This document shows, piece by piece, positions 1-64,000 of a stretch of 64,000 nt of DNA. The stretch spans positions 1,054,001 through 1,118,000 of the forward strand of contig NZ_CP047951.1 in the NCBI RefSeq assembly GCF_014279755.1, in the 5' to 3' direction. Within the stretch, counting starts at the first letter, position 1; each line of letters begins with the position of its first letter. This DNA is from Synechococcus sp. PROS-U-1. GTDB lineage: Bacteria > Cyanobacteriota > Cyanobacteriia > PCC-6307 > Cyanobiaceae. A program made the translations under genes and the position numbers. The notes under the pieces were generated by a model. It worked only from the letters and a program-made list of their open reading frames with translations. It did no database searches and was not told where the DNA came from.

Positions 1-374
1 TTCTCCACGAGCAGCAAATCCAGCGCGGAAGGATCCAGCCGCTGTTGCAGCAACTTCAGGCCACCACTCACCATTGCCGCATCAAGGTGGCAGGCTCTGC
101 CTGTGGTGATGGGGACGACCGGGATGCCAACAGCTTCCAAGCGGTCGGCATCCAGTTGGGTAGTCATGTCGCCCTCTAGGACGGCCATGCTGAGTTCGCG
201 AGCCAAGGCTGGGAGGGAACGCTCGAGCAGAGCGGTTTTGCCGGCGCCCGGGCTGCTCATCAGGTTGAGGCAAAGCAGATCCCAGCTCTGGAAATGCTTG
301 TTGTTGTGTTCGGCCTGATGGGTGTTGGCTGCAAGCAGGTTGAGGCCGAGGGTGTCCTCGAGAGGCATATGCAT
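1..374 (-). CDS. hypB: HypB/GhaB-like nickel-insertion GTPase (partial, runs off left edge)
   Basis: Reverse translation from ATG 374 gives a HypB-type GTPase. It opens [10 protein letters not shown] and has a Walker A stretch [12 protein letters not shown] near residue 40. HypB loads nickel into metalloenzymes with HypA. The N-terminal CxxCGC and His-rich nickel-binding segments of classical HypB are absent. The gene starts 24 bases after the HypA-like stop and lies downstream of a guanidine hydrolase. By context its client is that enzyme rather than a hydrogenase, as described for the accessory proteins GhaA/GhaB in cyanobacteria. About 124 codons are visible and the rest lies outside. ATG 368 is an alternative start. 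Confidence 0.85.
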
Positions 375-398
375 GGCAAAAAAGAGGGGTATTGGGTT

Positions 399-797
399 TC
401 AGCGCTGACGCTGGATTGGGGCGGACTCAAGGGCAGCGGCGGCTTCGCTGCGGTAATCGATGCTGCGGATGCGCAATTCCCTACCGCTGACGATTTCCTC
501 AAGTGGGTGATCGCAGCAGGGAGAGCGGTAGGCGTTTTCCGGTAAGGGGTCGTAGGTGCCGTTGCAGATCAAGCAGCGGCCAACAAAGGGGATTTCCGTG
601 ATCGTGAGCTGGGATCCATCCAGCCAGGTGCCCTGTACTGCAGCGTTGTAGGTGGTCACCAGCTGATCGGGTTCAACGCAGGTGAATCGCCCCACATCGA
701 GGTGAACGGTTTCGACCATCGCGGAGGTGTCCTTGCGACGGTCGCGCCATTCATTCAGGGAGATCAGCAGGCACTTGGTCATGTCGACTTCATGCAT
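399..797 (-). CDS. hypA: HypA/GhaA-like nickel metallochaperone
   Basis: The 132-residue protein begins MHE, as HypA proteins do; the N-terminal His and Glu bind nickel in the family. A zinc site is suggested by CLIC near residue 75 and a CC pair near residue 93, which is a compressed form of the usual second CxxC. It starts 3 bases after the guanidine hydrolase stop, so the two are almost certainly co-transcribed and translationally linked. Its likely role is to deliver nickel to that hydrolase together with the HypB-like protein downstream. No hydrogenase structural gene is visible in the window. Confidence 0.9.
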   Translation of the reverse strand: MHEVDMTKCLLISLNEWRDRRKDTSAMVETVHLDVGRFTCVEPDQLVTTYNAAVQGTWLDGSQLTITEIPFVGRCLICNGTYDPLPENAYRSPCCDHPLEEIVSGRELRIRSIDYRSEAAAALESAPIQRQR

Positions 798-800
798 GGC

Positions 801-1991
801 CTATCTCCACTTCTGATCAACGTTCATGTTGCAGGTATCTCTGATCCACTCCGGCTTCTCTTTGCGGGGCAACTGACCGCTCACCACAAGGTGGGCCATG
901 GTGTCGCAAATCACACGGGTTGCCATCAGGGACGTCATGTCACTGATGTCGTAAGGCGGCGACACCTCAACGATTTCCAGACCGCAGACGGGAACGTTTC
1001 GCACGATCAGCTCGAGCAGTTTGAGGGCTTCCCTGGGCATCAGTCCACCCGGTTCGGGCCAGCCAGTTCCCGGCACGAAGCCGGCATCGATGCAGTCAAT
1101 GTCGAAGGAGATGTAGACGCAGTCCGTGCCATCAGTGGCTCGCTCAATGGCGTACTGAGCTGCGGCTTCCAACCCCATTTCGGTGATGTCGGTCACCGTG
1201 AGCACATTGGTGCCCCGCTCCCTGCAGACTTTGACTCCTTCCCGAGGCACTTGCCAGCCACCAATGCCCAGCTGCACGAGATTTTCTGCCGGAGCATTGG
1301 CCATGTTTGTGGCATGGAACCACGGGCAGGTGTGCATCCGCTCGTCCAGGTCGATCTCCTGGGTGTCGACGTGGCGATCGAAATGGATGATTCCCACTTT
1401 TTTGTCGCCGAGATGGCGGCAGACCCCACGCACCGTGGGGAAACCGATCGAGTGGTCGCCACCGAGGATGATCGGGAAGGCGCCGCTGGAGAACACGTGG
1501 GCGATGCCTTTGGAGATCTGATCGAAGCTCTTCTCGTTGTTGGCAGGGATCGTGAAGATGTCACCCACATCGCAGAGGGTGATCTGTTCGCGTAGGTCCA
1601 CCCCCATTTCGTAGTTGTAAGGGGTGTAGAGCGCTGAAATTCGTCGAATGCCTTGAGGGCCGAAGCGCGTTCCGGGCCGGTAGGTGGTGCCGCAGTCGTG
1701 GGGAACGCCAACGATGGCGACGTCGTAGTTGCCCACTTGGTTCACGTCTTCCAGGTAGGGCGCCTTCATGAAGGTGTTGATGCCGGCGAAATGCGGCAGC
1801 TCGCCTCTGGAGAAGGTGGAGATGTTGCGGTCAACAATGCTTTCGGCGGCTTCAAGCCCGAAGCGTTTGGCTTGATCAACTTCTTGCTGCCAGCCGGTGA
1901 GTGGAAGCTTGCGTTCTTTTTCGAGTGCCTGCATGCCTTCGCTGGGATGCGAGCGCTGGAAGGCCCCCGAGGGGTCCGATGGGGATGACAT
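801..1991 (-). CDS. gdmH: nickel-dependent guanidine hydrolase (ureohydrolase/arginase family)
   Basis: The 396-residue protein belongs to the arginase/agmatinase superfamily. Metal ligands are visible in GGDHS, in HFDRHVDT (the family D-x-H-x-D) and in SFDIDCID. It is longer than agmatinase by an N-terminal region of about 80 residues, as in the Synechocystis enzyme Sll1077, which hydrolyses guanidine to urea and ammonium with nickel. Two neighbours support guanidine rather than agmatine as substrate: the guanidine-I riboswitch directly upstream and the HypA/HypB pair downstream. The ATG lies 27 bases after the aptamer and has no strong Shine-Dalgarno. Older annotation would call it speB/agmatinase. 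Confidence 0.92.
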   Translation of the reverse strand: MSSPSDPSGAFQRSHPSEGMQALEKERKLPLTGWQQEVDQAKRFGLEAAESIVDRNISTFSRGELPHFAGINTFMKAPYLEDVNQVGNYDVAIVGVPHDCGTTYRPGTRFGPQGIRRISALYTPYNYEMGVDLREQITLCDVGDIFTIPANNEKSFDQISKGIAHVFSSGAFPIILGGDHSIGFPTVRGVCRHLGDKKVGIIHFDRHVDTQEIDLDERMHTCPWFHATNMANAPAENLVQLGIGGWQVPREGVKVCRERGTNVLTVTDITEMGLEAAAQYAIERATDGTDCVYISFDIDCIDAGFVPGTGWPEPGGLMPREALKLLELIVRNVPVCGLEIVEVSPPYDISDMTSLMATRVICDTMAHLVVSGQLPRKEKPEWIRDTCNMNVDQKWR

Positions 1992-2018
1992 CTAATAAGG
2001 GAGTGTGCGTTGGGGCGG

Positions 2019-2112
2019 TCTCCCGGGCTTTTATCCCTCCGTGCAACCGGCAAAGCCGGTGGAAACCTCTTGGACCAGGCATCCCTGTGTAGAGATCGGA
2101 ACCCTAGGTTTC
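2019..2112 (-). ncRNA. guanidine-I riboswitch (ykkC class) in the gdmH leader
   Basis: Read on the minus strand, the leader contains in order the ykkC/guanidine-I landmarks CCTAGGGTTCCG, CTGGTCCAAGAG and CACGGAGGGATAAAAGCCC followed by GGGAGA. Spacing is normal, with a variable GC hairpin (CCGGC..GCCGG) between the last two blocks. The aptamer ends 27 bases before the gdmH start. No separate terminator hairpin with a T-run fits in that space, so control may act on translation or through an overlapping fold. It should switch the operon on when guanidine is present. Confidence 0.93.
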
Positions 2113-2284
2113 ATCCGCAATTTCACTGTCTGCGGCTTTGATGCCCTTCGGAGTGTGAACCGCTACAAATGATCGTTGTGGACGATTTTGCTGAACAATG
2201 TTGTTGGGTAACAACAGCTGCTAACACCGGGTAATAAGCCAACTCGCGTTGTCAATCACGTTGCTTAGATTTTGCCCAAAACGA

Positions 2285-2458
2285 ATGATTGCTGTGAGTG
2301 AATCTTTCGGTGGTCAGTCTGGCGACGAGGTGAATGCCACTGTCTCGCAGTGGTGGCGCCAACGGGTTCAGCACCTCATTGATTGCGGACGTCCAAAAGA
2401 TGCTCGATGCCTGTATTTGGAGTTCGGGGAAGATAGTTCAGGAATCCTGAGCATCTGA
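2285..2458 (+). CDS. small hypothetical protein
   Basis: This 57-residue open frame starts MIAVSESFGG and is rich in charged residues, with a WWRQRVQHLIDCG segment. The family is not recognised. An earlier in-frame ATG at 2249 would add 12 residues. It is the only reasonable frame between the gdmH leader and the terminator near 2470. No membrane segment or signal peptide is seen. Confidence 0.5.
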   Translation: MIAVSESFGGQSGDEVNATVSQWWRQRVQHLIDCGRPKDARCLYLEFGEDSSGILSI

Positions 2459-2469
2459 CAACAATGCAT

Positions 2470-2497
2470 AAAAAAGGAGGGTTCCCTAGGCCCTCCC
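2470..2497 (-). terminator. intrinsic terminator on the minus strand
   Basis: A six-pair GGAGGG/CCCTCC stem is followed, in the minus direction, by a run of six T. It would end a transcript from the 54-residue gene at 2594-2758. Confidence 0.65.
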
Positions 2498-2593
2498 GAA
2501 ATCGACGCATTACCCCTCACCGGGGTCAGCTAATTGTTATGCATAGAGCACTGAGGTGCTGTAAGTGTTGTTACCCATTCCTGGTTGCATGGT

Positions 2594-2758
2594 TCAACTT
2601 AAGGATTGTTCTTGCTGTCGAAGGGTCTCGTAGGCCTGCCATAGGCCGTCAACCTCGGAGCACACCGCCTGCTTGTTGCAGACCCGGTAACGCCCTCGAC
2701 CAATGGCATCAATGGTTGTGCCCTTGGACGTGGCGCAGATGCGGCTGATGCTTTCCAT
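2594..2758 (-). CDS. small hypothetical protein (54 aa)
   Basis: The frame runs ATG to TGA for 54 residues, beginning MESISRICATSK, with three cysteines and a basic, aromatic C-terminal half (DGLWQAYETLRQQEQ). A clear Shine-Dalgarno, GGGGAG, lies four bases before the ATG, and an intrinsic terminator follows about 100 bases downstream. These two signals make it likely to be expressed. The function is unknown and no membrane segment is seen. Confidence 0.6.
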   Translation of the reverse strand: MESISRICATSKGTTIDAIGRGRYRVCNKQAVCSEVDGLWQAYETLRQQEQSLS

Positions 2759-2841
2759 GGAACTCCCCTATTGATTCAAGGATCTAACGCTGCGAAGGTT
2801 CCCCTTGCATGGTTTATTTGCACTTCTAAATTTCTTTGAAG

Positions 2842-2893
2842 AGATCAAAGAACCACGGCTGAGCAGGCGGCCCTCCTTGGTTCTGTGTGATCT
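2842..2893. repeat. imperfect inverted repeat
   Basis: AGATCA and AGAACCA on the left face TGGTTCT and TGATCT on the right, around a loop of about 22 bases. It lies in the 220-base gap between two minus-strand micro-genes. There is no T-run, so it is not a typical terminator. It could be an RNA hairpin or an operator; the sequence alone does not decide. Confidence 0.35.
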
Positions 2894-2998
2894 GTTCCCA
2901 CGTCAGTGAGCTGACTGTCTTGGCCCCTCCAAGGATTCTCTGGTTTCACCACGCTGGTTAGGTGGCGATCCGTGCAACGGGTTCCTGTTCACGCCCAT

Positions 2999-3023
2999 AA
3001 AAAAACCGGGACACGCCCGGTTT
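2999..3023 (-). terminator. intrinsic terminator on the minus strand
   Basis: ACCGGG and CCCGGT pair around ACACG. Seven T follow in the minus direction. It sits about 35 bases after the stop of the 27-residue gene at 3057-3140. Confidence 0.75.
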
Positions 3024-3056
3024 CAGTTTGAGGTCCGTGTGTTGAGTTGAGATCGC

Positions 3057-3140
3057 TCAGGCTTTGGAGGGTTTGGTTGTGAGTGCAGCCGACATGGCGG
3101 TGGCCAAGAGCATGCATCCGGCGACGGCAAGGAAACCCAT
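3057..3140 (-). CDS. 27-aa single-span membrane peptide
   Basis: MGFLAVAGCMLLATAMSAAL is hydrophobic throughout and is followed by a short basic tail (TTKPSKA). The frame is closed by TGA and a good terminator follows. The ribosome site is weak. Small one-helix proteins of this kind are common around cyanobacterial photosynthetic membranes, but no known photosystem subunit is recognised here. Confidence 0.45.
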   Translation of the reverse strand: MGFLAVAGCMLLATAMSAALTTKPSKA

Positions 3141-3182
3141 GATTCAGGATCAATGTCTCAGGGATCATTCCCCCAGCTGACC

Positions 3183-3368
3183 TCAGCTGTTGTTGCCGTT
3201 GGCACGGAATCCGGAAGATCCATCGGTTCGCAGACCCTCGTTTGTGTTCAGAGGCGTCTCCTCGCGGTCCAGGCATGAGGAGCAGAGCAATTTCCCCTTG
3301 TTGCGCCAGTAGGCCGCCATGGAGCGTTCGATTCGCATTGAGCATCCTTCACAGCGAAATAGCGGCAT
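3183..3368 (-). CDS. small zinc-ribbon-like protein (61 aa)
   Basis: The 61-residue protein has two CxxC pairs, CEGC at residues 6-9 and CSSC near residues 29-32, spaced as in a one-domain zinc ribbon. A polar tail follows. It begins MPLFRCEGCSMRIERSM. The family is not recognised. It precedes the 27-residue membrane peptide on the same strand, so the two may share a transcript. Possible roles are nucleic-acid or protein binding; neither is shown. Confidence 0.6.
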   Translation of the reverse strand: MPLFRCEGCSMRIERSMAAYWRNKGKLLCSSCLDREETPLNTNEGLRTDGSSGFRANGNNS

Positions 3369-3463
3369 CGACGGTTGCGCAATCCAGACCTTTTAACGCA
3401 GAGCAGCTGCTGAACTGGTGTTCTCTGTGACGATGGGTGCGCGTCCGTCGTCCCAGAGCTGTG

Positions 3464-3763
3464 ATGAAGGCGTTGCATTGGTTGCTGCTCACCCTGTTAT
3501 CGCCTGTGGCCCTGGGGGCGACGGCGTTTCAGCCCTTGGATCGAGTGCAAGGTTGGTTGATCGAGCGTCGTTTGGATGACATGCAGGAGCCCATTTGTCG
3601 TGCCTCTGTGCCAGGTCATGGCACCTGGTTCTCGGCAAGGGTTCGCTTGGATGCAGATGACTTGGTCGTGGTCCCTGAGGGACTGCAACCTCCTGATGAA
3701 ACGGCCCTCAATGCTGTTCGTGAGGCCCTACAGCGCTGTCGCGACAGTGTTCTTTATCTTTGA
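3464..3763 (+). CDS. small secreted hypothetical protein
   Basis: The mature-looking start is ATG 3464, which gives a signal peptide MKALHWLLLTLLSPVALGATA with cleavage expected after the alanines. An in-frame ATG at 3437 would add basic residues only. The rest is about 80 residues with two cysteines (PICRAS and QRCRDS) that could form a disulfide. Total length is 99 residues. No family is recognised. Confidence 0.6.
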   Translation: MKALHWLLLTLLSPVALGATAFQPLDRVQGWLIERRLDDMQEPICRASVPGHGTWFSARVRLDADDLVVVPEGLQPPDETALNAVREALQRCRDSVLYL

Positions 3764-3863
3764 ACCGATAAAGCTTTGTGGCTGGTGGTGCTGCCGCTGT
3801 GAAAGCGAGCTATGAAATTAGGGTCGGCCTTTGCAACAAACGTCGACTCCTCACACCACCCGA

Positions 3864-3892
3864 GCCTTCGCTAACCGCGGGGGCTTTTTTTT
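3864..3892 (+). terminator. intrinsic terminator
   Basis: GCCTTCGC pairs with GCGGGGGC (two G-U pairs) around TAACC and is followed by eight T. It could serve the secreted protein gene that ends 100 bases upstream. Confidence 0.65.
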
Positions 3893-3973
3893 GGACCGAT
3901 CCCAAATAACATCTTTTGATTTTTTGCTCAGGGAAAATTTTTCGGGTGTGATGTTGTTAACAGCTGATGTCTG

Positions 3974-4159
3974 ATGTATTGCATCGAGAGGCTTGAGTCG
4001 GGGGGGCAGTGGATCCAGGAGATCTGCTTCAAAACGGAGTTCAAAGCCTTTGTGAATGCCCGCACCAAATCACGCGCCACCCTGAAGACCTATCGCGTGG
4101 TTCATGCCACCTGGAATCAGGTGGTTACGGTTGTTCAGGGATCGCCTGAATCCCATTGA
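3974..4159 (+). CDS. small protein of the TEFKAF family (61 aa)
   Basis: The 61-residue protein begins MYCIERLESG and carries WIQEICFKTEFKAFVNARTK, followed by YRVVHATWNQVVTVVQG. The same core W-x-x-E-x-x-F-x-T-E-F-x-A-x-x-x-A-R-x-K-S recurs in the proteins at 17666-17854 and 17939-18157, and more weakly at 4248-4481. It looks like one compact alpha/beta domain. No signal peptide or membrane helix is seen. The function is unknown; the name used here is only a handle. Confidence 0.7.
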   Translation: MYCIERLESGGQWIQEICFKTEFKAFVNARTKSRATLKTYRVVHATWNQVVTVVQGSPESH

Positions 4160-4180
4160 GAGCCGTTGGCTCTTTCATTT
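4159..4180 (+). terminator. weak intrinsic terminator
   Basis: AGAGCC-GTT-GGCTCT forms a perfect six-pair stem directly at the end of the 61-residue gene. The following T-run is interrupted (TTCATTT). Confidence 0.5.
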
Positions 4181-4247
4181 AGGGTCCATCGTGATCCCGA
4201 AGACTTCAGGTCACTTCCTGGGATGGGGAATGTCCTGAGCCATAACC

Positions 4248-4481
4248 ATGGCCTCGGCGCCCTTGGGCATGATTCTCACGCGGTACCTCAGCAGCGAAGG
4301 TTGGGTGGAGGAGTGTTCCCACGCCAATGCTTTTGATGCCTATATCGACGCACGACGGCGCTGTGTGCTTCGTGGCAGTCCATACCTGCTGGTGGATGCG
4401 GAGACCGGAGGCACGGTCTCGGTGCTCACGGTGAAGCAGTGTTTGCATCAGTACGGTGTCGATGGTGATCTGTCCGCTTGA
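4248..4481 (+). CDS. small protein, divergent TEFKAF-like member (77 aa)
   Basis: This 77-residue protein has GWVEECSHANAFDAYIDARR followed by YLLVDAETGGTVSVLTV. The order (aromatic plus E, F-x-A-Y, A-R, then a strand with an E/N turn) matches the small protein just upstream, although the TEF core is replaced by NAF. It is probably an old tandem paralogue of 3974-4159. The function is unknown. Confidence 0.6.
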   Translation: MASAPLGMILTRYLSSEGWVEECSHANAFDAYIDARRRCVLRGSPYLLVDAETGGTVSVLTVKQCLHQYGVDGDLSA

Positions 4482-4563
4482 TCTCTTTGGTTGATTTCTT
4501 CGGTTGATTTTTTCGCTGGATCGATGCAAGAGCCGGCAGGATGGCTGTTGCTGAAATCTCTCC

Positions 4564-5229
4564 ATGGCGACGTTCCTGGTCACTGGCGCCAACCGTGGGA
4601 TCGGCTTGGAATATTGCCGTCAGCTCAAGGCCCGGGGTGATGACGTGGTGGCGGTTTGCCGTCAAAGAAGTGATGAACTTGTCTCCCTGGGGGCAAGGGT
4701 TGAATCAGGTCTCGAGCTGAGTGACAGTCAATCCATCGATGATCTGGTGAACCGCCTGGCGGGTTTGTCCTTGGATGGCGTCATCCTCAATGCGGGAATC
4801 CTGCAGTCGATGGGGTTCTCCGATCTTGATCCCAATGGGATTCGCCGCCAGTTTGAGGTGAATGCCTTGGCTCCGCTGCTGCTAGCCCGGGCTTTGGTGA
4901 ATCAGATGCCCCATGGCGCCAAGTTGGTGTTGATGACCAGCCGTATGGGCTCCATTGATGACAACACCTCCGGAGGGTCCTATGGCTACCGGATGTCGAA
5001 GGTGGCTCTCAACATGGCGGGAAAGTCATTGGCGATTGATCTGGAGCCGCAGGGCATCGCCGTTGCAATTTTGCATCCTGGTTTGGTGCGGACTCGCATG
5101 ATTCAGTTCAATCCAAGCGGTATCGACCCGGAGCTAGCGGTGGAGGGTCTGTTGGCTCGGATCGATGCTTTGACCATGGACAACAGCGGCAGCTTCTGGC
5201 ATGCCAATGGTGAGCCGTTGCCATGGTGA
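4564..5229 (+). CDS. short-chain dehydrogenase/reductase (C-factor-like)
   Basis: The 221-residue Rossmann protein has TGANRGIG at residues 7-14 for NAD(P) binding, the NAG motif (ILNAGIL), and a catalytic YxxxK in YGYRMSK with an upstream serine in TSRMGS. The C-terminal HPGLVRT is typical of the C-factor/carbonyl reductase branch. The substrate cannot be told. It ends 15 bases before the J-domain gene and may share its transcript. Confidence 0.85.
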   Translation: MATFLVTGANRGIGLEYCRQLKARGDDVVAVCRQRSDELVSLGARVESGLELSDSQSIDDLVNRLAGLSLDGVILNAGILQSMGFSDLDPNGIRRQFEVNALAPLLLARALVNQMPHGAKLVLMTSRMGSIDDNTSGGSYGYRMSKVALNMAGKSLAIDLEPQGIAVAILHPGLVRTRMIQFNPSGIDPELAVEGLLARIDALTMDNSGSFWHANGEPLPW

Positions 5230-5244
5230 GACGGGAGAAACGTT

Positions 5245-6030
5245 TTGGGTTTTGATCCGCGTCATTGGTCTGGCGCCCATGCTGAACAAAGGGTCACCAG
5301 CAATGTCGAGGCGTTGCTGGCCGAAAATGATGCCCTGCGTCGTGAGGTGCGGCGGCTGAGTCGCGAGTTGGAACGTTTGCAGCGGCAGCAACGCCAACGC
5401 TTTCGCACCGAAACGACCTCCCATCGCTCTTGGAGCGAGCCATCGGCCCAAGCCCCGCCGCGCATCAGCAGTCAACAGGTGCGGGGCTGGGGACAGTCCC
5501 TTGCACAGCAGCCGGGATGGAGTGCCCTGCGTCAGCGCGGGTTGGAGTCGTTGGTTGATCAGCTCAACCGCAGCAGTTTTCCTTCCCAGCTGACTCTTGA
5601 GCAGCGATTGGATCGGCTGGTTCCTGGTTTGGGGACTGATCTGCTGGCGGCTCTGGGATCCAAGGCGAGCAAACAAACAGCAGCAGTCTTGGCAGCTTTT
5701 GCCTTGTTCGGCGTTCGAGCCAGCGAATGGCTGGATGAGGATCCACGGCGGGTGGTTGAACAACTGCGTCAGCGACAGGAACGATCCAGCTCAAATCGGC
5801 AGGGACGTCGCACGCGAAGTGATCAAAGGCGAACAGATCGTGTGGACTTTGGACATCCCCGTGATCCACGGATTGCAGCTTTAGATGTCCTCGGGTTGGA
5901 CGCCAACGCTTCGATGGCCCAGATCAAGCAGGCGCACCGCAAACTGGTGAAGCAGCACCATCCCGATCTTGGCGGTTCGGCTGAGGCTTTTCGCCGCGTT
6001 AATGAAGCGTATCAACGCTTGGTGAACTAA
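5245..6030 (+). CDS. J-domain protein with N-terminal coiled coil
   Basis: The 261-residue protein starts at TTG 5245, preceded by GGGAG. Residues 25-50 are a charged heptad-like coil (NDALRREVRRLSRELERLQR). A middle alpha-helical region contains one hydrophobic stretch (AAVLAAFALFGV). Residues about 212-261 form a J-domain with the HPD triad in VKQHHPDLGG, which stimulates DnaK/Hsp70. It is a truncated DnaJ-like co-chaperone without G/F or zinc regions. Its stop nearly touches that of the convergent Coq4-like gene. Confidence 0.85.
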   Translation: MGFDPRHWSGAHAEQRVTSNVEALLAENDALRREVRRLSRELERLQRQQRQRFRTETTSHRSWSEPSAQAPPRISSQQVRGWGQSLAQQPGWSALRQRGLESLVDQLNRSSFPSQLTLEQRLDRLVPGLGTDLLAALGSKASKQTAAVLAAFALFGVRASEWLDEDPRRVVEQLRQRQERSSSNRQGRRTRSDQRRTDRVDFGHPRDPRIAALDVLGLDANASMAQIKQAHRKLVKQHHPDLGGSAEAFRRVNEAYQRLVN

Positions 6031-6031
6031 C

Positions 6032-7072
6032 TCAGCTCCACCAGGCCTTCTGGATGTTTGTTAGCGGTGTGTCTGCATACTTGAAATAGTCAAGGTCGAT
6101 GAGCGGGTCGACATTGCAGGCTTTGCCTCTGCTGATTGCCTGAGCGATACGCTCAATTCCATCGTCGGCTGAGAGCGCTCTCCCAAATTTGTCGGCGCCG
6201 TAGAAGCTATGCAGCAACCCAGTTTCCAAGATGCTGATTGCTCCTATAAAGCCAAGGGTTGCTCCCTCTGAGCGGCTTGAGGAAGCCATGAATGCTGTGA
6301 CTTCCAATTCTCCGATGGGGGTGGTGTCATACCCAGCAATCAGATGGATCCAGTCGTGATGCGCGAGTGCTGCGTTACCGGCACCGAGTTCACCGGGAAG
6401 TTTGAATCCTCTTGATTGGTAAAACTCCCAGAGACTGCGTCCAAGGCTGCCCTGGGAACAGTTTTTGAGGTTGTCCCAGCGTGCAAACTCATCAGGATCA
6501 GCCGTGACACATACGCCATAGGCGTGATCACCGTATTTTTTCAAGAGGTCCTGAAAGGCAGGATCGCTTTGATCATCGCCTTCTCCGATCCAGTTGCAGC
6601 GGTAAAAATCTGTTGTTGCCTGGGTGATGGCGTTGTATGCCAATTCCCTGGCGAGGTTCAGGATCTCGCTGTTGATGTTCAGTGAGTTGGCCCAATGATC
6701 AATGTCCCTACTCAACGTCTCCGGGATCGGATTGCAAAGCATTTCGAAGGCGATCAGCAGTTCCAAAAGCTCTTGGCGCTCCGATGCTTGCGTCAACGTC
6801 TCTGCCAACGTTTCAACCTCAATTCCGGGATGGCCGGAGAAGTCAATCTCAGCGTCAAGCAGCTTCAGGAAAAGGGTGTGGGCAAGGTCCTGTTGAAAAG
6901 ACGTGTACCAGTGGCCTTCAATTCTGTGGACTTGCACCAGTGCTGATGCCAGGAGATTGGCTTGTTCGTGCGAATTATGAATTAGGAACATCGTTCCAGC
7001 ACGCCCTGAAGAAACCAATGCATAGCGATGGATCGCGACTTCTAAGCGGTCTTGTCCGATGATTGAGATCAA
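6032..7072 (-). CDS. Coq4-like protein with unknown N-terminal domain
   Basis: The C-terminal half of this 346-residue protein resembles Coq4. It has HAYG, then a HHDWIHLIAGYDTTPIGELE segment near residue 237 that matches the Coq4 HDxxH metal signature plus the following G-x-x-T-x-x-GE. The N-terminal 170 residues are mostly helical and unrecognised. Coq4 organises or acts in quinone synthesis in other organisms. Cyanobacteria make plastoquinone, so the role here is uncertain and may be unrelated to quinones. GC content is lower than in core genes. Confidence 0.6.
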   Translation of the reverse strand: MISIIGQDRLEVAIHRYALVSSGRAGTMFLIHNSHEQANLLASALVQVHRIEGHWYTSFQQDLAHTLFLKLLDAEIDFSGHPGIEVETLAETLTQASERQELLELLIAFEMLCNPIPETLSRDIDHWANSLNINSEILNLARELAYNAITQATTDFYRCNWIGEGDDQSDPAFQDLLKKYGDHAYGVCVTADPDEFARWDNLKNCSQGSLGRSLWEFYQSRGFKLPGELGAGNAALAHHDWIHLIAGYDTTPIGELEVTAFMASSSRSEGATLGFIGAISILETGLLHSFYGADKFGRALSADDGIERIAQAISRGKACNVDPLIDLDYFKYADTPLTNIQKAWWS

Positions 7073-7086
7073 ATTGGGGTGATTGC

Positions 7087-7212
7087 ATGCCAGTGGAATT
7101 TGGGATCGTCTGCATCGGTGCAGGCATCGCTATCGGTATCTCCTTGGGTGTGGCGGTTTGGTTTGAACGTTGGAAAGCCAAGCAGCCTGATCCCACGACG
7201 AAACAGCCATAA
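7087..7212 (+). CDS. 41-aa single-span membrane protein
   Basis: MPVEFGIVCIGAGIAIGISL begins a one-helix protein ending in a positively charged tail (FERWKAKQPDPTTKQP). It is divergent from the Coq4-like gene, with 14 bases between starts. Its TAA lies inside the A-run of the next terminator. The function is unknown. Confidence 0.5.
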   Translation: MPVEFGIVCIGAGIAIGISLGVAVWFERWKAKQPDPTTKQP

Positions 7213-7236
7213 AAAAAGCCCCGCTTGGGCGGGGCT
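7211..7236 (-). terminator. intrinsic terminator of the DUF4278 gene
   Basis: AGCCCCGC and GCGGGGCT pair around TTGG. In the minus direction seven T follow, ending the transcript of the gene at 7261-7365. Confidence 0.85.
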
Positions 7237-7260
7237 TGAGGGAAGGTTGTCGTGCTGTTA

Positions 7261-7365
7261 TCAGCGAGCGACTTTTTGACCGCGATAAACCAGAACAGGA
7301 CGCTGCTTGCTGGACGCAGCAGCATTGTTCTGGATGTACTTCTGGCCGCGATAGGTCAGGGTCAT
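7261..7365 (-). CDS. DUF4278 micro-protein (34 aa)
   Basis: MTLTYRGQKY opens the protein and VLVYRGQKVAR closes it, so the YRG signature of DUF4278 appears twice. Total length is 34 residues. GAGGAACTAACC lies just before the ATG, the same ribosome site as in the paralogue at 18573-18740. A structured leader (7387-7465) precedes it and a strong terminator follows, so it is a self-contained transcription unit. The function of the family is unknown. Confidence 0.75.
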   Translation of the reverse strand: MTLTYRGQKYIQNNAAASSKQRPVLVYRGQKVAR

Positions 7366-7386
7366 GGTTAGTTCCTCGAAGCAAGC

Positions 7387-7465
7387 TCAGGTCCCCGTTC
7401 CATGGCCTGAATCGAACTGCGCCTCGCCTAAGGCGGGGTGAACGTAGTTACGTAGCTGTTGCTAC
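7387..7465 (-). ncRNA. structured leader RNA, glutamine-riboswitch-like (downstream-peptide class)
   Basis: On the minus strand a GTAGC-AACA-GCTAC hairpin is followed by P1 (CGTTC, pairing with GAACG), a P2 hairpin (CCGCC/GGCG) and a pseudoknot. The pseudoknot pairs TCAGG in the P2-P1 joining region with CCTGA just after P1. The same layout with changed but still paired bases stands before the DUF4278 gene at 18573. The CGTTCACCC start, the P1/P2 order and a pseudoknot upstream of a micro-ORF match the downstream-peptide RNAs reported to bind glutamine. The class assignment is from memory of the consensus. Confidence 0.72.
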
Positions 7466-7580
7466 ACAACCTTTATAGAGGCGATATCAACCCACGTGTC
7501 GTTCGTGCTGTTACACAGCTGCAATTTGGTTTGCCCCAGGCCTGAATAACCCCGCTTGGATGCATTCCAGCGGTTTTCAT

Positions 7581-7700
7581 TCAATTGCTTCCGCGCCCGT
7601 TTGGCGGTGTATGCACCGGGCGAGGTTTGAGTTGCGGCGTTTTTTGAGCCGCCTTGGTGATGGCCTGCAACAGAGTGGGGTAGGCAGTGGTTTGCGTCAT
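7581..7700 (-). CDS. possible 39-aa protein
   Basis: A short frame from ATG 7700 encodes MTQTTAYPTLLQAITKAAQK and a basic, proline-rich tail. No ribosome site or terminator is obvious. It is given because the opposite-strand frame in the same place looks less protein-like. Confidence 0.28.
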   Translation of the reverse strand: MTQTTAYPTLLQAITKAAQKTPQLKPRPVHTPPNGRGSN

Positions 7701-7863
7701 CTCAGCGTTTCAGGAACTGATTTCATCTTGTCGCTGCTTGGAGTGACGGAATGATGGATCGGCTACCGATCTGGCGGTTCAAGCTCTGACAGTTCGATTG
7801 TGGACTCAAAGCTTCCATTAATTCGTTGTTCTGCTGAACAGTTCGTCTGCAATTGGGTGATTT

Positions 7864-8133
7864 GTGATGCTTACTCAATGTGAAGCTGCTGGCGCCTCGA
7901 TCCTTCGTCCGTACGGTATGGACACGTTGGTTTTAGCAGCCATGAACAGCTCTCAAAGCAAAGATGATTGGGTGAAGGCCCAGCAACACAAGCTTCATAA
8001 ACCGATTGATGTAGACACATTGATGTGGGTGCGCAATCGCTTGATGCGACTGGAAGTGGAAGCCCGTTGGGCTGACCGCATTTGTGTGTTTGAGGAGTTC
8101 TTCCCTAACGACGCAATCATTCCGCGCATTTAA
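7864..8133 (+). CDS. hypothetical protein upstream of parA
   Basis: This protein of 88-89 residues starts at GTG 7864 or ATG 7867. It carries a helical, charged C-terminal half (DTLMWVRNRLMRLEVEARWADRICVFEEFFP). It ends 8 bases before the ParA-like gene on the same strand, so they may be a pair, with this as a small partner. No DNA-binding motif of a ParB is seen and the family is not recognised. Confidence 0.6.
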   Translation: MMLTQCEAAGASILRPYGMDTLVLAAMNSSQSKDDWVKAQQHKLHKPIDVDTLMWVRNRLMRLEVEARWADRICVFEEFFPNDAIIPRI

Positions 8134-8141
8134 ATCGAATA

Positions 8142-8789
8142 ATGTTTTTGACTGTTTTTGGCCAAAAGGGAGGTGTGGCAAAAACCTGCACCAGTCTTCA
8201 TCTGGCCTGTGTGTGGGCTCAACAGGGCCTGTCGGTGTGTGTTGTTGATGCGGATCGCAACCGCTCGGCAACCGCCTATGCCGCTCGGGGCATGCTCCCG
8301 TTTGAGGTGGTTCCAGTCGAGGCTGCAGCGAAAGCCACCCGCCATGCCCAAGTAATCATCACCGATGGTCAAGCCAGCAGCCATGAAGATGAACTCAAAA
8401 ATCTTTCGGCAGGTGCCGACCTTGTGCTGTTGCCGACCACGCCGCAGGCCCGATCTGTTGAGCTCACAATTGAGCTCTCCTCAATCCTCCGGCAAATGGG
8501 CACCATGCATGCCGCGTTGTTGGTGAAGGTGGATAGCCGTAAACAACGGCTTGCTCAGGATGCGCGCCAAATCTTGGATGGTTTTGGTGTGGATGTGATG
8601 CAAACCGAAATCCCCCTGTTGGCTGCGTTTGAAAAAGCGGAAGTGGAAGGTGTTTGTGTGTCTGATGCGGTAAGTGATCGTGGTCGAGCTGATCTGAGAC
8701 GCATGGGGGGATGGTCGGCCTATTGCCAGGCGGCTGTCCAGATTCGTGATCGTTTGTCCGTGGCCCCTTTGGATGCCCTCAGTGCCTGA
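8142..8789 (+). CDS. ParA/MinD-family ATPase (orphan)
   Basis: The 215-residue protein has the deviant Walker A KGGVAKT at residues 9-15, whose first lysine is the signature lysine of the ParA family. A Walker A' aspartate follows in CVVDADRNRS and an ITDGQA strand matches Walker B. ParA ATPases position DNA or protein cargo on the nucleoid. No parB or partition site is visible, and the neighbours are micro-genes, so its cargo is unknown. It is not evidence of a plasmid by itself. Confidence 0.85.
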   Translation: MFLTVFGQKGGVAKTCTSLHLACVWAQQGLSVCVVDADRNRSATAYAARGMLPFEVVPVEAAAKATRHAQVIITDGQASSHEDELKNLSAGADLVLLPTTPQARSVELTIELSSILRQMGTMHAALLVKVDSRKQRLAQDARQILDGFGVDVMQTEIPLLAAFEKAEVEGVCVSDAVSDRGRADLRRMGGWSAYCQAAVQIRDRLSVAPLDALSA

Positions 8790-9014
8790 AACGGCAATGG
8801 AGACACGCACTGCGTCGGTCGCCGATCGGACAGACAGCTCGGAAGGTTGCCGCAAGGATTGGTTGAGTTGATCGTTGCTGATGGGTCGAAGTTCCTGGTT
8901 GAAAAACCCCACCCGTTGCTCAGCAGCTTCCACTTGGCAGCCCCAGGAGCCTTCCGCATCGTCAGCGCAACCTTCGCTGAAGCCCTCCCAGGCAGTTGCT
9001 GTGCTGAAACCCAT
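8481..9014 (-). CDS. possible hypothetical protein overlapping parA antisense
   Basis: The first 75 codons (MGFSTATAWEGFSEGCADD onward) lie in the gap after parA. They have normal codon use and look like real protein (WEGF, GSWGCQVEAAEQRV, FFNQEL). The frame then stays open for another 100 codons antisense to parA, which is unusual. Either the true gene is short and the tail is chance, or the whole frame is chance. A competing plus-strand frame at 8881-9036 is serine- and proline-rich and looks worse. Confidence 0.35.
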   Translation of the reverse strand: MGFSTATAWEGFSEGCADDAEGSWGCQVEAAEQRVGFFNQELRPISNDQLNQSLRQPSELSVRSATDAVRVSIAVSGTEGIQRGHGQTITNLDSRLAIGRPSPHASQISSTTITYRIRHTNTFHFRFFKRSQQGDFGLHHIHTKTIQDLARILSKPLFTAIHLHQQRGMHGAHLPED

Positions 9015-9032
9015 CACCTCTGGTGAGGCGGC

Positions 9033-9119
9033 ATGATTGAAACGGTTGTATTGCTTGCGATCGGCCTGTCCATGGCCGGCGTGGTTCTGGGGAATCTGAC
9101 CACGGATGAGTCGGTCTAA
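9033..9119 (+). CDS. 28-aa single-span membrane peptide
   Basis: MIETVVLLAIGLSMAGVVLG is a single helix followed by NLTTDESV. GGTGAGG lies 5 bases before the ATG and is a good ribosome site. It heads a run of three close plus-strand micro-genes. Confidence 0.45.
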   Translation: MIETVVLLAIGLSMAGVVLGNLTTDESV

Positions 9120-9143
9120 GTTCGGAGCCCATCTCTGTGCCTG

Positions 9144-9302
9144 ATGCCAGATCTCTTTGCTTTCATGCTCGGGCAGCTCGAGATCAGCGATCTCACTGCG
9201 GCATTTCTGGCTTTGGTGGCGCTGGTGTTTGTCGGAAGTTTCGCTGTGGTGTCGTTGCAGACGGGTGAATTGATCAAACCGCCCAAAAATAAAAATGACT
9301 GA
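9144..9302 (+). CDS. 52-aa single-span membrane protein
   Basis: A short polar N-terminus (MPDLFAFMLGQLEISD) precedes one hydrophobic helix (AAFLALVALVFVGSFAVV) and a lysine-rich tail (KPPKNKND). Its stop overlaps the start of the next gene by 8 bases, which suggests translational coupling. The function is unknown. Confidence 0.5.
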   Translation: MPDLFAFMLGQLEISDLTAAFLALVALVFVGSFAVVSLQTGELIKPPKNKND

Positions 9303-9504
9303 AACCTGTTTGGTGAATGGTCAGCGGATTGTTTTGACGGTCCCCAGCGATCGTGTTGTTGCTGAGCGTGTGATGCGTCACATCAAACGGCGCATGGAAG
9401 AAGACGACTGGAGGCCCTACACCTGCAAAGCCGATGCCCTTCGAGCATGGCGCCGCCTCGGGGGCATCCGGGCGCAGATCCTGCATGCCCTGAACTTGGT
9501 GTGA
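9295..9504 (+). CDS. small hypothetical protein (69 aa)
   Basis: The 69-residue protein MTETCLVNGQRIVLTVPSDR has a beta-rich start and then a basic helical part (AERVMRHIKRRMEEDDW and ADALRAWRRLGG). It overlaps the membrane micro-gene upstream by 8 bases. It is not recognised; its basic nature would allow nucleic-acid binding. Confidence 0.6.
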   Translation: MTETCLVNGQRIVLTVPSDRVVAERVMRHIKRRMEEDDWRPYTCKADALRAWRRLGGIRAQILHALNLV

Positions 9505-9518
9505 TGGCCCGCTGAAGC

Positions 9519-9626
9519 TCAGAACGATTCCAGTAGCTGAGTCATCGCTGCCGCTGCACCGATCCCACCGAAGAACAGAACCACCGGGAGGAAAACAGGC
9601 CAGCGAACGGTTGCGTTGGGAATCAT
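9519..9626 (-). CDS. 35-aa single-span membrane protein
   Basis: MIPNATVRWPVFLPVVLFFG begins a one-helix protein ending AAAAMTQLLESF. It lies between two plus-strand genes and reads away from the oxidoreductase. The ribosome site is not clear. Confidence 0.45.
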   Translation of the reverse strand: MIPNATVRWPVFLPVVLFFGGIGAAAAMTQLLESF

Positions 9627-9717
9627 TGGATCTTCACGAGTGCGTGAGGTTGAGGCTATGGAATTCCACCGCTGTGTGGCGATGGCGACCGTTCCCGCTT
9701 CAGCGCTCCATGATGCG

Positions 9718-11382
9718 ATGACGATTCACTGGATTCCTGACGCGTCAATGCCTGAGCATTCCAAGGTCATCAACTCTGGCTCTTCCCATGTGGTGGTGAT
9801 CGGCGGTGGCTGGGGCGGCTGGGGTGCAGCAAAAGCCCTCTGCGAAGCGGGCGTGCGCGTCACCCTGATCGATGGGATGACGGATCCCACGGGGCGGACG
9901 CCGATGCGCACCGCAAGTGGCAAACCCTTTGAAGCGGGCACCCGTGGTTTCTGGAGGGATTACCCCAACATCAATGCGATGACGGATGAGCTTGGGCTCG
10001 CCGATGTGTTCACTGACTTCACCAGCAGTGCCTTCTGGTCCCCCGCTGGTCTGGAGGCCACAGCACCCGTCTTTGGTGATGGGCTGCAGCTCCCCAGCCC
10101 CCTGGGACAAGCCATGGCGACGATTAAAAACTTCAAGCGCCTTCCAGTTGCCGATCGCTTGAGCATTGCCGGGCTTCTGGTAGCAATGCTGGATTTGAAC
10201 CGCAGTGAGACGACATTTCGGAACTATGACGCCATCGATGCGTTGACGCTCTTCCGCCAACTGAAGATCAGTGAGCGGATGATTAACGAGTTCTTGCGTC
10301 CCATTCTCCTGGTGGGTCTGTTCAAGCCACCCGAAGAATTATCGGCAGCCGTCACCATGGAGCTGCTCTATTACTACGCATTAGCGCATCAAGACTCCTT
10401 CGATGTGCGTTGGATTCGTTCCGGAACCATCGCCGAGCAGCTGATTGCCCCATTGGCGGAACGCTTGCTGGACCATTGGCGGCTCACCGTTTTGGGAGGA
10501 ACGCTGGCCACGCGCCTCAATCTTGATCACAACGCAGGGGCCATCCAGTCTGTGGAGATCCGTTCGCTGGCAGCAGGACAAACAAGCGTGATCGACGATG
10601 TTGATGCGGTTGTGCTGGCGGTGGGTGCCAAGGGCATGAAGGCGCTGATGACGCAGTCGCCGAGCTGCGCCGATGCTCTGCCGGAGCTGGTGGCTGCCGG
10701 CAGCCTGGGCGCGATCGATGTGGTGTCGGTGCGGTTGTGGCTGGATCGCTATGTCGCGGTCGCCGACCCCGCCAATGTCTTCTCCCGCTTTACCTCCTTG
10801 CAGGGTTCTGGCGCCACCTTCTTCATGCTGGACCAGCTGCAGAAAGAGGATGAAGCGGAACTCTGGGGCGGTCGTTCACCTCAGGGTTCCGTTGTCGCCA
10901 GCGACTTCTACAACGCTACGGCGATTGCGGCGTTGAGTGATCAGGAGATCGTCGACACCCTGTTGCATGAGCTTCTGCCGCAGGCGGCGCAGGGATTTCG
11001 GCTGGCTCAGGTTCTGGAGTGTGAGGTGCGGCGTTACCCGGGTTCGGTGTCGTTGTTTTCACCCGGCAGCTTCAGCCAACGTCCGCCGCTGCAAACATCG
11101 CTTCAATCACTTGTTTGCGCTGGTGACTGGGTGCGGATGGGGGAACGCGAGCACGGTGCCAAGGGGCTCTGCCAAGAACGGGCCTATGTCTGCGGCCTTG
11201 AAGCAGCCAATGCTTTGTTGCGCAGTGGAGTGGTGATCGGAGCGGATCCCACCAAGACACGAGAGCACAAGGTGCTTCCGATTCGTCCCGAGGAGCCCCA
11301 GGTGCTGTTTGGGCGGGCGATGAACAAACTCGTGATGGATCCGTTGGAGGCTTTTGGCATCCGTTGGCCTTGGATGCCCTGA
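9718..11382 (+). CDS. FAD-dependent oxidoreductase, carotenoid desaturase/isomerase-like
   Basis: This protein of about 554 residues has a dinucleotide-binding start (HVVVIGGGWGGWGAAKAL) and a C-terminal FAD-contact region (LVCAGDWVRMGEREHGAKGL, then ERAYVCGLEAANAL), as in phytoene desaturase, amine oxidase and related proteins. The substrate is not certain; carotenoid or other isoprenoid oxidation is the usual role in cyanobacteria. Starts at 9616, 9660, 9718 and 9748 are all in frame. 9718 or 9748 is preferred because the Rossmann motif should lie near the N-terminus. Confidence 0.8.
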   Translation: MTIHWIPDASMPEHSKVINSGSSHVVVIGGGWGGWGAAKALCEAGVRVTLIDGMTDPTGRTPMRTASGKPFEAGTRGFWRDYPNINAMTDELGLADVFTDFTSSAFWSPAGLEATAPVFGDGLQLPSPLGQAMATIKNFKRLPVADRLSIAGLLVAMLDLNRSETTFRNYDAIDALTLFRQLKISERMINEFLRPILLVGLFKPPEELSAAVTMELLYYYALAHQDSFDVRWIRSGTIAEQLIAPLAERLLDHWRLTVLGGTLATRLNLDHNAGAIQSVEIRSLAAGQTSVIDDVDAVVLAVGAKGMKALMTQSPSCADALPELVAAGSLGAIDVVSVRLWLDRYVAVADPANVFSRFTSLQGSGATFFMLDQLQKEDEAELWGGRSPQGSVVASDFYNATAIAALSDQEIVDTLLHELLPQAAQGFRLAQVLECEVRRYPGSVSLFSPGSFSQRPPLQTSLQSLVCAGDWVRMGEREHGAKGLCQERAYVCGLEAANALLRSGVVIGADPTKTREHKVLPIRPEEPQVLFGRAMNKLVMDPLEAFGIRWPWMP

Positions 11383-11414
11383 TCTCGAGGGCACCAGGGC
11401 ATCGTCAGTGATGT

Positions 11415-11597
11415 TCAGAAATTCAGTTGTCCGGAGAGCCAAAGCTCTTGCCAAGATCCTGGAGCTGAGGCGTTCAGCGCCATGAAGATGGTCACGCTGA
11501 TGCCGCCGAGAGTGAGGCCCACCCCCATCATGATCAGGGCGGTCAGACCTTCCGCTTGGGTGAGGGGTTGCTTGTCGAGAAAGCGACGCTTGGCCAT
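11415..11597 (-). CDS. 60-aa membrane protein
   Basis: MAKRRFLDKQPLTQAEGLTA precedes one long hydrophobic helix (LIMMGVGLTLGGISVTIFMAL) and a short outside tail. The start chosen at 11597 removes 17 unlikely upstream residues. It is convergent with the FAD oxidoreductase. This is a typical cyanobacterial small membrane protein of unknown role. Confidence 0.55.
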   Translation of the reverse strand: MAKRRFLDKQPLTQAEGLTALIMMGVGLTLGGISVTIFMALNASAPGSWQELWLSGQLNF

Positions 11598-11649
11598 GGC
11601 TGTGGATCTGATGCTCCTGTTCTGCATCGGCTTCAGGGCACTTGGCAAC

Positions 11650-12130
11650 TGGCCGTATCACTCATTCATGGAGAGCAAGCTCTTCAGAACATCGCTTGTT
11701 TGCAACGCCCGAGTTTTGATCTCAAGCGATGAAACTCAGCGTTGCTTAGGTTGTTGATCTGAGCTTGACGCTGCCCAGATGGGTTTCATCATGCAGTCAT
11801 GACTGGTTTGATCTGCGGCATGACAGCCCTGTGGCTCCACTCCTGGTGGTGTTGCAGAACAACCAATTCGCCAGCTGTTAAACGAAGCTGGCCATACCCG
11901 CGTTCTTGGAAAAATAGTTCTGATCTGTATGAAAGGCCCTGTCGCCGCCATCGTCACCTCAGAGCACGCACCCAACTGACTGCCCGCAGTCGACGCTTCG
12001 CGGCGGCTCCCTGAGGCGATCGGATCCCACTGTTGTTCAGACAGTGCATCTGCGGGGCGATTAAGCCAACGCTCGACTTTGCCTCATTGTTTTTTCAAGG
12101 GGCCAAAATCTTTGGGCAACGTCCTTTCAG
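11650..12130. other. 480-base stretch without a convincing gene
   Basis: Both strands carry open frames here, but none combines a plausible start, ribosome site and protein-like composition. One plus-strand frame (about 11835-11980) reads like protein (QPIRQLLNEAGHTRVLGK) but has no ATG in a sensible place and could be a decayed gene. No terminator, tRNA or repeat is evident. Confidence 0.4.
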
Positions 12131-12137
12131 CTTTCAT

Positions 12138-12395
12138 CTAGACAGGGATCTTCACAGGCAACATCGCGGATTCGTGTCGGCTCCAACGTGTCCAAGGTCG
12201 CTCTGATCGAGGGGCGACTTGGTTTTGGCTTGAGAGTTGAAGGGACGTCTCTGTTTTGCTCTGAGCTTGCTGCTCCAGCTCTGCACTGAGGAAGAGTCCT
12301 GCAATGGAAACCATCACGATGGTCAGGAGTGCCGCGAACAGATACATCGTCGACCGAGCAATGGCTTGTTCCTGTTCCTTGCTCAGGTCGCTCAT
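12138..12395 (-). CDS. 85-aa membrane-anchored protein
   Basis: MSDLSKEQEQAIARSTMYLF leads into one hydrophobic helix (AALLTIVMVSIAGLFLSAEL) followed by a long polar glutamine- and serine-rich tail. The ATG at 12395 fits better than the one at 12476, which adds an ill-composed leader. The function is unknown. Confidence 0.5.
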   Translation of the reverse strand: MSDLSKEQEQAIARSTMYLFAALLTIVMVSIAGLFLSAELEQQAQSKTETSLQLSSQNQVAPRSERPWTRWSRHESAMLPVKIPV

Positions 12396-12604
12396 GGCGT
12401 CGACAAAAATCTGATCAAGGTGTATCAGTTCGAACTCTTTTCTGCGGTTACAGAGAGTGTTGTTTTGTGTGCACACCTGAAGCCGACGCCGTTGAAAGTG
12501 GATGAGCCGAGGTCATTGGCTGCAGATGTCACCGTCTTGGTAGATCTCGTTACCAAAAATCGTTAAGCTCTCTCAATAACGCTCCATTGCTAAGCGGCAG
12601 TCCA

Positions 12605-12736
12605 TTGGTTGAGGTTGGCAGGGAAAAACGGCGTCAGCAATTGATGGGTCTGGCTTTTGCAGCAGCAGCTGTTGGTGTTTTAACGCTCCTGACGATTCGT
12701 CTTGGCATCTGTTGCGCCTGGTTCGGTTCGCATTGA
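12605..12736 (+). CDS. possible 43-aa membrane protein (TTG start)
   Basis: The frame VEVGREKRRQQLMGLAFAAA continues as a hydrophobic helix (VGVLTLLTIRLGICCAW) with positive residues before it, a plausible small membrane protein. Only TTG starts (12587, 12605) or the internal ATG 12644 are available, and no ribosome site is clear. Confidence 0.3.
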   Translation: MVEVGREKRRQQLMGLAFAAAAVGVLTLLTIRLGICCAWFGSH

Positions 12737-12774
12737 CGGTTGCCTGTCTGGGCTGGCGCTGTCTTGTGCTGCCG

Positions 12775-12835
12775 CTACATCTGGTGCTCTATTGAGCGAG
12801 GGATGCCATTCCTTCGTCCTCGGCGCCAGATGTAG
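12775..12835 (+). ncRNA. long inverted repeat, possible small RNA hairpin
   Basis: CTACATCTGGTGC (12775-12787) faces GCGCCAGATGTAG (12823-12835), a 13-pair stem with one G-U pair and a 35-base loop. It lies about 60 bases before a plus-strand terminator (12897-12925). The pair could be the body and end of a small transcript. No convincing coding frame covers it. Confidence 0.35.
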
Positions 12836-12896
12836 TGCCTCATGGTCTTGCTTGTGGATGCAGGACCGGTATGTTTCATGTGTCCCCCATCACCTG

Positions 12897-12925
12897 GCTC
12901 CAGTCCTTGTGGCTGGGGCTTTTTT
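12897..12925 (+). terminator. intrinsic terminator
   Basis: GCTCCAGTC pairs with GGCTGGGGC (two G-U pairs) around CTTGT and is followed by six T. No annotated gene ends close upstream, which supports a non-coding or micro-ORF transcript before it. Confidence 0.65.
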
Positions 12926-13050
12926 GTGGCCCAGTTCAGAACGGTTGTATCACTGCAAGCCAATCTCCGAATTTCTTAAGTGACATCGCTTCGTTTTTTC
13001 CGCTGCGTTCAGTGCGGATTCCTTAACTTGTAGAGCCACGACTGCATTTG

Positions 13051-13224
13051 ATGTCCTCCGCTGAGCTGTCGAGCATCAAATGGGAGCAGGATGGGGAGAT
13101 GTCTGCTCAAGACACGTGGAACCTTGTAAAAAAACTCACCAAGGTGGAAGAGCAAGACAACGCATCAAGTTTGTTGCACTTGTCTTCAAAGCACAGTCAC
13201 TCAAAACGCTCCAATCGCCACTAA
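13051..13224 (+). CDS. 57-aa hypothetical protein
   Basis: MSSAELSSIKWEQDGEMSAQ is followed by a charged, serine- and histidine-rich tail (HLSSKHSHSKRSNRH). No ribosome site is evident and no family is recognised. It is soluble by composition. Confidence 0.35.
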   Translation: MSSAELSSIKWEQDGEMSAQDTWNLVKKLTKVEEQDNASSLLHLSSKHSHSKRSNRH

Positions 13225-13379
13225 GTCGGCTCATAAACTGATCAAGTTCCAATATTGTGTACTGAAACAAACCTTGAGTTGAGCGCTATATAGATTTCAC
13301 AATTAAGGAGTTGTTGGGAATACTGATCGATTCAGACAGTCAAGTCGTGCATTTTTAAAACAGCAGATTGAGATTGAAT

Positions 13380-14096
13380 TTACATTCCTGCGCGGATGCT
13401 GGTGATGACGGCTTGAGTGCGGTCTTTTACGCCCAGCTTGCTGATGATCGTGCTGACGTGTGTTTTGACAGTTTCTGGACTGACGACCATTGATGCTGCG
13501 ATGTCCTTATTGTTCATTCCTCGGCACAAGGCTTCCAAGACTTCTATCTCCCGCCCTGACAGATTGTTGAGGATCTGGCTCTTCTGGAAGCCCGCCATCT
13601 CTCTGACGTCTTTCGGGTAGTAGGACGAACCATTGGCGATGGCTGATAGGGACTGAAAAAAGTCTCCCTTGATGCCTTTGCCGATCGAGCTGACGAAGGC
13701 GATTCCATCAATATGAGCATCAAGGGCTTCCCTCACCACCTCTTGGTTCTCTCGGTGAAGGGAAAGCAGCACCCTGGTTTTTGGGCTGACCTGATTGACC
13801 TTGTTGGCCAAGTGGATCCCATAGCCCTGCTCCAGAGACTCAGTGACATACAGCAGGCCGGGTTGCTTTTCCTTGCAGGCAGCTAGGGCTTCACGCTCTG
13901 TGCTGAATGTCCCCACCAGGGTGTTGGTGATCGGGGGCACCATGCTGAAAGCACCCAGGGTTAATAGATCTCCCATTGCTACGACTGACGTCGTGCCGGC
14001 CCAGAGGCTCCTGCTCTCCTGGAGAACACCTTGGATCGTCTCTGACTTTGGGTTGAATTCCACCGATTGAGGGAGGGCCAGGCCTTGGTCGCCCAC
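13380..14096 (-). CDS. LuxR-type regulator with degenerate receiver domain
   Basis: This protein of about 238 residues ends in a clear LuxR/GerE helix-turn-helix (LSGREIEVLEALCRGMNNKDIA, then SPETVKTHVSTIISKLGVKD). The N-terminal 150 residues have receiver-like spacing, but the position of the phosphorylated aspartate reads LLYVTES. Phosphorylation is therefore unlikely and it may respond to a ligand or partner. GTG 14096 is the likely start; ATG 13976 is an alternative. The target genes are unknown; the dispersed repeat and phnZ fragment begin just upstream. Confidence 0.8.
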   Translation of the reverse strand: MGDQGLALPQSVEFNPKSETIQGVLQESRSLWAGTTSVVAMGDLLTLGAFSMVPPITNTLVGTFSTEREALAACKEKQPGLLYVTESLEQGYGIHLANKVNQVSPKTRVLLSLHRENQEVVREALDAHIDGIAFVSSIGKGIKGDFFQSLSAIANGSSYYPKDVREMAGFQKSQILNNLSGREIEVLEALCRGMNNKDIAASMVVSPETVKTHVSTIISKLGVKDRTQAVITSIRAGM

Positions 14097-14150
14097 TCAT
14101 CTTGGAGATGGATTGAAAGCCTGTCAGGCAGCAGCGCCGCTCTGGGTTTT

Positions 14151-14400
14151 TGCGCCGTAGTGGGTGGTTTGATCCTGGCCTGATCCATTCCTCTGCAGAA
14201 TCACTGCATTGATAGGGAGTGTGGTGGCTGGAGCTGGTGTGAATCCTGCTGATCAGCGCTGGGGTTTCTGGCCGCTGCTGCCACTTTGTTCCAAGTTGCA
14301 GGAACAGGCCTGAGGGGCTTGTCCCTGAGTTGTCTTTCGTTTTTTATGCAACTGGGATCAATGGTGTGCAACTCCCAGACAGCTGACCTCGCTTGAATCC
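14151..14400 (+). repeat. dispersed repeat, copy 1 (chrA/DUF4336 junction type)
   Basis: This copy starts inside a match to the last codons of chrA (TGCGCCG, then GTGGGTGGTTTGA). It goes on through the shared TGCAGAATCACTGCA hairpin into the first codons of the DUF4336 gene (reading VAGAGVNPADQRWGFWPLLP), then diverges. An AGGGGC/GTCCCT hairpin follows and then CAACTGGGATCAATGGTG, shared with the copies at 17434 and 20431. It runs straight into the phnZ fragment. Confidence 0.85.
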
Positions 14401-14404
14401 TGCT

Positions 14405-14645
14405 TTATATGAGATGGTCCAAGACGACCTGCCGGTAGGCATCCAATTCGGGCACTTCAACCCCATTAACCTCGGCTCGGTCGTCCCAGCGCCGCAGCGC
14501 CATGGCATCGTCCATCCCCTCTAAGGCCAACAGGCGCATCGCTTCTGAACGGCTCAGTTCTCCACCCTGCACAGCGAAACTGCGTTTTGACGCATCAGAT
14601 GGCCCCGCAAAATACGTCTCATCCAGCGAACACAGCAGACGTTTT
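14405..14645 (-). pseudogene. phnZ: C-terminal fragment of phnZ
   Basis: About 80 in-frame codons match the C-terminus of the intact phnZ at 20658-21263: AKRLLCSLDETYFAG, GGELSRSEAMRLLALEGMDD and VVLDHLI then TAA. The N-terminal two thirds, with the HD metal site, are absent, so it cannot be an active oxygenase. The frame is intact but differs at several positions, so the copy is not brand new. Its position after repeat copy 1 copies the arrangement at 20431-20905. Confidence 0.85.
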
Positions 14646-14647
14646 GC

Positions 14648-14847
14648 TCAGATATGAAGCTTCGACGACGTAGCGGATTGCATTAGATATTCTATGAAAC
14701 TAGCGCAGGTTTCAAAAGGTTTATCAATCTGGCGTTTCTCTTGTTTGCGACTTTCCTTGAATTAACACTCACAATCAAGCGTCAGAAAGTCAGGTTTTAA
14801 TTAATGACTGTTGGTAACTGGGATCGACTCATTGTCCGACTGATTTG
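14648..14847. other. AT-rich gap between phnZ fragment and desaturase
   Basis: The 200 bases have lower GC than the neighbours and no plausible gene, terminator or repeat. Confidence 0.4.
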
Positions 14848-15846
14848 TTATGGGATTGTGGTCAGGCTTGCATTGCTTGGGTCCCATAAAACAAATTTTG
14901 AACATTCAAGCATGCTTTCTAGGTGCAATGTTGGTACGTTTCTCAACAGGTGTTGATTGCACTGATGACAAGCTTTAAGGTTGTAATTTGGTATTCTTTC
15001 GCAAAGGTGATGAATATTGTGAAAGCCGATATTGGCTGTGAACCATTGCAGCAATGGTGGGAGGATGAGTAAGCTCGAGCCTTCTAATGCCCCTCGTATC
15101 GGGCTCCAGCCTTCGCTTGGATTGGCGTAGCTATTTTCAAATATGTGTTGTACGTAAAAAACGTAAATCAAGCTACTAGCTGTGAGGCAAAGGATAATGC
15201 TGTAAAGGCTCAGAAATAATCCAAAGCCAATCCACGATCCTAGGCAGACAACCCCAATCAAGCTAAAAAAGTTGCTCAGGCAAAGATCGTTGAATTCTTC
15301 CCTGGATCCCCACATGCGATTCTTTGGGCTGACGAGGCCAACCAAGAGATCCAATCTAGGTTTGATCGCTAAATAATAGAAGCCACCCGGTAGCGCCATG
15401 AGTGGGTGGTGGATTGTCGTGTAGATCCTTTGCTCTTTGCGGCTGAGATTTAGGAATTCGTCCAGGCTCAGAAAATCAGCAACCCCTCGATAGCGTTCCC
15501 AGTCTCCGTTTGTTTTGTGATGATAAGCGTGGTCAATGGACCAGGACAGCTGCGGAACCGCATTGATGACGCCAAAAAGGAATCCAAAGATCCGATTCAG
15601 TCTTGGGGTTTCAAACAATGATCCATGGCCGCAATCATGCATTAATGAAAAACTTCTCAGTGAAAAAAGGCTGAGAATGATTAGAAAAGGTGGAGTGAGC
15701 CAGGGGGAGATCTCTGTGGCTTGAAGCATCAGCCACCACAACAGCCCATAGGGAATCAGGGTATTGCTGATCTGAATGAGAGCTTTTCGATTGCTGCGTG
15801 TCGTAAAAGGCTTCAGGCAGAAGTCTTGATAGGACGGTGATTCCAT
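14848..15846 (-). CDS. membrane fatty acid desaturase
   Basis: The 332-residue membrane protein has the three histidine boxes of acyl-lipid desaturases: HDCGH at 70-74, HAYHH at 106-110 and HNIHH at 276-280. A QHIFE stretch at 234-238 is found in the Delta12/omega-type branch. These boxes bind a di-iron centre that inserts double bonds in membrane lipids. ATG 15846 is chosen over an upstream start because it lies 10 bases after the preceding gene. Regiospecificity cannot be told, and a carotenoid ketolase or hydroxylase is less likely. Lower GC suggests an accessory gene. Confidence 0.85.
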   Translation of the reverse strand: MESPSYQDFCLKPFTTRSNRKALIQISNTLIPYGLLWWLMLQATEISPWLTPPFLIILSLFSLRSFSLMHDCGHGSLFETPRLNRIFGFLFGVINAVPQLSWSIDHAYHHKTNGDWERYRGVADFLSLDEFLNLSRKEQRIYTTIHHPLMALPGGFYYLAIKPRLDLLVGLVSPKNRMWGSREEFNDLCLSNFFSLIGVVCLGSWIGFGLFLSLYSIILCLTASSLIYVFYVQHIFENSYANPSEGWSPIRGALEGSSLLILPPLLQWFTANIGFHNIHHLCERIPNYNLKACHQCNQHLLRNVPTLHLESMLECSKFVLWDPSNASLTTIP

Positions 15847-15856
15847 TGGGAGTCGT

Positions 15857-16312
15857 TCAGGAGAGTTCGAATTCGTCGCGGCGGCGCGCCAGTTGTTGCA
15901 GGGCTTCCTCTGGGGCAACTTTCAAGGCCTTGAGATGCAGCACCAACGGTTCATTTGCAACGTCCAACCAGGCCATGGCATCTGCTGAAGGGTTATAGGT
16001 CTGAAGTGCTCTTTTGATTTGAAGCCTGCTTTGCTTGCAAGGCAAGTTGCTGATGGAGTTTTCAGCCTCTGCGCTTGTGAAGTAAGACGGCTCAACGAGG
16101 CATGCCTCAGTGCTCCATGGCCACGGACCCGCTTCTTCTGCCATTGTGAGAGTACGGATCCGGACCATTCCTCGGCCATGTTCCTGGAACCCTTGCAAGG
16201 CCCACGCACCCACCAAGAGGCTGTTTTCCTTAAGCCAGCTTGCCATGCTCCCTTTTGTTGGCAGCTGAAGGCTCGGAAGTTTTGGCCAGGTGGTTTTTCT
16301 GTTCAAAGGCAT
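15857..16312 (-). CDS. hypothetical protein in desaturase operon
   Basis: This 151-residue protein has no signal peptide or membrane helix. It has an N-terminal mixed region (SMASWLKENSLLVGAWALQGFQ) and a helical C-terminal part (PSADAMAWLDVAN, then EEALQQLARRRDEFELS). It lies 10 bases upstream of the desaturase on the same strand, so it is probably its operon partner. It is divergent from the LysR regulator across an 83-base gap. The family is not recognised. Confidence 0.6.
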   Translation of the reverse strand: MPLNRKTTWPKLPSLQLPTKGSMASWLKENSLLVGAWALQGFQEHGRGMVRIRTLTMAEEAGPWPWSTEACLVEPSYFTSAEAENSISNLPCKQSRLQIKRALQTYNPSADAMAWLDVANEPLVLHLKALKVAPEEALQQLARRRDEFELS

Positions 16313-16395
16313 GCAACAGGCAATGCGTTTGCGCTAGGCATAAATATTGTCTATTGCGATTCGTTGAAAGTAAAATGTTTATTCTTCATTGATTC

Positions 16396-17316
16396 ATGAA
16401 TGCTGCTCATGAGCATGTTCTCCAGAGGTTGCATCTGCAGATCATTGTTGAAGTAGAAAGGCGTGGTTCTTTGACTGCTGCTGCTGATGCCCTTTCATTA
16501 ACACAGTCAGCCCTGAGTCATTCCATCAAGAAACTGGAAAAGCAGCTTGGAGCGTTGATTTGGGTGCGTGATGGTCGGCAACTCTGTCTGACTCAGGCAG
16601 GACGTTATCTTCACTCCTTGGCTGGGAGGGTTTTGCCTCAGTTATCGCTTGCAGAGGATCATCTTGGCCAATTTTCTGCTGGTGTTCGAGGTACATTGCG
16701 GGTTGGAATGGAGTGTCATCCCTGTTATCAGTGGTTGCTCAATGTGACAGATCCGTACCTAAGGGCTTATCCAGATGTTGATATTGATGTGATTCAAAAA
16801 TTTCAATTTGGTGGTCTCGATGCTTTGCTAAATCATGAAATAGATATGCTCGTTACTCCTGATCCTGTATTGAAGCCAGGGCTTCAGTTTGAGCCAGTGT
16901 TTGATTACGAGCAGGTCTTGGTAGTGTCAGATCAACATCGTTTGTCTGCCAATGATTGGGTGACACCCGAGGATTTGCAATCTGAGATCCTGATTTCTTA
17001 CCCCGTACCCTTAGAGCGCCTGGACATTTACCGAAGCTTTTTTACTCCAGCCGGGTTCTTGCCAGCTCTGCACAAGCGGATTGAAACCACTGACATGATT
17101 TTGCAAATGGTGTCTTGCGCACGTGGCGTCGCGGCACTGCCCCGTTGGCTCGCTGAACGCTATGCCGCTTCGATGAGCCTTACGGTGCTCCGGCTTGGGC
17201 AGAGCGGCATCGCCAAGCAGATTCATTTGGGCATGCGCAAGGTGGATGCATCCGTCGACTACATCGCGGGCTTTGTTGACCTTGCACGAAGCATGGAGAA
17301 CTCTGTTGAGGTTTGA
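16396..17316 (+). CDS. LysR-family regulator, MetR-like
   Basis: The 306-residue protein has an N-terminal winged helix-turn-helix (GSLTAAADALSLTQSALSHS, then KKLEKQLG). The effector domain resembles MetR (RVGMECHPCYQWL, VDIDVIQKFQFGGLDALL, IDMLVTPDP). LysR regulators usually control the divergent neighbour, here the 151-residue gene and the desaturase, through the 83-base intergenic region. A sulfur or one-carbon effector like MetR's homocysteine is possible, but no methionine gene is near. Confidence 0.85.
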   Translation: MNAAHEHVLQRLHLQIIVEVERRGSLTAAADALSLTQSALSHSIKKLEKQLGALIWVRDGRQLCLTQAGRYLHSLAGRVLPQLSLAEDHLGQFSAGVRGTLRVGMECHPCYQWLLNVTDPYLRAYPDVDIDVIQKFQFGGLDALLNHEIDMLVTPDPVLKPGLQFEPVFDYEQVLVVSDQHRLSANDWVTPEDLQSEILISYPVPLERLDIYRSFFTPAGFLPALHKRIETTDMILQMVSCARGVAALPRWLAERYAASMSLTVLRLGQSGIAKQIHLGMRKVDASVDYIAGFVDLARSMENSVEV

Positions 17317-17433
17317 CATCCCATGGCTTTGCATCTCGACAGATTGTTTTGACTTAATCCGTCTGGATTGTTTGATCCGAGATCGCGCTGCGTTCAGGCT
17401 GTGCTCTGTGGTGCTTTATATCGCTGTGGTTTG

Positions 17434-17625
17434 TGACCTGACCCTGGCCTGTTCCATTCCTCTGCAGAATCACTGCATTGATGGGGAGCGTGGTGGCTGG
17501 AGCTGGTGTGAATCCTGCTGATCAGTTCTGGGGTTTCTGGTCGCTGCTGCCACTTGGCTACCAGTTACAGGAACAGACCTGAGGGGCTTGTCCCTCGTTT
17601 TTTGTGCAACTGGGATTATTCATGA
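17434..17625 (+). repeat. dispersed repeat, copy 3, with a 33-aa open frame
   Basis: This copy keeps the TGCAGAATCACTGCA hairpin and an ATG (17481) that opens a 33-residue frame, MGSVVAGAGVNPADQFWGFW, ending QLQEQT at 17582. A GAGGG/CCCTC hairpin (17581-17596) followed by six T is a good terminator, so this copy has the parts of a mini-transcript. The frame matches the N-terminus of the DUF4336 protein at 28058. No phnZ fragment follows. Confidence 0.8.
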
Positions 17626-17665
17626 GCAACTCGCGATAATGCAGAGGATCGATTTAGTTCGCCTC

Positions 17666-17854
17666 CTATGCAATTAGGGGCCTGCCGTGACGAACGATTG
17701 AGGTCACTTCGTTAGTGGTCGCGTCAACCACCATGTAAGTGCACATCAGCGCCTTCGACTTTGTGCGGGCACAAAGGTAAGCCCTGAATTCCGTTTGGAA
17801 GTAAAGCTCTTTGACCCAACGGTCGGGAGCTTCTTGCTTGACGACGTTGTACAC
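17666..17854 (-). CDS. small protein of the TEFKAF family (62 aa)
   Basis: Starting at GTG 17854 (MYNVVKQEAPDRW), it carries VKELYFQTEFRAYLCARTKS, then YMVVDATTNEVTSIVR. The spacing is the same as in the proteins at 3974 and 17939. It has 62 residues with no membrane segment. It lies 85 bases after its paralogue at 17939-18157 on the same strand, so the pair is a tandem duplication. The function is unknown. Confidence 0.65.
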   Translation of the reverse strand: MYNVVKQEAPDRWVKELYFQTEFRAYLCARTKSKALMCTYMVVDATTNEVTSIVRHGRPLIA

Positions 17855-17938
17855 GGCTCTTACCTGGACCCTTGCTTTAGCAATGCCTTTGATGCGTCAT
17901 TGCAAACCACGGAATTTCCGCTGTTTAGGCTCCAGCAC

Positions 17939-18157
17939 TTATCCAACGAGTCGGTCATCTTCAGCCAGGATCGCTTTCCCTTTTGAAATCCTCAGCACCT
18001 CACCTGAGTTGCCGGGACTTTCGTACATGACTCGATAGAGCCCGCAAGTATTCAGTGATTTGGCTCGGGCGTTGGTGAAAGCCTTGAACTCAGTCTCGAA
18101 GCACTGCTCTTGAAACCAAATGTCGTGCCCATCGCTTCGTTCAACGCAGAACATCAT
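17939..18157 (-). CDS. small protein of the TEFKAF family (72 aa)
   Basis: The protein starts MMFCVERSDGHDIWFQEQCF and continues ETEFKAFTNARAKS, then YRVMYESPGNSGEVLRISKG. It is the closest relative in the window to the protein at 3974-4159. A 10-residue acidic tail (ILAEDDRLVG) is extra. It is first in a two-gene tandem. The function is unknown. Confidence 0.68.
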   Translation of the reverse strand: MMFCVERSDGHDIWFQEQCFETEFKAFTNARAKSLNTCGLYRVMYESPGNSGEVLRISKGKAILAEDDRLVG

Positions 18158-18237
18158 CTTTATCCCTTGAGGCTCTCAGCTTGGAGAGGGCAGAGCTGCT
18201 CGCTTGCTATCTCCAAATGAGCTTCGGGATCATGTCT

Positions 18238-18456
18238 TTAGTTGGCGACAAGTGAGCAAGGGACCCAGTCAGCCTTAGGAGCCCAGCTCGTCAATGGCAC
18301 ATCATGTTCTTTGTCTGAGTATGTGAATTGATCACCCTGACGAAATCGCTGTTCACATGGAAGACGGCAGGAATCCTGACGGGAGTGAAGCTGGCAACAC
18401 TGGCAGCCGTACTTGGCCTTGCTCGTGCGGGGTTTCTTCCTCAGTGGTTTCCGCAT
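18238..18456 (-). CDS. cysteine-rich small protein (72 aa)
   Basis: After a very basic start (MRKPLRKKPRTSKAKYG), four cysteines cluster as CQCCQLHSRQDSCRLPC, followed by a polar tail with one more cysteine. The cluster could bind zinc or form disulfides. The frame has normal codon use but no clear ribosome site. The family is not recognised. Confidence 0.5.
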   Translation of the reverse strand: MRKPLRKKPRTSKAKYGCQCCQLHSRQDSCRLPCEQRFRQGDQFTYSDKEHDVPLTSWAPKADWVPCSLVAN

Positions 18457-18521
18457 TGGGGTTAGCCCGCTTCAGGATCTCTGCCCAATTCTTTTGGCAG
18501 GCTCGGAGCTGCCTCAGTGGC

Positions 18522-18551
18522 AAAAAGAAACCCCCGCTGAAGGCAGAGGTT
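18522..18551 (-). terminator. intrinsic terminator of the second DUF4278 gene
   Basis: ACCCCCGC and GCAGAGGT pair (two G-U) around TGAAG, with T-rich sequence following in the minus direction. It sits about 20 bases after the stop at 18573. Confidence 0.65.
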
Positions 18552-18572
18552 TGGAGTTTGATTAAGCCCTGA

Positions 18573-18740
18573 TCACTTGGTGTAAGAAGCGCCTCGGTAG
18601 GTCAGGCTTGGATGGGCATTGTGAGCGACTTCTTCGCGGCATGTGTTGTAATGCTCGCGGCGGTAGGTCAGCTCGACACAAGCTTTGGGCGAGGCTGCTT
18701 GAGCTTCGTAGGAGTGACCTCTATAGAGAAGACCAGTCAT
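18573..18740 (-). CDS. DUF4278 small protein (55 aa)
   Basis: The 55-residue protein has three copies of the LxYRG/Y-x-x-Y pattern: LLYRGHSYEA, LTYRREHYN and LTYRGASYTK. The start at 18740 shares its ribosome site (GAGGAACTAACC) with the gene at 7261-7365. The structured leader at 18760-18834 lies directly upstream. Longer in-frame starts would run into that leader and are rejected. Each YRG unit may be a small repeat; its role is unknown. Confidence 0.75.
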   Translation of the reverse strand: MTGLLYRGHSYEAQAASPKACVELTYRREHYNTCREEVAHNAHPSLTYRGASYTK

Positions 18741-18759
18741 GGTTAGTTCCTCAGAAAAT

Positions 18760-18834
18760 TCCAAGTCCCCGTTCCGTGGCTTGGAGTGTCTGCGCCCCTT
18801 CGAACGGGGGTGAACGTTGTGTAGTGGTTGCTAC
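18760..18834 (-). ncRNA. structured leader RNA, second copy (glutamine-riboswitch-like)
   Basis: The minus strand shows the same parts as at 7387-7465. A GTAG-CAACCA-CTAC hairpin comes first, then P1 CGTTC/GAACG, a P2 hairpin with CCCC/GGGG, and a pseudoknot TCCAAG/CTTGGA. The pseudoknot bases differ from those of the first copy (TCAGG/CCTGA), yet both pair perfectly. Such compensatory change is strong evidence for the fold. CGTTCACCCC, GGCGCAG and GGAACGGGGAC are conserved. Confidence 0.75.
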
Positions 18835-18849
18835 AAATAAAATATACGC

Positions 18850-19012
18850 CTAAGTCAACCCCTGGGTCCCCAGCCTTGCCCGGTTTCAGGAGCCCACCCC
18901 ATTTACTCCTGTCGCGACCGCGTGATGACTCGCCTGTATGGAGTTAGGTCAGGCGGTGCCTGTTGGGCAACTCGATCGCCGTTGATTGGCCACTTTGATT
19001 TTGCAGACACAC
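18850..19012. other. gap between DUF4278 leader and psbA terminator
   Basis: No gene is seen. The minus-strand promoter of the DUF4278 unit should lie in its left part. Confidence 0.35.
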
Positions 19013-19040
19013 CAAAAAGCCCCCTCCGAGGAGGGGGCTT
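19013..19040 (-). terminator. psbA intrinsic terminator
   Basis: AAGCCCCCTC and GAGGGGGCTT form a ten-pair stem around CGAG, with five T following in the minus direction, 60 bases after the psbA stop. Confidence 0.9.
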
Positions 19041-19099
19041 TCCGATTCAGTTGATCTGAATCGTTTTTGCTGTTCCGAATGGAACAGGTTGATTCCAGA

Positions 19100-20179
19100 T
19101 CAACCGATGGCGGGAGCCTGCAGAGCCACAGGAGTGGACTCAGCAGCAGCCAGGTCGAGGGGGAAGTTGTGAGCGTTGCGCTCGTGCATCACTTCCATGC
19201 CGAGGCCGGCACGGTTCAACACGTCGGCCCAGGTGTTCAGGACACGGCCCTGACCATCAAGGATGGACTGGTTGAAGTTGAAGCCGTTCAGGTTGAAGGC
19301 CATGGTTGACACGCCAAGGGCGGTGAACCAGATGCCGACAACAGGCCAGGCAGCCAGGAAGAAGTGAAGGCTACGGCTGTTGTTGAAGGAGGCGTATTGG
19401 AAGATCAGGCGACCGAAGTAACCGTGGGCAGCCACGATGTTGTAGGTCTCTTCCTCTTGGCCAAACTTGTAGCCGTAGTTCTGGGACTCGCTCTCGGTGG
19501 TTTCACGCACCAGGGAGGAGGTCACCAGGGAGCCGTGCATGGCGGAGAACAAGCTGCCGCCGAAGACACCTGCGACGCCCATCATGTGGAAGGGGTGCAT
19601 CAGGATGTTGTGCTCGGCCTGGAACACCAACATGTAGTTGAAGGTGCCAGAGATGCCCAGGGGCATTGCGTCAGAGAAAGAACCCTGACCGAAGGGGTAA
19701 ACCAGGAAGACAGCGGAGGCTGCAGCGACAGGTGCGCTGTAGGCAACGCAGATCCAGGGGCGCATGCCCAGGCGGTAGGAGAGTTCCCACTCGCGACCCA
19801 TGTAGGCGTAGATGCCGATGAGGAAGTGGAAAATAACCAGCTGGAAGGGGCCGCCGTTGTACAGCCACTCATCGAGGGAAGCAGCTTCCCAGATGGGGTA
19901 GAAGTGCAGGCCGATGGCGTTTGAAGAAGGAACAACAGCACCAGAGATGATGTTGTTTCCGTAGATCAGGGAGCCAGCGACAGGCTCGCGGATGCCATCG
20001 ATGTCAACCGGAGGTGCGGCGACGAAGGCGATGACGAAACAGATGGTGGCAGCCAACAGAGTTGGGATCATCAGCACACCGAACCAACCGACATACAGAC
20101 GGTTGTTGGTGGAGGTGACCCACTCGCAGAAGGCCTGCCAGCTGGAAGCGCCGGAGCGCTGCTGGAGGGTGGTGGTCAT
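19100..20179 (-). CDS. psbA: photosystem II D1 protein, E130 (D1:2) form
   Basis: The 359-residue sequence is unmistakable D1, with helices and cofactor ligands in place: Tyr161 and His190 regions, [12 protein letters not shown] and [11 protein letters not shown]. Residue 130 is glutamate ([11 protein letters not shown]), which marks the high-light D1:2 isoform rather than the Q130 form. The C-terminus HNFPLDLA is followed by a 15-residue extension removed by CtpA after Ala344. The gene stands alone between a structured-leader gene and repeat copy 2. D1:2 copies are usually induced by high light. Confidence 0.99.
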
Positions 20180-20330
20180 GAGAACGGAAAGGAGCCGGTA
20201 GGACGAATCCCGGTGGCAGATAAGAAAGGTCGGTTAACCCGACAGCGTCAATGTAAAGGAAGTTTGCGGTGCCGACATGGCGCCCAGCCCGAGCACTCCT
20301 GATGAGATCGATAGGCCCGGCTTATCAGCT
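20180..20330 (-). promoter_or_regulatory. psbA 5' region
   Basis: A TTGACG box on the minus strand about 60 bases before the ATG and AT-rich sequence after it suggest a promoter, but the -10 element is not obvious. The untranslated leader is short. Confidence 0.35.
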
Positions 20331-20430
20331 AATCAGCGGTGTGCGTTGAGCTTGGAATCTGTGCGTTCTTTGCATCCGGTTGCTTGCCGTTTGCGAATAG
20401 CGATTGGGATGAAGAAATAGGCCTGAAGAA

Positions 20431-20655
20431 TGGCCTGTTCCCTTCCTCTGCAGAATCACTGCATTGACAGGGAGTGTGGTGGCTGGAGCTGGTGTGAATC
20501 CTGCGGATCAGCGCTGGGGTTTCTGGCCGCTGCTGCCACTTAGCTCTTTGCCACAAGAACAGGTCTGAGGGACTCGTCCCTGATTTGTCCCTGGAATTTT
20601 GTGCAACTGGGATCAATGGTGTGCAACTCAGGGAGCTGAACTCGCTTGAATCCTT
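20431..20655 (+). repeat. dispersed repeat, copy 2 (left flank of phosphorus cassette)
   Basis: This copy begins within TGGCCTG and shares the TGCAGAATCACTGCA hairpin and about 25 codons of the DUF4336 N-terminus (VAGAGVNPADQRWGFWPLLP). The AGGGAC-TC-GTCCCT palindrome and CAACTGGGATCAATGGTG follow. It abuts the 3' end of phnZ. It is in the same orientation as copy 4 at 28001, so the two form direct repeats around the 7.5 kb cassette. Confidence 0.85.
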
Positions 20656-20657
20656 CT

Positions 20658-21263
20658 CTACAGGAGATGGTCCAAGACCACCTGCCCGTAGGCATCCAAG
20701 TCGGGCACTTCAACCCCATGAACCTTGGCCCGGTCGTCCCAGCGCCGCAGGGCCATGGCATCGTCCATCCCCTCTAGGGCCAACAGCCGCATCGCTTCTG
20801 AACGACTCAGCTCTCCGCCCTGGACGGCGAAACTGCGTTTTGACGCATCCGACAGCCCCGCGTAATACGTCTCATCCAGGGAGCACAGCAGCCGCTTGGC
20901 TGAGACATGCCGCTGTACGGGAGCAACAACCTGCGTGGGGAAGAACACCGAGAGTGCTCGGGCTGCGACGGCCTCATGGGCGCAGTCTTGATCGAGGAAA
21001 TCCTTTTGCTCATCGTGTTCATCGATCATCAGATGGCCGATGTCATGAAGCAGTGATGCCACTACCAGGTGGGGCTGCTGCGACTCCTGTTGGGCCAAAT
21101 GCGCTGTCTGCAGAGCATGTTCCAGCTGCGTCACCGATGGGTCGTAGCTGGATTGGCCATGGGTATGGAGATAGGCGAAGAGCAGATCAACGCGCTCTTC
21201 GCGACTCCCCGCTTGCATGGATTTCATCCATTCCATGGCGTGGTCGGCCAGTGCAGTAGTCAT
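20658..21263 (-). CDS. phnZ: PhnZ-type HD-domain phosphonate oxygenase
   Basis: The 201-residue HD-domain protein has the metal site SLLHDIGHL plus a downstream HE (CAHEAV). An N-terminal YDPSVTQLEHALQTAH resembles the substrate-lid region of PhnZ. PhnZ is a mixed-valent di-iron oxygenase that cleaves the C-P bond of the 1-hydroxyphosphonate made by PhnY. In picocyanobacteria the pair oxidises methylphosphonate to formate and phosphate. It starts at ATG 21263, overlapping the phnY stop by four bases. Longer upstream starts would lie inside phnY. It is the last gene of the cassette. Confidence 0.88.
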   Translation of the reverse strand: MTTALADHAMEWMKSMQAGSREERVDLLFAYLHTHGQSSYDPSVTQLEHALQTAHLAQQESQQPHLVVASLLHDIGHLMIDEHDEQKDFLDQDCAHEAVAARALSVFFPTQVVAPVQRHVSAKRLLCSLDETYYAGLSDASKRSFAVQGGELSRSEAMRLLALEGMDDAMALRRWDDRAKVHGVEVPDLDAYGQVVLDHLL

Positions 21264-22030
21264 GAGACGTCCTCTCCGAGAAAGTGGTTGATCAAGCTGA
21301 CGCGCCCTTCCGCTAGCGCCTGCTTTTTGTGGTCGTAGTACTCCGATCGCAAATCGCCTTCGGAGCTGGCGTTGTAGGTGACGTACAGCGCGCGGCGCGA
21401 ACGATCGGAGCGGTTGGTGCCGCTGCGGTGCGGTGCAAAAGAGTTGAAGAACACCGCGTCTCCAGCAGCCACAGGCATCGGCGTCCATTCGAGTTGAGCT
21501 GCCCGCTCAATCGGGAGGCATCCATCGGCATTCACATCGATCACGCCGTTGTGATGGGCCCCTTTGGCGAATTCCAAGCAGCCATTGCTTGTATCCGCTG
21601 AATCCAAGGCCAGCAGCATCGTGATGTGCAGCGAGCCAAACGGGTAGGCCGGGGCATCTTGATGGGGGGCGTACCCGGCGGCACCGGGGTGCTTGTAGTT
21701 GATCTTCTCCTTGAACAGCACTGGCGGCTCGCCAAACAAGGCTTCGAGCACGCCATGCACCCGGCCTTGGGTCAGGAACTGATGCAGGGGAGGGTGATCC
21801 TTGGCGAAGTCTTCGGTTCGCGCTTTGACCCGGCCACTGTCTGTGCTTTCGAAGTAGTGGCGCCCCAATGTCGATGCGCTGGAGATGTCGTCAATCCAAG
21901 TCAGCAGCTCAGCCATGGCGTCGCTTACCACCAAGCCAGGCACATAGACGACGCCGTCCTGTTGATGACGTCCTTTGAATTCAAAGAGATCCTTCGGATC
22001 CCAGTGCGTTGTGGTTGTGGTGTTGCTCAT
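21260..22030 (-). CDS. phnY: PhnY-type Fe(II)/2-oxoglutarate phosphonate dioxygenase
   Basis: This is a 256-residue PhyH-family dioxygenase. The iron ligands are HQD (APHQDAPAYP) and the distal His of FAPHRSGTN, and an arginine nearby (SRRALYV) can bind 2-oxoglutarate. It hydroxylates the carbon next to phosphorus, giving the substrate for PhnZ. It overlaps ptxD and phnZ by four bases each, so translation of the three is coupled. Methylphosphonate is the likely substrate in marine picocyanobacteria; 2-aminoethylphosphonate cannot be excluded. Confidence 0.9.
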   Translation of the reverse strand: MSNTTTTTHWDPKDLFEFKGRHQQDGVVYVPGLVVSDAMAELLTWIDDISSASTLGRHYFESTDSGRVKARTEDFAKDHPPLHQFLTQGRVHGVLEALFGEPPVLFKEKINYKHPGAAGYAPHQDAPAYPFGSLHITMLLALDSADTSNGCLEFAKGAHHNGVIDVNADGCLPIERAAQLEWTPMPVAAGDAVFFNSFAPHRSGTNRSDRSRRALYVTYNASSEGDLRSEYYDHKKQALAEGRVSLINHFLGEDVS

Positions 22031-23028
22031 CTGATCGGCGTCAGGGTGGACTCAACAAGTGCTTTGAGATTGCGGGCCGCCGTCATGGCGATGTCGTCGC
22101 GGATCGATTGAACGGCTGACCCGATGTGCGGGGTGAGCACGGTGCGATCGCGCTGATCGAGCAAGCTCTGGGGAATGGAAGAGGGGTTGTCCTCTCGGGC
22201 CCAGTCCTCCATCTCAAAAACATCCGCCCCGTAGCCCCCCAGCTGGCCTGATTGCAGCGCCCGCACAACAGCCTGTTCATCCACCACCGAGCCGCGGCAT
22301 GGATTCACCAGCACTGCCCCCGGTTTGCACCGGGCTAACACATTCCCATTGATCAGATGCAGCGTGTCGTTCGTGAGCGGCACCATCAGCACCAGGTGAT
22401 CACTGCGTTCAATCACGTCGTTGAACTCCACATGCTGCAGCTCAAGACGTTGCTCGGATGGGCGATCAAGACGAACGGGATCGCTGTACAGCAGCGTTGC
22501 GCCAAAGCCCCGCATGCGCTCGGCGAATTCAATGCCGAGTTGCCCCATCCCCACGATGCCAACCGTGCTGTTGATCACTCCCTTCGAGTAGAAATTGGGT
22601 CGCCATCCAGGGAACTGGCCTGTGCGCACGAAGGCATCCCCTGCCGGGATGGATCGCGCCAGGCTGATCAGCATCGCAACCGTGAGTTCTGCCGTTGGTG
22701 CCGCCAACAAATTGGGGATGAATTGATAGCGAATGCCCCGGGCATCACAGGCGGAGAGATTGAAGTTGTCGAAACCACGCAGGGCTCCAGCAATCGAGCC
22801 AAGCCGCGGGCAGTGATCAAGAAAGTCGGCATCGACGCAATCCGGCATGAACATCAGCAGGCCGTCGGCGTCCGCTGCTGTTTCCAACAGTTCGCGACGG
22901 CTCCAGGGCTCCCGGCTGCGATTGGCGGTGACCCGTGCGAATTCGGAGAGGAAGTCGATCACCTCCTCCTGCACATGATTCGTGACCACGAGATGGGGCC
23001 GCTGTTGATGGCTCATGAGGGTTGTCAT
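22027..23028 (-). CDS. ptxD: phosphite dehydrogenase-like D-2-hydroxyacid dehydrogenase
   Basis: The 333-residue protein has the NAD-binding GIVGMGQLGIEFAERM. The catalytic Arg-Glu-His of the family lies in NPCRGS, ADVFEMED and LTPHIGS. Being between phosphonate transport and phnYZ genes, it is best called PtxD, which oxidises phosphite to phosphate with NAD. This is the order known from Prochlorococcus. The start at ATG 23028 overlaps the phnE stop by four bases. A hydroxyacid function is possible but does not fit the neighbours. Confidence 0.85.
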   Translation of the reverse strand: MTTLMSHQQRPHLVVTNHVQEEVIDFLSEFARVTANRSREPWSRRELLETAADADGLLMFMPDCVDADFLDHCPRLGSIAGALRGFDNFNLSACDARGIRYQFIPNLLAAPTAELTVAMLISLARSIPAGDAFVRTGQFPGWRPNFYSKGVINSTVGIVGMGQLGIEFAERMRGFGATLLYSDPVRLDRPSEQRLELQHVEFNDVIERSDHLVLMVPLTNDTLHLINGNVLARCKPGAVLVNPCRGSVVDEQAVVRALQSGQLGGYGADVFEMEDWAREDNPSSIPQSLLDQRDRTVLTPHIGSAVQSIRDDIAMTAARNLKALVESTLTPIR

Positions 23029-23834
23029 TGCACCATCCAATGCCGCAGGGCATTGCTCATCGAATCGAGTGCTGTGACCACCACAAGCACCACCAGCAGC
23101 AGGGCCGAGACCTGTTGGTACTCCATGATTCGCAGGGCACTGATGATTTCCAAACCGATGCCGCCGGCGCCCACGGCGCCCACCACCATCGAAGCCCGGA
23201 AGTTGTATTCCCAGCGGTAGAAGGTGACATCCGCCATGGCTGGAAACACCTGAGGAAGGATGCTGTGAACGATCACCTGCATTTCAGACGCCCCGGATGA
23301 GCGGGCGGCTTCGATCGGTTCTTGATCACACAGCTCGATTGCCTCGGCGTAGAACTTGCCGAGCATGCCAACGGAGTGAAGACCGAGGGCCAGCGTTCCG
23401 GGCAGGGCTCCAAAGCCCACGGCGGCCACAAGAATCATGCCGAGAATCAGCTCGGGAACGGCTCGGGTCACGTTGAGCACTGCGGTGGCGAGCACGTAGA
23501 GCGCTCGGCTCGGGCTGGTGTTTGGTGCGGCAAAGAAACAGAGCAACAGCGAGAAGAACACCGCGATGGAGGTGCCCGCGATGCTCATTGCCATTGAGTC
23601 GATCAAGGGCTTGATCCAGAACGGCCACCGCCCGAAATCCGGTGGGAACATCTCCGGCAGCAAGTTCAAAATCGCCGGCACCCCGGTGGCGATTCGATTC
23701 GGATCAAACAGGCCCACAACGGCAAGGGAACTCACCACCGCTGCGAGAATGACCAGAACGCGGAGGCATTGCTGTCGCCATCGCAGCTCATGCCGCCGAA
23801 GAATGGCTCGATGGGAATCAACGGAAGCACTCAT
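23025..23834 (-). CDS. phnE: phosphite/phosphonate ABC transporter permease
   Basis: The 269-residue membrane protein starts at ATG 23834. It has about six hydrophobic helices and the permease EAA-type loop (EAIELCDQEPIEAARSSGAS, then PQVFP). It pairs with PhnC and PhnD to import phosphonate or phosphite (the PtxC role). A strong terminator lies between phnD and this gene, so it is probably expressed below phnD. It overlaps ptxD by four bases. Confidence 0.92.
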   Translation of the reverse strand: MSASVDSHRAILRRHELRWRQQCLRVLVILAAVVSSLAVVGLFDPNRIATGVPAILNLLPEMFPPDFGRWPFWIKPLIDSMAMSIAGTSIAVFFSLLLCFFAAPNTSPSRALYVLATAVLNVTRAVPELILGMILVAAVGFGALPGTLALGLHSVGMLGKFYAEAIELCDQEPIEAARSSGASEMQVIVHSILPQVFPAMADVTFYRWEYNFRASMVVGAVGAGGIGLEIISALRIMEYQQVSALLLVVLVVVTALDSMSNALRHWMVQ

Positions 23835-23845
23835 AAGGGAAGAAC

Positions 23846-23876
23846 AAAAAAATCCCGATGGTTCACACCATCGGGA
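23846..23876 (-). terminator. intercistronic terminator between phnD and phnE
   Basis: TCCCGATGGT and ACCATCGGGA form a perfect ten-pair stem with a four-base loop, followed by seven T in the direction of transcription. It should release a share of transcripts after phnD, giving excess binding protein over permease. Confidence 0.9.
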
Positions 23877-23889
23877 CAGAGGAATGTGT

Positions 23890-25595
<1,706 letters not shown>

Positions 25596-25649
25596 TAATC
25601 CTCTCTGTCGATCTCAATATCTAGAAATTTAACTCTCTCCTGGCGTTGC

Positions 25650-25668
25650 CGGTTAAGGGGTGAATAAG
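25650..25668 (-). promoter_or_regulatory. candidate Pho box upstream of phnC
   Basis: On the minus strand CTTATTCA-CCC-CTTAACCG gives two 8-base half-sites with a 3-base spacer, each close to the cyanobacterial Pho box CTTAACCT. It lies 55-75 bases before the phnC start. Confidence 0.55.
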
Positions 25669-25820
25669 GATTGATTGTGACCTACTTATCAGCGCTTAAA
25701 TAATAAATTTTTTGGTCTGATCTTATTGCCTTCATAACCTTCGGCTTCTTTCGCTGCGTTGCTTTTGAGCGGGGACTTCGTCGCTATAGGCTCATTGCAT
25801 CAAGATCCCTTGATGGATTC

Positions 25821-26831
25821 ATGGGCCTGTTTGAGCGCTATCTCTCTTTTTGGATTGCCCTGGCGATCGTGGCTGGGGTTGGCCTCGGCGCTTTGTTCCC
25901 CGATGCGGCGGCAAGCATTGCAGCCCTGGAGGCTGTGGGGATCAATCTGCCGATCGCGGTGCTGATCTGGGGAATGATTTTTCCAATGATGTTGGCGGTC
26001 GATTTTTCCTCCATCGGAGCGATTCGCCAGCAGCCACGGGGGCTTTTGGTGACGGCTGTCGTGAACTGGTTGATCAAGCCGCTCACCATGACAGCCCTTG
26101 CCTGGCTGTTCATCCGTGGTGTGTTTTCCGCCTGGATCCCGGCAGCTGTTGGCCAGGAGTACGTGGCCGGGATGATTCTTCTCGGGGTCGCGCCTTGTAC
26201 GGCGATGGTGTTTGTGTGGAGTCGCCTCAGCGACGGCGATCCCAATTACACCCTGGTGCAGGTCGCGTTGAACAACGTGATCATGGTGTTCGCTTTTGCC
26301 CCGATTGCGGCGCTGCTGCTGGGGGTTTCGGATGTGCTGGTGCCTTGGGAAACGATGCTCACGGCAGTGGGGCTGTTTGTTCTGGTTCCCCTCGTTGCTG
26401 GATGGTTGGCGCGGCTGAGTCTGCGCAGTGCCCGCCGGATTGAGCGGTTGGAGACGCGGCTCAAGCCCTTAGCGATTGGCGCCTTGATCGCCACCGTGTT
26501 GCTGCTGTTCATGGTGCAGGCCCAGGCGATCCTGGCCAATCCGCTGGCCATCGTCTTGATCGCCATTCCCCTGATCCTCCAGACCTATCTGATTTTCTGG
26601 ATCACAGCGTTTTGGATGCGCTCAGCAGGCCAGCCGCGATCGATTGCGGCACCTGGGGCCATGATCGGCGCGTCCAACTTTTTTGAGTTGGCGGTTGCGG
26701 TGGCAATCAGCCTGTTCGGTTTGAACTCCGGGGCGGCTCTAGCCACGGTTGTTGGTGTGCTGGTGGAGGTTCCGGTGATGCTGTCGCTGGTGGCGATTGC
26801 CAATCGAAACCGACGCCTGTTCCCTGCCTGA
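25821..26831 (+). CDS. acr3: Acr3-type arsenite efflux permease
   Basis: The 336-residue protein has ten hydrophobic segments and Acr3 hallmarks: [15 protein letters not shown] with the conserved transport cysteine, [16 protein letters not shown], and [14 protein letters not shown]. It exports arsenite from the cytoplasm. It is divergent from phnC, so the two share a 225-base control region. Arsenate enters through phosphate uptake systems, so the two functions may be induced together. No ArsR or ArsC is adjacent. Confidence 0.93.
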
Positions 26832-26844
26832 GAGGAGCAGCGTG

Positions 26845-28029
26845 ATGCCCAGGCCGCTGCAGGTGTTTGTTCAGTTCCTCGTGTTGGGGCTGACGTCCTT
26901 CGGAGGCCCCGTGGCGCACCTCGGTTACTTCCACGAGCGCTTTGTGCAGCGGGAGCGTTGGATCACCGCTGAGGCCTACGCCGATCTCGTTGGGCTCTGT
27001 CAGCTGTTGCCCGGTCCTTCGAGTTCCCAGGTGGGCATGGGTCTGGGGCTGATGCGGGCCGGTTGGCTTGGCGGTCTGGCGGCCTGGGCGGGGTTCACCT
27101 TGCCCTCCGCCGTATTGATGGTGCTGGTGGCGTCGCTGCTCTCGTCCCATCCCAGTTGGATCGACGGAGGCTGGGTGCATGGCTTGATGGTGGCGGCTGT
27201 GGCTGTGGTGGCTAAGGCCGTTCTGGGCCTGCAGCGCAAACTGGCTCCCGATCGGCAGCGGGCCAGCTTGATGGTGGCGGCAGCCGTGCTGGTGCTGTTG
27301 GTGCCTCGTGTCTGGGCTCAGCTGTTGGCCTTACTGCTAGGTGGGTTGGTGGGGTTGTGTGCTCTGACGCCACCTGAGCTGGAGCCATTGGCACCGGAAC
27401 GTCTCGTGGTTCCGCTGCGGCGCTCGGTGGCGGTGGTTTTGCTCGGTTTCGCTGTGCTGCTGTTGGTGGCTCTGCCCTGGTTGTCTGCTGAGACCAGACC
27501 GCTGCTGGTGCAGCAGCTCAGTGGATTTCTTCGCACCGGTGCCTTGGTGTTCGGCGGTGGTCATGTGGTGCTCCCCTTGCTCGAGCAAGCGCTGGTGCCC
27601 AACGGTTGGATCGACCTGCAGCAGTTTCTGGCGGGCTATGGCGCAGCTCAGGTGGTGCCAGGGCCGATGTTCAGTTTCGCGGCCTTTCTTGGCTTTGATC
27701 TGCAGCCTGGGCTTCAGGGCATCGCCGGTTCTGTGATGGCGCTCATTGCCTTGTTTTTTCCCTCGTTCTTGCTGGTTGGCGGGCTCTTGCCCTTCTGGAG
27801 TGACCTGGGCCGATTGGCTCCGATGCGTCGAGCCCTGCTGGGCATCAACGCGTCGGTGGTGGGCATCCTGCTGGCGGCGTTGTTTCAACCCGTCTGGCAG
27901 ACAGGCATCCGCGGAGGCGCTGAGTTCAGCCTGGCGTTGGTGGCGTTTGTGTTGTTGGTGAGCTGGCGGCAACCGGCCTGGCGGGTGGTGCTGTTCTGCG
28001 CCGGAGTGGGTGGTTTGACCCTGGCTTGA
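26845..28029 (+). CDS. chrA: chromate transporter ChrA
   Basis: This protein of about 394 residues starts at ATG 26845, with GAGGAG upstream. It is a two-domain ChrA. The N-terminal motif FGGPVAHLGYFHERFV and LCQLLPGPSSSQ repeat in divergent form in the second half (FGGGHVVLPLLEQALV and AAQVVPGPMFSF). ChrA exports chromate, or is proposed to carry sulfate in some cyanobacteria. It starts 13 bases after acr3 and is probably co-transcribed. Its last codons are part of the dispersed repeat family. Confidence 0.92.
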   Translation: MPRPLQVFVQFLVLGLTSFGGPVAHLGYFHERFVQRERWITAEAYADLVGLCQLLPGPSSSQVGMGLGLMRAGWLGGLAAWAGFTLPSAVLMVLVASLLSSHPSWIDGGWVHGLMVAAVAVVAKAVLGLQRKLAPDRQRASLMVAAAVLVLLVPRVWAQLLALLLGGLVGLCALTPPELEPLAPERLVVPLRRSVAVVLLGFAVLLLVALPWLSAETRPLLVQQLSGFLRTGALVFGGGHVVLPLLEQALVPNGWIDLQQFLAGYGAAQVVPGPMFSFAAFLGFDLQPGLQGIAGSVMALIALFFPSFLLVGGLLPFWSDLGRLAPMRRALLGINASVVGILLAALFQPVWQTGIRGGAEFSLALVAFVLLVSWRQPAWRVVLFCAGVGGLTLA

Positions 28030-28126
28030 TCCATTCCTCTGCAGAATCACTGCATCGATGGGGAGCGAGGTGGCTGGAGCTGGTGTGAATCCTGCTGATC
28101 AGCGCTGGGGTTTCTGGCCGCTGCTG
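28001..28126 (+). repeat. dispersed repeat, copy 4 (right flank, likely source)
   Basis: The chrA stop, the TGCAGAATCACTGCA hairpin (28040-28054) and the first 23 codons of the DUF4336 gene match copies 1-3. Because both neighbouring genes are intact only here, this locus is the likely origin. The hairpin ends three bases before the DUF4336 ATG and might affect its translation. Confidence 0.85.
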
Positions 28127-29251
28127 CCGTTGTATCCCTATGGCCGCCGCCGCACGGTGTTCAGTGAGCTGATACCTGGCCAGCTCTGGAGCCTTGAGCA
28201 GCTGCAGGGGGTGTATTACGTGGCCGTGCCGGTGCGGCTCACCGTGGCCAGGGTGCCCGGTGGCCTGATGTTGGTGAACCCATTGCCGCCCACCGGTGAG
28301 GTCCGCCAAGCCATTGCTGGCCTTGAACAGCAGCACGGCCCGGTGCGCACGATCGTGCTGCCCACCGCCTCCGGTTTGGAGCACAAGCTTCCTCTCGGCC
28401 CCCTGGCCCGCGCCTTCCCTGATGCAGAAGTGTGGGTGTGTCCGGGCCAGTGGAGCTTCCCGGTGCAGTTGCCCCTGGCTTGGCTGGGCGTTCCGGCAGG
28501 CCGCACCAAGGTGTTGTTCGACGATGGCGTCCCCCATGGCGATGTTTGTGAGTGGTTTTCCCTCGGACCGCTCGATCTTGGCGTGGGTCGTTTCCAGGAA
28601 GTCTCCTGTTGCCATCGCCCGTCAGGGGCTCTGTTGGTGACAGACGCCCTGGTGGGCATCAGTGCTGAACCCCCGGCCTTGTTCGATCTCGACCCAACGC
28701 CGTTGTTGTTCCATGCCCGCGAACGCGGCGATGAACCCCTCACCGATTCGACAGAAGCCCGCCGCCGTGGCTGGGCCCGGCTTGTGCTCTTTGCCTCCTA
28801 TCTGAGACCGGAACCGCTGGAGGTTCCTGCTCTACCTGAGCTGCTGCGGGACGCCTTTAAGCCCGGGCTCCGCTCTCTGCGGGCCCATTTCGGTCTGTAT
28901 CCCTTCCGCTGGCTGCCGGGTTGGCAGGCTGCAGCCGATGGCTTGATGGGCAGCGAAGCCCCAAGGCTGCAGGTGGCCCCGGTGCTCGAGCGGTTGGTGT
29001 TGCCCAGGGCCCAGGACGCACTGTTGCGTTGGTTGCAAGAGCTGACTGGCCTGGCTGATTTGCGCTGGCTGGTGCCGGCCCACTACAGCGCGCCAGTCAC
29101 ATTCACGCCCGAAACCGTTGAACAACTGCTCACGTCATTGGAACAGCGGGATTGGGCTCCTAGTTCAGAGAACTGGGAATTTCTTGGTTCAATTGATCAG
29201 CGTTTGCTCGATCTCGGCGTTGTGCCTGATCAGCCCGTGATCAAAGCTTGA
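28058..29251 (+). CDS. DUF4336 protein (metallo-beta-lactamase-like fold)
   Basis: The 397-residue protein begins MGSEVAGAGVNPADQRWGFW and contains the DUF4336 core: TVARVPGGLMLVNPLPPT, IVLPTASGLEHK and FPDAEVWVCPGQWSFP. The family resembles a metallo-hydrolase fold that lacks the full HxHxDH ligand set. No function is established. It starts 28 bases after chrA. Its 5' end has been copied to three other places in the window. Confidence 0.75.
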   Translation: MGSEVAGAGVNPADQRWGFWPLLPLYPYGRRRTVFSELIPGQLWSLEQLQGVYYVAVPVRLTVARVPGGLMLVNPLPPTGEVRQAIAGLEQQHGPVRTIVLPTASGLEHKLPLGPLARAFPDAEVWVCPGQWSFPVQLPLAWLGVPAGRTKVLFDDGVPHGDVCEWFSLGPLDLGVGRFQEVSCCHRPSGALLVTDALVGISAEPPALFDLDPTPLLFHARERGDEPLTDSTEARRRGWARLVLFASYLRPEPLEVPALPELLRDAFKPGLRSLRAHFGLYPFRWLPGWQAAADGLMGSEAPRLQVAPVLERLVLPRAQDALLRWLQELTGLADLRWLVPAHYSAPVTFTPETVEQLLTSLEQRDWAPSSENWEFLGSIDQRLLDLGVVPDQPVIKA

Positions 29252-29594
29252 GTTCGTCTTCCGGCTCGATCGCCATCTGTTCGTCAGCGAAGAGTGTTTC
29301 TTCCAGTTCCTTGCGCTGTTCCATCTGACGCAAGAAATATCCGGTCATCATCGCGGAAGCCAACATGTTGGCGAGGTTGTCGCGGTTGGCTGTGACCTTC
29401 ACCTCGAAGTGCTCACCGGGGAGCATTCCAAGCAGCCCCTGAACGTTGTGGCGAATGATGTCCTGAATATCGTTGCTGGCTGATTTCGCGACCCGCTGCA
29501 GGGTGTCTGGGGACTGTTCCTGCAAGTACTGGATCAGGCTGTTCCCCGCTTGACCATCACTGTTATCAGTCGTCAGAAACTCGGGGTTAAACAT
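29241..29594 (-). CDS. DUF760 protein
   Basis: The 117-residue protein carries the DUF760 core: LIQYLQEQSPDTLQRVAKSA, IQDIIRHNVQGLLGMLPGEH and NLANMLASAMMTGYFLRQME. The family is found in cyanobacteria and plastids; its function is unknown. It overlaps the end of the convergent DUF4336 gene by 11 bases and is first in the minus direction after lepB. Confidence 0.85.
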   Translation of the reverse strand: MFNPEFLTTDNSDGQAGNSLIQYLQEQSPDTLQRVAKSASNDIQDIIRHNVQGLLGMLPGEHFEVKVTANRDNLANMLASAMMTGYFLRQMEQRKELEETLFADEQMAIEPEDELKL

Positions 29595-29642
29595 TCTCTG
29601 TGATGTACATCACGGACTTGACCTTAACGCAGGCCCTCGGAA

Positions 29643-30233
29643 TCAACCGCCATCGCTGGTGTCGGGGATCCGTAACGGACCGAACCTCTGAAGCGGCCAA
29701 TACCGCCAGATCGCTGTGCCCAGCACATTGGTTTCGGGGAGTGATCCCCAGAGATGCGAATCGAGGCTGGCATTGCGGTTGTCCCCCATGACCCAGAGCT
29801 GCTCCTCCGGAACGGTGATCGGGGCCATGTCGTAATTGATCGCTTCCTTCCGCCATGGCTCCTCCAACGGCGATCCATTGCGAATCAGGATTCCACCCCG
29901 CACTTCCAGTTGATCGCCTGGAAGGCCCACCACCCGTTTGATCAGCGCGGCCGAAGCGTCGTAGCCGGCGGCCACCAGCTGCTCGGGCGGAGCAAACACC
30001 ACCACATCACCCCGGTTCAGATGGCTATGCCGGCTGCGGGCCAGGCGTGGCCTGACTTTCTCCACCAGGATGCGGTCCTGCAGTTGCAGTGTGGGCAGCA
30101 TTGAACCGGAGGGAATCCATCGCGGTTCCACCACCAACCAGCGCAGCAGCAGGGCCAGCAAAGCCCAGAGAATCAGATTGCGCCAGAAGCCCTTGCTGTC
30201 CTCTCCTGGAGCGGGTGTCGTGGGTTGGGTCAT
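29643..30233 (-). CDS. lepB: signal peptidase I
   Basis: This protein of about 196 residues starts at ATG 30233. One N-terminal membrane helix (LILWALLALLLRWLVV) precedes the catalytic serine in IPSGSMLPTL and the catalytic lysine in ALIKRVVGLPGD. The MGDNRNASLDSHLWG box is also present. It cleaves signal peptides of exported proteins at the membrane. A longer frame upstream would overlap the divergent menD promoter and is not used. Confidence 0.95.
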   Translation of the reverse strand: MTQPTTPAPGEDSKGFWRNLILWALLALLLRWLVVEPRWIPSGSMLPTLQLQDRILVEKVRPRLARSRHSHLNRGDVVVFAPPEQLVAAGYDASAALIKRVVGLPGDQLEVRGGILIRNGSPLEEPWRKEAINYDMAPITVPEEQLWVMGDNRNASLDSHLWGSLPETNVLGTAIWRYWPLQRFGPLRIPDTSDGG

Positions 30234-30290
30234 CGTTGACCGAAGATCACACCAGCCTGGCCTGCTGCACTGTCCACTGCCCGCACCAAT

Positions 30291-31973
30291 TTGCAGGCCG
30301 CCCTCACCTTGCTTGAGGCGTTGTACCTCCACGGGCTGAAGCAGCTGGTGCTCTGCCCTGGCAGCCGTTCCGGTCCCCTGGCATTAGCTGCGGGACTGCT
30401 GGCGTCCCAAGCGAAGCTGCAGCTGTTCACGGCCATTGATGAACGTTCGGCCGCTTTTCTGGCCCTTGGGATGGCAACCGCCAGCGGTCGCGCCGTTGCG
30501 GTGGTCACCACGTCGGGCACCGCTGTGGCCAATCTGTTGCCGGCCGCGGTGGAGGCGGATCGCTCCTGTCAGCCCTTGCTGCTGCTTACTGCCGATCGTC
30601 CTGCCCGGCTGAAGAACTGCGGCGCCAATCAGACCGTCAATCAGGAATCCTTTCTGCTGTCGGCCTGCCGCTGGTTCGGCAGTGGCTCGGTGGAAGGGGT
30701 CCACACCCAGACCAACGATGCCCTCAGTGCCCTGGCGGTTCAGGCCTGGCAACAAGCCCAGGGTGCAGACGGAGGGGCGCCAGGCCCCGTGCAGCTCAAC
30801 CTGCCCTTTGATGAACCGCTGCATTCGTCGTTGGAGCAGCAGCAACAGGTTGTCTCTGGTGCATGTCCACCCAAGGCTTGCGCTGAGCCCTCGTTGGAGC
30901 TTTCCCCTCCACCCCGTCTCAATCCCGAGCTCCCGGGGGTGGTGATCGCGGGCCCTTGGCGTGGACTCACGCCTGGCTTAGCGGCCTACCAACAAGCGGT
31001 GCATCGCTGGTTGAGTTTCAGCGGCTGGGCTGTGCTGGCGGATCCTCTCGCTGCCCTGGGCGCTGAATGCCCCAATCGCATCGAGCACTGGGAGCTGCAG
31101 CTGGATGGGATGAACCTCCCTAAGGACGTTCAGGTGTTGCGTTTGGGTCCGCTGCCCGCCAGCCGCCGGCTGGAGACCTGGCTCCAGCGTCATCGGGGCC
31201 CTCAGCTATTGATCACGGAAGGGGATCCAAGGCCGCTTGATCCGCTGCGGTGCGCCAGCCAGTGGTCGGGAGGCATGGCCGCCTGGATGGCCCAACAGTC
31301 TTTATCGGATGCCACACCCAAGCCATCGGTGGGGAGAAACGATCTGACGCAGTGGATCGAGAAGCAACTGCCGCTGAAGGGTGCGGTGAACGAGCCCGCC
31401 CTGGCCTACTGGCTTCCCCAGCTGTTGCCGGAGCGGTTGCCGGTGATGTTGGCGGCCAGCTCACCGGTGCGTGACTGGTTGACCTGGAGCGGACCAGCCA
31501 GCAGCAACCATCGTTGCTTCAGTTTTCGAGGCGCTTCCGGTATCGACGGCACCTTGTCTCTCGCCATGGGGTTGGCGGCGAATCTGGGGCCTCTGGCTTT
31601 GGTGACCGGTGATCTTGCGCTGCTGCACGACAGCAACGGCTGGTTGCATGCTTCCTCTTCAGCACCACCACCGCTGCTAGTGCTGCTGATTGACAACAGC
31701 GGCGGTGGCATTTTTCAGCAGTTGCCCATCGAGACGCCTGGCTTCGAGCGCCTGTTTGCCATGCCCCAGCAGGTGGATCCCCTGGCCCTGGCAGCGGCCC
31801 ATGGCGTTCCCGGACGGCAGGTGGCCTGTTTGGATGATCTTGAGCAGGCCTTGGCTTGGGGCTTGTCGCAGCAGCGTCCAGTGTTGCTGCGGTTGTGCAC
31901 TGACCGTGGCCGTGATGCCGCCTTGCGTCAGCAGCTGCGCGCCGCTGCTCAGAATGAAGGCAGCGTGCACTGA
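30291..31973 (+). CDS. menD: MenD, 2-succinyl-5-enolpyruvyl-6-hydroxy-3-cyclohexene-1-carboxylate synthase
   Basis: The 560-residue ThDP enzyme has the MenD N-terminus [15 protein letters not shown], the ThDP glutamate in AIDERSAAF, and the metal-binding [13 protein letters not shown] through NSGGGIF. It joins 2-oxoglutarate to isochorismate in phylloquinone synthesis for photosystem I. No ATG fits; TTG 30291 is the only close start, and an upstream non-ATG start cannot be excluded. menB follows after 5 bases. Confidence 0.93.
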
Positions 31974-31978
31974 ACTCC

Positions 31979-32848
31979 ATGAGTGACTTGCGGCAGGTGC
32001 TCCCTGGCGCGCCAACGGCGCAATGGACGGCTTGGGGCACCTACCAGGACATCCTGGTGGACCGTTGCGAAGACGGCGTAGCTCGCGTGGCCATCAATCG
32101 CCCCGCCAAGCGGAATGCCTTCCGCCCTAAGACGGTGATGGAGCTCTGTGATGCCTTCACGCGCATCCGGGATGACCGCGACATCGGCGTGGTGCTCTTT
32201 ACCGGCGTGGGGCCGGCCCAAGATGGCGGGTATGCCTTCTGCTCTGGCGGAGATCAGAGTGTTCGCGGCGATGGTGGGTATGTCGGCGAGGACGGCCTGC
32301 CGCGGTTGAACGTGCTGGATCTGCAGCGCATCATCCGAAGCCTGCCCAAGGTGGTGATCGCACTGGTGGCCGGCTACGCCATGGGCGGTGGCCAGGTGCT
32401 GCATCTGCTTTGCGATCTCAGCTTGGCTGCTGACAATGCCGTGTTTGGACAGACCGGCCCCAAGGTCGGAAGTTTTGACGGCGGGTTCGGTGCGGGCTAT
32501 CTGGCGCGGGTTGTTGGTCAGCGCAAGGCCCGCGAAATCTGGTTTCTTTGCCGCCGCTATGGCGCTCAGCAAGCCCTTGAGATGGGTCTCGTCAATGCCG
32601 TGGTGCCGTTGGAGCAGTTGGAGGCTGAGGGGGTGCGCTGGGCACGGGAGGTGCTCCAGCACAGCCCCACGGCCATCCGTTGCCTCAAAGCCGCTTTCAA
32701 TGCCGAAACAGACGGTCTCGCAGGGTTGCAGGAGCTGGCCGGCAATGCCACCCATCTCTTTTACCGAACTGAAGAAGCCGTGGAAGGCCGCAATGCCTTC
32801 CTTGAGAAGAGGCCACCGGATTTTTCCGAGACAGGCTGGTTACCCTGA
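31979..32848 (+). CDS. menB: MenB, 1,4-dihydroxy-2-naphthoyl-CoA synthase
   Basis: The 289-residue crotonase-family enzyme has the oxyanion-hole parts [11 protein letters not shown] and [20 protein letters not shown]-like residues appear as [18 protein letters not shown], and the MenB C-terminus is FSETGWLP. It closes the naphthoate ring in phylloquinone synthesis. It follows menD directly and precedes an L,D-transpeptidase gene by 5 bases. Confidence 0.96.
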
Positions 32849-32853
32849 CGACC

Positions 32854-33399
32854 ATGCTGACTCTCCCTCCGCCTGAACCGCTGGCCCTGCTGCAGGCGGC
32901 GGCTGCGGATTCCGTTTCGGCTGGCCTGGCATCACTGCCGCAGGATCTGCGCGGGCAGAAAGGTCGCCATGTCGTGATGCTGCGTAGCAGCCGTCGAGTG
33001 TTCTTGCTGGATAACGGCAACCTGCGCAACGCCTTTCCTGTGGCCGTGGGCATGCCTGGCTGGGAGACCCCCACCGGCCGTTTTGAAGTGCTGCAGAAGA
33101 TTCCCAACCCGGTGTGGGTGCATCCGGTAAGTGGAGAGCGGGTTGAGGAGCAGGGACCCGATAACCCCTTAGGGAGCCACTGGATTGCCTTTCATCGGGA
33201 CTGTCTGGGCCGTGATGCCCATGACGGAGAGGCCTGGATCACGATCAAGGGATGCACCACCACGGGCTTCCATGGCACCCCCCATCGCTGGACGGTGGGG
33301 CGGGCTGTTTCCCATGGCTGTGTGCGCCTCTATAACGAGGATGTGAGTGCCCTGTATCGCCAGGTGTCGCTTGGAACTCAGGTGACAGTGCTCCCCTGA
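32854..33399 (+). CDS. L,D-transpeptidase (YkuD domain)
   Basis: The 181-residue protein has a YkuD domain with the catalytic cysteine in HGTPHRWTVGRAVSHGCVRL, and substrate-side repeats (FEVLQKIPNPVWVHP). Such enzymes cross-link peptidoglycan through 3-3 bonds or attach proteins to it. No clear signal peptide is seen, so export is uncertain. A segment near residue 60 (GWETPTGRF) is typical of the family. Confidence 0.88.
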   Translation: MLTLPPPEPLALLQAAAADSVSAGLASLPQDLRGQKGRHVVMLRSSRRVFLLDNGNLRNAFPVAVGMPGWETPTGRFEVLQKIPNPVWVHPVSGERVEEQGPDNPLGSHWIAFHRDCLGRDAHDGEAWITIKGCTTTGFHGTPHRWTVGRAVSHGCVRLYNEDVSALYRQVSLGTQVTVLP

Positions 33400-33415
33400 C
33401 GTAACAGATTCGTAA

Positions 33416-35744
<2,329 letters not shown>

Positions 35745-35748
<4 letters not shown>

Positions 35749-37109
35749 CCCTGACGCTGCGTCAGTTGATCGATGCCTGGGGGACCCCCCAGGGCGGGAC
35801 GTGTCGTCCCGATGCAGCCCTGGGACGGGTGTGCACCGACAGCCGTCAGCTCCAGGCGGGTGATTTTTTTGTTCCCCTGGTCGGTGAGCGCTTTGATGGC
35901 CACCACTTCCTCAACCAACTCACGGAACGCAAGGTCCAGGCCGCTGTTGTGAGCCGCAGCTGGGCTGAACCCCTGCCGCCGGACCTGGTGCATTGGCGGG
36001 TCGACGACACACTGCTGGCCTATCAACAGCTGGCCTTGCTGCATCGCCGCTCCCTGGCCCAGCCCCTGGTGGCGGTGACGGGCTCGGCGGGTAAAACCAC
36101 AACGCGGGAATTGATAAGGGCGGCATTGGCTCCGCTGGGACCGATTCAGGCCAGTGAAGGCAACAACAACAACGACGTTGGTGTGCCGCTCACCGTGTTG
36201 AAGAGCGACGTTGACCACCGTGCGCTCGTGATTGAGATGGGCATGCGCGGGCCTGGGGAAATCGAGCGTCTCTCCTATTGCACCGAGCCTGATCTGGCGG
36301 TGATCACCAACATCGGTACGGCCCACATCGGTCGTCTTGGCAGCCGTGAGGCAATTGCGGCGGCCAAATGTGAGATCACCGCGGGGCTGCATCCGAAGGG
36401 AACCGTGGTGATTCCCGCCGGTGATCCCCTACTGGAGACGGCTTTGGCGGCGGTCTGGTCCGGCCGCGTGCTCCGGGTGCGACTGGCCGACGATTTCCAG
36501 GTCGATGCTGACGTGGCTGATGCCGATCTCATCGGTGCCATCGAGGGGGATCAGTTGCTGATCAACGGTGATTGTCTCCCGCTTCAGCTTGAGGGACGCC
36601 ATAACGCCCGCAATCTGCTGCTGGCCGTGGCAGTTGCGGATCAGCTTGGTGTGTCCCGGAAGGCATTGAAGGGGATGCAGGTGGTGGTTCCTGGCGGCCG
36701 CAACCGTCGTCTGCAGCAGGGTGGCCTGACTCTCTTGGATGAGACCTACAACGCTTCGCCGGAGGCGGTTCTCGCGGCCCTTGAGCTGTTGGCAGCCCAA
36801 CCGGGGCGACGTTTTGCCGTGCTAGGAACCATGCTGGAACTCGGGGAACGCAGCCTCGAATTGCATCGTGAGGTTGCGTCACGCGCCGTTCAGCTCGGCT
36901 TGGATGGCCTGGTGATTGTTGATGCCGGTGCGGAGGGGGTGGCGATGGCTGAGATGGCGGCATCCCTGCCAAGACTGGAGCTGGTGTCCAGCCCCGAAGA
37001 CGCCGCATCCCCGTTGTCCACCTGGCTGGCCTCCGGCGATGTTCTGCTGCTCAAGGCCAGTCGCGGCGTTGCCCTGGAGCGGTTGATTCCGCTTTTGCCA
37101 AGGCTGTAA
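35745..37109 (+). CDS. murF: UDP-N-acetylmuramoyl-tripeptide--D-alanyl-D-alanine ligase
   Basis: The 454-residue Mur ligase has the ATP loop VTGSAGKTTTRELI, the carbamoylated-lysine region, GRHNARNLLLAVAVA and LLDETYNASPEAVLAAL, which is diagnostic of MurF. It adds D-Ala-D-Ala to the peptidoglycan precursor. It overlaps the preceding gene by four bases and is convergent with glmU. Confidence 0.96.
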
Positions 37110-37132
37110 GCAGTCTGTTCAAAGCCCCTGGT

Positions 37133-38485
37133 TCAAGCCGTTCGTTCGGCCCAGCCCTCTTTGGTCATTTGGCGAGCGCGACCAATGGCCAGCGCTCCAT
37201 CCGCCACATCCTTGGTGATCGTCGATCCGGCGCCGATGGTGGCTCGCTCGCCAACGGTGACAGGGGCGACCAGCACAGAATTGGCGCCAGTTTTGCTGTT
37301 GCTGCCAATCACGGTGCGGTGCTTGTTGACTCCGTCGTAGTTGGCTGTGATCGTGCCAGCCCCCACGTTGACCTTGTCGCCGAGTTTGGCGTCGCCGATG
37401 TAGCTGAGGTGGTTCACCTTGGTGCCGGCACCGAGCTGGCTTTTCTTCACCTCCACAAAGTTGCCGATGCGGCAGCCATCGCCGACGTCGGCTGCCGGCC
37501 TGAGGTGGGCAAAGGGGCCGATGGCGACGTCATCGCCCACATGGGCCTCCCGCACCACCGAGTGCATCACGCTGACGTTGGCCCCCAGAGTCGCGTTCTC
37601 CACCAGGCTGCCGGGGCCGATCAGGCAGTTGTCGCCAATCAGGCAGTCACCGCGGAAGTGCGTTTGCGGTTCAATCACCACGTCGCGGCCGAAGCTGCAG
37701 CCTTCACTCAGCGTGCAGCTGTCGGGGTCAATGAAGGTGACCCCTTCGTCCATCCAGTGGTGGCGCAGCCGCTGTTGCAGCAGGGCCTCGCACTGGGCAA
37801 GTTGGCGTCGGTTGTTGATGCCATTCACTTCATCGGCATCGGCTACCTCCAGGTGCATGGCCCGCGGCAGCATCGCCACCGTGTCTGTGAGGTAGAGCTC
37901 CCCTTGATCGTTGTCGGTGCTGAGCTTCGGCAGAACGTTGGCCAGAGCCCTCCAGTTGAAGCAGTAGATGCCGGCGTTGGTGAGGTTGTTGCTGCGTTGC
38001 TCATCGGTGCAATCGCGATGCTCAATGATTCCGCTCACCCTGCCATCGGGATCGGCGAACACACGTCCGTAACCGGTGGGATCCCCGAGCCTTGCCGTGA
38101 GCAGCGTCACATCGGCACCACTGGCACGATGCTGCTGCACCAGCGCTTCCACCGTTTCGCTCCTCAGCAGCGGTACATCGCCATTGAGCACGAGCAGTTC
38201 GCCTTCAAAGCCCTTCAGGGATGGGATCAGCTGTTGAACCGCATGGCCCGTGCCGTTCTGGGGCTGCTGCAGGACGAATTCCAGGCCTCCGAGCGGGGCC
38301 AGCTGCTGCTCCACCCGTTCGGCTTGATGCCCCACGATCAGCAGCCGCCGTTCCGGTTGCAGGTTGCGGGCACTGGCGAGCACCCGTTCCACCAGGGTGG
38401 CTCCCGCCAGAGGTTGGAGCACTTTCGGCAGTGCGCTCTTCATGCGGGTGCCTTTTCCAGCGGCCAGAACGGCTACGGCGAGCAT
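37133..38485 (-). CDS. glmU: GlmU, N-acetylglucosamine-1-phosphate uridyltransferase / acetyltransferase
   Basis: The 450-residue bifunctional protein has the N-terminal pyrophosphorylase motif LAAGKGTRM at 7-15 and a C-terminal left-handed beta helix of hexapeptide repeats, ending with [24 protein letters not shown] and [13 protein letters not shown]. It makes UDP-GlcNAc for peptidoglycan. It is the last gene of a minus-strand run ubiD-aroA-mnmC-glmU. Confidence 0.97.
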
Positions 38486-38521
38486 GCGGAGCGGGGGAAA
38501 GACGGCCGGAATCTACCGGGC

Positions 38522-39439
38522 TCAGGACGCACTGTCCCTGCGCCAGCGTCTTTGCCAGGCATTGGTCGGTTCGTAGCCGCAATGCTGCTGCTCTTCGCGG
38601 CGGCGCTCAAGGATGGCATCAGCCGTGGCATTGCCCTGGGGATCGCGGAACGGCACGGCCGCCCGCGTCTGCAGGTGTTCCCATTCCATGGCGGAAAGGG
38701 GGCGCCAACCGGGTCCGTCCTGCGGACAGTCGGAGTTTGGCGGCGTGGCCAGCGTGCCGCTGCTCCAGCCCGCCCGCTCGCCCGGGGCTGGCAGCAGTGA
38801 AAACAAGCTCAAGCCTGCTCGTTTCAGGCTGGCCCGCACCGCGGCGGACCGGCTGTAGGTCAGCAGCCGCCCCTGCGGCGCCAGCCGATGCGCCAGGGCT
38901 CCCAGGAATTCCTCGCTCCACAGTTCTGGGCAGCGCTGGGGGGAGAAGGCGTCCAATAGCACCAGATCAAAGCGAACGGGCTCAGGAATCTCCTGGAGCG
39001 TCGCTCGGGCATCCCCCCAGAGCTGGATCCCTTGGCTGTTGGGCTCCTGCCAGCCGCCGTGGTCGCGGATGGCTTCAAGTTTGGCCAGCACGGGAGCTGA
39101 CCAGATGCCTTGGAAGCTCGCCTGGTCTAGGGCTTGTTCCAAGGGGCGTCGGTCCAGCTCGAGGCCCCACCACTGCACGGCCGGCGCAGCCATCAGCAAG
39201 GCCTCCAGCACGGCGGCCGTGTTGTACCCGAGCCCCAGGCACACATCCAGGATCCTCAAGGCAGAGCCGGTGCTGAAGCGATGAAGCTCCGCAGGCTGGA
39301 CAAACTTGGCCCGGGCCTCATTCAGGGCTCCCGCCGAATTGTGAAAGGCCTCCCCGAAATGATCGCTGTGCAGACTGAAGCTGCCATCTGCCGTTGGGTA
39401 GACGCTGAGCGCGCCGAGGTCAGCAGCGGAGCCGCTCAA
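38522..39439 (-). CDS. MnmC-like SAM-dependent methyltransferase
   Basis: The protein has about 305 residues if started at TTG 39439, overlapping aroA by 20 bases. The ATG 39529 start would overlap it by 110. It has a SAM-binding region [19 protein letters not shown] and the MnmC signature [21 protein letters not shown]. MnmC methylates the wobble uridine side chain of tRNA. The FAD domain of fused MnmC is missing, as in many cyanobacteria. A flanking N-terminal [13 protein letters not shown] is family-typical. Confidence 0.82.
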
Positions 39440-40745
39440 GTTCGTCCCAAAACGATGGGTACGACACGGCTGCTGCTTCGCTTCTCGCCAGGCTGGAGTT
39501 GCCATCGGCCAGCATCGCGGCGATGCCAAGGCTCATCGCTACCCGGTGATCGGTTTCGCTGTCCAGCACAGCTCCCTTGAGCGGTCCCCCGCCGCGGATG
39601 GTCATGCCGTCCTCGTGTTCATCAATGTCGGCACCCATGGCCTTGAGCTGGCGAGCCATCACCGCAAGACGATCCGTTTCCTTGACCCGAAGTTCAGACG
39701 CTCCACTGATTCGACTCTCGCCCTCGCAGAAACAGGCGGCGACACTGAGGATGGGCACCTCATCCACGAGGCGGGGCATGATCTCCTCGCCGAAGTGGAA
39801 GGGGTTCAAGGGCCCATGGGTCACCCGCAGGTCGCCCACCGGTTCGCCCGCCACGTCGCGGGGGTTGAGCACGTCGATCTGTGCACCCATCTGCTCCAAC
39901 ACCTCCAGGATCCCGGTGCGTGTTGGGTTCAGCCCCACATTCTCGATGGTGAGATTGGCTCCTGGAATCAGCGCTCCAGCCACAAGCCAGAAAGCCGCTG
40001 AGCTGATGTCACCTGGCACGACGACGCTCTGGCCATGCAGGGTGGCGCCGGGACGCACGCTGATGTGCCGTCCCATTTCGCCGCCCACGGTCAGATCGGC
40101 GCCGAAGGCCTTCAGCATGCGTTCGCTGTGATCGCGGGACTGCGCCGGTTCGATCACTGTGGTCGTGCTCTCCGCCGTGAGGGCGGCCAGGAGAAGGGCT
40201 GACTTCACTTGAGCGCTGGCCACTGGCGTACCGATCACGGTTCCTTTGAGGCGTCGCCCCTGCACCGCCAGCGGCGCCAGGTTGCCCCCATCACGGCCGC
40301 GCACATCAGCGCCCATCGAGGCCAACGGTTGGCCCACCCGTCGCATCGGGCGGCGTCGCAGGGATGCGTCTCCATCCAGCACGAAATGACGACCGTCACG
40401 GCCCGCCAACAAGCCCAGCATCAGTCGCATCGTGGTGCCGGAATTGCCGCAGTCGAGCACTTCTGCTGGCTCCTGCAATCCATCCAGGCCAACGCCTTCG
40501 ACGGTGACGATGCCGCCGTCGGTGATCGGGCTGATCGTGACGCCCATGGCTCGCAGGCAGGCGGCCGTACTCAGGGGGTCTTCAGCTGGGAGCAGACCAT
40601 CAATCGTTGTGGTTCCCTCGGCGATGGCGCCAAACAGCAGGGATCGGTGCGAGATCGATTTATCCCCCGGAACCTTCACCCGTCCCTGGAGGCTTCCTCC
40701 GGCCTTGAGCTCACGGGGATCGTCGGTTTGGCCTGTGCCGCTCAA
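39420..40745 (-). CDS. aroA: 3-phosphoshikimate 1-carboxyvinyltransferase (EPSP synthase)
   Basis: The 441-residue protein has [44 protein letters not shown], and [19 protein letters not shown]. These contacts bind shikimate-3-phosphate and PEP. It is a class II-type enzyme judging by the GNSGTTMR variant. It sits 24 bases after ubiD and overlaps the methyltransferase gene. Confidence 0.97.
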
Positions 40746-40769
40746 GGTCGCAACGTCGTTGAGCTGATC

Positions 40770-42332
40770 TTATTGGCCGGTCTTCAGGCCCTGAATCAAG
40801 CGGTCGAGGGCATAGCCGAACAGGGCCGGGTCCGGGTCGTCGGTGCCGAGGTCATCGAGACCAAGCTCAGACCAGCGGTCGCTGATCCGCTGTTCCAGCT
40901 CCGCGGGACGGCTGAGGGGTTCGCCCCACTCGTGGTTTTTCTCGGGTCCCACCTTGGTGGTGGCATCAATGGCCAGTCGTCCCCCCAGGCCCAGCTGTTC
41001 GCTGGCGAAGTCCAGCGTGTCGAAGGGCGTGTTCTCCAGGGTGAACAGGTCGCGTTGGGGATCCACCTGGGCCGCGATCGCCCACACCACCTGGCGTGGA
41101 TCGCGCACGTTGATGTGGCTGTCCACCACCACCACGAATTTGGTGTACGTGAATTGAGGCAGGGCACTCCAGAAGGCCATGGCTGCGCGCTTGGCTTGCC
41201 CTGGATAGGCCTTGTCGATCGAGAGCACCGCCAGCTTGTAGCTGAGCGCTTCCATCGGCAGGAAGAAGTCGGTGATCTCAGGAATCTGCTGCCGCAGGAT
41301 CGGTGTGTAGATCCGGTTCAGCGCGATGGCCAACATCGCCTCTTCTTTCGGAGGGCGTCCGCTGAAGGTGGTGAGAAACACCGGATCACGCCGTTGGGTC
41401 ATGCAGTGGAAACGCACCAGAGGTGAGTCCTCCACACCGCCGTAGAACCCCATGTGATCCCCGAATGGTCCATCCGGCAGCACCTCCCCCGGAGTGATGG
41501 TTCCCTCCAGCACCACTTCGCTGTGGCTGGGCACCTGCAGGTCGATGGTTTTGCAGGGAGCCAGACGAACGCCCTCACCGGCATAGATCCCGGCGAATAA
41601 CCATTCACTCAGCTGCACGGGGATGGGTGTGGCAGCAGCCATCACCAACAGGGGATGCACGCCGATGGCCACCGCCACCTCCAACTTTTTGCCCATGGCC
41701 GCGGCCTTGCGCAGGTGGCGGGCGCCGCCGCGCACGCTCAGCCAGTGCACGGTCATGGTGTTCACCGACTGTTTCTGCAGGCGATACACGCCCACGTTGG
41801 GGACTCCGGTCTCGGGATCTTTGGTGATCACCAGCCCAAGGGTGATCACGCCCCCTGCATCCCCGGGCCAGGGCCGGATCAGAGGGATGTTGTCGAGATT
41901 CACCTCATCACCGCGAAACACCTGTTGCCGGCAGGGCGGGGTGAGGTCGCGGTCTGGTTTGGCCTTGACCAGGTCCCAGAAGACGCGGGCAAATTGTTTG
42001 GTTTCTTGGAGGCCCTTGGGCGGTCTGGGTTGTTGGAGAAGGGCCAGGCGTGACCCCAGCTCCTCCAGTTGTTCAGCCCGCTCGAGTCCCATGCTCCAAA
42101 CCACCCGTTCCACGGTGCCCAGGGTGTTGACGGCCACCGGCATGGAGGAGCCGATCACGTTCTCGAACAGCAAGGCCGGACCCCCCTGGCCAAGAACCCG
42201 GTCGGCAATGGCTGCCAGCTCGAGGTCGGGGTCCACAGGGGCCGTGATCCGTCGCAGCTGGCCACGGTCATCGAGGAGCTTGAGAAAGCCCCGCAGATCT
42301 CTTGTGGCCGGACCGGATTGGAACAGGGCCAT
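40770..42332 (-). CDS. ubiD: UbiD-family decarboxylase (plastoquinone pathway)
   Basis: The 520-residue protein starts [20 protein letters not shown]. It has UbiD features: [33 protein letters not shown], the E-x-x-x-R-type catalytic region near SEVVLEGTI, and [11 protein letters not shown]. UbiD enzymes use prenylated FMN to decarboxylate aromatic acids. In cyanobacteria this one acts on 4-hydroxy-3-prenylbenzoate for plastoquinone. An upstream in-frame extension would cover the divergent comB promoter and is excluded. Confidence 0.93.
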
Positions 42333-42395
42333 GGGATGACGGTCTTGGCGCAGGCGGTCTCGGTACTGTGTCGCACGCCGGTGTTCAGCGTGGCC

Positions 42396-43127
42396 ATGCA
42401 GATCTCCTACTTCCATGTGCCGGCAGAAATGCCGAAGGACCTTCGCCCCGATGCGGCGGTGGTGATTGATGTGCTCCGGGCCACCACCACCATTGCCTGG
42501 GCGTTGCACAACGGAGCCGAGGCAGTGCAGGCCTTCGCCAGCCTTGACGATCTCCGGGCGGCGGCAGCGGCGTGGCCCAGCGACGCACGTCTGCTGCTCG
42601 GTGAACGAGGCGGCCAGATGCTCGAGGGGTTTGATCTGGGCAATTCACCCGTTGCCGTTGTGCCGGAGCGGGTGGGTGGCAAGCGCCTGTTCATGAGCAC
42701 CACCAACGGCACGCGCGCCCTGGATCGTGTGCGTGAGGTCCCCCTGCTGCTGACAGCGGCGCTGCCGAATCGCGAAGCCGTTGCCCAGCGTCTGCTGGCG
42801 AAACAACCCAGCCATGTGGCAATTGTCGGCAGTGGTTGGGAGGGGGCCTATTCCCTTGAAGATTCCCTGGCTGCTGGAGCGTTGGCCCATCGGTTGCTTG
42901 AGCTGGATCCAACGGGGTGCAGCGCCGCCAACGATGAGCTCACTTCGGCCGTTTCCCTCTGGCGCCAGTGGCAATCCGAACCTGAGGCGTGCCTTCGTAC
43001 GGCAACCCATGGGCAGCGGTTGATTGGCCTGGGCGATCACGACGAGGATTTTCGCTGCTGTGCCGGGCTCGATCAGCTGAGTGTCGTTCCGACACAGGTC
43101 GAACCAGGGGTGCTTCGGGCGGAATGA
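42396..43127 (+). CDS. comB: ComB-family 2-phosphosulfolactate phosphatase
   Basis: The 243-residue protein has [38 protein letters not shown] and [14 protein letters not shown], all typical of ComB. The archaeal enzyme acts in coenzyme M synthesis; cyanobacteria lack that coenzyme, so the substrate here is unsure. The start at 42396 leaves 63 bases to the divergent ubiD gene. A longer upstream frame is antisense to ubiD and rejected. Confidence 0.9.
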
Positions 43128-43161
43128 CACTCATTAAAATCTGCTGATCTGATCAGTTCAT

Positions 43162-43983
43162 GTGAGTGATTTCCTGGCGGCTGCTGTCCAGCTGACGAGC
43201 AGTCAGGAACCGGAGCTCAATTTCAATGCGGCTGAGGAGCAGATCGATCTCGCTGCACGCCGTGGAGCTGAACTGATTGGTCTGCCCGAGAATTTCGCCT
43301 TCATGGGTGAGGACAGCCTGCGGTTGGAACTGGCGCCAACGCTGGCTGAGCAATGCAGTCGCTTCCTGGTGACCATGGCGCGCCGTTATCAGGTGGCGCT
43401 CCTCGGTGGTGGCTTTCCTGTCCCAGTGGGCGATGGATCGCGCACCCTCAACCGCGCTGAGCTTGTTGACCGAGACGGAATGCTGCTGGGTCGCTACGAC
43501 AAGATTCATTTGTTTGATGTCGACCTGCCGGACGGCAACACCTACCGCGAGTCGTCAACGGTGAACCCAGGGCGTGATTTACCTCCTGTTGTCGACATCC
43601 CCGGTCTGTGCAAAGTGGGGCTGTCCATTTGCTACGACGTGCGGTTTCCTGAGCTTTATCGCCATCTCGTCGGTGCCGGCGCAGATCTGTTGATGATTCC
43701 TGCAGCATTCACAGCCTTCACCGGAAAAGACCACTGGCAGGTTCTTCTTCAGGCCAGGGCCATCGAGAACACGGCCTATGTGCTGGCTCCAGCGCAGACG
43801 GGTGTGCATCACGGTCGTCGCCAGAGCCACGGACACGCCCTGGTGATTGATCCCTGGGGAACGGTGCTTGCTGATGCAGGTGTTCAGGCTGGCGCAGCCA
43901 TCGCTCCGGTCAACACCAATCACCTCGGTCATGTTCGGGGCCAGATGCCAAGCCTTCGGCATCGTCAGCCCGCCCTGTTCTGA
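43162..43983 (+). CDS. nitrilase-family amidase (Nit1/Nit2-like)
   Basis: The 273-residue protein, GTG start, has the Glu-Lys-Cys triad in LPENFAF, RYDKIHLFD and SICYDVRFPELY. Close relatives hydrolyse deaminated glutathione or 2-oxoglutaramate, acting as metabolite repair enzymes. The exact substrate cannot be read. It is followed after 5 bases by the amidase gene amiC. Confidence 0.9.
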   Translation: MSDFLAAAVQLTSSQEPELNFNAAEEQIDLAARRGAELIGLPENFAFMGEDSLRLELAPTLAEQCSRFLVTMARRYQVALLGGGFPVPVGDGSRTLNRAELVDRDGMLLGRYDKIHLFDVDLPDGNTYRESSTVNPGRDLPPVVDIPGLCKVGLSICYDVRFPELYRHLVGAGADLLMIPAAFTAFTGKDHWQVLLQARAIENTAYVLAPAQTGVHHGRRQSHGHALVIDPWGTVLADAGVQAGAAIAPVNTNHLGHVRGQMPSLRHRQPALF

Positions 43984-43988
43984 GCGTC

Positions 43989-45083
43989 ATGCCTCCAGCG
44001 TCGTCGCGACGACTGGCCTGGCTTCTGGCCGCGGCCTTGCAGTGCACTGCCTTCACCCAGGTCTTGCCCGCCCGAGCCGCCAGTGCCCTGGCGGCCTGGG
44101 CCTTCACTGAAGAGGGCGTCCTCAAACTGCGCACGAGCCGGAACGCCCGGTTGGAAGCGTTTTTTCAGACGGCCAGCGATGGTCGTGGCACCCGTGTCTG
44201 GATTGATTTCCCCGGCGAGTTGAAATTCCCACGGCGGTTGGCCGGTCGCGGAGCCGTCCGAGAAATCCGGTTGGGAAAGCCTCGTGCCGGTGCCACCCGT
44301 CTGGTTGTTGAATTCCGTCCAGACGTGGATCTCAACCCCAACGACCTCCGCCTGCGTGGAACCGCTCCGGATCGCTGGGAATTGGTCTTCACCGGCCTCC
44401 CCACCAGGGGATTGGATGACTTTGGCGAAGGCGATTTGACGGGTCGCGCTACGGCCTGGCTCCCACCGGGTGGATTCCGTCCCACCCGGACACCTGTTGA
44501 TCCGTCGGGGCTGCCGACGGTTGCCCGGAACCGTTACCGCGTCGTGATCGATCCCGGTCACGGTGGTCCGGATCCTGGGGCAATCGGCATTGGCGGTCTG
44601 CGCGAGACCAATGTGGTTCTTGATGTGTCGCTCCAGGTTGCGGCCCTGCTGCGGGCACGCGGCGTGGACGTTCGGATGACCCGCACCCGTGAAGTGGATG
44701 TGGACCTGCCGCCGCGGGTGTCCTTGGCGAATCGAACAGGGGCCACCGCCTTCGTGAGCATCCATGCCAATGCACTGAGCATGAACCGTCCGGATGTGAA
44801 CGGGATCGAGACCTTCTTCTTCTCAGACCCCCGATCTGGACGTCTGGCGGCCTACCTGCAGCAGCAGATGATGGATGTGTCTTCCGGCACACCGAATCGT
44901 GGTGTCAGGCGAGGTCGTTTCTTCGTGATCCGCCGTACCACCATGCCGTCGGCCCTCGTGGAGATGGGATTTGTCACTGGAGCGATTGATGCGCCGCGTC
45001 TTGCGAACGCTGACCATCGCCGACGGCTGGCCTTGGCCCTAGCGGCCGGCATTCTCAATTATCTGAAGCAGGAGGTGCGGTGA
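43989..45083 (+). CDS. amiC: N-acetylmuramoyl-L-alanine amidase with AMIN domain
   Basis: The 364-residue protein has a signal-like start (LAWLLAAALQCTAFTQVLPA), an AMIN domain around residues 45-135 and a C-terminal Amidase_3 domain. The zinc ligands are seen in VVIDPGHGGPDPGAIG, RETNVVLD and SIHANALS, and the catalytic Glu in ALVEMGFVTG. It cleaves septal peptidoglycan in the periplasm. It overlaps murI by four bases. Confidence 0.94.
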   Translation: MPPASSRRLAWLLAAALQCTAFTQVLPARAASALAAWAFTEEGVLKLRTSRNARLEAFFQTASDGRGTRVWIDFPGELKFPRRLAGRGAVREIRLGKPRAGATRLVVEFRPDVDLNPNDLRLRGTAPDRWELVFTGLPTRGLDDFGEGDLTGRATAWLPPGGFRPTRTPVDPSGLPTVARNRYRVVIDPGHGGPDPGAIGIGGLRETNVVLDVSLQVAALLRARGVDVRMTRTREVDVDLPPRVSLANRTGATAFVSIHANALSMNRPDVNGIETFFFSDPRSGRLAAYLQQQMMDVSSGTPNRGVRRGRFFVIRRTTMPSALVEMGFVTGAIDAPRLANADHRRRLALALAAGILNYLKQEVR

Positions 45084-45877
45084 CGCCTCAACTGCTGGGA
45101 TTTTTCGACAGTGGCCTGGGTGGTTTGACCGTTCTCCGGCGGGTGCTCGAACGCCATGGGGCGGTTCCCTGCGTCTACCTCGGTGACACGGCGAGGGTTC
45201 CCTACGGCAACCGTCAGCCGGATGACATCCGTCGCATCGCCGCTGAAGTGGTGGGTTGGCTGCGAGACCAACAGGTGACCACGGTGGTGATGGCTTGTAA
45301 CACCACCAACGCCCTGGCGAGGGACGTGGCGGAGGGGCAGGCCGGGGCTCCGGTCATCGGTCTGATTGGTGCAGCCGCTGCGATGGTGAAGACCCCCCGC
45401 GTTGGTGTGCTGGCTACCCCGGCCACCGTCGCCTCCTCGGCCTATCGGGCCAGCATCGAAGCGCTTCACCCCGGGTCGGTGGTGATTGAGCAGGCCTGTC
45501 CTGCTTTTGTTCCACTGATCGAAGCTGGCGATATGAACAGTGATGACCTGCGCCGATCGGCGCAGGCGTATCTCGAACCTCTGCTCTCGGCCTCAGTGGA
45601 GTCGATCGTTTTGGGTTGCACCCATTATCCGTTGCTGGTGCCTCTGTTGCGGCAGCTGCTGCCGGAGTCTGTCCAGATCATTGATCCGGCCATCGGAGTG
45701 GCCCGTCAATTGGATGCGCTTCTTGGGCCACCGGACCGGATCTCGTCGATCCAAAGCCCGTTTTCATTGGAGAGCTGTCGGTTCTGTGTCACCGCTGACC
45801 CCGATGGCTTCGCGATGCGCGCCACCCCCTGGCTGGGGCAGCGACCGGCCGTCAGCCTTCAGCTGCTGCAGGACTGA
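45080..45877 (+). CDS. murI: glutamate racemase
   Basis: The 265-residue protein starts at GTG 45080, overlapping amiC. FFDSGLGGLTVL and the two catalytic cysteines in VMACNTTNAL and VLGCTHYPLL identify it. It supplies D-glutamate for peptidoglycan. Confidence 0.96.
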   Translation: MTPQLLGFFDSGLGGLTVLRRVLERHGAVPCVYLGDTARVPYGNRQPDDIRRIAAEVVGWLRDQQVTTVVMACNTTNALARDVAEGQAGAPVIGLIGAAAAMVKTPRVGVLATPATVASSAYRASIEALHPGSVVIEQACPAFVPLIEAGDMNSDDLRRSAQAYLEPLLSASVESIVLGCTHYPLLVPLLRQLLPESVQIIDPAIGVARQLDALLGPPDRISSIQSPFSLESCRFCVTADPDGFAMRATPWLGQRPAVSLQLLQD

Positions 45878-45914
45878 GCATTAGGCCACTAGGATCGCGG
45901 CGCCGAGGGGAGTC

Positions 45915-46886
45915 ATGAGCACCGTTACCGAGCTACTCCAACCGGTAGAGACCGACCTTGAAACCCTGCTCGGAGATCTGCGCAGCCTGATCGGGGCAGG
46001 TCATCCCATTCTTCAGGCTGCTGCAGAGCACCTGTTCAGTGCCGGCGGCAAGCGTTTGCGACCGGGAATCGTCCTGCTCTTGTCCAGGGCTCTTTCAAAC
46101 AAGGGTGAGCTCTCACCCCGCCACCGCCGGTTGGCTGAGATCACCGAGATGATCCATACCGCTTCGCTCGTTCACGACGATGTGGTGGATGAAGCATCGA
46201 CCCGGCGTGGCGTTGACACGGTCCACAGCCGCTTTGACGCTCGCATTGCTGTTCTGGCGGGAGATTTTCTCTTCGCGCAGGCCAGCTGGCACTTGGCCAA
46301 CCTCGATGACCTCGACGTGGTCAAGCTGCTCAGCCGCGTGATTATGGATCTCGCGGATGGTGAGATCAAGCAGGGTCTTTACCGTTTTGATACAGCCCAG
46401 ACCTTTGAGACCTACCTCGAAAAGAGCTATTGCAAGACGGCATCGTTGATTGCCAACAGTTGCCGTGCTGCAGGTGTTCTCAGCGGCTGTTCTCCGTCAC
46501 AGCTCGACGACCTCTATCAATTCGGCCGCCAGCTTGGCCTGGCGTTCCAGGTTGTCGACGACATTCTTGATTTCACCGGAAGCGACCAGCAGCTTGGAAA
46601 GCCTGCGGCAAGTGATCTCGCCAGTGGTTACCTCACCGCTCCCACTTTTTACGCCCTTGAGGAGCATCCATCGCTGCAACCGTTGATTGATCGCCAGTTT
46701 TCAGAGCCCGGTGACCTTGACCAGGCGCTGGAGATGGTGCGTGCCTCCAAGGCGATTGAACGCACCCGTGAGCTTGCTGAAACATTCGCTCGCGAATCCC
46801 GCGAATCGATCGCTTGGCTGCCGGAGTCTCCGGCCCAGAGAGCCTTGATGGAATTGCCGGACTTTGTTCTCAGCCGTCTGTACTGA
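45915..46886 (+). CDS. sds: all-trans polyprenyl diphosphate synthase (solanesyl type)
   Basis: The 323-residue protein has both aspartate-rich motifs, HDDVVDEAS near 93 and VVDDILDFTG near 215, plus KRLRPGIVLLL and KTASLIANSC. Long-chain prenyl diphosphate is used for the plastoquinone side chain. Chain length cannot be set from sequence alone. It overlaps the convergent HAD gene by 17 bases. Confidence 0.92.
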   Translation: MSTVTELLQPVETDLETLLGDLRSLIGAGHPILQAAAEHLFSAGGKRLRPGIVLLLSRALSNKGELSPRHRRLAEITEMIHTASLVHDDVVDEASTRRGVDTVHSRFDARIAVLAGDFLFAQASWHLANLDDLDVVKLLSRVIMDLADGEIKQGLYRFDTAQTFETYLEKSYCKTASLIANSCRAAGVLSGCSPSQLDDLYQFGRQLGLAFQVVDDILDFTGSDQQLGKPAASDLASGYLTAPTFYALEEHPSLQPLIDRQFSEPGDLDQALEMVRASKAIERTRELAETFARESRESIAWLPESPAQRALMELPDFVLSRLY

Positions 46887-47532
46887 TCAACAGCTGCAGA
46901 ACAACCTCCAGACTGTTGATTTCACAGGGATTGGCGCTGAAGTCAGGAGACTTTGAAGCGGAGGCATTCACCAGCCAGACCTGACATCCGGCACGGTGGG
47001 CTGATTGGCTTCCGGCCTGTGAATCCTCAAGGGCCCAGCAGTTCTGTGGATTGAGCCCCAGCCGCTGTGCTGCAAGCAGGAAGGGTGCGGGATCGGGTTT
47101 GCCCGCTGCAAGGTCAGGGTCATCGCCGTAGACCCGTTGCCGGATCTGTTCGAGCCAAGGATGAGGGCGTGACTTGAATTCAACGGCGACGCGGCTACTG
47201 CTGGTGACCAGAGCCATGGGGATGCCCTGGCTGTGGCAGTGCGCCACCAGCTTCTGCGCTGAGGGCATCGCAGAGGCATCCGGGAGCAGGGCACGAACGA
47301 TCGGCTGCTGCACAGCCAAGAGAGCCTCCACACCCACCGGTGCGGTCAGCCATGCATCCACCTGGGCTGCGCAGTCGAGTCGGCGACGGCCCTTCAACTG
47401 CATCAACTGGGCCTCACTCAGCTGCGTGCCGAAATGGGCCGCGGCTTCCGACCAGCCCCGGCCATGCAGCGGTTCGGTGTCGAGCAGAAGCCCGTCCAGA
47501 TCGAACAGGCAAGCAGCAGGTGGCAATTTCAT
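46870..47532 (-). CDS. HAD-family phosphatase (beta-PGM/GS1-like)
   Basis: The 220-residue protein has the nucleophile motif FDLDGLLLDTEPLHGRGW, the second-motif VTSSSR and the acidic motif WALEDSQAGSQSAHRAG. It belongs to subfamily IA hydrolases of small phosphorylated metabolites. The substrate is not known. Confidence 0.88.
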   Translation of the reverse strand: MKLPPAACLFDLDGLLLDTEPLHGRGWSEAAAHFGTQLSEAQLMQLKGRRRLDCAAQVDAWLTAPVGVEALLAVQQPIVRALLPDASAMPSAQKLVAHCHSQGIPMALVTSSSRVAVEFKSRPHPWLEQIRQRVYGDDPDLAAGKPDPAPFLLAAQRLGLNPQNCWALEDSQAGSQSAHRAGCQVWLVNASASKSPDFSANPCEINSLEVVLQLLISTDG

Positions 47533-47685
47533 CCCGGAACGGCGATGCCCAGCTCAATCTTTTCGCATCGACTGCTCCATCGTCAGCTCCAGCGTCTGCT
47601 GCATCGTCCGACGGATTGATACGGGACCTGGATCAAGCGGGGTCTTGCTCCTTACCCTTCCAGGAGAAGCACTGCGCAGTCTGCT

Positions 47686-49659
47686 GTGACCGACGCCAAC
47701 ACCACCATCGAAAGCGTGCTGCAGGAGCAGCGGGTGTTCGAGCCGCCAGCAGAGACCTCCGCCAAAGCCCGCATCGGCAGCCTTGAGGCCTACCGGGCCA
47801 TGGCCGATGCGGCCCAAGTCGATCCTGATGCGTTTTGGGGTGAGGCCGCCCGCCGAGAACTGCATTGGTTCGAGCCCTTCCACACCGTGCTCGATTGGTC
47901 GAATCCCCCCTTCGCCCGCTGGTTTGAGGGTGGCACCACCAACCTCTCCTACAACTGCCTGGACCGTCATCTCGATGGGCCAACGGCGCAGAAAACAGCG
48001 TTGATCTGGGAAGGAGAGCCGGGGGATGTGCGCCGGTTCACCTACCAGGAACTGCATGCTGAGGTGTGCAAAGCCGCCAATGGCCTGAAGGCCATGGGGA
48101 TCGGCAAGGGTGACCTTGTGGCGCTTTACATGCCGATGGTGCCTGAGGCGGCGATCGCCATGCTGGCCTGTGCTCGCATTGGCGCCCCCCATTCGGTGGT
48201 GTTCGGTGGCTTTTCGGCTGAAGCCCTCAGGGACCGTATCAACGATGGTGAGGTGAAGGCGGTGATCACCGCTGATGGCGGCTTCCGCAAGGACAAACCG
48301 GTGTCGCTTAAACCCGCGGTGGATGCGGCTCTTGCCGATGGTGCTTGCCCCTCCGTAACCGGGGTGCTCGTCGTACAGCGCACCAAGCAGGACGTGGAGA
48401 TGGTTTCCGGACGCGATCAGTGGTGGCATGACCTGGTGGAGGGCCAGAGTGCCGACTGCCCCGCTGAGCCGATGGGCAGCGAGGACCGCCTCTTCGTTCT
48501 CTACACCTCTGGATCCACAGGCAAGCCCAAGGGAGTGGTGCACACCACCGCCGGCTACAACCTCTGGGCGCACCTCACCTTCCAGTGGATTTTCGACATC
48601 CGTGACGAGGATGTCTTCTGGTGTACCGCCGACGTGGGCTGGATCACCGGCCACAGCTACATCGTTTACGGCCCGTTATCGAACGGCGCAACGACGGTGA
48701 TGTACGAAGGCGCACCTCGCCCCTCCAAGCCCGGCGCCTTCTGGGAGTTGATTCAGAAGCATGGGATCACGATCTTCTACACGGCGCCGACAGCGATCCG
48801 GGCTTTCATGAAGAACGGTCGAGCGGTTCCTGATCAGTTCGACATGAGCAGCCTTCGCCTGTTGGGCACGGTTGGCGAACCGATCAATCCGGAGGCCTGG
48901 ATGTGGTACCGCGATGTGATTGGAGGCAACCGCTGCCCCATCGTCGACACCTGGTGGCAGACCGAAACCGGTGGAGTGATGATCAGCCCCCTGCCGGGAG
49001 CAACGCCCACCAAACCCGGCTCCGCCACCCTGCCTCTGCCGGGTATTCAGGCCGACATCATCGATGCGGAAGGCAACAGTTGTGGTGCCGATGAAGGCGG
49101 CTACCTGGCGGTGCGTGCCCCATGGCCCGGGATGATGCGCACCGTGCACGGCAACCCCCAACGCTTCCGCGAGAGTTACTGGGAACACATCCGGCCTGCC
49201 GATGGCTCCTACCTTTATTTCGCTGGGGATGGTGCTCGCCGGGATGCCGATGGTTACTTCTGGGTCATGGGTCGCGTCGATGACGTGATCAACGTCTCGG
49301 GCCACCGTCTCGGCACGATGGAGATTGAATCGGCTCTGGTCAGTCACCCCGCCGTCGCGGAAGCGGCAGTGGTGGGGCGTCCGGATGACCTCAAGGGCGA
49401 AGGCATCGTCGCGTTTGTCACCCTGGAGGCTGGCCGTGACGGCGATGACGCCCTGGTGAAGGAGTTGCGGGCCCATGTCGGAACGGAAATTGGTCCGATT
49501 GCGCGCCCGGATGAGATCCGTTGCAGTGATGCCCTGCCCAAGACCCGCAGCGGCAAAATCATGCGCCGGATCCTGCGGGCCCTGGCGGCGGGTCAAGAGG
49601 TGAGTGGCGACACCAGCACCCTGGAAGACCGCTCCGTTCTGGATCGACTCAGGGCCTGA
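47686..49659 (+). CDS. acs: acetyl-CoA synthetase
   Basis: The 657-residue AMP-forming ligase has the P-loop [27 protein letters not shown] and the C-terminal acetylation-type lysine in [11 protein letters not shown]. The CoA and acetate pocket tryptophan is in the [11 protein letters not shown] region. It activates acetate for re-use. GTG 47686 is the start. The hairpin-poor gap upstream has no divergent gene beyond the HAD phosphatase. Confidence 0.97.
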
Positions 49660-49680
49660 TCGACTCGGGGCTGCAGCGGC

Positions 49681-50412
49681 TCAGCTGCTCCAGCTGCTGA
49701 TGGTTCTGCTCAACTGCCGGATGACCGCCACCCGTTTGGGGTCATCCGCCCAGTCCCCGAGAAAACTGCGTCGCAGCCCTGCACTGGCCGGGGTGAGGTG
49801 ATCGCCAGGGAGCTCCAGGGTTGAGCTGGAATCCGAGGGGCGTTGTTGCAGCGCCTGGATCAGATCACCGCTTTGATCCAGCTCATCACGCCCGAATCGC
49901 ACCACCAGATTCCGCTCCTGCTGGTAATGGCGACCGATCAAGCGAAGCGTCTCGGCCGGACTGGGGCTGAATTCGGTCTCCACCCCCAGCCGTGGTGCCA
50001 GTTCGCCCAGCAGCGGTATCGAACGGTCGGCGTTGAAGTTGTTGAAGCTCAGGGCGATCAGCGCCCTGCTGCCGCGTCCCCCATCGGGGGCCAGCAGGTG
50101 AAGCTTGCAACCCAGGCTGTGGCCCAGGCGGAGCGGAGCTGAAAGGGCCCCGCATCGCTCCTCCAGTTGTCGCCTCGCTGAGCGGAAGGCGCTCCAGGCA
50201 TCGCGGGCCTGGCGCTGATGATCGAATCCAGGCACGTAGGCCCAGGCATGCACTGCCAACCCATCGGCCGCAAGGTCTTCCAGCAGCCTGCGATAGCTGA
50301 GCTGGGGTGTCGCCGCGAGATAGCTGCCACCGATGAATTCGATCAATCCAGTGGGTTTGGCTGGCCGCAGCTGCCAGATGGAACCCAGCTGACGCCAGTT
50401 GGCCATGCTCAA
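49681..50412 (-). CDS. DUF1350 protein (alpha/beta-hydrolase-like)
   Basis: The 243-residue protein has PTGLIEFIGGSYLAATPQLS, LGHSLGCKLHLL (a nucleophile elbow with Ser) and ALIALSFNNFNADRSIP, the DUF1350 core found in cyanobacteria and plastids. It is likely a lipase- or esterase-like hydrolase; the function is not established. It overlaps the bcp stop by four bases. Confidence 0.85.
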   Translation of the reverse strand: MSMANWRQLGSIWQLRPAKPTGLIEFIGGSYLAATPQLSYRRLLEDLAADGLAVHAWAYVPGFDHQRQARDAWSAFRSARRQLEERCGALSAPLRLGHSLGCKLHLLAPDGGRGSRALIALSFNNFNADRSIPLLGELAPRLGVETEFSPSPAETLRLIGRHYQQERNLVVRFGRDELDQSGDLIQALQQRPSDSSSTLELPGDHLTPASAGLRRSFLGDWADDPKRVAVIRQLSRTISSWSS

Positions 50413-50864
50413 CCGCGCAGCTGCTTCAGCACCTGCTGCGCCTCCCGCACATGGGCCGGGCCATCGAGCAGGTTGCTGAAGGTGTGTCGGATCACCCCCT
50501 CCCCATCAACGATGTAGGTGACGCGACCGGGCAATAGGCCAAGGGCTTTAGGGACGCCCATTTCACGTCGCAGGGCGTTGTTCCTGTCGCACAGCAACGG
50601 AAACGTGAGGTTGTGGCGGGTGGCGAAACGGCGATGACTCACGGCGTCATCACCGCTGATGCCCCAGACCTCCGCATCGAGTGCAGCAAAACTCTCCGTG
50701 TTGTCGCGGAAGCTGCAGGCCTCGGCGGTGCACCCCGGTGTGTCGTCTTTGGGATAGAAGAACAGCACCAGCCAGCGACCCTCCACCGAGGCGGGAGTGC
50801 GAATGTCACCGTTCTGATCCTCCAGACTGAAGGGGGGAAGTCGGTCGCCGATCCCGAGGGCCAT
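50409..50864 (-). CDS. bcp: peroxiredoxin Q/BCP
   Basis: This protein of about 152 residues starts at ATG 50864 (MALGIGDRLPPFSLEDQNG). The peroxidatic cysteine is in FYPKDDTPGCTAEACSFRD and the resolving cysteine is five residues later. It reduces hydroperoxides with thioredoxin. In-frame ATGs at 50900 and 50951 would extend it into the divergent exonuclease promoter. Confidence 0.93.
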   Translation of the reverse strand: MALGIGDRLPPFSLEDQNGDIRTPASVEGRWLVLFFYPKDDTPGCTAEACSFRDNTESFAALDAEVWGISGDDAVSHRRFATRHNLTFPLLCDRNNALRREMGVPKALGLLPGRVTYIVDGEGVIRHTFSNLLDGPAHVREAQQVLKQLRG

Positions 50865-50949
50865 CCGATTGACGTGAAGAGTGTGAACCCTAGGCAGCAT
50901 GCACCTTGCTCGGGGCGGGAGAATCAGGGGCGGGAGGAGACATCGCGCC

Positions 50950-51813
50950 ATGCCTGAGCAGCTCGACTTTCTTGCAGGCTTTTCAGAGCCTCAAGCAGCT
51001 CCAACGCCACCGGGTGCTTCGGTGTCAGCTCAGCCCACACCTTCGGTGGCTCCGGCAGACGTTCTGCCTGATGCCCATGGTGATCGGACAGAGGATTCGG
51101 CCGATTGCCCCCCGTGCACTCTGCTGATCATCGACACCGAAACCTCGGGCTTGGATCCACGGCAAGACCAGTGTTTGGAGGTGGGCTGCATCTTGTTCGA
51201 TGTGCCGAGTCGCTCGGTGCTGGCCCAGCAATCGTTTCTTCTGCCGGTGGACTCCAACGCGGCAGAGGCGATCAACCGGATCCCCGCCGCCGTCACCCGC
51301 CGGCCCCAGCCCTGGCAGGAGGCGCTGGTGTGGTTTGAGCATCTTCTTGACGCTGCCGATCTTCTGGTGGCTCACAACGCGGCCTTCGATCGCCAGTGGT
51401 TTGGTCTTGGAGTGGTGCCGGCCACCTCAACACCGTGGCTCTGCACCATGGAGGACATCCGCTGGCCGGCTGAGCGTCAGTTGCGCTCGCGGCCATCGGT
51501 GCGTGATCTGGCTCTGGCCTACGGGGTTCCGGTCTGGGCTGCCCACCGTGCTCTGAGCGATTGCATCTACATCGCCGAGGTCTTCTCACGCTGTGACGAC
51601 CTGGAGCAGCTGTTGGAGCGCGGCTTGGAACCGCGCCAGTTGATGCGCGCTCGGGTGTCGTTCGATGAACGCCATCTGGCCAAAGCGGCCGGCTTCCGCT
51701 GGAACGATCCGATCAAGGGTGCCTGGACCCGTCGGTTGAGTGATCGCGAGGTTGCAGGGCTGGAGTTTCCTGTCGCCCCCGTGGAGCTGGAGGCTGATCG
51801 CCTCAGCGCCTGA
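50950..51813 (+). CDS. DEDD-family exonuclease (DnaQ-like)
   Basis: The 287-residue protein starts MPEQLDFLAGFSEPQ. The acidic catalytic residues are in LLIIDTETSGLDP, AHNAAFDRQWF and RALSDCIYIAEV, giving the DEDDh type. It is similar to the DNA polymerase III epsilon fold but is a stand-alone exonuclease. A C-terminal RFDERHLAKAAGFRWN-like part (SFDERHLAKAAGFRWN) is often seen in these cyanobacterial proteins and may bind nucleic acid. Confidence 0.88.
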   Translation: MPEQLDFLAGFSEPQAAPTPPGASVSAQPTPSVAPADVLPDAHGDRTEDSADCPPCTLLIIDTETSGLDPRQDQCLEVGCILFDVPSRSVLAQQSFLLPVDSNAAEAINRIPAAVTRRPQPWQEALVWFEHLLDAADLLVAHNAAFDRQWFGLGVVPATSTPWLCTMEDIRWPAERQLRSRPSVRDLALAYGVPVWAAHRALSDCIYIAEVFSRCDDLEQLLERGLEPRQLMRARVSFDERHLAKAAGFRWNDPIKGAWTRRLSDREVAGLEFPVAPVELEADRLSA

Positions 51814-51892
51814 GACTGCGCATTTGCTTCAGCACTCCGAAGGGTCTGGGTGATTTTGCAGAGAGTGCTGCCTGAGGCAGCACGCTGAAGTC

Positions 51893-52186
51893 ATGACGGC
51901 TTTTCTGCATTCCCATCAACGCCCCATTCGCTCTCGCTTGCGCCAGTGGCAGCAGGTGCGCACCTGGGCGCGGTTGATTCGTGAAGCCGAAGCGCTGTGG
52001 CATGTGGACGTGCGTGCCCTGCGACGCATGGGGGCTGATGAACTCAGCCAGTTGATTGGAGAGGTTCCTGCCCCCCACCGCAAACGGGTGAACCGCTGGT
52101 TGCGGTGTTATTCGGTGGCAACGCGGCTCACCGTTGTGCCAACTGCCTGCCTGAGCGTGGATGCACGACGCGGGAGGATGGACTAA
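51893..52186 (+). CDS. hypothetical protein (97 aa), basic
   Basis: The 97-residue, very basic, tryptophan-rich helical protein includes RSRLRQWQQVRTWARLIREA and APHRKRVNRWLRCYS. It lies between the exonuclease and pstS on the plus strand. A competing minus-strand frame over the same bases looks like a shadow. No family is recognised; nucleic-acid binding is possible from charge only. Confidence 0.55.
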   Translation: MTAFLHSHQRPIRSRLRQWQQVRTWARLIREAEALWHVDVRALRRMGADELSQLIGEVPAPHRKRVNRWLRCYSVATRLTVVPTACLSVDARRGRMD

Positions 52187-52201
52187 ATCACACAAACGGT
52201 T

Positions 52202-53182
52202 TTGGCACATCGTTCCCTGGTTGTCTCAAGCCTGAGCGTCCTTGCTGTCGGCCTTGCTGCATGTTCTGGTAGCTCCAGTGTGTCCAACCTCAACGCGGCG
52301 GGAGCCTCCTTCCCCGCCAAGGTGTACCAGAGCTGGTTCGCCGAGCTCGCCGGCTCCGGCGGAATCAAGGTGAACTACCAGGCGGTGGGGTCCGGTTCAG
52401 GTCGTAAAGCCTTCATCGATAGCACTGTTGACTTCGCCGCTTCGGACGACCCGATCAAGGAGGCTGACCGCAAGCAGGTGAGCCAGGGGGTGGTTCAAAT
52501 CCCGATGGTGGGGGGAACGATCGCCTTCGGCTACAACAAACCGGGTTGCGAGCTTCAGCTCACCCAGCAACAGGCTGTGGAGGTAGCCACCGGTCGCATC
52601 AGTGATTGGAAAGAGCTTGGTTGTGACGCGGGCACGATCACCTGGGTGCATCGCTCGGATGGATCCGGAACCACCAAGGCCTTCACCAATTCGATGCAGA
52701 CCTTTTCGCCGGATTGGACCCTCGGCAGTGGCAAATCGGTGAAGTGGCCGGTGGGCGTGGGGGCCAAGGGCAATTCCGGGGTGGCTGGGGTGATCGACAA
52801 CCGGGTCGGCGCGATCGGCTACGTGAATCAGTCGTACATCAAGGGGAATGTGCAGGCTGCTGCGGTACAGAACAAGTCCGGTGAATTCCTCAAGCCCTCC
52901 GTGGAGGCCGGTGCCAAAGCCCTCAACGGCATTGAGCTCGATGAGCATCTCGCGGGCAGCAACCCCAACCCCGAGGCCGCTGGTGCGTACCCCATCGCAA
53001 CGCTCACCTGGGTGTTGGCCTACGCCGAGGGCAATGGCGCCAAAGCTGAAGCTGTGCAGAACGTTTTCAACTACATGTTGAAAGACTCCACCCAGGAGGG
53101 CGCTGCGGCCTTGGGCTTTGTGCCTCTCCGGGGCACCATCCTCGAAAAATCCCGCAGCGCGGTGGAAGGCATTCAGCCCTGA
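52202..53182 (+). CDS. pstS: phosphate-binding lipoprotein PstS (copy 1)
   Basis: This protein of about 326 residues starts at TTG 52202. Unlike copy 2 it has a lipobox (AVGLAACSGS), so it is membrane-anchored. The PstS phosphate contacts are visible: AGASFPAKVYQSWF, SGSGRKAFID, and RSDGSGTTKAFTNS. It captures phosphate for the Pst transporter, whose other genes are not in the window. It is a tandem duplicate of the next gene, which it resembles over the whole mature length. No convincing Pho box precedes it. Confidence 0.93.
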   Translation: MAHRSLVVSSLSVLAVGLAACSGSSSVSNLNAAGASFPAKVYQSWFAELAGSGGIKVNYQAVGSGSGRKAFIDSTVDFAASDDPIKEADRKQVSQGVVQIPMVGGTIAFGYNKPGCELQLTQQQAVEVATGRISDWKELGCDAGTITWVHRSDGSGTTKAFTNSMQTFSPDWTLGSGKSVKWPVGVGAKGNSGVAGVIDNRVGAIGYVNQSYIKGNVQAAAVQNKSGEFLKPSVEAGAKALNGIELDEHLAGSNPNPEAAGAYPIATLTWVLAYAEGNGAKAEAVQNVFNYMLKDSTQEGAAALGFVPLRGTILEKSRSAVEGIQP

Positions 53183-53210
53183 ATGCAATCCATTGATTTG
53201 GTGGATTCAC

Positions 53211-53245
53211 ACCCCGGTTTGGACTGCACAAATCGGGGTTTTTTG
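53211..53245 (+). terminator. terminator after pstS copy 1
   Basis: ACCCCGGTTT and AAATCGGGGT pair (one G-U) around a nine-base loop, followed by six T. The two pstS genes therefore have separate transcription. Confidence 0.85.
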
Positions 53246-53249
53246 ATGA

Positions 53250-53279
53250 CTTAAAGAGTCATTAGGGGAACCTTAACCA
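53250..53279 (+). promoter_or_regulatory. candidate Pho box upstream of pstS copy 2
   Basis: CTTAAAGA, ATTAGGGG and CTTAACCA follow each other at 11-base steps (8-base half-site plus 3-base spacer), the periodicity of the cyanobacterial Pho box. The last matches CTTAACCT best. The array lies 80-110 bases before the gene. Confidence 0.6.
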
Positions 53280-53358
53280 GGGTTAATGGGCGCATAACGA
53301 CAGGCCGTCGCAGCCGCGATTAAGCCTGGGCTGCAACAGCCTCGTTTCTCTTTCGGTT

Positions 53359-54336
53359 GTGATGCGCATCGCACAAAAGGCCCTTCTCGCCTCCTCCCTG
53401 CTTGTTCTGGGAGCAGGCATCTCCGCTTCGGCAGCTCCCAAGCTGAACGGCGCTGGTGCTTCCTTCCCGGCCAAGATCTATCAGCGTTGGTTCGCTGATC
53501 TGGCCAAGTCGGGTGGCCCTCAGGTCAACTACCAGGCCGTTGGTTCCGGTTCCGGCCGTAAAGCTTTCATCGACCAGACCGTGAACTTCGGTGCATCGGA
53601 TGATCCGATGAAAAAGAAGGACATGGCCAAGGTCGGCCGTGGTGTCGTTCAGATCCCGATGGTGGGTGGAACGATTGCCTTCGGTTACAACAAGCCTGGC
53701 TGCAACCTGAATCTCACCCAGGAGCAGGCCGTCAAGGTCGCCATGGGCATGGTTAAAAACTGGAAAGAGCTGGGCTGCAAAGCCGGCACGCTCACCTGGG
53801 TGCACCGTTCTGACGGCTCCGGCACCACCAAGGCCTTCACCAACTCCATGCAGGCCTTCTCCAAGACCTGGACCCTTGGAACAGGGAAGTCCGTCAAGTG
53901 GCCTGCTGGTGTGGGCGCCAAGGGCAACTCGGGTGTGGCTGGTCTGATTCAGAACCGCGTCGGTGCCATCGGTTATGTGAACCAGTCCTACATCAAGGGC
54001 AACGTCAAGGCCGCTGCTCTCCAGAACAAGTCTGGTGAGTACCTCAAGCCCTCTGTTGCTGCAGGTGCCAAGGCCCTCAACGGCATCAGCCTCGACAAGG
54101 ACCTGGCTGGCAAGAACCCCAACCCCACCGCAAAGGGTGCTTACCCCATTGCAACTCTCACCTGGGTGCTGGCTTACAAAACCGGCAACGGTAAAAACGC
54201 CAAAGTGGTGCAGGATGCCTTCAACTACATGTTGGGCAGCAAGGCTCAGAGCAAAGCTTCTTCGCTTGGCTTTGTCCCTTTGAAGGGCGACATCCTGGCC
54301 AAATCAAAGGCCGCAGTCAAAAAGATTGGTCAGTGA
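53359..54336 (+). CDS. pstS: phosphate-binding protein PstS (copy 2)
   Basis: The 325-residue protein has a normal signal peptide (LLASSLLVLGAGISASA) and no lipid cysteine. The mature part carries GAGASFPAKIYQRWF, SGSGRKAFID and RSDGSGTTKAF. It is close to copy 1, but has a higher lysine content and strong codon bias typical of abundant proteins. The upstream Pho box and strong terminator suggest a highly induced, free periplasmic form. PtrA is encoded next. Confidence 0.95.
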   Translation: MMRIAQKALLASSLLVLGAGISASAAPKLNGAGASFPAKIYQRWFADLAKSGGPQVNYQAVGSGSGRKAFIDQTVNFGASDDPMKKKDMAKVGRGVVQIPMVGGTIAFGYNKPGCNLNLTQEQAVKVAMGMVKNWKELGCKAGTLTWVHRSDGSGTTKAFTNSMQAFSKTWTLGTGKSVKWPAGVGAKGNSGVAGLIQNRVGAIGYVNQSYIKGNVKAAALQNKSGEYLKPSVAAGAKALNGISLDKDLAGKNPNPTAKGAYPIATLTWVLAYKTGNGKNAKVVQDAFNYMLGSKAQSKASSLGFVPLKGDILAKSKAAVKKIGQ

Positions 54337-54372
54337 TCTCTGCTTGAGTTGGTTTTTTGAAAACCAAACTTT

Positions 54373-54398
54373 AAAGGGCCCTTCGGGGCTCTTTTTTT
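54373..54398 (+). terminator. terminator after pstS copy 2
   Basis: AAGGGCCC and GGGCTCTT pair (one G-U) around TTCG and are followed by seven T. Confidence 0.85.
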
Positions 54399-54502
54399 AT
54401 GAAGATTCGCATTTCGGTTCAATGTTAGAGCCTTCTTAACCGAACCTCTCCCCCTTCTTTGTTGGGAATCGATGTTGTCCTCAATACAGTTTTTGCGGAT
54501 TC

Positions 54503-55150
54503 ATGCAATTCCAAATGCTTGCTACTCCGTCCTCTGATCTGTGTTCAACAGCCCTGGGTTTCAAGGCGTTTCTTGAAGGCAGCTATCAAAAACACAATGT
54601 CGTTCATGTCACGTCGGGAAGTTTTGTTCCACTGCTGAAGAACAGCATTTGGTTTGTGGTTCGTGGCATGGTCAAGCTGGGGGCAGTGTCGGTGCATGGA
54701 GACGAGTTGGTGCTCGGTCTCGTGGGACCCAACGAGCCCTTCAGTGCTGCTTTCACCAATGTGGAGGCCTATGAGGCTGTCGCGCTAACGGATTGCGATC
54801 TGCTGTGTTGCAATCTGCGAGAACTGGAGGAGTCACCGCAGTTGGCTCTTGCCTTGGCGAGGGCCATGACAGCTCGCTACCGCCAGGCGGAATCGATGTT
54901 GGCGCTGCTGGGCTTGCGGCGCGTTGAAGATCGGGTCCGGGGCTTTGTGGAGCTGCTCGCGAGAGACTTCGGTGAACCCTGTGAAGATGGTCTACGGCTG
55001 AATCTCCGCCTCACCCATCAGGAGATTGCCAGCGCCCTGAGCACAACGCGAGTGACCGTCACCAGGGTGTTGGGTCAGTTGCGGGATGAGGGTTGGCTTC
55101 AGATCGATGCATCCAGGCATCTCGTGATGACCCGCACGGGCCGTCACTGA
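54503..55150 (+). CDS. ptrA: PtrA-type Crp/Fnr-family regulator
   Basis: The 215-residue protein has a cyclic-nucleotide-like beta barrel (SFVPLLKNSIWFVVRGMVKL) and a C-terminal winged helix (TQEIASALSTTRVTVTRVLG, in which TQE reads THQE). It lacks the residues that bind cAMP. In Synechococcus WH8102 the orthologue PtrA lies next to pstS and acts as a second tier of the phosphate response. The same neighbourhood is seen here. A half Pho site, CTTAACCG, lies about 60 bases before the start. Confidence 0.88.
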   Translation: MQFQMLATPSSDLCSTALGFKAFLEGSYQKHNVVHVTSGSFVPLLKNSIWFVVRGMVKLGAVSVHGDELVLGLVGPNEPFSAAFTNVEAYEAVALTDCDLLCCNLRELEESPQLALALARAMTARYRQAESMLALLGLRRVEDRVRGFVELLARDFGEPCEDGLRLNLRLTHQEIASALSTTRVTVTRVLGQLRDEGWLQIDASRHLVMTRTGRH

Positions 55151-55152
55151 AC

Positions 55153-55181
55153 AAAAAAAGAGCCGGCAGTGGTGCCGGCTC
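55153..55181 (-). terminator. terminator for tRNA-Pro
   Basis: GAGCCGGCA and TGCCGGCTC form a nine-pair stem around GTGG, with seven T following in the minus direction, about 50 bases after the tRNA. Confidence 0.85.
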
Positions 55182-55228
55182 AAACCCTGAAATCATGGAA
55201 TTCAGGAGGGGAAACAAGACGGTTGAAT

Positions 55229-55301
55229 CGGAGCGGCGGGATTTGAACCCACGACCCCCACTACCCCAAAGTGGTGCGCTACCAAGCTGCGCCACGCCCC
55301 G
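55229..55301 (-). tRNA. tRNA-Pro (anticodon GGG)
   Basis: The 73-base cloverleaf folds fully. The acceptor stem CGGGGCG pairs with CGCTCCG (one G-U), the D stem is GCGC/GCGC, and the anticodon stem is CCACT/AGTGG around TTGGGGT. The T stem is GTGGG/CCCGC with loop TTTGAAT. The anticodon in that loop is GGG. No 3' CCA is encoded, as usual in cyanobacteria. Confidence 0.95.
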
Positions 55302-55315
55302 TCAGAATTAAGTTA

Positions 55316-55699
55316 TCACAGTGCATCCCGGCGTCTAAGTCGTCTAAGCAACCGGGTGGTGAGCTGATCTCGTGTTGTGGATCCGTAGTGATAAAGCCGC
55401 AGTTCTGAGGCGGCCTGGCGGAGCTCGGCGAAGGTCATCGCGGCCAAACGAAGTTCCGGAAGGGCGCGCCAGGCCCTCGAGCGCATGGGGAGGGCCGCAG
55501 GGCCTTTGGCTTGGCCAAGATTCAGGGTTCCATCCGCCAACCACTCAGGGATCAGCACAACAAGAACCGCAATCAAGCCGTAGAGCTCAACTAACCCCTT
55601 GGGCAGAGGATGCAGCTGTCGCTCCTCAGATGGATCAGGCCGCGCACTCACTGCAGAACGGAGGAGTCCCTCAGTGACCACGATCGCACTAGGAGGCAA
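55316..55699 (-). CDS. hypothetical membrane-associated protein (127 aa)
   Basis: The 127-residue protein has a hydrophobic segment (VELYGLIAVLVVLIPEWLADG) and a basic C-terminal helix pair (MTFAELRQAASELRLYHYGS, TTRDQLTTRLLRRLRRR) that resembles SAP-like or Rho-N-like helices. It is probably a conserved cyanobacterial protein of unknown role. It lies 15 bases downstream of the tRNA-Pro gene's 5' end on the same strand. Confidence 0.65.
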   Translation of the reverse strand: MPPSAIVVTEGLLRSAVSARPDPSEERQLHPLPKGLVELYGLIAVLVVLIPEWLADGTLNLGQAKGPAALPMRSRAWRALPELRLAAMTFAELRQAASELRLYHYGSTTRDQLTTRLLRRLRRRDAL

Positions 55700-55718
55700 C
55701 CTGCTTCTGGAGAGGTGG

Positions 55719-55883
55719 TCAGATTGCCAATGGTGTCGCCTTGGGTTGAGGTTGCTCTCGCCAGAGAAAGGGTGCTTGCTGCTCTCGGTTCAGGGAGACA
55801 CTGCCAAGGATGAGGCCGAGAACCAAAATCAGTGTGAGGGCGATGGCCAGGATCACCTGCCGATCAGACCAGGGCTCGGGCAT
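55719..55883 (-). CDS. 54-aa single-span membrane protein
   Basis: MPEPWSDRQVILAIALTLIL leads into one membrane helix (VLGLILGSVSL) and a polar, proline-rich tail. The frame has good codon use and ends with TGA just upstream of the 127-residue gene on the same strand. Confidence 0.5.
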   Translation of the reverse strand: MPEPWSDRQVILAIALTLILVLGLILGSVSLNREQQAPFLWREQPQPKATPLAI

Positions 55884-56121
55884 GCCATTGCTTGGGTTGT
55901 GAACATGCTGGCTTATACGACTGGTTTGTCGCAGGGTTTGTCGCAGCCTGTCTGCGGCTGTGCGGAACGGCGGAAATGGCGTCTTTTGAGTGCAGCGCGA
56001 TTGGCCTGTTGCCGGATCGGAGCATGCAGCGACTGATGGGGCAGTTGTACTTGTTCAAGATCTCTTTCAAGGTTTGGCTGTTGCAGCCACAGAGGTCGTC
56101 GAACAGCATCTGGGTGGCCAT
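55864..56121 (-). CDS. small protein related to the MsrA C-terminal extension
   Basis: The 85-residue protein starts MATQMLFDDLCGCNSQTLKE and has the core KYNCPISRCMLRSGNRPIAL. The last 45 residues of MsrA at 61681-62397 show the same pattern: M-x-T-Q-x-L, G-x-N, K-Y, I-S-x-C-x-L-R-S-x-N-x-P-I. The DNA is also similar, so this looks like a stand-alone relative of that module. An upstream TTG (56139) could add six residues. The function is unknown. Confidence 0.5.
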   Translation of the reverse strand: MATQMLFDDLCGCNSQTLKEILNKYNCPISRCMLRSGNRPIALHSKDAISAVPHSRRQAATNPATNQSYKPACSQPKQWHARALV

Positions 56122-56168
56122 TGCGAGGTCAGCTTTCAACCCTTATGGGGGATCCCTTTCGCTCAATG

Positions 56169-56217
56169 GATCCCTCGGTTGGGGGAGGTGATTTCCTGCT
56201 TGAACGGCGATGGTGTG
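56169..56217 (+). repeat. upstream repeat block A (copy 1)
   Basis: The block TCCCTCGGTTGGGGGAGGTG, then GAACGGCGATGGTGT, recurs almost unchanged at 60977-61023. In both places it precedes a gene for a small secreted protein by 40-45 bases. Confidence 0.7.
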
Positions 56218-56258
56218 GGTACGGGGAACAGCTTTAAAACAACTTGATTAGAACGATT

Positions 56259-56534
56259 ATGAACAATTTCACAATGCCATTCCTTGCTGGCGTTGCCGGT
56301 GCCGTTGTTGCTCTTGGGATCGCAATCACCTCTCCCCCAAAAGCAGAAGCTGGTGGGATTTATTGGAACAACTATGGGGGTGGCGGGGTTGTTATTCATC
56401 GTGCTCGTTATCACGGTCTTCGCGGGTATTACAACTATGCTCCTGGCTATTACGGTGGCCGAAATGTTGTTGCCGGTCCCAACGGAGCATGTGCTCGTGG
56501 TTATTACGGTCGTGGTGGCTGCGTTCGTTATTGA
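56259..56534 (+). CDS. secreted glycine/tyrosine-rich small protein
   Basis: A signal peptide (MPFLAGVAGAVVALGIAITS, cleavage near AEAGG) is followed by a glycine-, tyrosine- and arginine-rich stretch (YYNYAPGYYGG, YYGRGGCVRY). The chosen start is ATG 56259. Total length is 91 residues. The last part has two cysteines that may form a disulfide. It is probably extracellular or periplasmic; the role is unknown. Confidence 0.7.
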   Translation: MNNFTMPFLAGVAGAVVALGIAITSPPKAEAGGIYWNNYGGGGVVIHRARYHGLRGYYNYAPGYYGGRNVVAGPNGACARGYYGRGGCVRY

Positions 56535-56716
56535 TGCCGAGTCGGGAAGCCTGATGCCTAAGACACGGGGCTGAAAGCAATACAAGACCCTTCGGGGAAA
56601 AGCAGGGGGCGTTGATTGTCGCTATCCATCTCCCGACAAAATTACTCAGTAAATACTCAGTATGTTTTCACCCTTGCCGAAGGGCAGTGATTCCAATCTA
56701 TTGAGACTATTGTTTT

Positions 56717-57862
56717 ATGGCTTACCAGCAAATGAGTACGGCGAAACGTGCGCTTTATTTGGATCAAATTAAGGCGATTATTGTTGCCTTTGTCATAGCC
56801 ATCCATGTTCCAATAGCTTTTGGAGGTATCGGTTGGTCTGGAGTTCGCATTCCTGTAGAGGAATCTATTAGCTCGTTTACTATTGGGTTCTTTCGATGGT
56901 ATTCCTATGCATTGAATTCATTCATCATGTATATGATGTTTTTGATTTCTGGCTATTTTGTTCCTCGCTCTGTGCATAAGAAGGGAGTGTTGCGGTATCT
57001 GAAAGGCCGTCTCCTGCGACTTGGTATTCCTTTCTTGACTGGTCTCCTCTTGCTTAATAATGCCTCGAAACTGTTAGGAATGCTGACTCCATCAAGCCCC
57101 CTTGCTGGATTGCCTTGGAATGAGATTCCTTTTAATCGCGTAGGCGTGCTTTGGTTTCTGGTCGTTCTGTTCGCTTTCGATTTGCTCTATTGCGCTTGGG
57201 TCGCACTGCGCGGAGATCGATTCGCTGTCGATACATCTGTTCCTTCACCAAGGCTTCGATCTTGGTTGGTCAGTGCCATTTCTCTTGGAATTCTTGAAGC
57301 CTTGATGATGAGCCAAACCGATATTTGGGCCACTCTGGGACGATCCGTTTTTGATGGTATAGGCGCTCAAGGCATGCATATTTTTACTTATTTATTCTTG
57401 TTTGTGCTGGGATGCAAGGCGTCGTTTCACCGATGGTTTGAGCGGCTTGATGCGCACCTGGTTGTGAAGTGGTTCCGCCTGTCGATGTTCCTGATTTTAG
57501 CTTCGCTTGCCTTTTTTCTGTCTTCGGCCTTTAACCCCAGTCTGGTCAATGACTCGGCCATAGTTGCTCCGCTCATGTGTTTCCTTTATCCCTTCATCGC
57601 ATGGGGAATTCTCTCCTATCTGCTTCTTTGGTTTCAACGCAATGAAGAACGGCTTGGGCCATGGCTTGCAACGGCCGGAGTGAACAGCTATGGAGCTTAT
57701 ATTCTTCATACATTGGTTCTCGTATTAGTGCTCATGCCTATTGGTTTCACTGGTCTTAATCCCTGGATAATTGTAATCTCTGCTACGGTATTAACGACTG
57801 TTGTGTCATTTGGTGTTGCTGGACAGCTTCGGCGAGTTCCATTGATTGCCCGACTGATTTGA
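56717..57862 (+). CDS. acyltransferase family 3 membrane protein
   Basis: The 381-residue protein has about ten hydrophobic helices and the acyltransferase-3 signature YLDQIKAIIVAFVIAIHVPI with the catalytic-type His. The family O-acetylates sugars of surface polysaccharide or peptidoglycan, or acylates other compounds. GC content is well below that of core genes and the neighbours are orphan genes, which suggests accessory or transferred DNA. The acceptor cannot be told. Confidence 0.85.
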   Translation: MAYQQMSTAKRALYLDQIKAIIVAFVIAIHVPIAFGGIGWSGVRIPVEESISSFTIGFFRWYSYALNSFIMYMMFLISGYFVPRSVHKKGVLRYLKGRLLRLGIPFLTGLLLLNNASKLLGMLTPSSPLAGLPWNEIPFNRVGVLWFLVVLFAFDLLYCAWVALRGDRFAVDTSVPSPRLRSWLVSAISLGILEALMMSQTDIWATLGRSVFDGIGAQGMHIFTYLFLFVLGCKASFHRWFERLDAHLVVKWFRLSMFLILASLAFFLSSAFNPSLVNDSAIVAPLMCFLYPFIAWGILSYLLLWFQRNEERLGPWLATAGVNSYGAYILHTLVLVLVLMPIGFTGLNPWIIVISATVLTTVVSFGVAGQLRRVPLIARLI

Positions 57863-58283
57863 TTCGCAATTGATAGTTAGACACTTCATTGCGTGCCTTT
57901 ACTTCGCCACACGGATTTTCATGATTCCACCTCTTTCCCCATAGAAAATCTTTCATTGAATTTGCCCCGCTGCTGATAGCAGGGTGTGTCTTGTCTTCGT
58001 CGAATGCTCCCTGATTCGGCATCCTGCCGATGGTTATCGAAGGTGCCATTCCTTGTTGGTGTACCTCAGCCGATTGACTGAGGTGGTGCTGCCAGTTGTT
58101 TGCGCATCCATCGTCGGAACGTACGCCACGCGCCCAAGGAACCCCATCCATTGCGCCTGACAACGCAGGGTGTTGGATCAGTGTGCCGGTGAACAGGTCT
58201 TCCTGAACCTTTTCCGGTAGCAATGGATGGTAGAACCGATCTTTCAAGACATCTCCGCAACGACCTCCAATGCCAGTGGACAC
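57783..58283 (-). CDS. doubtful hypothetical protein
   Basis: The first 60-80 residues read like protein (GDVLKDRFYHPLLPEKVQED, then PWARGVRSDDGCANNWQHH). The frame continues 80 bases antisense into the acyltransferase gene and has weak composition there. It may be the decayed remains of a gene between 57870 and 58283. Confidence 0.28.
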   Translation of the reverse strand: MSTGIGGRCGDVLKDRFYHPLLPEKVQEDLFTGTLIQHPALSGAMDGVPWARGVRSDDGCANNWQHHLSQSAEVHQQGMAPSITIGRMPNQGAFDEDKTHPAISSGANSMKDFLWGKRWNHENPCGEVKARNEVSNYQLRIKSVGQSMELAEAVQQHQMTQQSLIP

Positions 58284-58377
58284 GAGTCAACAGAAGATCA
58301 ATAGAAAGATCCTGCTGATTGCTGTCTGGGCCTCTCTACTGCTGCTCACCTTGTTTTCTGGCTCACTGGCTGGTTGA
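58270..58377 (+). CDS. 35-aa single-span membrane protein
   Basis: MPVDTSQQKINRK precedes one strong helix (ILLIAVWASLLLLTLFSGSL). It is followed after 4 bases by a second micro-protein of the same build, so the two are probably one unit. Confidence 0.45.
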   Translation: MPVDTSQQKINRKILLIAVWASLLLLTLFSGSLAG

Positions 58378-58381
58378 TCTG

Positions 58382-58471
58382 ATGGGAACGCATAAGAAAC
58401 CAAGGAGAGCAACGCTTTTGATCGTTGCGCTGGCTCTATCCCTAGTGACGTTGTTGTTTGAATCATTCTGA
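58382..58471 (+). CDS. 29-aa single-span membrane protein
   Basis: A basic start (MGTHKKPRRA) is followed by a helix (TLLIVALALSLVTLLF). It resembles its neighbour at 58270 in layout but not in sequence. Confidence 0.42.
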   Translation: MGTHKKPRRATLLIVALALSLVTLLFESF

Positions 58472-58472
58472 G

Positions 58473-58640
58473 TTGGCAGCAGCCAGCGCCTCAAGCTCTG
58501 CAACCTTTTCAGCACTCCTCAGTTTCCTGAAACGATCCTTAGCTGCGTCCAATCACTGGCTGTCTGGATCGATTCCATTGCGCAGTTCAAGTCAAAATCT
58601 CAGCCGGCGGTTCTCCTTGTCTGCTGACGACGATCGGACC
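58473..58640 (-). pseudogene. possible decayed small gene with in-frame stop
   Basis: On the minus strand LELRNGIDPDSQ, a TGA, then LDAAKDRFRKLRSAEKVAEL continue in one frame to a proper stop at the end (ANSE). The TGA sits where tryptophan would fit. The downstream part could also be read alone from a TTG as 29 residues. Confidence 0.3.
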
Positions 58641-58947
58641 AGGCGCCAGGGCTCACTCTGGAGTTTGCTGGTCGGTGCTGAGGATCGAACTGCGCTCAAG
58701 TTGCGCGGTTGATCTGGTTGTGAATGCTGTGGGGGAGAGTCCTGGTGGTCCTCAATCCCCCCTCAGGGTTGGGGAGAGTCCGTTAGGCCTCGATCCCCGG
58801 TGGCGGCCGCTTTCGCTGCCAGACCCACAACATCAGCATGGATCGCTGCTGCAGAGGGTGCCCCGCTCCCACAGGTTTTCTTCCGAAAACAGCGTTGCAG
58901 CGTTTACATCTGCCTTGCTAGTACAGGTGTACTTGAGCGTATTGCAG

Positions 58948-59196
58948 ATGGGTGAGGGCTGGCTGATTGACTCCGACAACCATTGGATCTGGCGGTTCCA
59001 TCGGGACGAAAAGGCATGGATCCGTGATCCAAAGGTCTTCGTTGACAGGGGGCGACAGATGCCTGATGGCCCACCACTGCTCAAGGAACGTCGTTACCTA
59101 CGCAAAGAAGCTGCAGATCAATTGTGGAATTCACTGCAGAGCCAAGGTTGGAAACGGCTGAAGGTGCCCGCCTGGGGCGAAGCAGTTGAGGTCTGA
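58948..59196 (+). CDS. DUF1651 protein (82 aa)
   Basis: Starting at ATG 58948, MGEGWLIDSDNHWIWRFHRD is followed by WIRDPKVFVDRGRQMP, RRYLRKEAADQLW and LQSQGWKRL, the pattern of the marine cyanobacterial DUF1651 family. A long upstream extension to 58675 has poor composition and is dropped. The function is unknown. The next small gene starts inside its last codons. Confidence 0.72.
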   Translation: MGEGWLIDSDNHWIWRFHRDEKAWIRDPKVFVDRGRQMPDGPPLLKERRYLRKEAADQLWNSLQSQGWKRLKVPAWGEAVEV

Positions 59197-59437
59197 TCAG
59201 GCCCCTAAAGTCCACGTCAACAGTGGATCACCAAAGGTGGCAAAGCTCGGAGAGATCAAGCTGAAGCAGGTTCCGCAGCTGAACACCGCGAACAGCTCGC
59301 CTTTGATTCGGAAGCACAAAGAGGTTCTGAATCTGATGATGAGAACGCTCTCTCTCGACACCTACGGCCTGACGTGGGCGCAGTTCTTCAAAGGATTTGG
59401 CTTGGGTGGTTTGGTCGTTTGGCTCCTGATGCGCTGA
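59186..59437 (+). CDS. small C-terminally anchored protein (83 aa)
   Basis: The TTG start at 59186 overlaps the DUF1651 stop. After a lysine-rich polar half (VAKLGEIKLKQVPQLN) comes a C-terminal hydrophobic end (FFKGFGLGGLVVWLLMR) that may insert in a membrane. A later in-frame start is possible. The family is not recognised. Confidence 0.45.
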   Translation: MRSDQAPKVHVNSGSPKVAKLGEIKLKQVPQLNTANSSPLIRKHKEVLNLMMRTLSLDTYGLTWAQFFKGFGLGGLVVWLLMR

Positions 59438-59501
59438 TGGGATTGAGAGACCTCTTCCCTTTCCTTTTTGGTTGAGATTCACCTCACCTCCCGACAGATC
59501 T

Positions 59502-59528
59502 ACCCCGTCAGCAATGGCGGGGTTTTTG
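59502..59528 (+). terminator. terminator of the recurring CCCCGTCAGCAATGGCGGGG type
   Basis: ACCCCGTC and GGCGGGGT pair around AGCAAT and are followed by five T. Closely related sequences occur at about 60094-60124, 60914-60941 and 61370-61393. Confidence 0.75.
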
Positions 59529-59604
59529 TCTTGCGAGAATGGAATAGTGACTATAAATCTATGCCTTCATTCGACAGACGCCCGAGATTCAAAGCTGGGA
59601 ACGA

Positions 59605-60060
59605 TTAGGCAAAGCACATTATTCCTCCATTGATGCTTGAAGCTGTTGAAGTAACACCTTTACCGATACCGTTGAGTTGATCTAAGTAATGAGTAAGAGT
59701 CTGGCAGTCCCCACTGGCAACTGCATCGCTTAGAAGTGAACTATAGGTGGTATCATAATTTAATATATAGCTCAAATGTGACGCATGTTTTTTAAAGCTT
59801 TTGCTATTTTTCATCTCAAATCCATGAAAGATCGATGAATCGCCAAGGGTTATACGTAAGCTATAGCTATCTACACGGCCCTTCTTGTCGTATTCGTAAG
59901 AACCTTCCGTAATTACCCCAGTTATAACGTCGAAAGAATCGAAATAGGTTGTCTTTTCAAAAGCAGAATTCTCAAACTCAATGTCTGCATTGCTGGCGAA
60001 TAGATCTTTTTCTACAACTTTGTTGTTTTTTCGCAGTTTTTTGTTAAGCCTTTTAGACAT
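59605..60060 (-). CDS. hypothetical protein, AT-rich (151 aa)
   Basis: This 151-residue soluble protein has a very basic start (MSKRLNKKLRKNNKVVEKD), a beta-rich centre (VITGVITEGSYEYDKKGRVD, SYSLRITLGDSSIFHGFEM) and a helical end. GC content is about 38 percent, far below the core block, which suggests recent acquisition. It is not recognised. It reads against its neighbours. Confidence 0.65.
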   Translation of the reverse strand: MSKRLNKKLRKNNKVVEKDLFASNADIEFENSAFEKTTYFDSFDVITGVITEGSYEYDKKGRVDSYSLRITLGDSSIFHGFEMKNSKSFKKHASHLSYILNYDTTYSSLLSDAVASGDCQTLTHYLDQLNGIGKGVTSTASSINGGIMCFA

Positions 60061-60093
60061 TTTGTTTAAAAACTCATTTTAACACTGACAGAC

Positions 60094-60124
60094 GCCCTCC
60101 TGGAGCAATGGCGGGGTTTTTTAT
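60094..60124 (+). terminator. terminator-like sequence, recurring type (weak stem)
   Basis: GAGCAATGGCGGGGTTTTTT matches the element at 59502 on its right side, but the left arm (GCCCTCC) pairs poorly. It may be a decayed copy. Confidence 0.35.
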
Positions 60125-60169
60125 TGCTTGAGCAGAGCGGGGAACACTCAAGACAGTCACGTTTGACCT

Positions 60170-60388
60170 ATGCCTCAAGACACACGCATTGCTCTGTTCC
60201 TGATGGGGGAGCTGGTTGCAGCACTACGTGCCAATGACCCTGACCTCTTCAAGTGTTGGCTGTCTGGTGGGGTGCAAGACCTAGGGGAGCCAGTGGTGGA
60301 ATAACTGCTGCTGGACCGGCTCTATTCGTTCCTGGCCGAAGCAGAACAGGACTGGCTGTTGGCTTGGCATCTGGGCGTGAGTTGTTAA
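60170..60388 (+). pseudogene. small gene broken by an in-frame TAA
   Basis: The frame MPQDTRIALFLMGELVAALR continues to VQDLGEPVVE, meets TAA at 60302-60304, and goes on in the same frame as LLLDRLYSFLAEAEQDWLLA to a second stop (60386-60388). Both halves are protein-like and would form a 72-codon gene. A 44-residue truncated product is possible. Confidence 0.55.
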
Positions 60389-60550
60389 CCAATGCATGAG
60401 GCATAATTAATCACATCTGAGAATCTCTAACATTCTGTTTTTATTATGTATGTGAAGATTGGGTCTGTTGAGAAATACAGTAATCCCTGCCTTCGAGGAT
60501 TAATTGTCTTCCTGGCTTCAGAGATTTAGCTTGCTGCTGTATTCCCTGCT

Positions 60551-60760
60551 ATGCAAATATTACTCCCTCTGGGAGATAAAGCATTCGAATGGCCCATCCC
60601 AGATCCACTTAAGTCTCCAATGGCCTGGCTATTAGGTCCAGTACCAATTGTATTATGGATTTATTTCTACCCCAGTATTGTCAGTCTTATTATTATTTCT
60701 GGAGAATGGCTATGGAAAAGAGGGGCTCCTGTGGCTAAGCCTTTAGAAAAAATTTTTTGA
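60551..60760 (+). CDS. small membrane protein (69 aa)
   Basis: MQILLPLGDKAFEWPIPDPL precedes two short hydrophobic parts (AWLLGPVPIVLWIYFYPSIV and SLIIISGEWLW) and a basic tail. AT content is high. The function is unknown. A second short frame overlaps its stop. Confidence 0.55.
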   Translation: MQILLPLGDKAFEWPIPDPLKSPMAWLLGPVPIVLWIYFYPSIVSLIIISGEWLWKRGAPVAKPLEKIF

Positions 60761-60879
60761 GAAGGTTGTATGAAGCAATAGTTGGATTGTATAAAGCAAT
60801 AGTTGGATTTGATAAGAGTCTGTCAAGACTCAACTCTGAGTTGATAGAGGAAGATCTCCGCAAGCGCCGGCAGCGTTGA
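60757..60879 (+). CDS. possible 40-aa protein containing a tandem repeat
   Basis: From TTG 60757 or 60766 the frame reads LYEAIVGLYKAIVGFDKSLS and ends LIEEDLRKRRQR. It covers the two-unit 21-base repeat (60768-60809), which is translated as two copies of YxAIVG. No ATG is available, so expression is uncertain. Confidence 0.3.
   Translation: MRRLYEAIVGLYKAIVGFDKSLSRLNSELIEEDLRKRRQR
60768..60809 (+). repeat. tandem repeat, two 21-base units
   Basis: GTATGAAGCAATAGTTGGATT is followed directly by a copy that differs at one base (A for G). Length 21 keeps the reading frame. Confidence 0.8.
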
Positions 60880-60913
60880 TGATGTCGCTATCTATGCTCC
60901 CGGCAAAACACGA

Positions 60914-60941
60914 AGCCCGTCAGCAATGGCGTGGTTTTTTT
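60914..60941 (+). terminator. terminator, recurring type
   Basis: CCCGTCAGCAATGGCGTGG is followed by seven T. It is the same family as 59502, with one stem mismatch. Confidence 0.55.
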
Positions 60942-60976
60942 GCCTACCCAGTTGGGGGAGAAGGCTGCCTGAATAA

Positions 60977-61023
60977 ATCCCTCTGTTGGGGGAGGTGATT
61001 CCTGGCTGGAACAGCGATGGTGT
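60977..61023 (+). repeat. upstream repeat block A (copy 2)
   Basis: TCCCTCTGTTGGGGGAGGTG, then GAACAGCGATGGTGT, matches 56169-56217. It precedes the secreted protein gene at 61063 by 40 bases. Confidence 0.7.
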
Positions 61024-61062
61024 CTTTGTTGATGGTGACCCTGCTTAAAGGAATCTCAGCCT

Positions 61063-61293
61063 ATGAAAAACCAAGTTACTATTTGCATCGCTGGATTTTC
61101 TGCTGTCACCATCTCACTCCTGGGGATAATGCTTTATCAAGCGATGAATGTGGAAGCCGCAGCGAGCGCAGGTATAAGACCTGCTACCACCCAATTCACA
61201 TGTTCCATTGTTGAGGACTTCACTGGTAAGGGCGAAGTCAAGAGCGGCTGTTGGGATGGAAGGTGTGCTCGATTCCCTGTGCGCCCTTACTGA
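61063..61293 (+). CDS. small secreted protein (76 aa)
   Basis: A signal peptide (VTICIAGFSAVTISLLGIML, cleavage near VEAAA) is followed by about 45 residues with three cysteines (FTCSIVEDF, SGCWDGRCARF). It shares upstream and downstream sequence blocks with the secreted protein at 56259, though the proteins themselves differ. It is probably periplasmic or released; the role is unknown. Confidence 0.62.
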   Translation: MKNQVTICIAGFSAVTISLLGIMLYQAMNVEAAASAGIRPATTQFTCSIVEDFTGKGEVKSGCWDGRCARFPVRPY

Positions 61294-61369
61294 TATATCA
61301 GTAGTAGAAAAGCAGGGGGCCTCGTGATTGTCGCTATCAATCTCCCGACTAAAATCTCACACACATCAC

Positions 61370-61393
61370 CCCGTCAGTCATGGCGGTTTTTTT
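61370..61393 (+). terminator. terminator, recurring type
   Basis: CCCCGTCAGTCATGGCGG is followed by seven T, about 80 bases after the secreted protein stop. Confidence 0.55.
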
Positions 61394-61479
61394 ATTGCTT
61401 ACCCAGATGATGGATAAATCCTGCTGCTGAGAATCCCCTGAATGAGGGATGTGCAAATCTCCTGCATCGGAGAGGCTGC

Positions 61480-61674
61480 CGTTGGTCGCCGCAGTAGATG
61501 AGCACTGATGGGCCCCTCGATCTCACCGGCAAGCGTTTCGGTCGGCTGAGGTGGCGCTGTCGGTTTTGATCAGGAGGGTCACACCCCTGGTGCCGGAGGA
61601 GCTGTTCCTGCCGGTTGAGGGATGTCTGTTGGTCGGCGTCTTCGGTGCCGACCCTGCCGTAGCCGATCAGTAGC
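61480..61674 (-). pseudogene. relic of a serine recombinase N-terminus
   Basis: The minus strand reads LLIGYGRVGTEDADQQTSLN, then RQEQLLRHQGC, close to the resolvase start GYxRVSTxxQ..SLxxQ..L..GC. The catalytic serine is glycine here. After the GC the match continues in another frame (TDSATSADR, like the resolvase SG..ADRP), so there is a frameshift. No start codon or full domain remains. Confidence 0.42.
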
Positions 61675-61680
61675 CCTGAT

Positions 61681-62397
61681 TCAGCTTGCGAGCTGGATTG
61701 GGCTGTTGTCTGAGCGGAGGACGCAGTGACTGATGGACCAGTCGTACTTGGCCCAGACCTGCTTCGGGAGCTTGTAGTTGGATCCCTCGAAGCTGCCGAG
61801 CAGCGTCTGGGTTGGCATGGCCGAGCAGTAGGGGCGGCTTCCGGGTTTGGCCAGATATTGCTGGTGATAGTCCTCGGCGAAATAGAAGGTTTGATCAGCC
61901 AGGATTTCGGTGGTGATGGTGCCGTAGCCCCTTTCGGAAAGGGCAGCTTGATAAACGTCCCGGCTGGAGAGGGCTTGTTGGAGATGCTGCTGGTTGAAGG
62001 TGTAGATCGCTGATCGGTATTGCGTACCGGTGTCATTGCCCTGTCGATTGCCCTGGGTGGGGTCGTGGCATTCCCAGAACAACTTCAGCAAGTCGCTGAA
62101 ATCCACCGCCGGACGACTCCAAACCACGCGCACGACTTCCGTGTGTCCCGTTCTGCCGGAGCACACTTGGTTGTAGGTCGGTTGCTCCGTCTGTCCTCCC
62201 GCATAGCCAACGGCAGTGCTAACCACCCCTGGCAGCCGCCAAAACCCTTTTTCAGCGCCCCAAAAGCATCCACAGGCAAAGATCGCTTCCTCCTGATCTG
62301 CCATGAGCGGGGCATTCAGCGGTGTCCCCAACACAGCATGGGTTGCCGGTGCAGCTGATTCGGCGCCGCTGCGGGGAGACAGCCAGGAGGGCAACAT
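61681..62397 (-). CDS. msrA: peptide methionine sulfoxide reductase MsrA with C-terminal extension
   Basis: The 238-residue protein has the catalytic [36 protein letters not shown], and the aspartate/tyrosine region [16 protein letters not shown]. It reduces methionine-S-sulfoxide. The usual C-terminus ends near YCSA. Here about 45 more residues follow ([20 protein letters not shown], then [20 protein letters not shown]), similar to the stand-alone protein at 55864-56121. The N-terminal 30 residues are poorly conserved; a start at residue 32 (MADQEE) is possible. Confidence 0.93.
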
Positions 62398-62399
62398 GT

Positions 62400-62918
62400 T
62401 TATTTGGTCAGTCGTTAGATCTTAGGCAGTTGATTCAATCGCGTGATGCGTCATCCCATCGGGGTTTCGGCCTGGATCGATGCCACAGTGGGATTGAATT
62501 GCCGCCGGAAGACAGCCTGGCGAGAAAGCCTTGGCTGGATAGAAATGAGTAGGCCCTGAATGAATATTCAAGTTGGGATTGAATCGTTTTACAAATCGAA
62601 CGTGTTATTTGGCTTGCTTTAGTTTACAAGAAATCAATCGATGTTGCCAAGACGTATTCAGCGACTGCCGAAGATTCGTTGAGGGCGTGAGCGGTGAGAC
62701 GATTAAAGAGGAATTTAGAGCTTGTCTTCCAATACGCTTTTCACCCATGTGACGGGTCTGATGACCTCGCCGAATCGGTATTAATTCAGCTTTTACACTT
62801 TTGTGCCTCTGCTTGCAATGAAATTTAGTTTGCCTTGATTTTTTGATTGCCTCTCGTTTTAATGTTGCTGATTTGATGTCTGAATGATTTTAATTTCTGC
62901 CCTAAAGTGTGTCGCTGT
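62400..62918. other. 520-base AT-rich gap without a convincing gene
   Basis: The only small frame of note is a possible 37-residue one from ATG 62446 (MRHPIGVSAWIDATVGLNCR). The rest is AT-rich and free of terminators, tRNAs or long repeats that I can see. Confidence 0.4.
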
Positions 62919-63182
62919 TTAAATGTCTGATGGCGTGGATATTTGTGGCTCTAGTTGAATGTGGTTCAACAGCGTTGTGACAAATGCAAAGAGAAGGAAA
63001 GGCAGGCTTAGAACCAGAATGAGGCCCACGCCCACAAGTGCAAACACCGGGCGTGAGGATCCCATCAGGGCGAGGCCAGAGGCCAGGCTCACAAAAATGA
63101 CTGCCATCCAGGCCAGCACCTGTCCGTAGATATCTCCGAAGGTGAGCGTGCAGCGCACCGCGAAAGGGGATCCGCTGGTCAT
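62919..63182 (-). CDS. small two-helix membrane protein (87 aa)
   Basis: The protein starts at ATG 63182 (MTSGSPFAVRCTLTFGDIYG). It has two hydrophobic helices (VLAWMAVIFVSLASGLALMG and ALVGVGLILVLSLPFLLFAF) and a polar tail. An upstream start at 63254 would overlap the ABC gene. It lies downstream of the ABC exporter on the same strand and may be co-transcribed. The function is unknown. Confidence 0.6.
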   Translation of the reverse strand: MTSGSPFAVRCTLTFGDIYGQVLAWMAVIFVSLASGLALMGSSRPVFALVGVGLILVLSLPFLLFAFVTTLLNHIQLEPQISTPSDI

Positions 63183-63250
63183 GACAGAAGGAGTCGCCAA
63201 CACAGCTAAGCCATGGACGCGGCGATTGTCAGAAACAGCCCGGAGATTCT

Positions 63251-64000
63251 TCAAGAAGCCATGGCATCCAGTTGTTGCGCCGCCTGCTGACGTTCCCAGA
63301 GTCGTTTGTACACCCCGGGCTGCTGAATCAACGCGCTGTGGTGCCCCTGCTGAACGATGCGGCCGCTCTCCATGACGAGGATCCGATCACAGGCTGCTGC
63401 GGCCGAAAGTTGATGGCTGATCATCACGATGGTCCGATCGTCCTGTGCCCGGATCGAATCCAAAATGGCTGCTGCCGTGTTGTTGTCGACACTCGCCAAG
63501 GCGTCATCGAGAACCAACACCGGGGTCGACATCAGCAAAGCCCGTCCGAGTGCTGTGCGTTGACGCTGACCACCACTCAGCGTGATGCCGCGTTCCCCAA
63601 CGATCGTGTCGAAGCCATCTGGAAATCCTTTGATGTCATCAGCGAGACGGGCCTGGCCTGCAGCCTGCTCAACCCGTTGATCCGTGGCTTCAGGATCGCC
63701 ATAGCGAAGGTTGTCCGCCAGGGTGCTGGTGAAAAGAAAGCCCTCTTGGGGAACAATCGCCACATCACCGCGTAACTCCTGAAGAGGCATCCGGGTCACA
63801 TCCACCCCATCCAGGAACAGTTGCCCGGTCTCGAGAGGAACCATGCGCCCGAAGGCCCGCGCCAGGGTGGTCTTGCCGCACCCCACCGGACCAACAACGG
63901 CCACCAATTCTCCCGGCTCGATGCAGAAACTGAGCCCGTTCAGAGTGTTCTGCGCAGCACCCTGGTAGCGGACGGTCAGGTCACGGGCTTCAAAGCGTCC
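63251..64000 (-). CDS. ABC exporter ATPase domain (partial, runs off right edge)
   Basis: About 250 codons of an ABC ATPase are visible: Walker A VGPVGCGKTTL, Q-loop IVPQEGFLFTSTL, signature ITLSGGQRQRTALGRAL, Walker B VLVLDDALASVD and switch MISHQLSAAA. The layout is that of the C-terminal domain of an exporter half-transporter (MsbA/MDR type), whose membrane part would lie beyond 64000. The substrate is unknown. Confidence 0.93.
   Translation of the reverse strand, partial: GRFEARDLTVRYQGAAQNTLNGLSFCIEPGELVAVVGPVGCGKTTLARAFGRMVPLETGQLFLDGVDVTRMPLQELRGDVAIVPQEGFLFTSTLADNLRYGDPEATDQRVEQAAGQARLADDIKGFPDGFDTIVGERGITLSGGQRQRTALGRALLMSTPVLVLDDALASVDNNTAAAILDSIRAQDDRTIVMISHQLSAAAACDRILVMESGRIVQQGHHSALIQQPGVYKRLWERQQAAQQLDAMAS

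Follow-up and report, generated by a model that had tools for sequence, protein, structure and literature searches.

What do two copies of the same flanking sequences, set around two dissimilar small genes, signify in an accessory zone of Synechococcus sp. PROS-U-1? A sequence-only reading of the window, by which we mean the whole analysed stretch of 64,000 nt, had proposed a cassette system in which a block (block A) precedes each of two different small secreted proteins, a second block follows, and the payload between these conserved flanks is exchanged.

The island at msrA and its repeated parts

The duplications in the window are real (Table 1). The two copies of block A align without gaps over 55 nt at 84% identity in the window alignment, and AAAAGCAGGGGGC of the downstream block, read off the window sequence at 56598 and 61308, is followed by a further 29 nt (56613–56641 and 61325–61353) with 93% identity. 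Alignment scores of the pairs were 37 and 32, respectively; block-shuffling the zone 200 times gave 15 and 16 at best. The proposal that terminators of one family recur at 59502, 60914 and 61370 was likewise borne out, with the other copies in the zone showing 63–77% identity to the reference copy. A scan of the window for terminators detected those at 59502, 60918 and 61371 and missed the one at 60094 (77% identity), so that its earlier description as a weak copy was fair.

These repeats lie within a strain-specific island of 5.8 kb that was absent in 15 of 17 comparable relatives, whose empty sites join approximately position 55912 to 61678. The flanking genes are 6.5 kb apart in PROS-U-1 versus 0.75–0.85 kb in 14 of the 17 relatives; in one genome (G061) the island point is empty too, and the extra DNA there sits on the opposite side of tRNA-Pro. 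Like an integrative element, the island has a duplicated gene end at its borders, formed by the 3' end of msrA (55991–56127 and 61687–61825). No integrase was found inside it, and the two PF00589 matches in the PROS-U-1 genome (E ≤ 1e-5) both lie outside the window. Searching the same genome revealed six clear copies of block A and nine of the downstream block. Because of these additional copies, and because the locus varies between strains, the flanking blocks are neither confined to the two pairs in the window nor part of an invariant locus. We consider it reasonably probable, jointly with the whole explanation proposed below, that the zone belongs to an accessory island carrying two worn members of a cassette family. 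A third copy of the 3' element at 60820–60908 is not safe, because its E value is as high as 0.67.

Table 1. Features of the island and its borders, in window coordinates.
Feature	Position	Strand	Evidence or remark
Strain-specific insertion (island), tRNA-Pro to msrA 3' end	55913..61677		empty sites of relatives
Degenerate second msrA 3' end, left island edge	55991..56127	-	local alignment with 61687–61825
Block A copy 1, class S leader	56162..56216	+	hairpin of other leaders lost: -4.5 kcal/mol vs -7.7 shuffled (row L025)
Payload ORF 1, 91 aa, Gly/Tyr-rich	56259..56534	+	homologue in G174 (L068)
3' structured RNA element copy 1, intact	56539..56641	+	model R2 102.5 bits; model R1 E 2.1e-25
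Acyltransferase family 3 gene, island cargo 3' of copy 1	56717..57862	+	Pfam Acyl_transf_3 E 1.4e-33
Shared-family terminator, no element visible 5' of it	59493..59527	+	reference copy; terminator scan
Weak terminator-family copy	60087..60121	+	identity to reference
Small ORF remnant with ALFLMGELVAAL, recurs beside other cassettes	60167..60301	+	
Possible 3' element, very degraded	60820..60908	+	model R1 18.4 bits
Shared-family terminator	60905..60939	+	identity to reference; terminator scan
Block A copy 2, class S leader	60969..61023	+	without stable hairpin (row L033)
Payload ORF 2, 76 aa	61063..61293	+	
3' element copy 2, decayed; only 3' half (~61308–61353) recognisable	61248..61353	+	model R2 30.7 bits, E 5e-4
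Shared-family terminator, 3' of element copy 2	61359..61393	+	identity to reference; terminator scan
msrA, island at its 3' end (flank)	61681..62397	-	Pfam PMSR E 1.6e-58

Fold and placement of the 3' element

The downstream block, although present twice as claimed, proved to be the 3' half of a longer element of about 105 nt that folds into five helices. In an alignment of 66 copies, 94.6% of the 1367 cells in 21 base pairs were paired, and 203 pair cells had changed on both sides, compared with 71.7 in shuffles (no shuffle of 500 reached that count); when the partners were shifted by 1–3 columns, 27–50% remained paired. The 41 host rows alone had 131 double-changed cells and 92.1% pairing, so that compensatory changes characterize the host copies as well. 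The row set for alignment A4 excluded ten partial or weak host matches; near-identical rows, nine of the 59 phage matches (very long ones, partial ones and L223, a near-duplicate) and L222 were also left aside. G-U cells outnumbered A-C cells (82 versus 38), as expected if RNA of the coding strand folds. In addition, 29 positions outside the helices, enclosed by a closed helix, had a conservation of 90% or more, as they did when the host rows were taken separately, and the conserved unpaired stretches include CUGAAA, AUACAA and AGGG. Rfam yielded no match in the window zone (E up to 5), at the 14 host loci searched to an E value of 0.5 or at 12 viral loci (gathering threshold), while tRNA and tmRNA were recovered as positive controls in the window-zone and host-locus searches. 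Literature searches with sequence strings of the element gave chance matches only, among the matches listed. The folded RNA at the back end of the cassette appears to be previously undescribed.

Of 400 genomes sampled from the family Cyanobiaceae, 62 carry the element, which is also present on at least 120 marine viral contigs, siphophages included. Viral copies were collected with a pattern; part of their invariance is therefore due to selection by the pattern, and since many contigs are closely related the viral counts are not independent. In genome contigs an exact 32-nt pattern gave no match and a gapped one succeeded. The search with model R1 covered 57 of the 120 viral loci. Host genomes contain up to 18 copies each, and in G202 (L268) two elements stand in tandem. 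Each of the 59 phage stretches or genomes searched contains a single one. Among viral elements, 113 of 114 had an ORF of at least 50 aa with its stop no more than 40 nt upstream, versus 134 of 1140 random positions and 9 on the opposite strand. The same trend was found in hosts, where an ORF of at least 40 aa ended within 50 nt before the element in 42 of 59 cases (240/1180 random positions); for 32 elements the distance was at most 15 nt (80/1180). The remaining 17 host matches had no such ORF within 50 nt. At L026 the longest nearby ORF (164 aa) is antisense, and a 69-aa ORF on the same strand ends 89 nt before the element. At the phage loci L149 and L154 a terminator ends about 10 nt or less before the element, and at L127 about 40 nt before it, and the element may therefore belong to another transcript at these loci.

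Downstream, a terminator was found within 90 nt of 26 of 59 host elements, and in many host copies the T-run of an intrinsic terminator starts 25–37 nt behind the element; none of 50 phage copies had a terminator in this interval. The motif CACACAC occurred in 16 of 56 host tails and in no control window, and was absent from the 50 viral copies. The element precedes the terminase by 1.8–4.3 kb, on the same strand, in all four sequences where a terminase was identified: L128, L103, MED4-184 and MED4-117, of which the last two are closely related. One blastn query against phages returned five records, representing MED4-184 (twice), MED4-117 (twice) and P-HS2; of two further queries, one found no match and the other chance matches only.

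We also considered, and rejected, stimulation of stop-codon read-through or frameshifting by the element. A spacing of 0–9 nt from the stop fits, but it is not kept modulo 3, and frames followed by eye soon reach stops inside the element (conserved TGAs, and a TAG in the Prochlorococcus-phage type).

Leaders, payloads and a proposed expression cassette

Host payload genes share a common 5' leader of two main classes, the window copies belonging to class S. In a folding test of 24 leaders chosen by a text rule, 12 folded at least 6 kcal/mol better than shuffles; both window leaders are without the hairpin. When leader classes were assigned by eye to 25 rows, class switched twice on the tree of the elements, compared with 7.8 times in shuffles (none of 200 as low), showing that the class of the leader is passed on together with the 3' element. 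Moreover, for two pairs of homologous payloads from different genomes (L025/L068 and L030/L074), similarity in the stretch compared begins where the leader starts and stops where the 3' element ends. The 5' flank resembles a leader preceded by a putative promoter. A scan for the sigma-70 consensus remained at chance level (7 found, 5.0 expected), with none at the block A copies. An upstream candidate leader peptide, ATGGTGTGT, shares the reading frame of the ORF in several class S copies, a frame that others do not preserve.

The host genes before the element are mostly unrelated to each other, and part of them look exported. RTX repeats (PF00353) exceeded the Pfam cut-off in 5 of 29 host payloads, with one more just below it; 22 of the 29 passed no Pfam cut-off, and neither payload ORF of the window had a Pfam match. 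Payloads of non-exported types include a TM2 protein (L038) and a YbjN-like protein (L051), and the phage ORFs before the element encode small proteins of other kinds; a viral scan with one payload protein found no relative. A signal-peptide rule passed 10 of 33 payloads (10 of 42 when the nine set aside by eye as doubtful are included), compared with 11 of 61 window ORFs and 18 of 91 ORFs at other loci of the genome. The passes show no clear excess, and the link of the payloads to export is loose. As for the two small secreted proteins of the sequence-only reading, a hydrophobic N-terminal stretch is present in both ORFs, suggesting that they may be secreted, but ORF 1, the only one of the two scored, was rejected by a crude signal-peptide caller (row L025). 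Islands of marine Synechococcus are known to encode RTX proteins and small proteins of Sec type, and our payloads include the same types; literature searches for shared ends or for an RNA of this kind gave nothing similar among the papers listed. The small accessory proteins of islands can be listed by the ends of their cassettes where protein similarity mostly fails.

The cassette reading therefore holds in that contents differ and ends travel with the payload. The idea of the flanks as exchange machinery is unsupported: covariation identifies the 3' flank as a folded RNA, the one at the 5' side resembles a promoter with a leader, and the island is without a recombinase; the flanks look like transcript ends rather than demonstrated recombination sites. 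We propose, with somewhat better than even confidence in the explanation as a whole, that these are mobile cassettes for expression, with a new regulatory RNA common to their mRNAs. Each would consist of a promoter and 5' leader, one ORF (in part exported), the RNA of about 105 nt and, in hosts, often an intrinsic terminator, and would move between genomes within islands and phage-related elements, the ends remaining attached to the ORF because they serve to express it. Within the mRNA the element would work in cis, as a folded domain of the 3'UTR that may bind a cellular protein or RNA and set mRNA lifetime or 3'-end formation, placing many unrelated accessory genes under common control; in phages this RNA may serve a gene located before their late genes. 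That the element does something specific is probable in view of its 29 near-invariant bases, its covariation and its spread through bacterial and viral sequences without an Rfam match. Its role is directly testable, because strains such as Synechococcus WH7803 hold intact copies. The stop-codon-adjacent place separates it from most known bacterial RNA elements, and it connects genomic islands of abundant ocean bacteria with siphophages. More tentatively, one could imagine a new class of cis-RNA behind stop codons of siphophages and picocyanobacteria that constitutes a mobile regulon, with payloads captured between matched ends; unrelated accessory genes, in part for exported proteins, would come under one control because each cassette carries both ends, and phages would exploit or mimic that control.

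Alternative explanations and known systems

An unlikely alternative, though the best of the others, is a processive antitermination RNA resembling HK022 put or the eps-associated EAR, which would let polymerase pass terminators, into the late genes in phages and beyond the terminator of each cassette in hosts. EAR is a cis-acting structured antiterminator RNA of genes for exported products (eps). By description, the element resembles both in being a structured RNA, apparently cis-acting, of phage and exported-product genes; it differs in standing behind the gene. The position before terminase, the single copy per phage source and the frequent host terminators are consistent with antitermination, but 50 viral copies had no terminator within 90 nt downstream to pass, and passing one gives no visible gain in a single-gene cassette.

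Site-specific exchange, with the element or a DNA hairpin serving as the cut-and-join site of a tyrosine recombinase, would account for unrelated contents within conserved ends, for the tandem elements and for the location in islands, and we rate it improbable. Among relatives, a tyrosine recombinase lay within 6 kb of the element in 15 of 80 cases, versus about 1.9 expected; this is not proof, because islands hold both recombinases and elements, and the other 65 copies, which are scattered, have none within 6 kb. The two recombinases of PROS-U-1 itself, identified by the generic PF00589, which does not tell IntI apart, are not near any copy. The acceptance of G-U pairs and the near-invariant internal loops are RNA-like, and the orientation behind stop codons is fixed. 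Integron gene cassettes and CALINs likewise combine an ORF with a conserved folded 3' piece, vary in content and at times stand in tandem; the present cassettes differ in RNA-like covariation, a leader of their own and scattered copies, with no integron integrase identified. An attC site has core sites and forms one imperfect hairpin whose sequence is little conserved, and compared by description the multi-branched element with its conserved non-helix bases looks different. Marine picocyanobacteria also carry accessory cargo in tycheposons and other islands with tyrosine recombinases, and recombinases occur near some of our elements; here, however, what is shared is a cassette of one gene with ends of RNA, and the island, which holds no recombinase, sits at the msrA 3' end.

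We give equally little credence to a 3'UTR-derived small RNA that is released from the mRNAs and acts in trans. The conserved unpaired stretches, several copies per genome and frequent 3' terminators would suit such an RNA, as would the CACACAC tail, which recalls the run in a motif common to Yfr1 and its relatives in Prochlorococcus (PMC2518516); this tail is missing from the 50 viral copies. Yfr RNAs of Prochlorococcus and Synechococcus are structured and lie partly in islands (PMC2518516), as does the element, which its tie to ORF stop codons and its want of an Rfam match at the loci tested appear to set apart.

A self-cleaving ribozyme, or an RNA binding a cellular ligand, might explain the conserved positions inside a closed helix. 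It seems still less probable, given that no known ribozyme or riboswitch was matched in Rfam at the loci tested and that riboswitches are not usually placed downstream of the gene. A plain dispersed repeat of MITE or REP type landing downstream of genes, suggested by identical copies at contig ends in G156 and partial copies L032 and L033, was already disfavoured and is very improbable, as the copies do not disregard gene ends, phage sources carry just one each, pairing is preserved across divergent sequence, and the spacing from stop codons is far too regular.

Repeated blocks and the cassette unit

Both repeated blocks that the sequence-only reading had placed before and after two small ORFs were present where it put them, block A with 84% agreement over 55 nt and the downstream block with 93% over 29 nt. 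The pairs scored 37 and 32, far above the 15 and 16 that were the most reached in 200 shuffles, and the terminator family was represented by four copies in the zone. A search of the PROS-U-1 genome, a single contig of 2.576 Mb in which the window spans positions 1054001-1118000, returned many copies beyond the two pairs: block A had 12 matches at E up to 10, six of them clear (E ≤ 1.6e-7), and the downstream block had 11, nine of them at E ≤ 1.1e-5. A seventh block A match, inside an ORF resembling an acetyltransferase by eye, is probably due to chance, and an additional block-A-like leader was recognized by eye in front of another copy of the 3' element to which the downstream block belongs. 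At several genome sites the two blocks enclose a small ORF, and at others a single block is present.

The extent of similarity was compared among 56 host loci, each taken with 1300 nt upstream and 400 nt downstream of the element. Two pairs of loci with homologous payloads in different genomes were similar from leader to element end and no further at E 1e-4 (window copy 1, L025, and L068, -370 to +102; L030 and L074, -1046 to +105). The pairs L048/L052 and L054/L056 remain alike past the unit ends and look like the same locus. Units may also lie close together: one genome (G202) has a tandem of two elements, with ORFs of 465 and 187 aa in front of them, and Synechococcus WH7803 has two elements on the same strand, separated by about 2 kb and each preceded by an ORF. 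A further WH7803 element is located elsewhere, 133 nt past the end of the nearest upstream ORF.

In the simplest reading, these loci belong to a family of self-contained expression cassettes, island-borne and phage-related, whose mRNAs carry shared RNA structures at both ends. The initial idea of a cassette with an exchanged payload described the anatomy well; the mechanism differs, in that the flanks resemble transcript ends and the 3' flank is a structured RNA. No description of such an RNA or of such common ends was found in searches of open-licence literature, including passages of PMC2518516, and an earlier one may exist elsewhere.

Coordinates of the features discussed (window positions unless stated)
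Feature	Position	Remark
Crp-family regulator gene	54503-55150	
Island	55913-61677	empty sites in aligned relatives join ~55912 to ~61678
Block A, copy 1	56162-56216	class S leader
3' element, copy 1	56539-56641	L025
Small repeated ORF, remnant	60167-60301	
Block A, copy 2	60969-61023	class S leader
3' element, copy 2	61248-61353	L033; decayed
Unit shared with L073	8970-9763 of L253	elsewhere in the PROS-U-1 genome

A structured RNA behind the payload genes

In aligned copies of the element, conservation extended further on the 5' side, and the ends were able to pair. Two covariance models were used, R1, built from 7 sequences, and a second model, R2. Five helices are supported by an alignment of 66 diverse copies, 41 from hosts and 25 from viruses. 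The element is closed by P1 (GYCGGGG/CCCCGRC); P2 and P5 are strongly variable in sequence and length, P3 has 3 bp (GCY/RGC, GUY/RAC), of which the third is the weakest pair (unpaired in 24 of 66 copies), and P4 forms a hairpin. Pairing was kept in 94.6% of the 1367 pair cells, with double-sided changes in 203 as compared with 71.7 in shuffles, and structures slid out of register lowered the paired fraction to 27-50%. The host rows alone gave 131 double changes and 92.1% pairing, and the viral rows 64 and 98.7%. Conservation of at least 90% was found in 47 columns, 29 of them outside helices, and in 44 and 29 when only host rows were counted, which is the fair figure because the search pattern for viral rows fixes part of these bases. 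G-U cells outnumbered A-C cells (82 vs 38), which favours an RNA of the element's strand rather than folded DNA. No Rfam family matched in the loci tested (window zone, host loci and viral loci). Partial elements also occur: in window copy 2 and in L032, other sequence takes the place of the 5' half as far as the ORF end.

The element often lies close behind an ORF. In hosts, an ORF of at least 40 aa ended no more than 50 nt before the element in 42 of 59 hits, against 240/1180 for random positions taken from these loci, and no more than 15 nt before it in 32 (random, 80/1180). Of the 114 viral elements preceded by at least 300 nt of sequence, 113 had an ORF of at least 50 aa with its stop codon within 40 nt, at a spacing of -1 to 9 nt in 106 of these; random positions on the same strands gave 134/1140 and the opposite strand 9. 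Many viral contigs are close relatives, so that these counts are not independent. A terminator lay within 90 nt downstream of 26 of 59 host copies, its T-run beginning 25-37 nt behind the element, and of none of 50 viral copies.

Our first guess is that the element would act in cis, in mRNA stability or 3'-end formation; as next guesses it might be an antitermination RNA or a small RNA derived from the 3' UTR. A CACACAC run was observed behind 16 of 56 host elements (e.g. L024, L038) and was absent from control windows and the 50 phage copies; it could pair with GGUGUGU of the leader.

Leaders and payloads

The motif GATGGTG recurs upstream of payload ORFs in two main contexts. Class S comprises block A (CCCTC..TGGGGGAGGTGATTCC..GGAACGGAGATGGTGTG) and its variants, and class R (..TGATCAACATCACAGG..GTCATCAACTGG..GTGATTCCGGAGATGGTGTG) has a CRP-like palindrome by eye; the PROS-U-1 genome holds five class R copies. 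All six RTX-type payloads stand behind class R leaders; of the nine class R loci, the other three (L029, L049, L072) gave no RTX match or had no payload in the Pfam scan. Half of the leaders tested (12/24) form a hairpin, varying in sequence, that is more stable than shuffles by 6 kcal/mol or more, and neither window copy does so. On the element tree, which is poorly resolved, leader class changes 2 times as compared with 7.8 in shuffles (25 labelled rows), indicating that leader and element were mostly inherited together. An exception is L075, with a class R leader and an element that groups among class S copies from the same genome. A CRP-type palindrome TGTGATCAACATCACA precedes the class R leaders of L005, L030 and L029, and the window encodes a Crp-family regulator.

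Among 29 host payloads compared with Pfam, RTX repeats were over the cut-off in five and just below it in one, there was one TM2 protein and one YbjN-like protein, and the remainder passed no cut-off. A crude signal-peptide rule passed 10 of 33 payloads (nine doubtful payloads, none of which passes, being left out), 11 of 61 window ORFs and 18 of 91 ORFs in other genome loci. As the sole argument for export this excess is weak; the better one is given by the RTX proteins together with signal-peptide-like starts kept beside a shared leader (e.g. MKLF..SIAA..). The loci L253 and L073 (the latter in G174) carry one unit, 90% alike, in which the longest ORF (164 aa in PROS-U-1) runs opposite to the element strand, suggesting a possible inversion of the payload; the alternative payload is a 69-aa ORF with the orientation of the element.

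Distribution, phages and the island at msrA

R1 found 10 copies in the PROS-U-1 genome at E < 1e-5 and 3 weak ones, matched 25 of 201 family genomes, and reached 18 copies in one (G174). R2 detected the element in 62 of 400 family genomes (E ≤ 0.001), or 44 of 251 of good quality, spread over 9 of 59 genera and including 22 of 34 genomes of the same genus; its copy numbers are lower bounds, with only about nine candidates scored per genome. Sampling across the phylum gave matches in 18 of 386 genomes, all 18 in the family of PROS-U-1. A gapped pattern located 17 places in named genomes, all marine Synechococcus or Prochlorococcus, and the element in at least 120 viral contigs. Three small family genomes (L051, L053, L057) yielded a single element each, behind similar genes, that of L051 matching YbjN; here the element may be a fixed feature and not mobile. 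Four identical elements in G156 (L077-L080) lie at contig ends, three behind the same Tyr/Gln-rich ORF end; the assembly is probably interrupted there by a longer repeated gene.

The R1 search of phage DNA covered 57 of 120 viral loci and the whole genomes of two Prochlorococcus phage isolates (MED4-184, MED4-117), and gave exactly one match in each of the 59 sources. The viral loci were 0.7-14.9 kb long (median 8.3 kb), so that these phages may have further copies elsewhere. PHROGs comparison of six contigs (10 proteins) identified terminase and portal on two, and head morphogenesis, tail-fibre and integrase proteins on one each. The element preceded terminase by 1.8-4.3 kb on the same strand in all four sequences with terminase identified, two of which are close relatives. 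The ORFs upstream of viral elements belong to several families, and the downstream genes also varied.

The distance from the Crp-family gene to msrA is 6.5 kb in PROS-U-1. Among 17 relatives that carry the two genes on a single contig and no more than 5 kb apart, 14 have a distance of 0.75-0.85 kb, G218 one of 1.1 kb, G061 one of 3.9 kb and G204 one of 4.1 kb; nine of the 17 were aligned. The locus varies among relatives, as the cassette proposal had anticipated, and 15 of the 17 have no insertion at this point, eight of these being judged by spacing alone. In G061 (L248) the extra DNA is on the other side of tRNA-Pro, towards the Crp gene, and the msrA site is empty. Inserts at the same msrA site measure about 3.3 kb in G204 (L247), with its own second msrA end, and about 0.35 kb in G218 (L250), and parts of both are 65-75% identical to pieces of the window island. 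None of the nine aligned relatives carries the element at this site. The left border of the island is marked by a degenerate duplicate of the 3' end of msrA. The island has no PF00589 recombinase, and neither of the two PF00589 matches in the genome lies in the window. Across the genus, among the matches listed, a tyrosine recombinase lay within 6 kb of 15 of 80 elements against about 1.9 expected; islands hold both, and the Poisson value for this nearness is not a probability. Remnants of a small repeated ORF (..RIALFLMGELVAALRANDPDLF..) were seen beside several cassettes, in the window and at L253 and L254; they are apparently copies of a single gene that have decayed.
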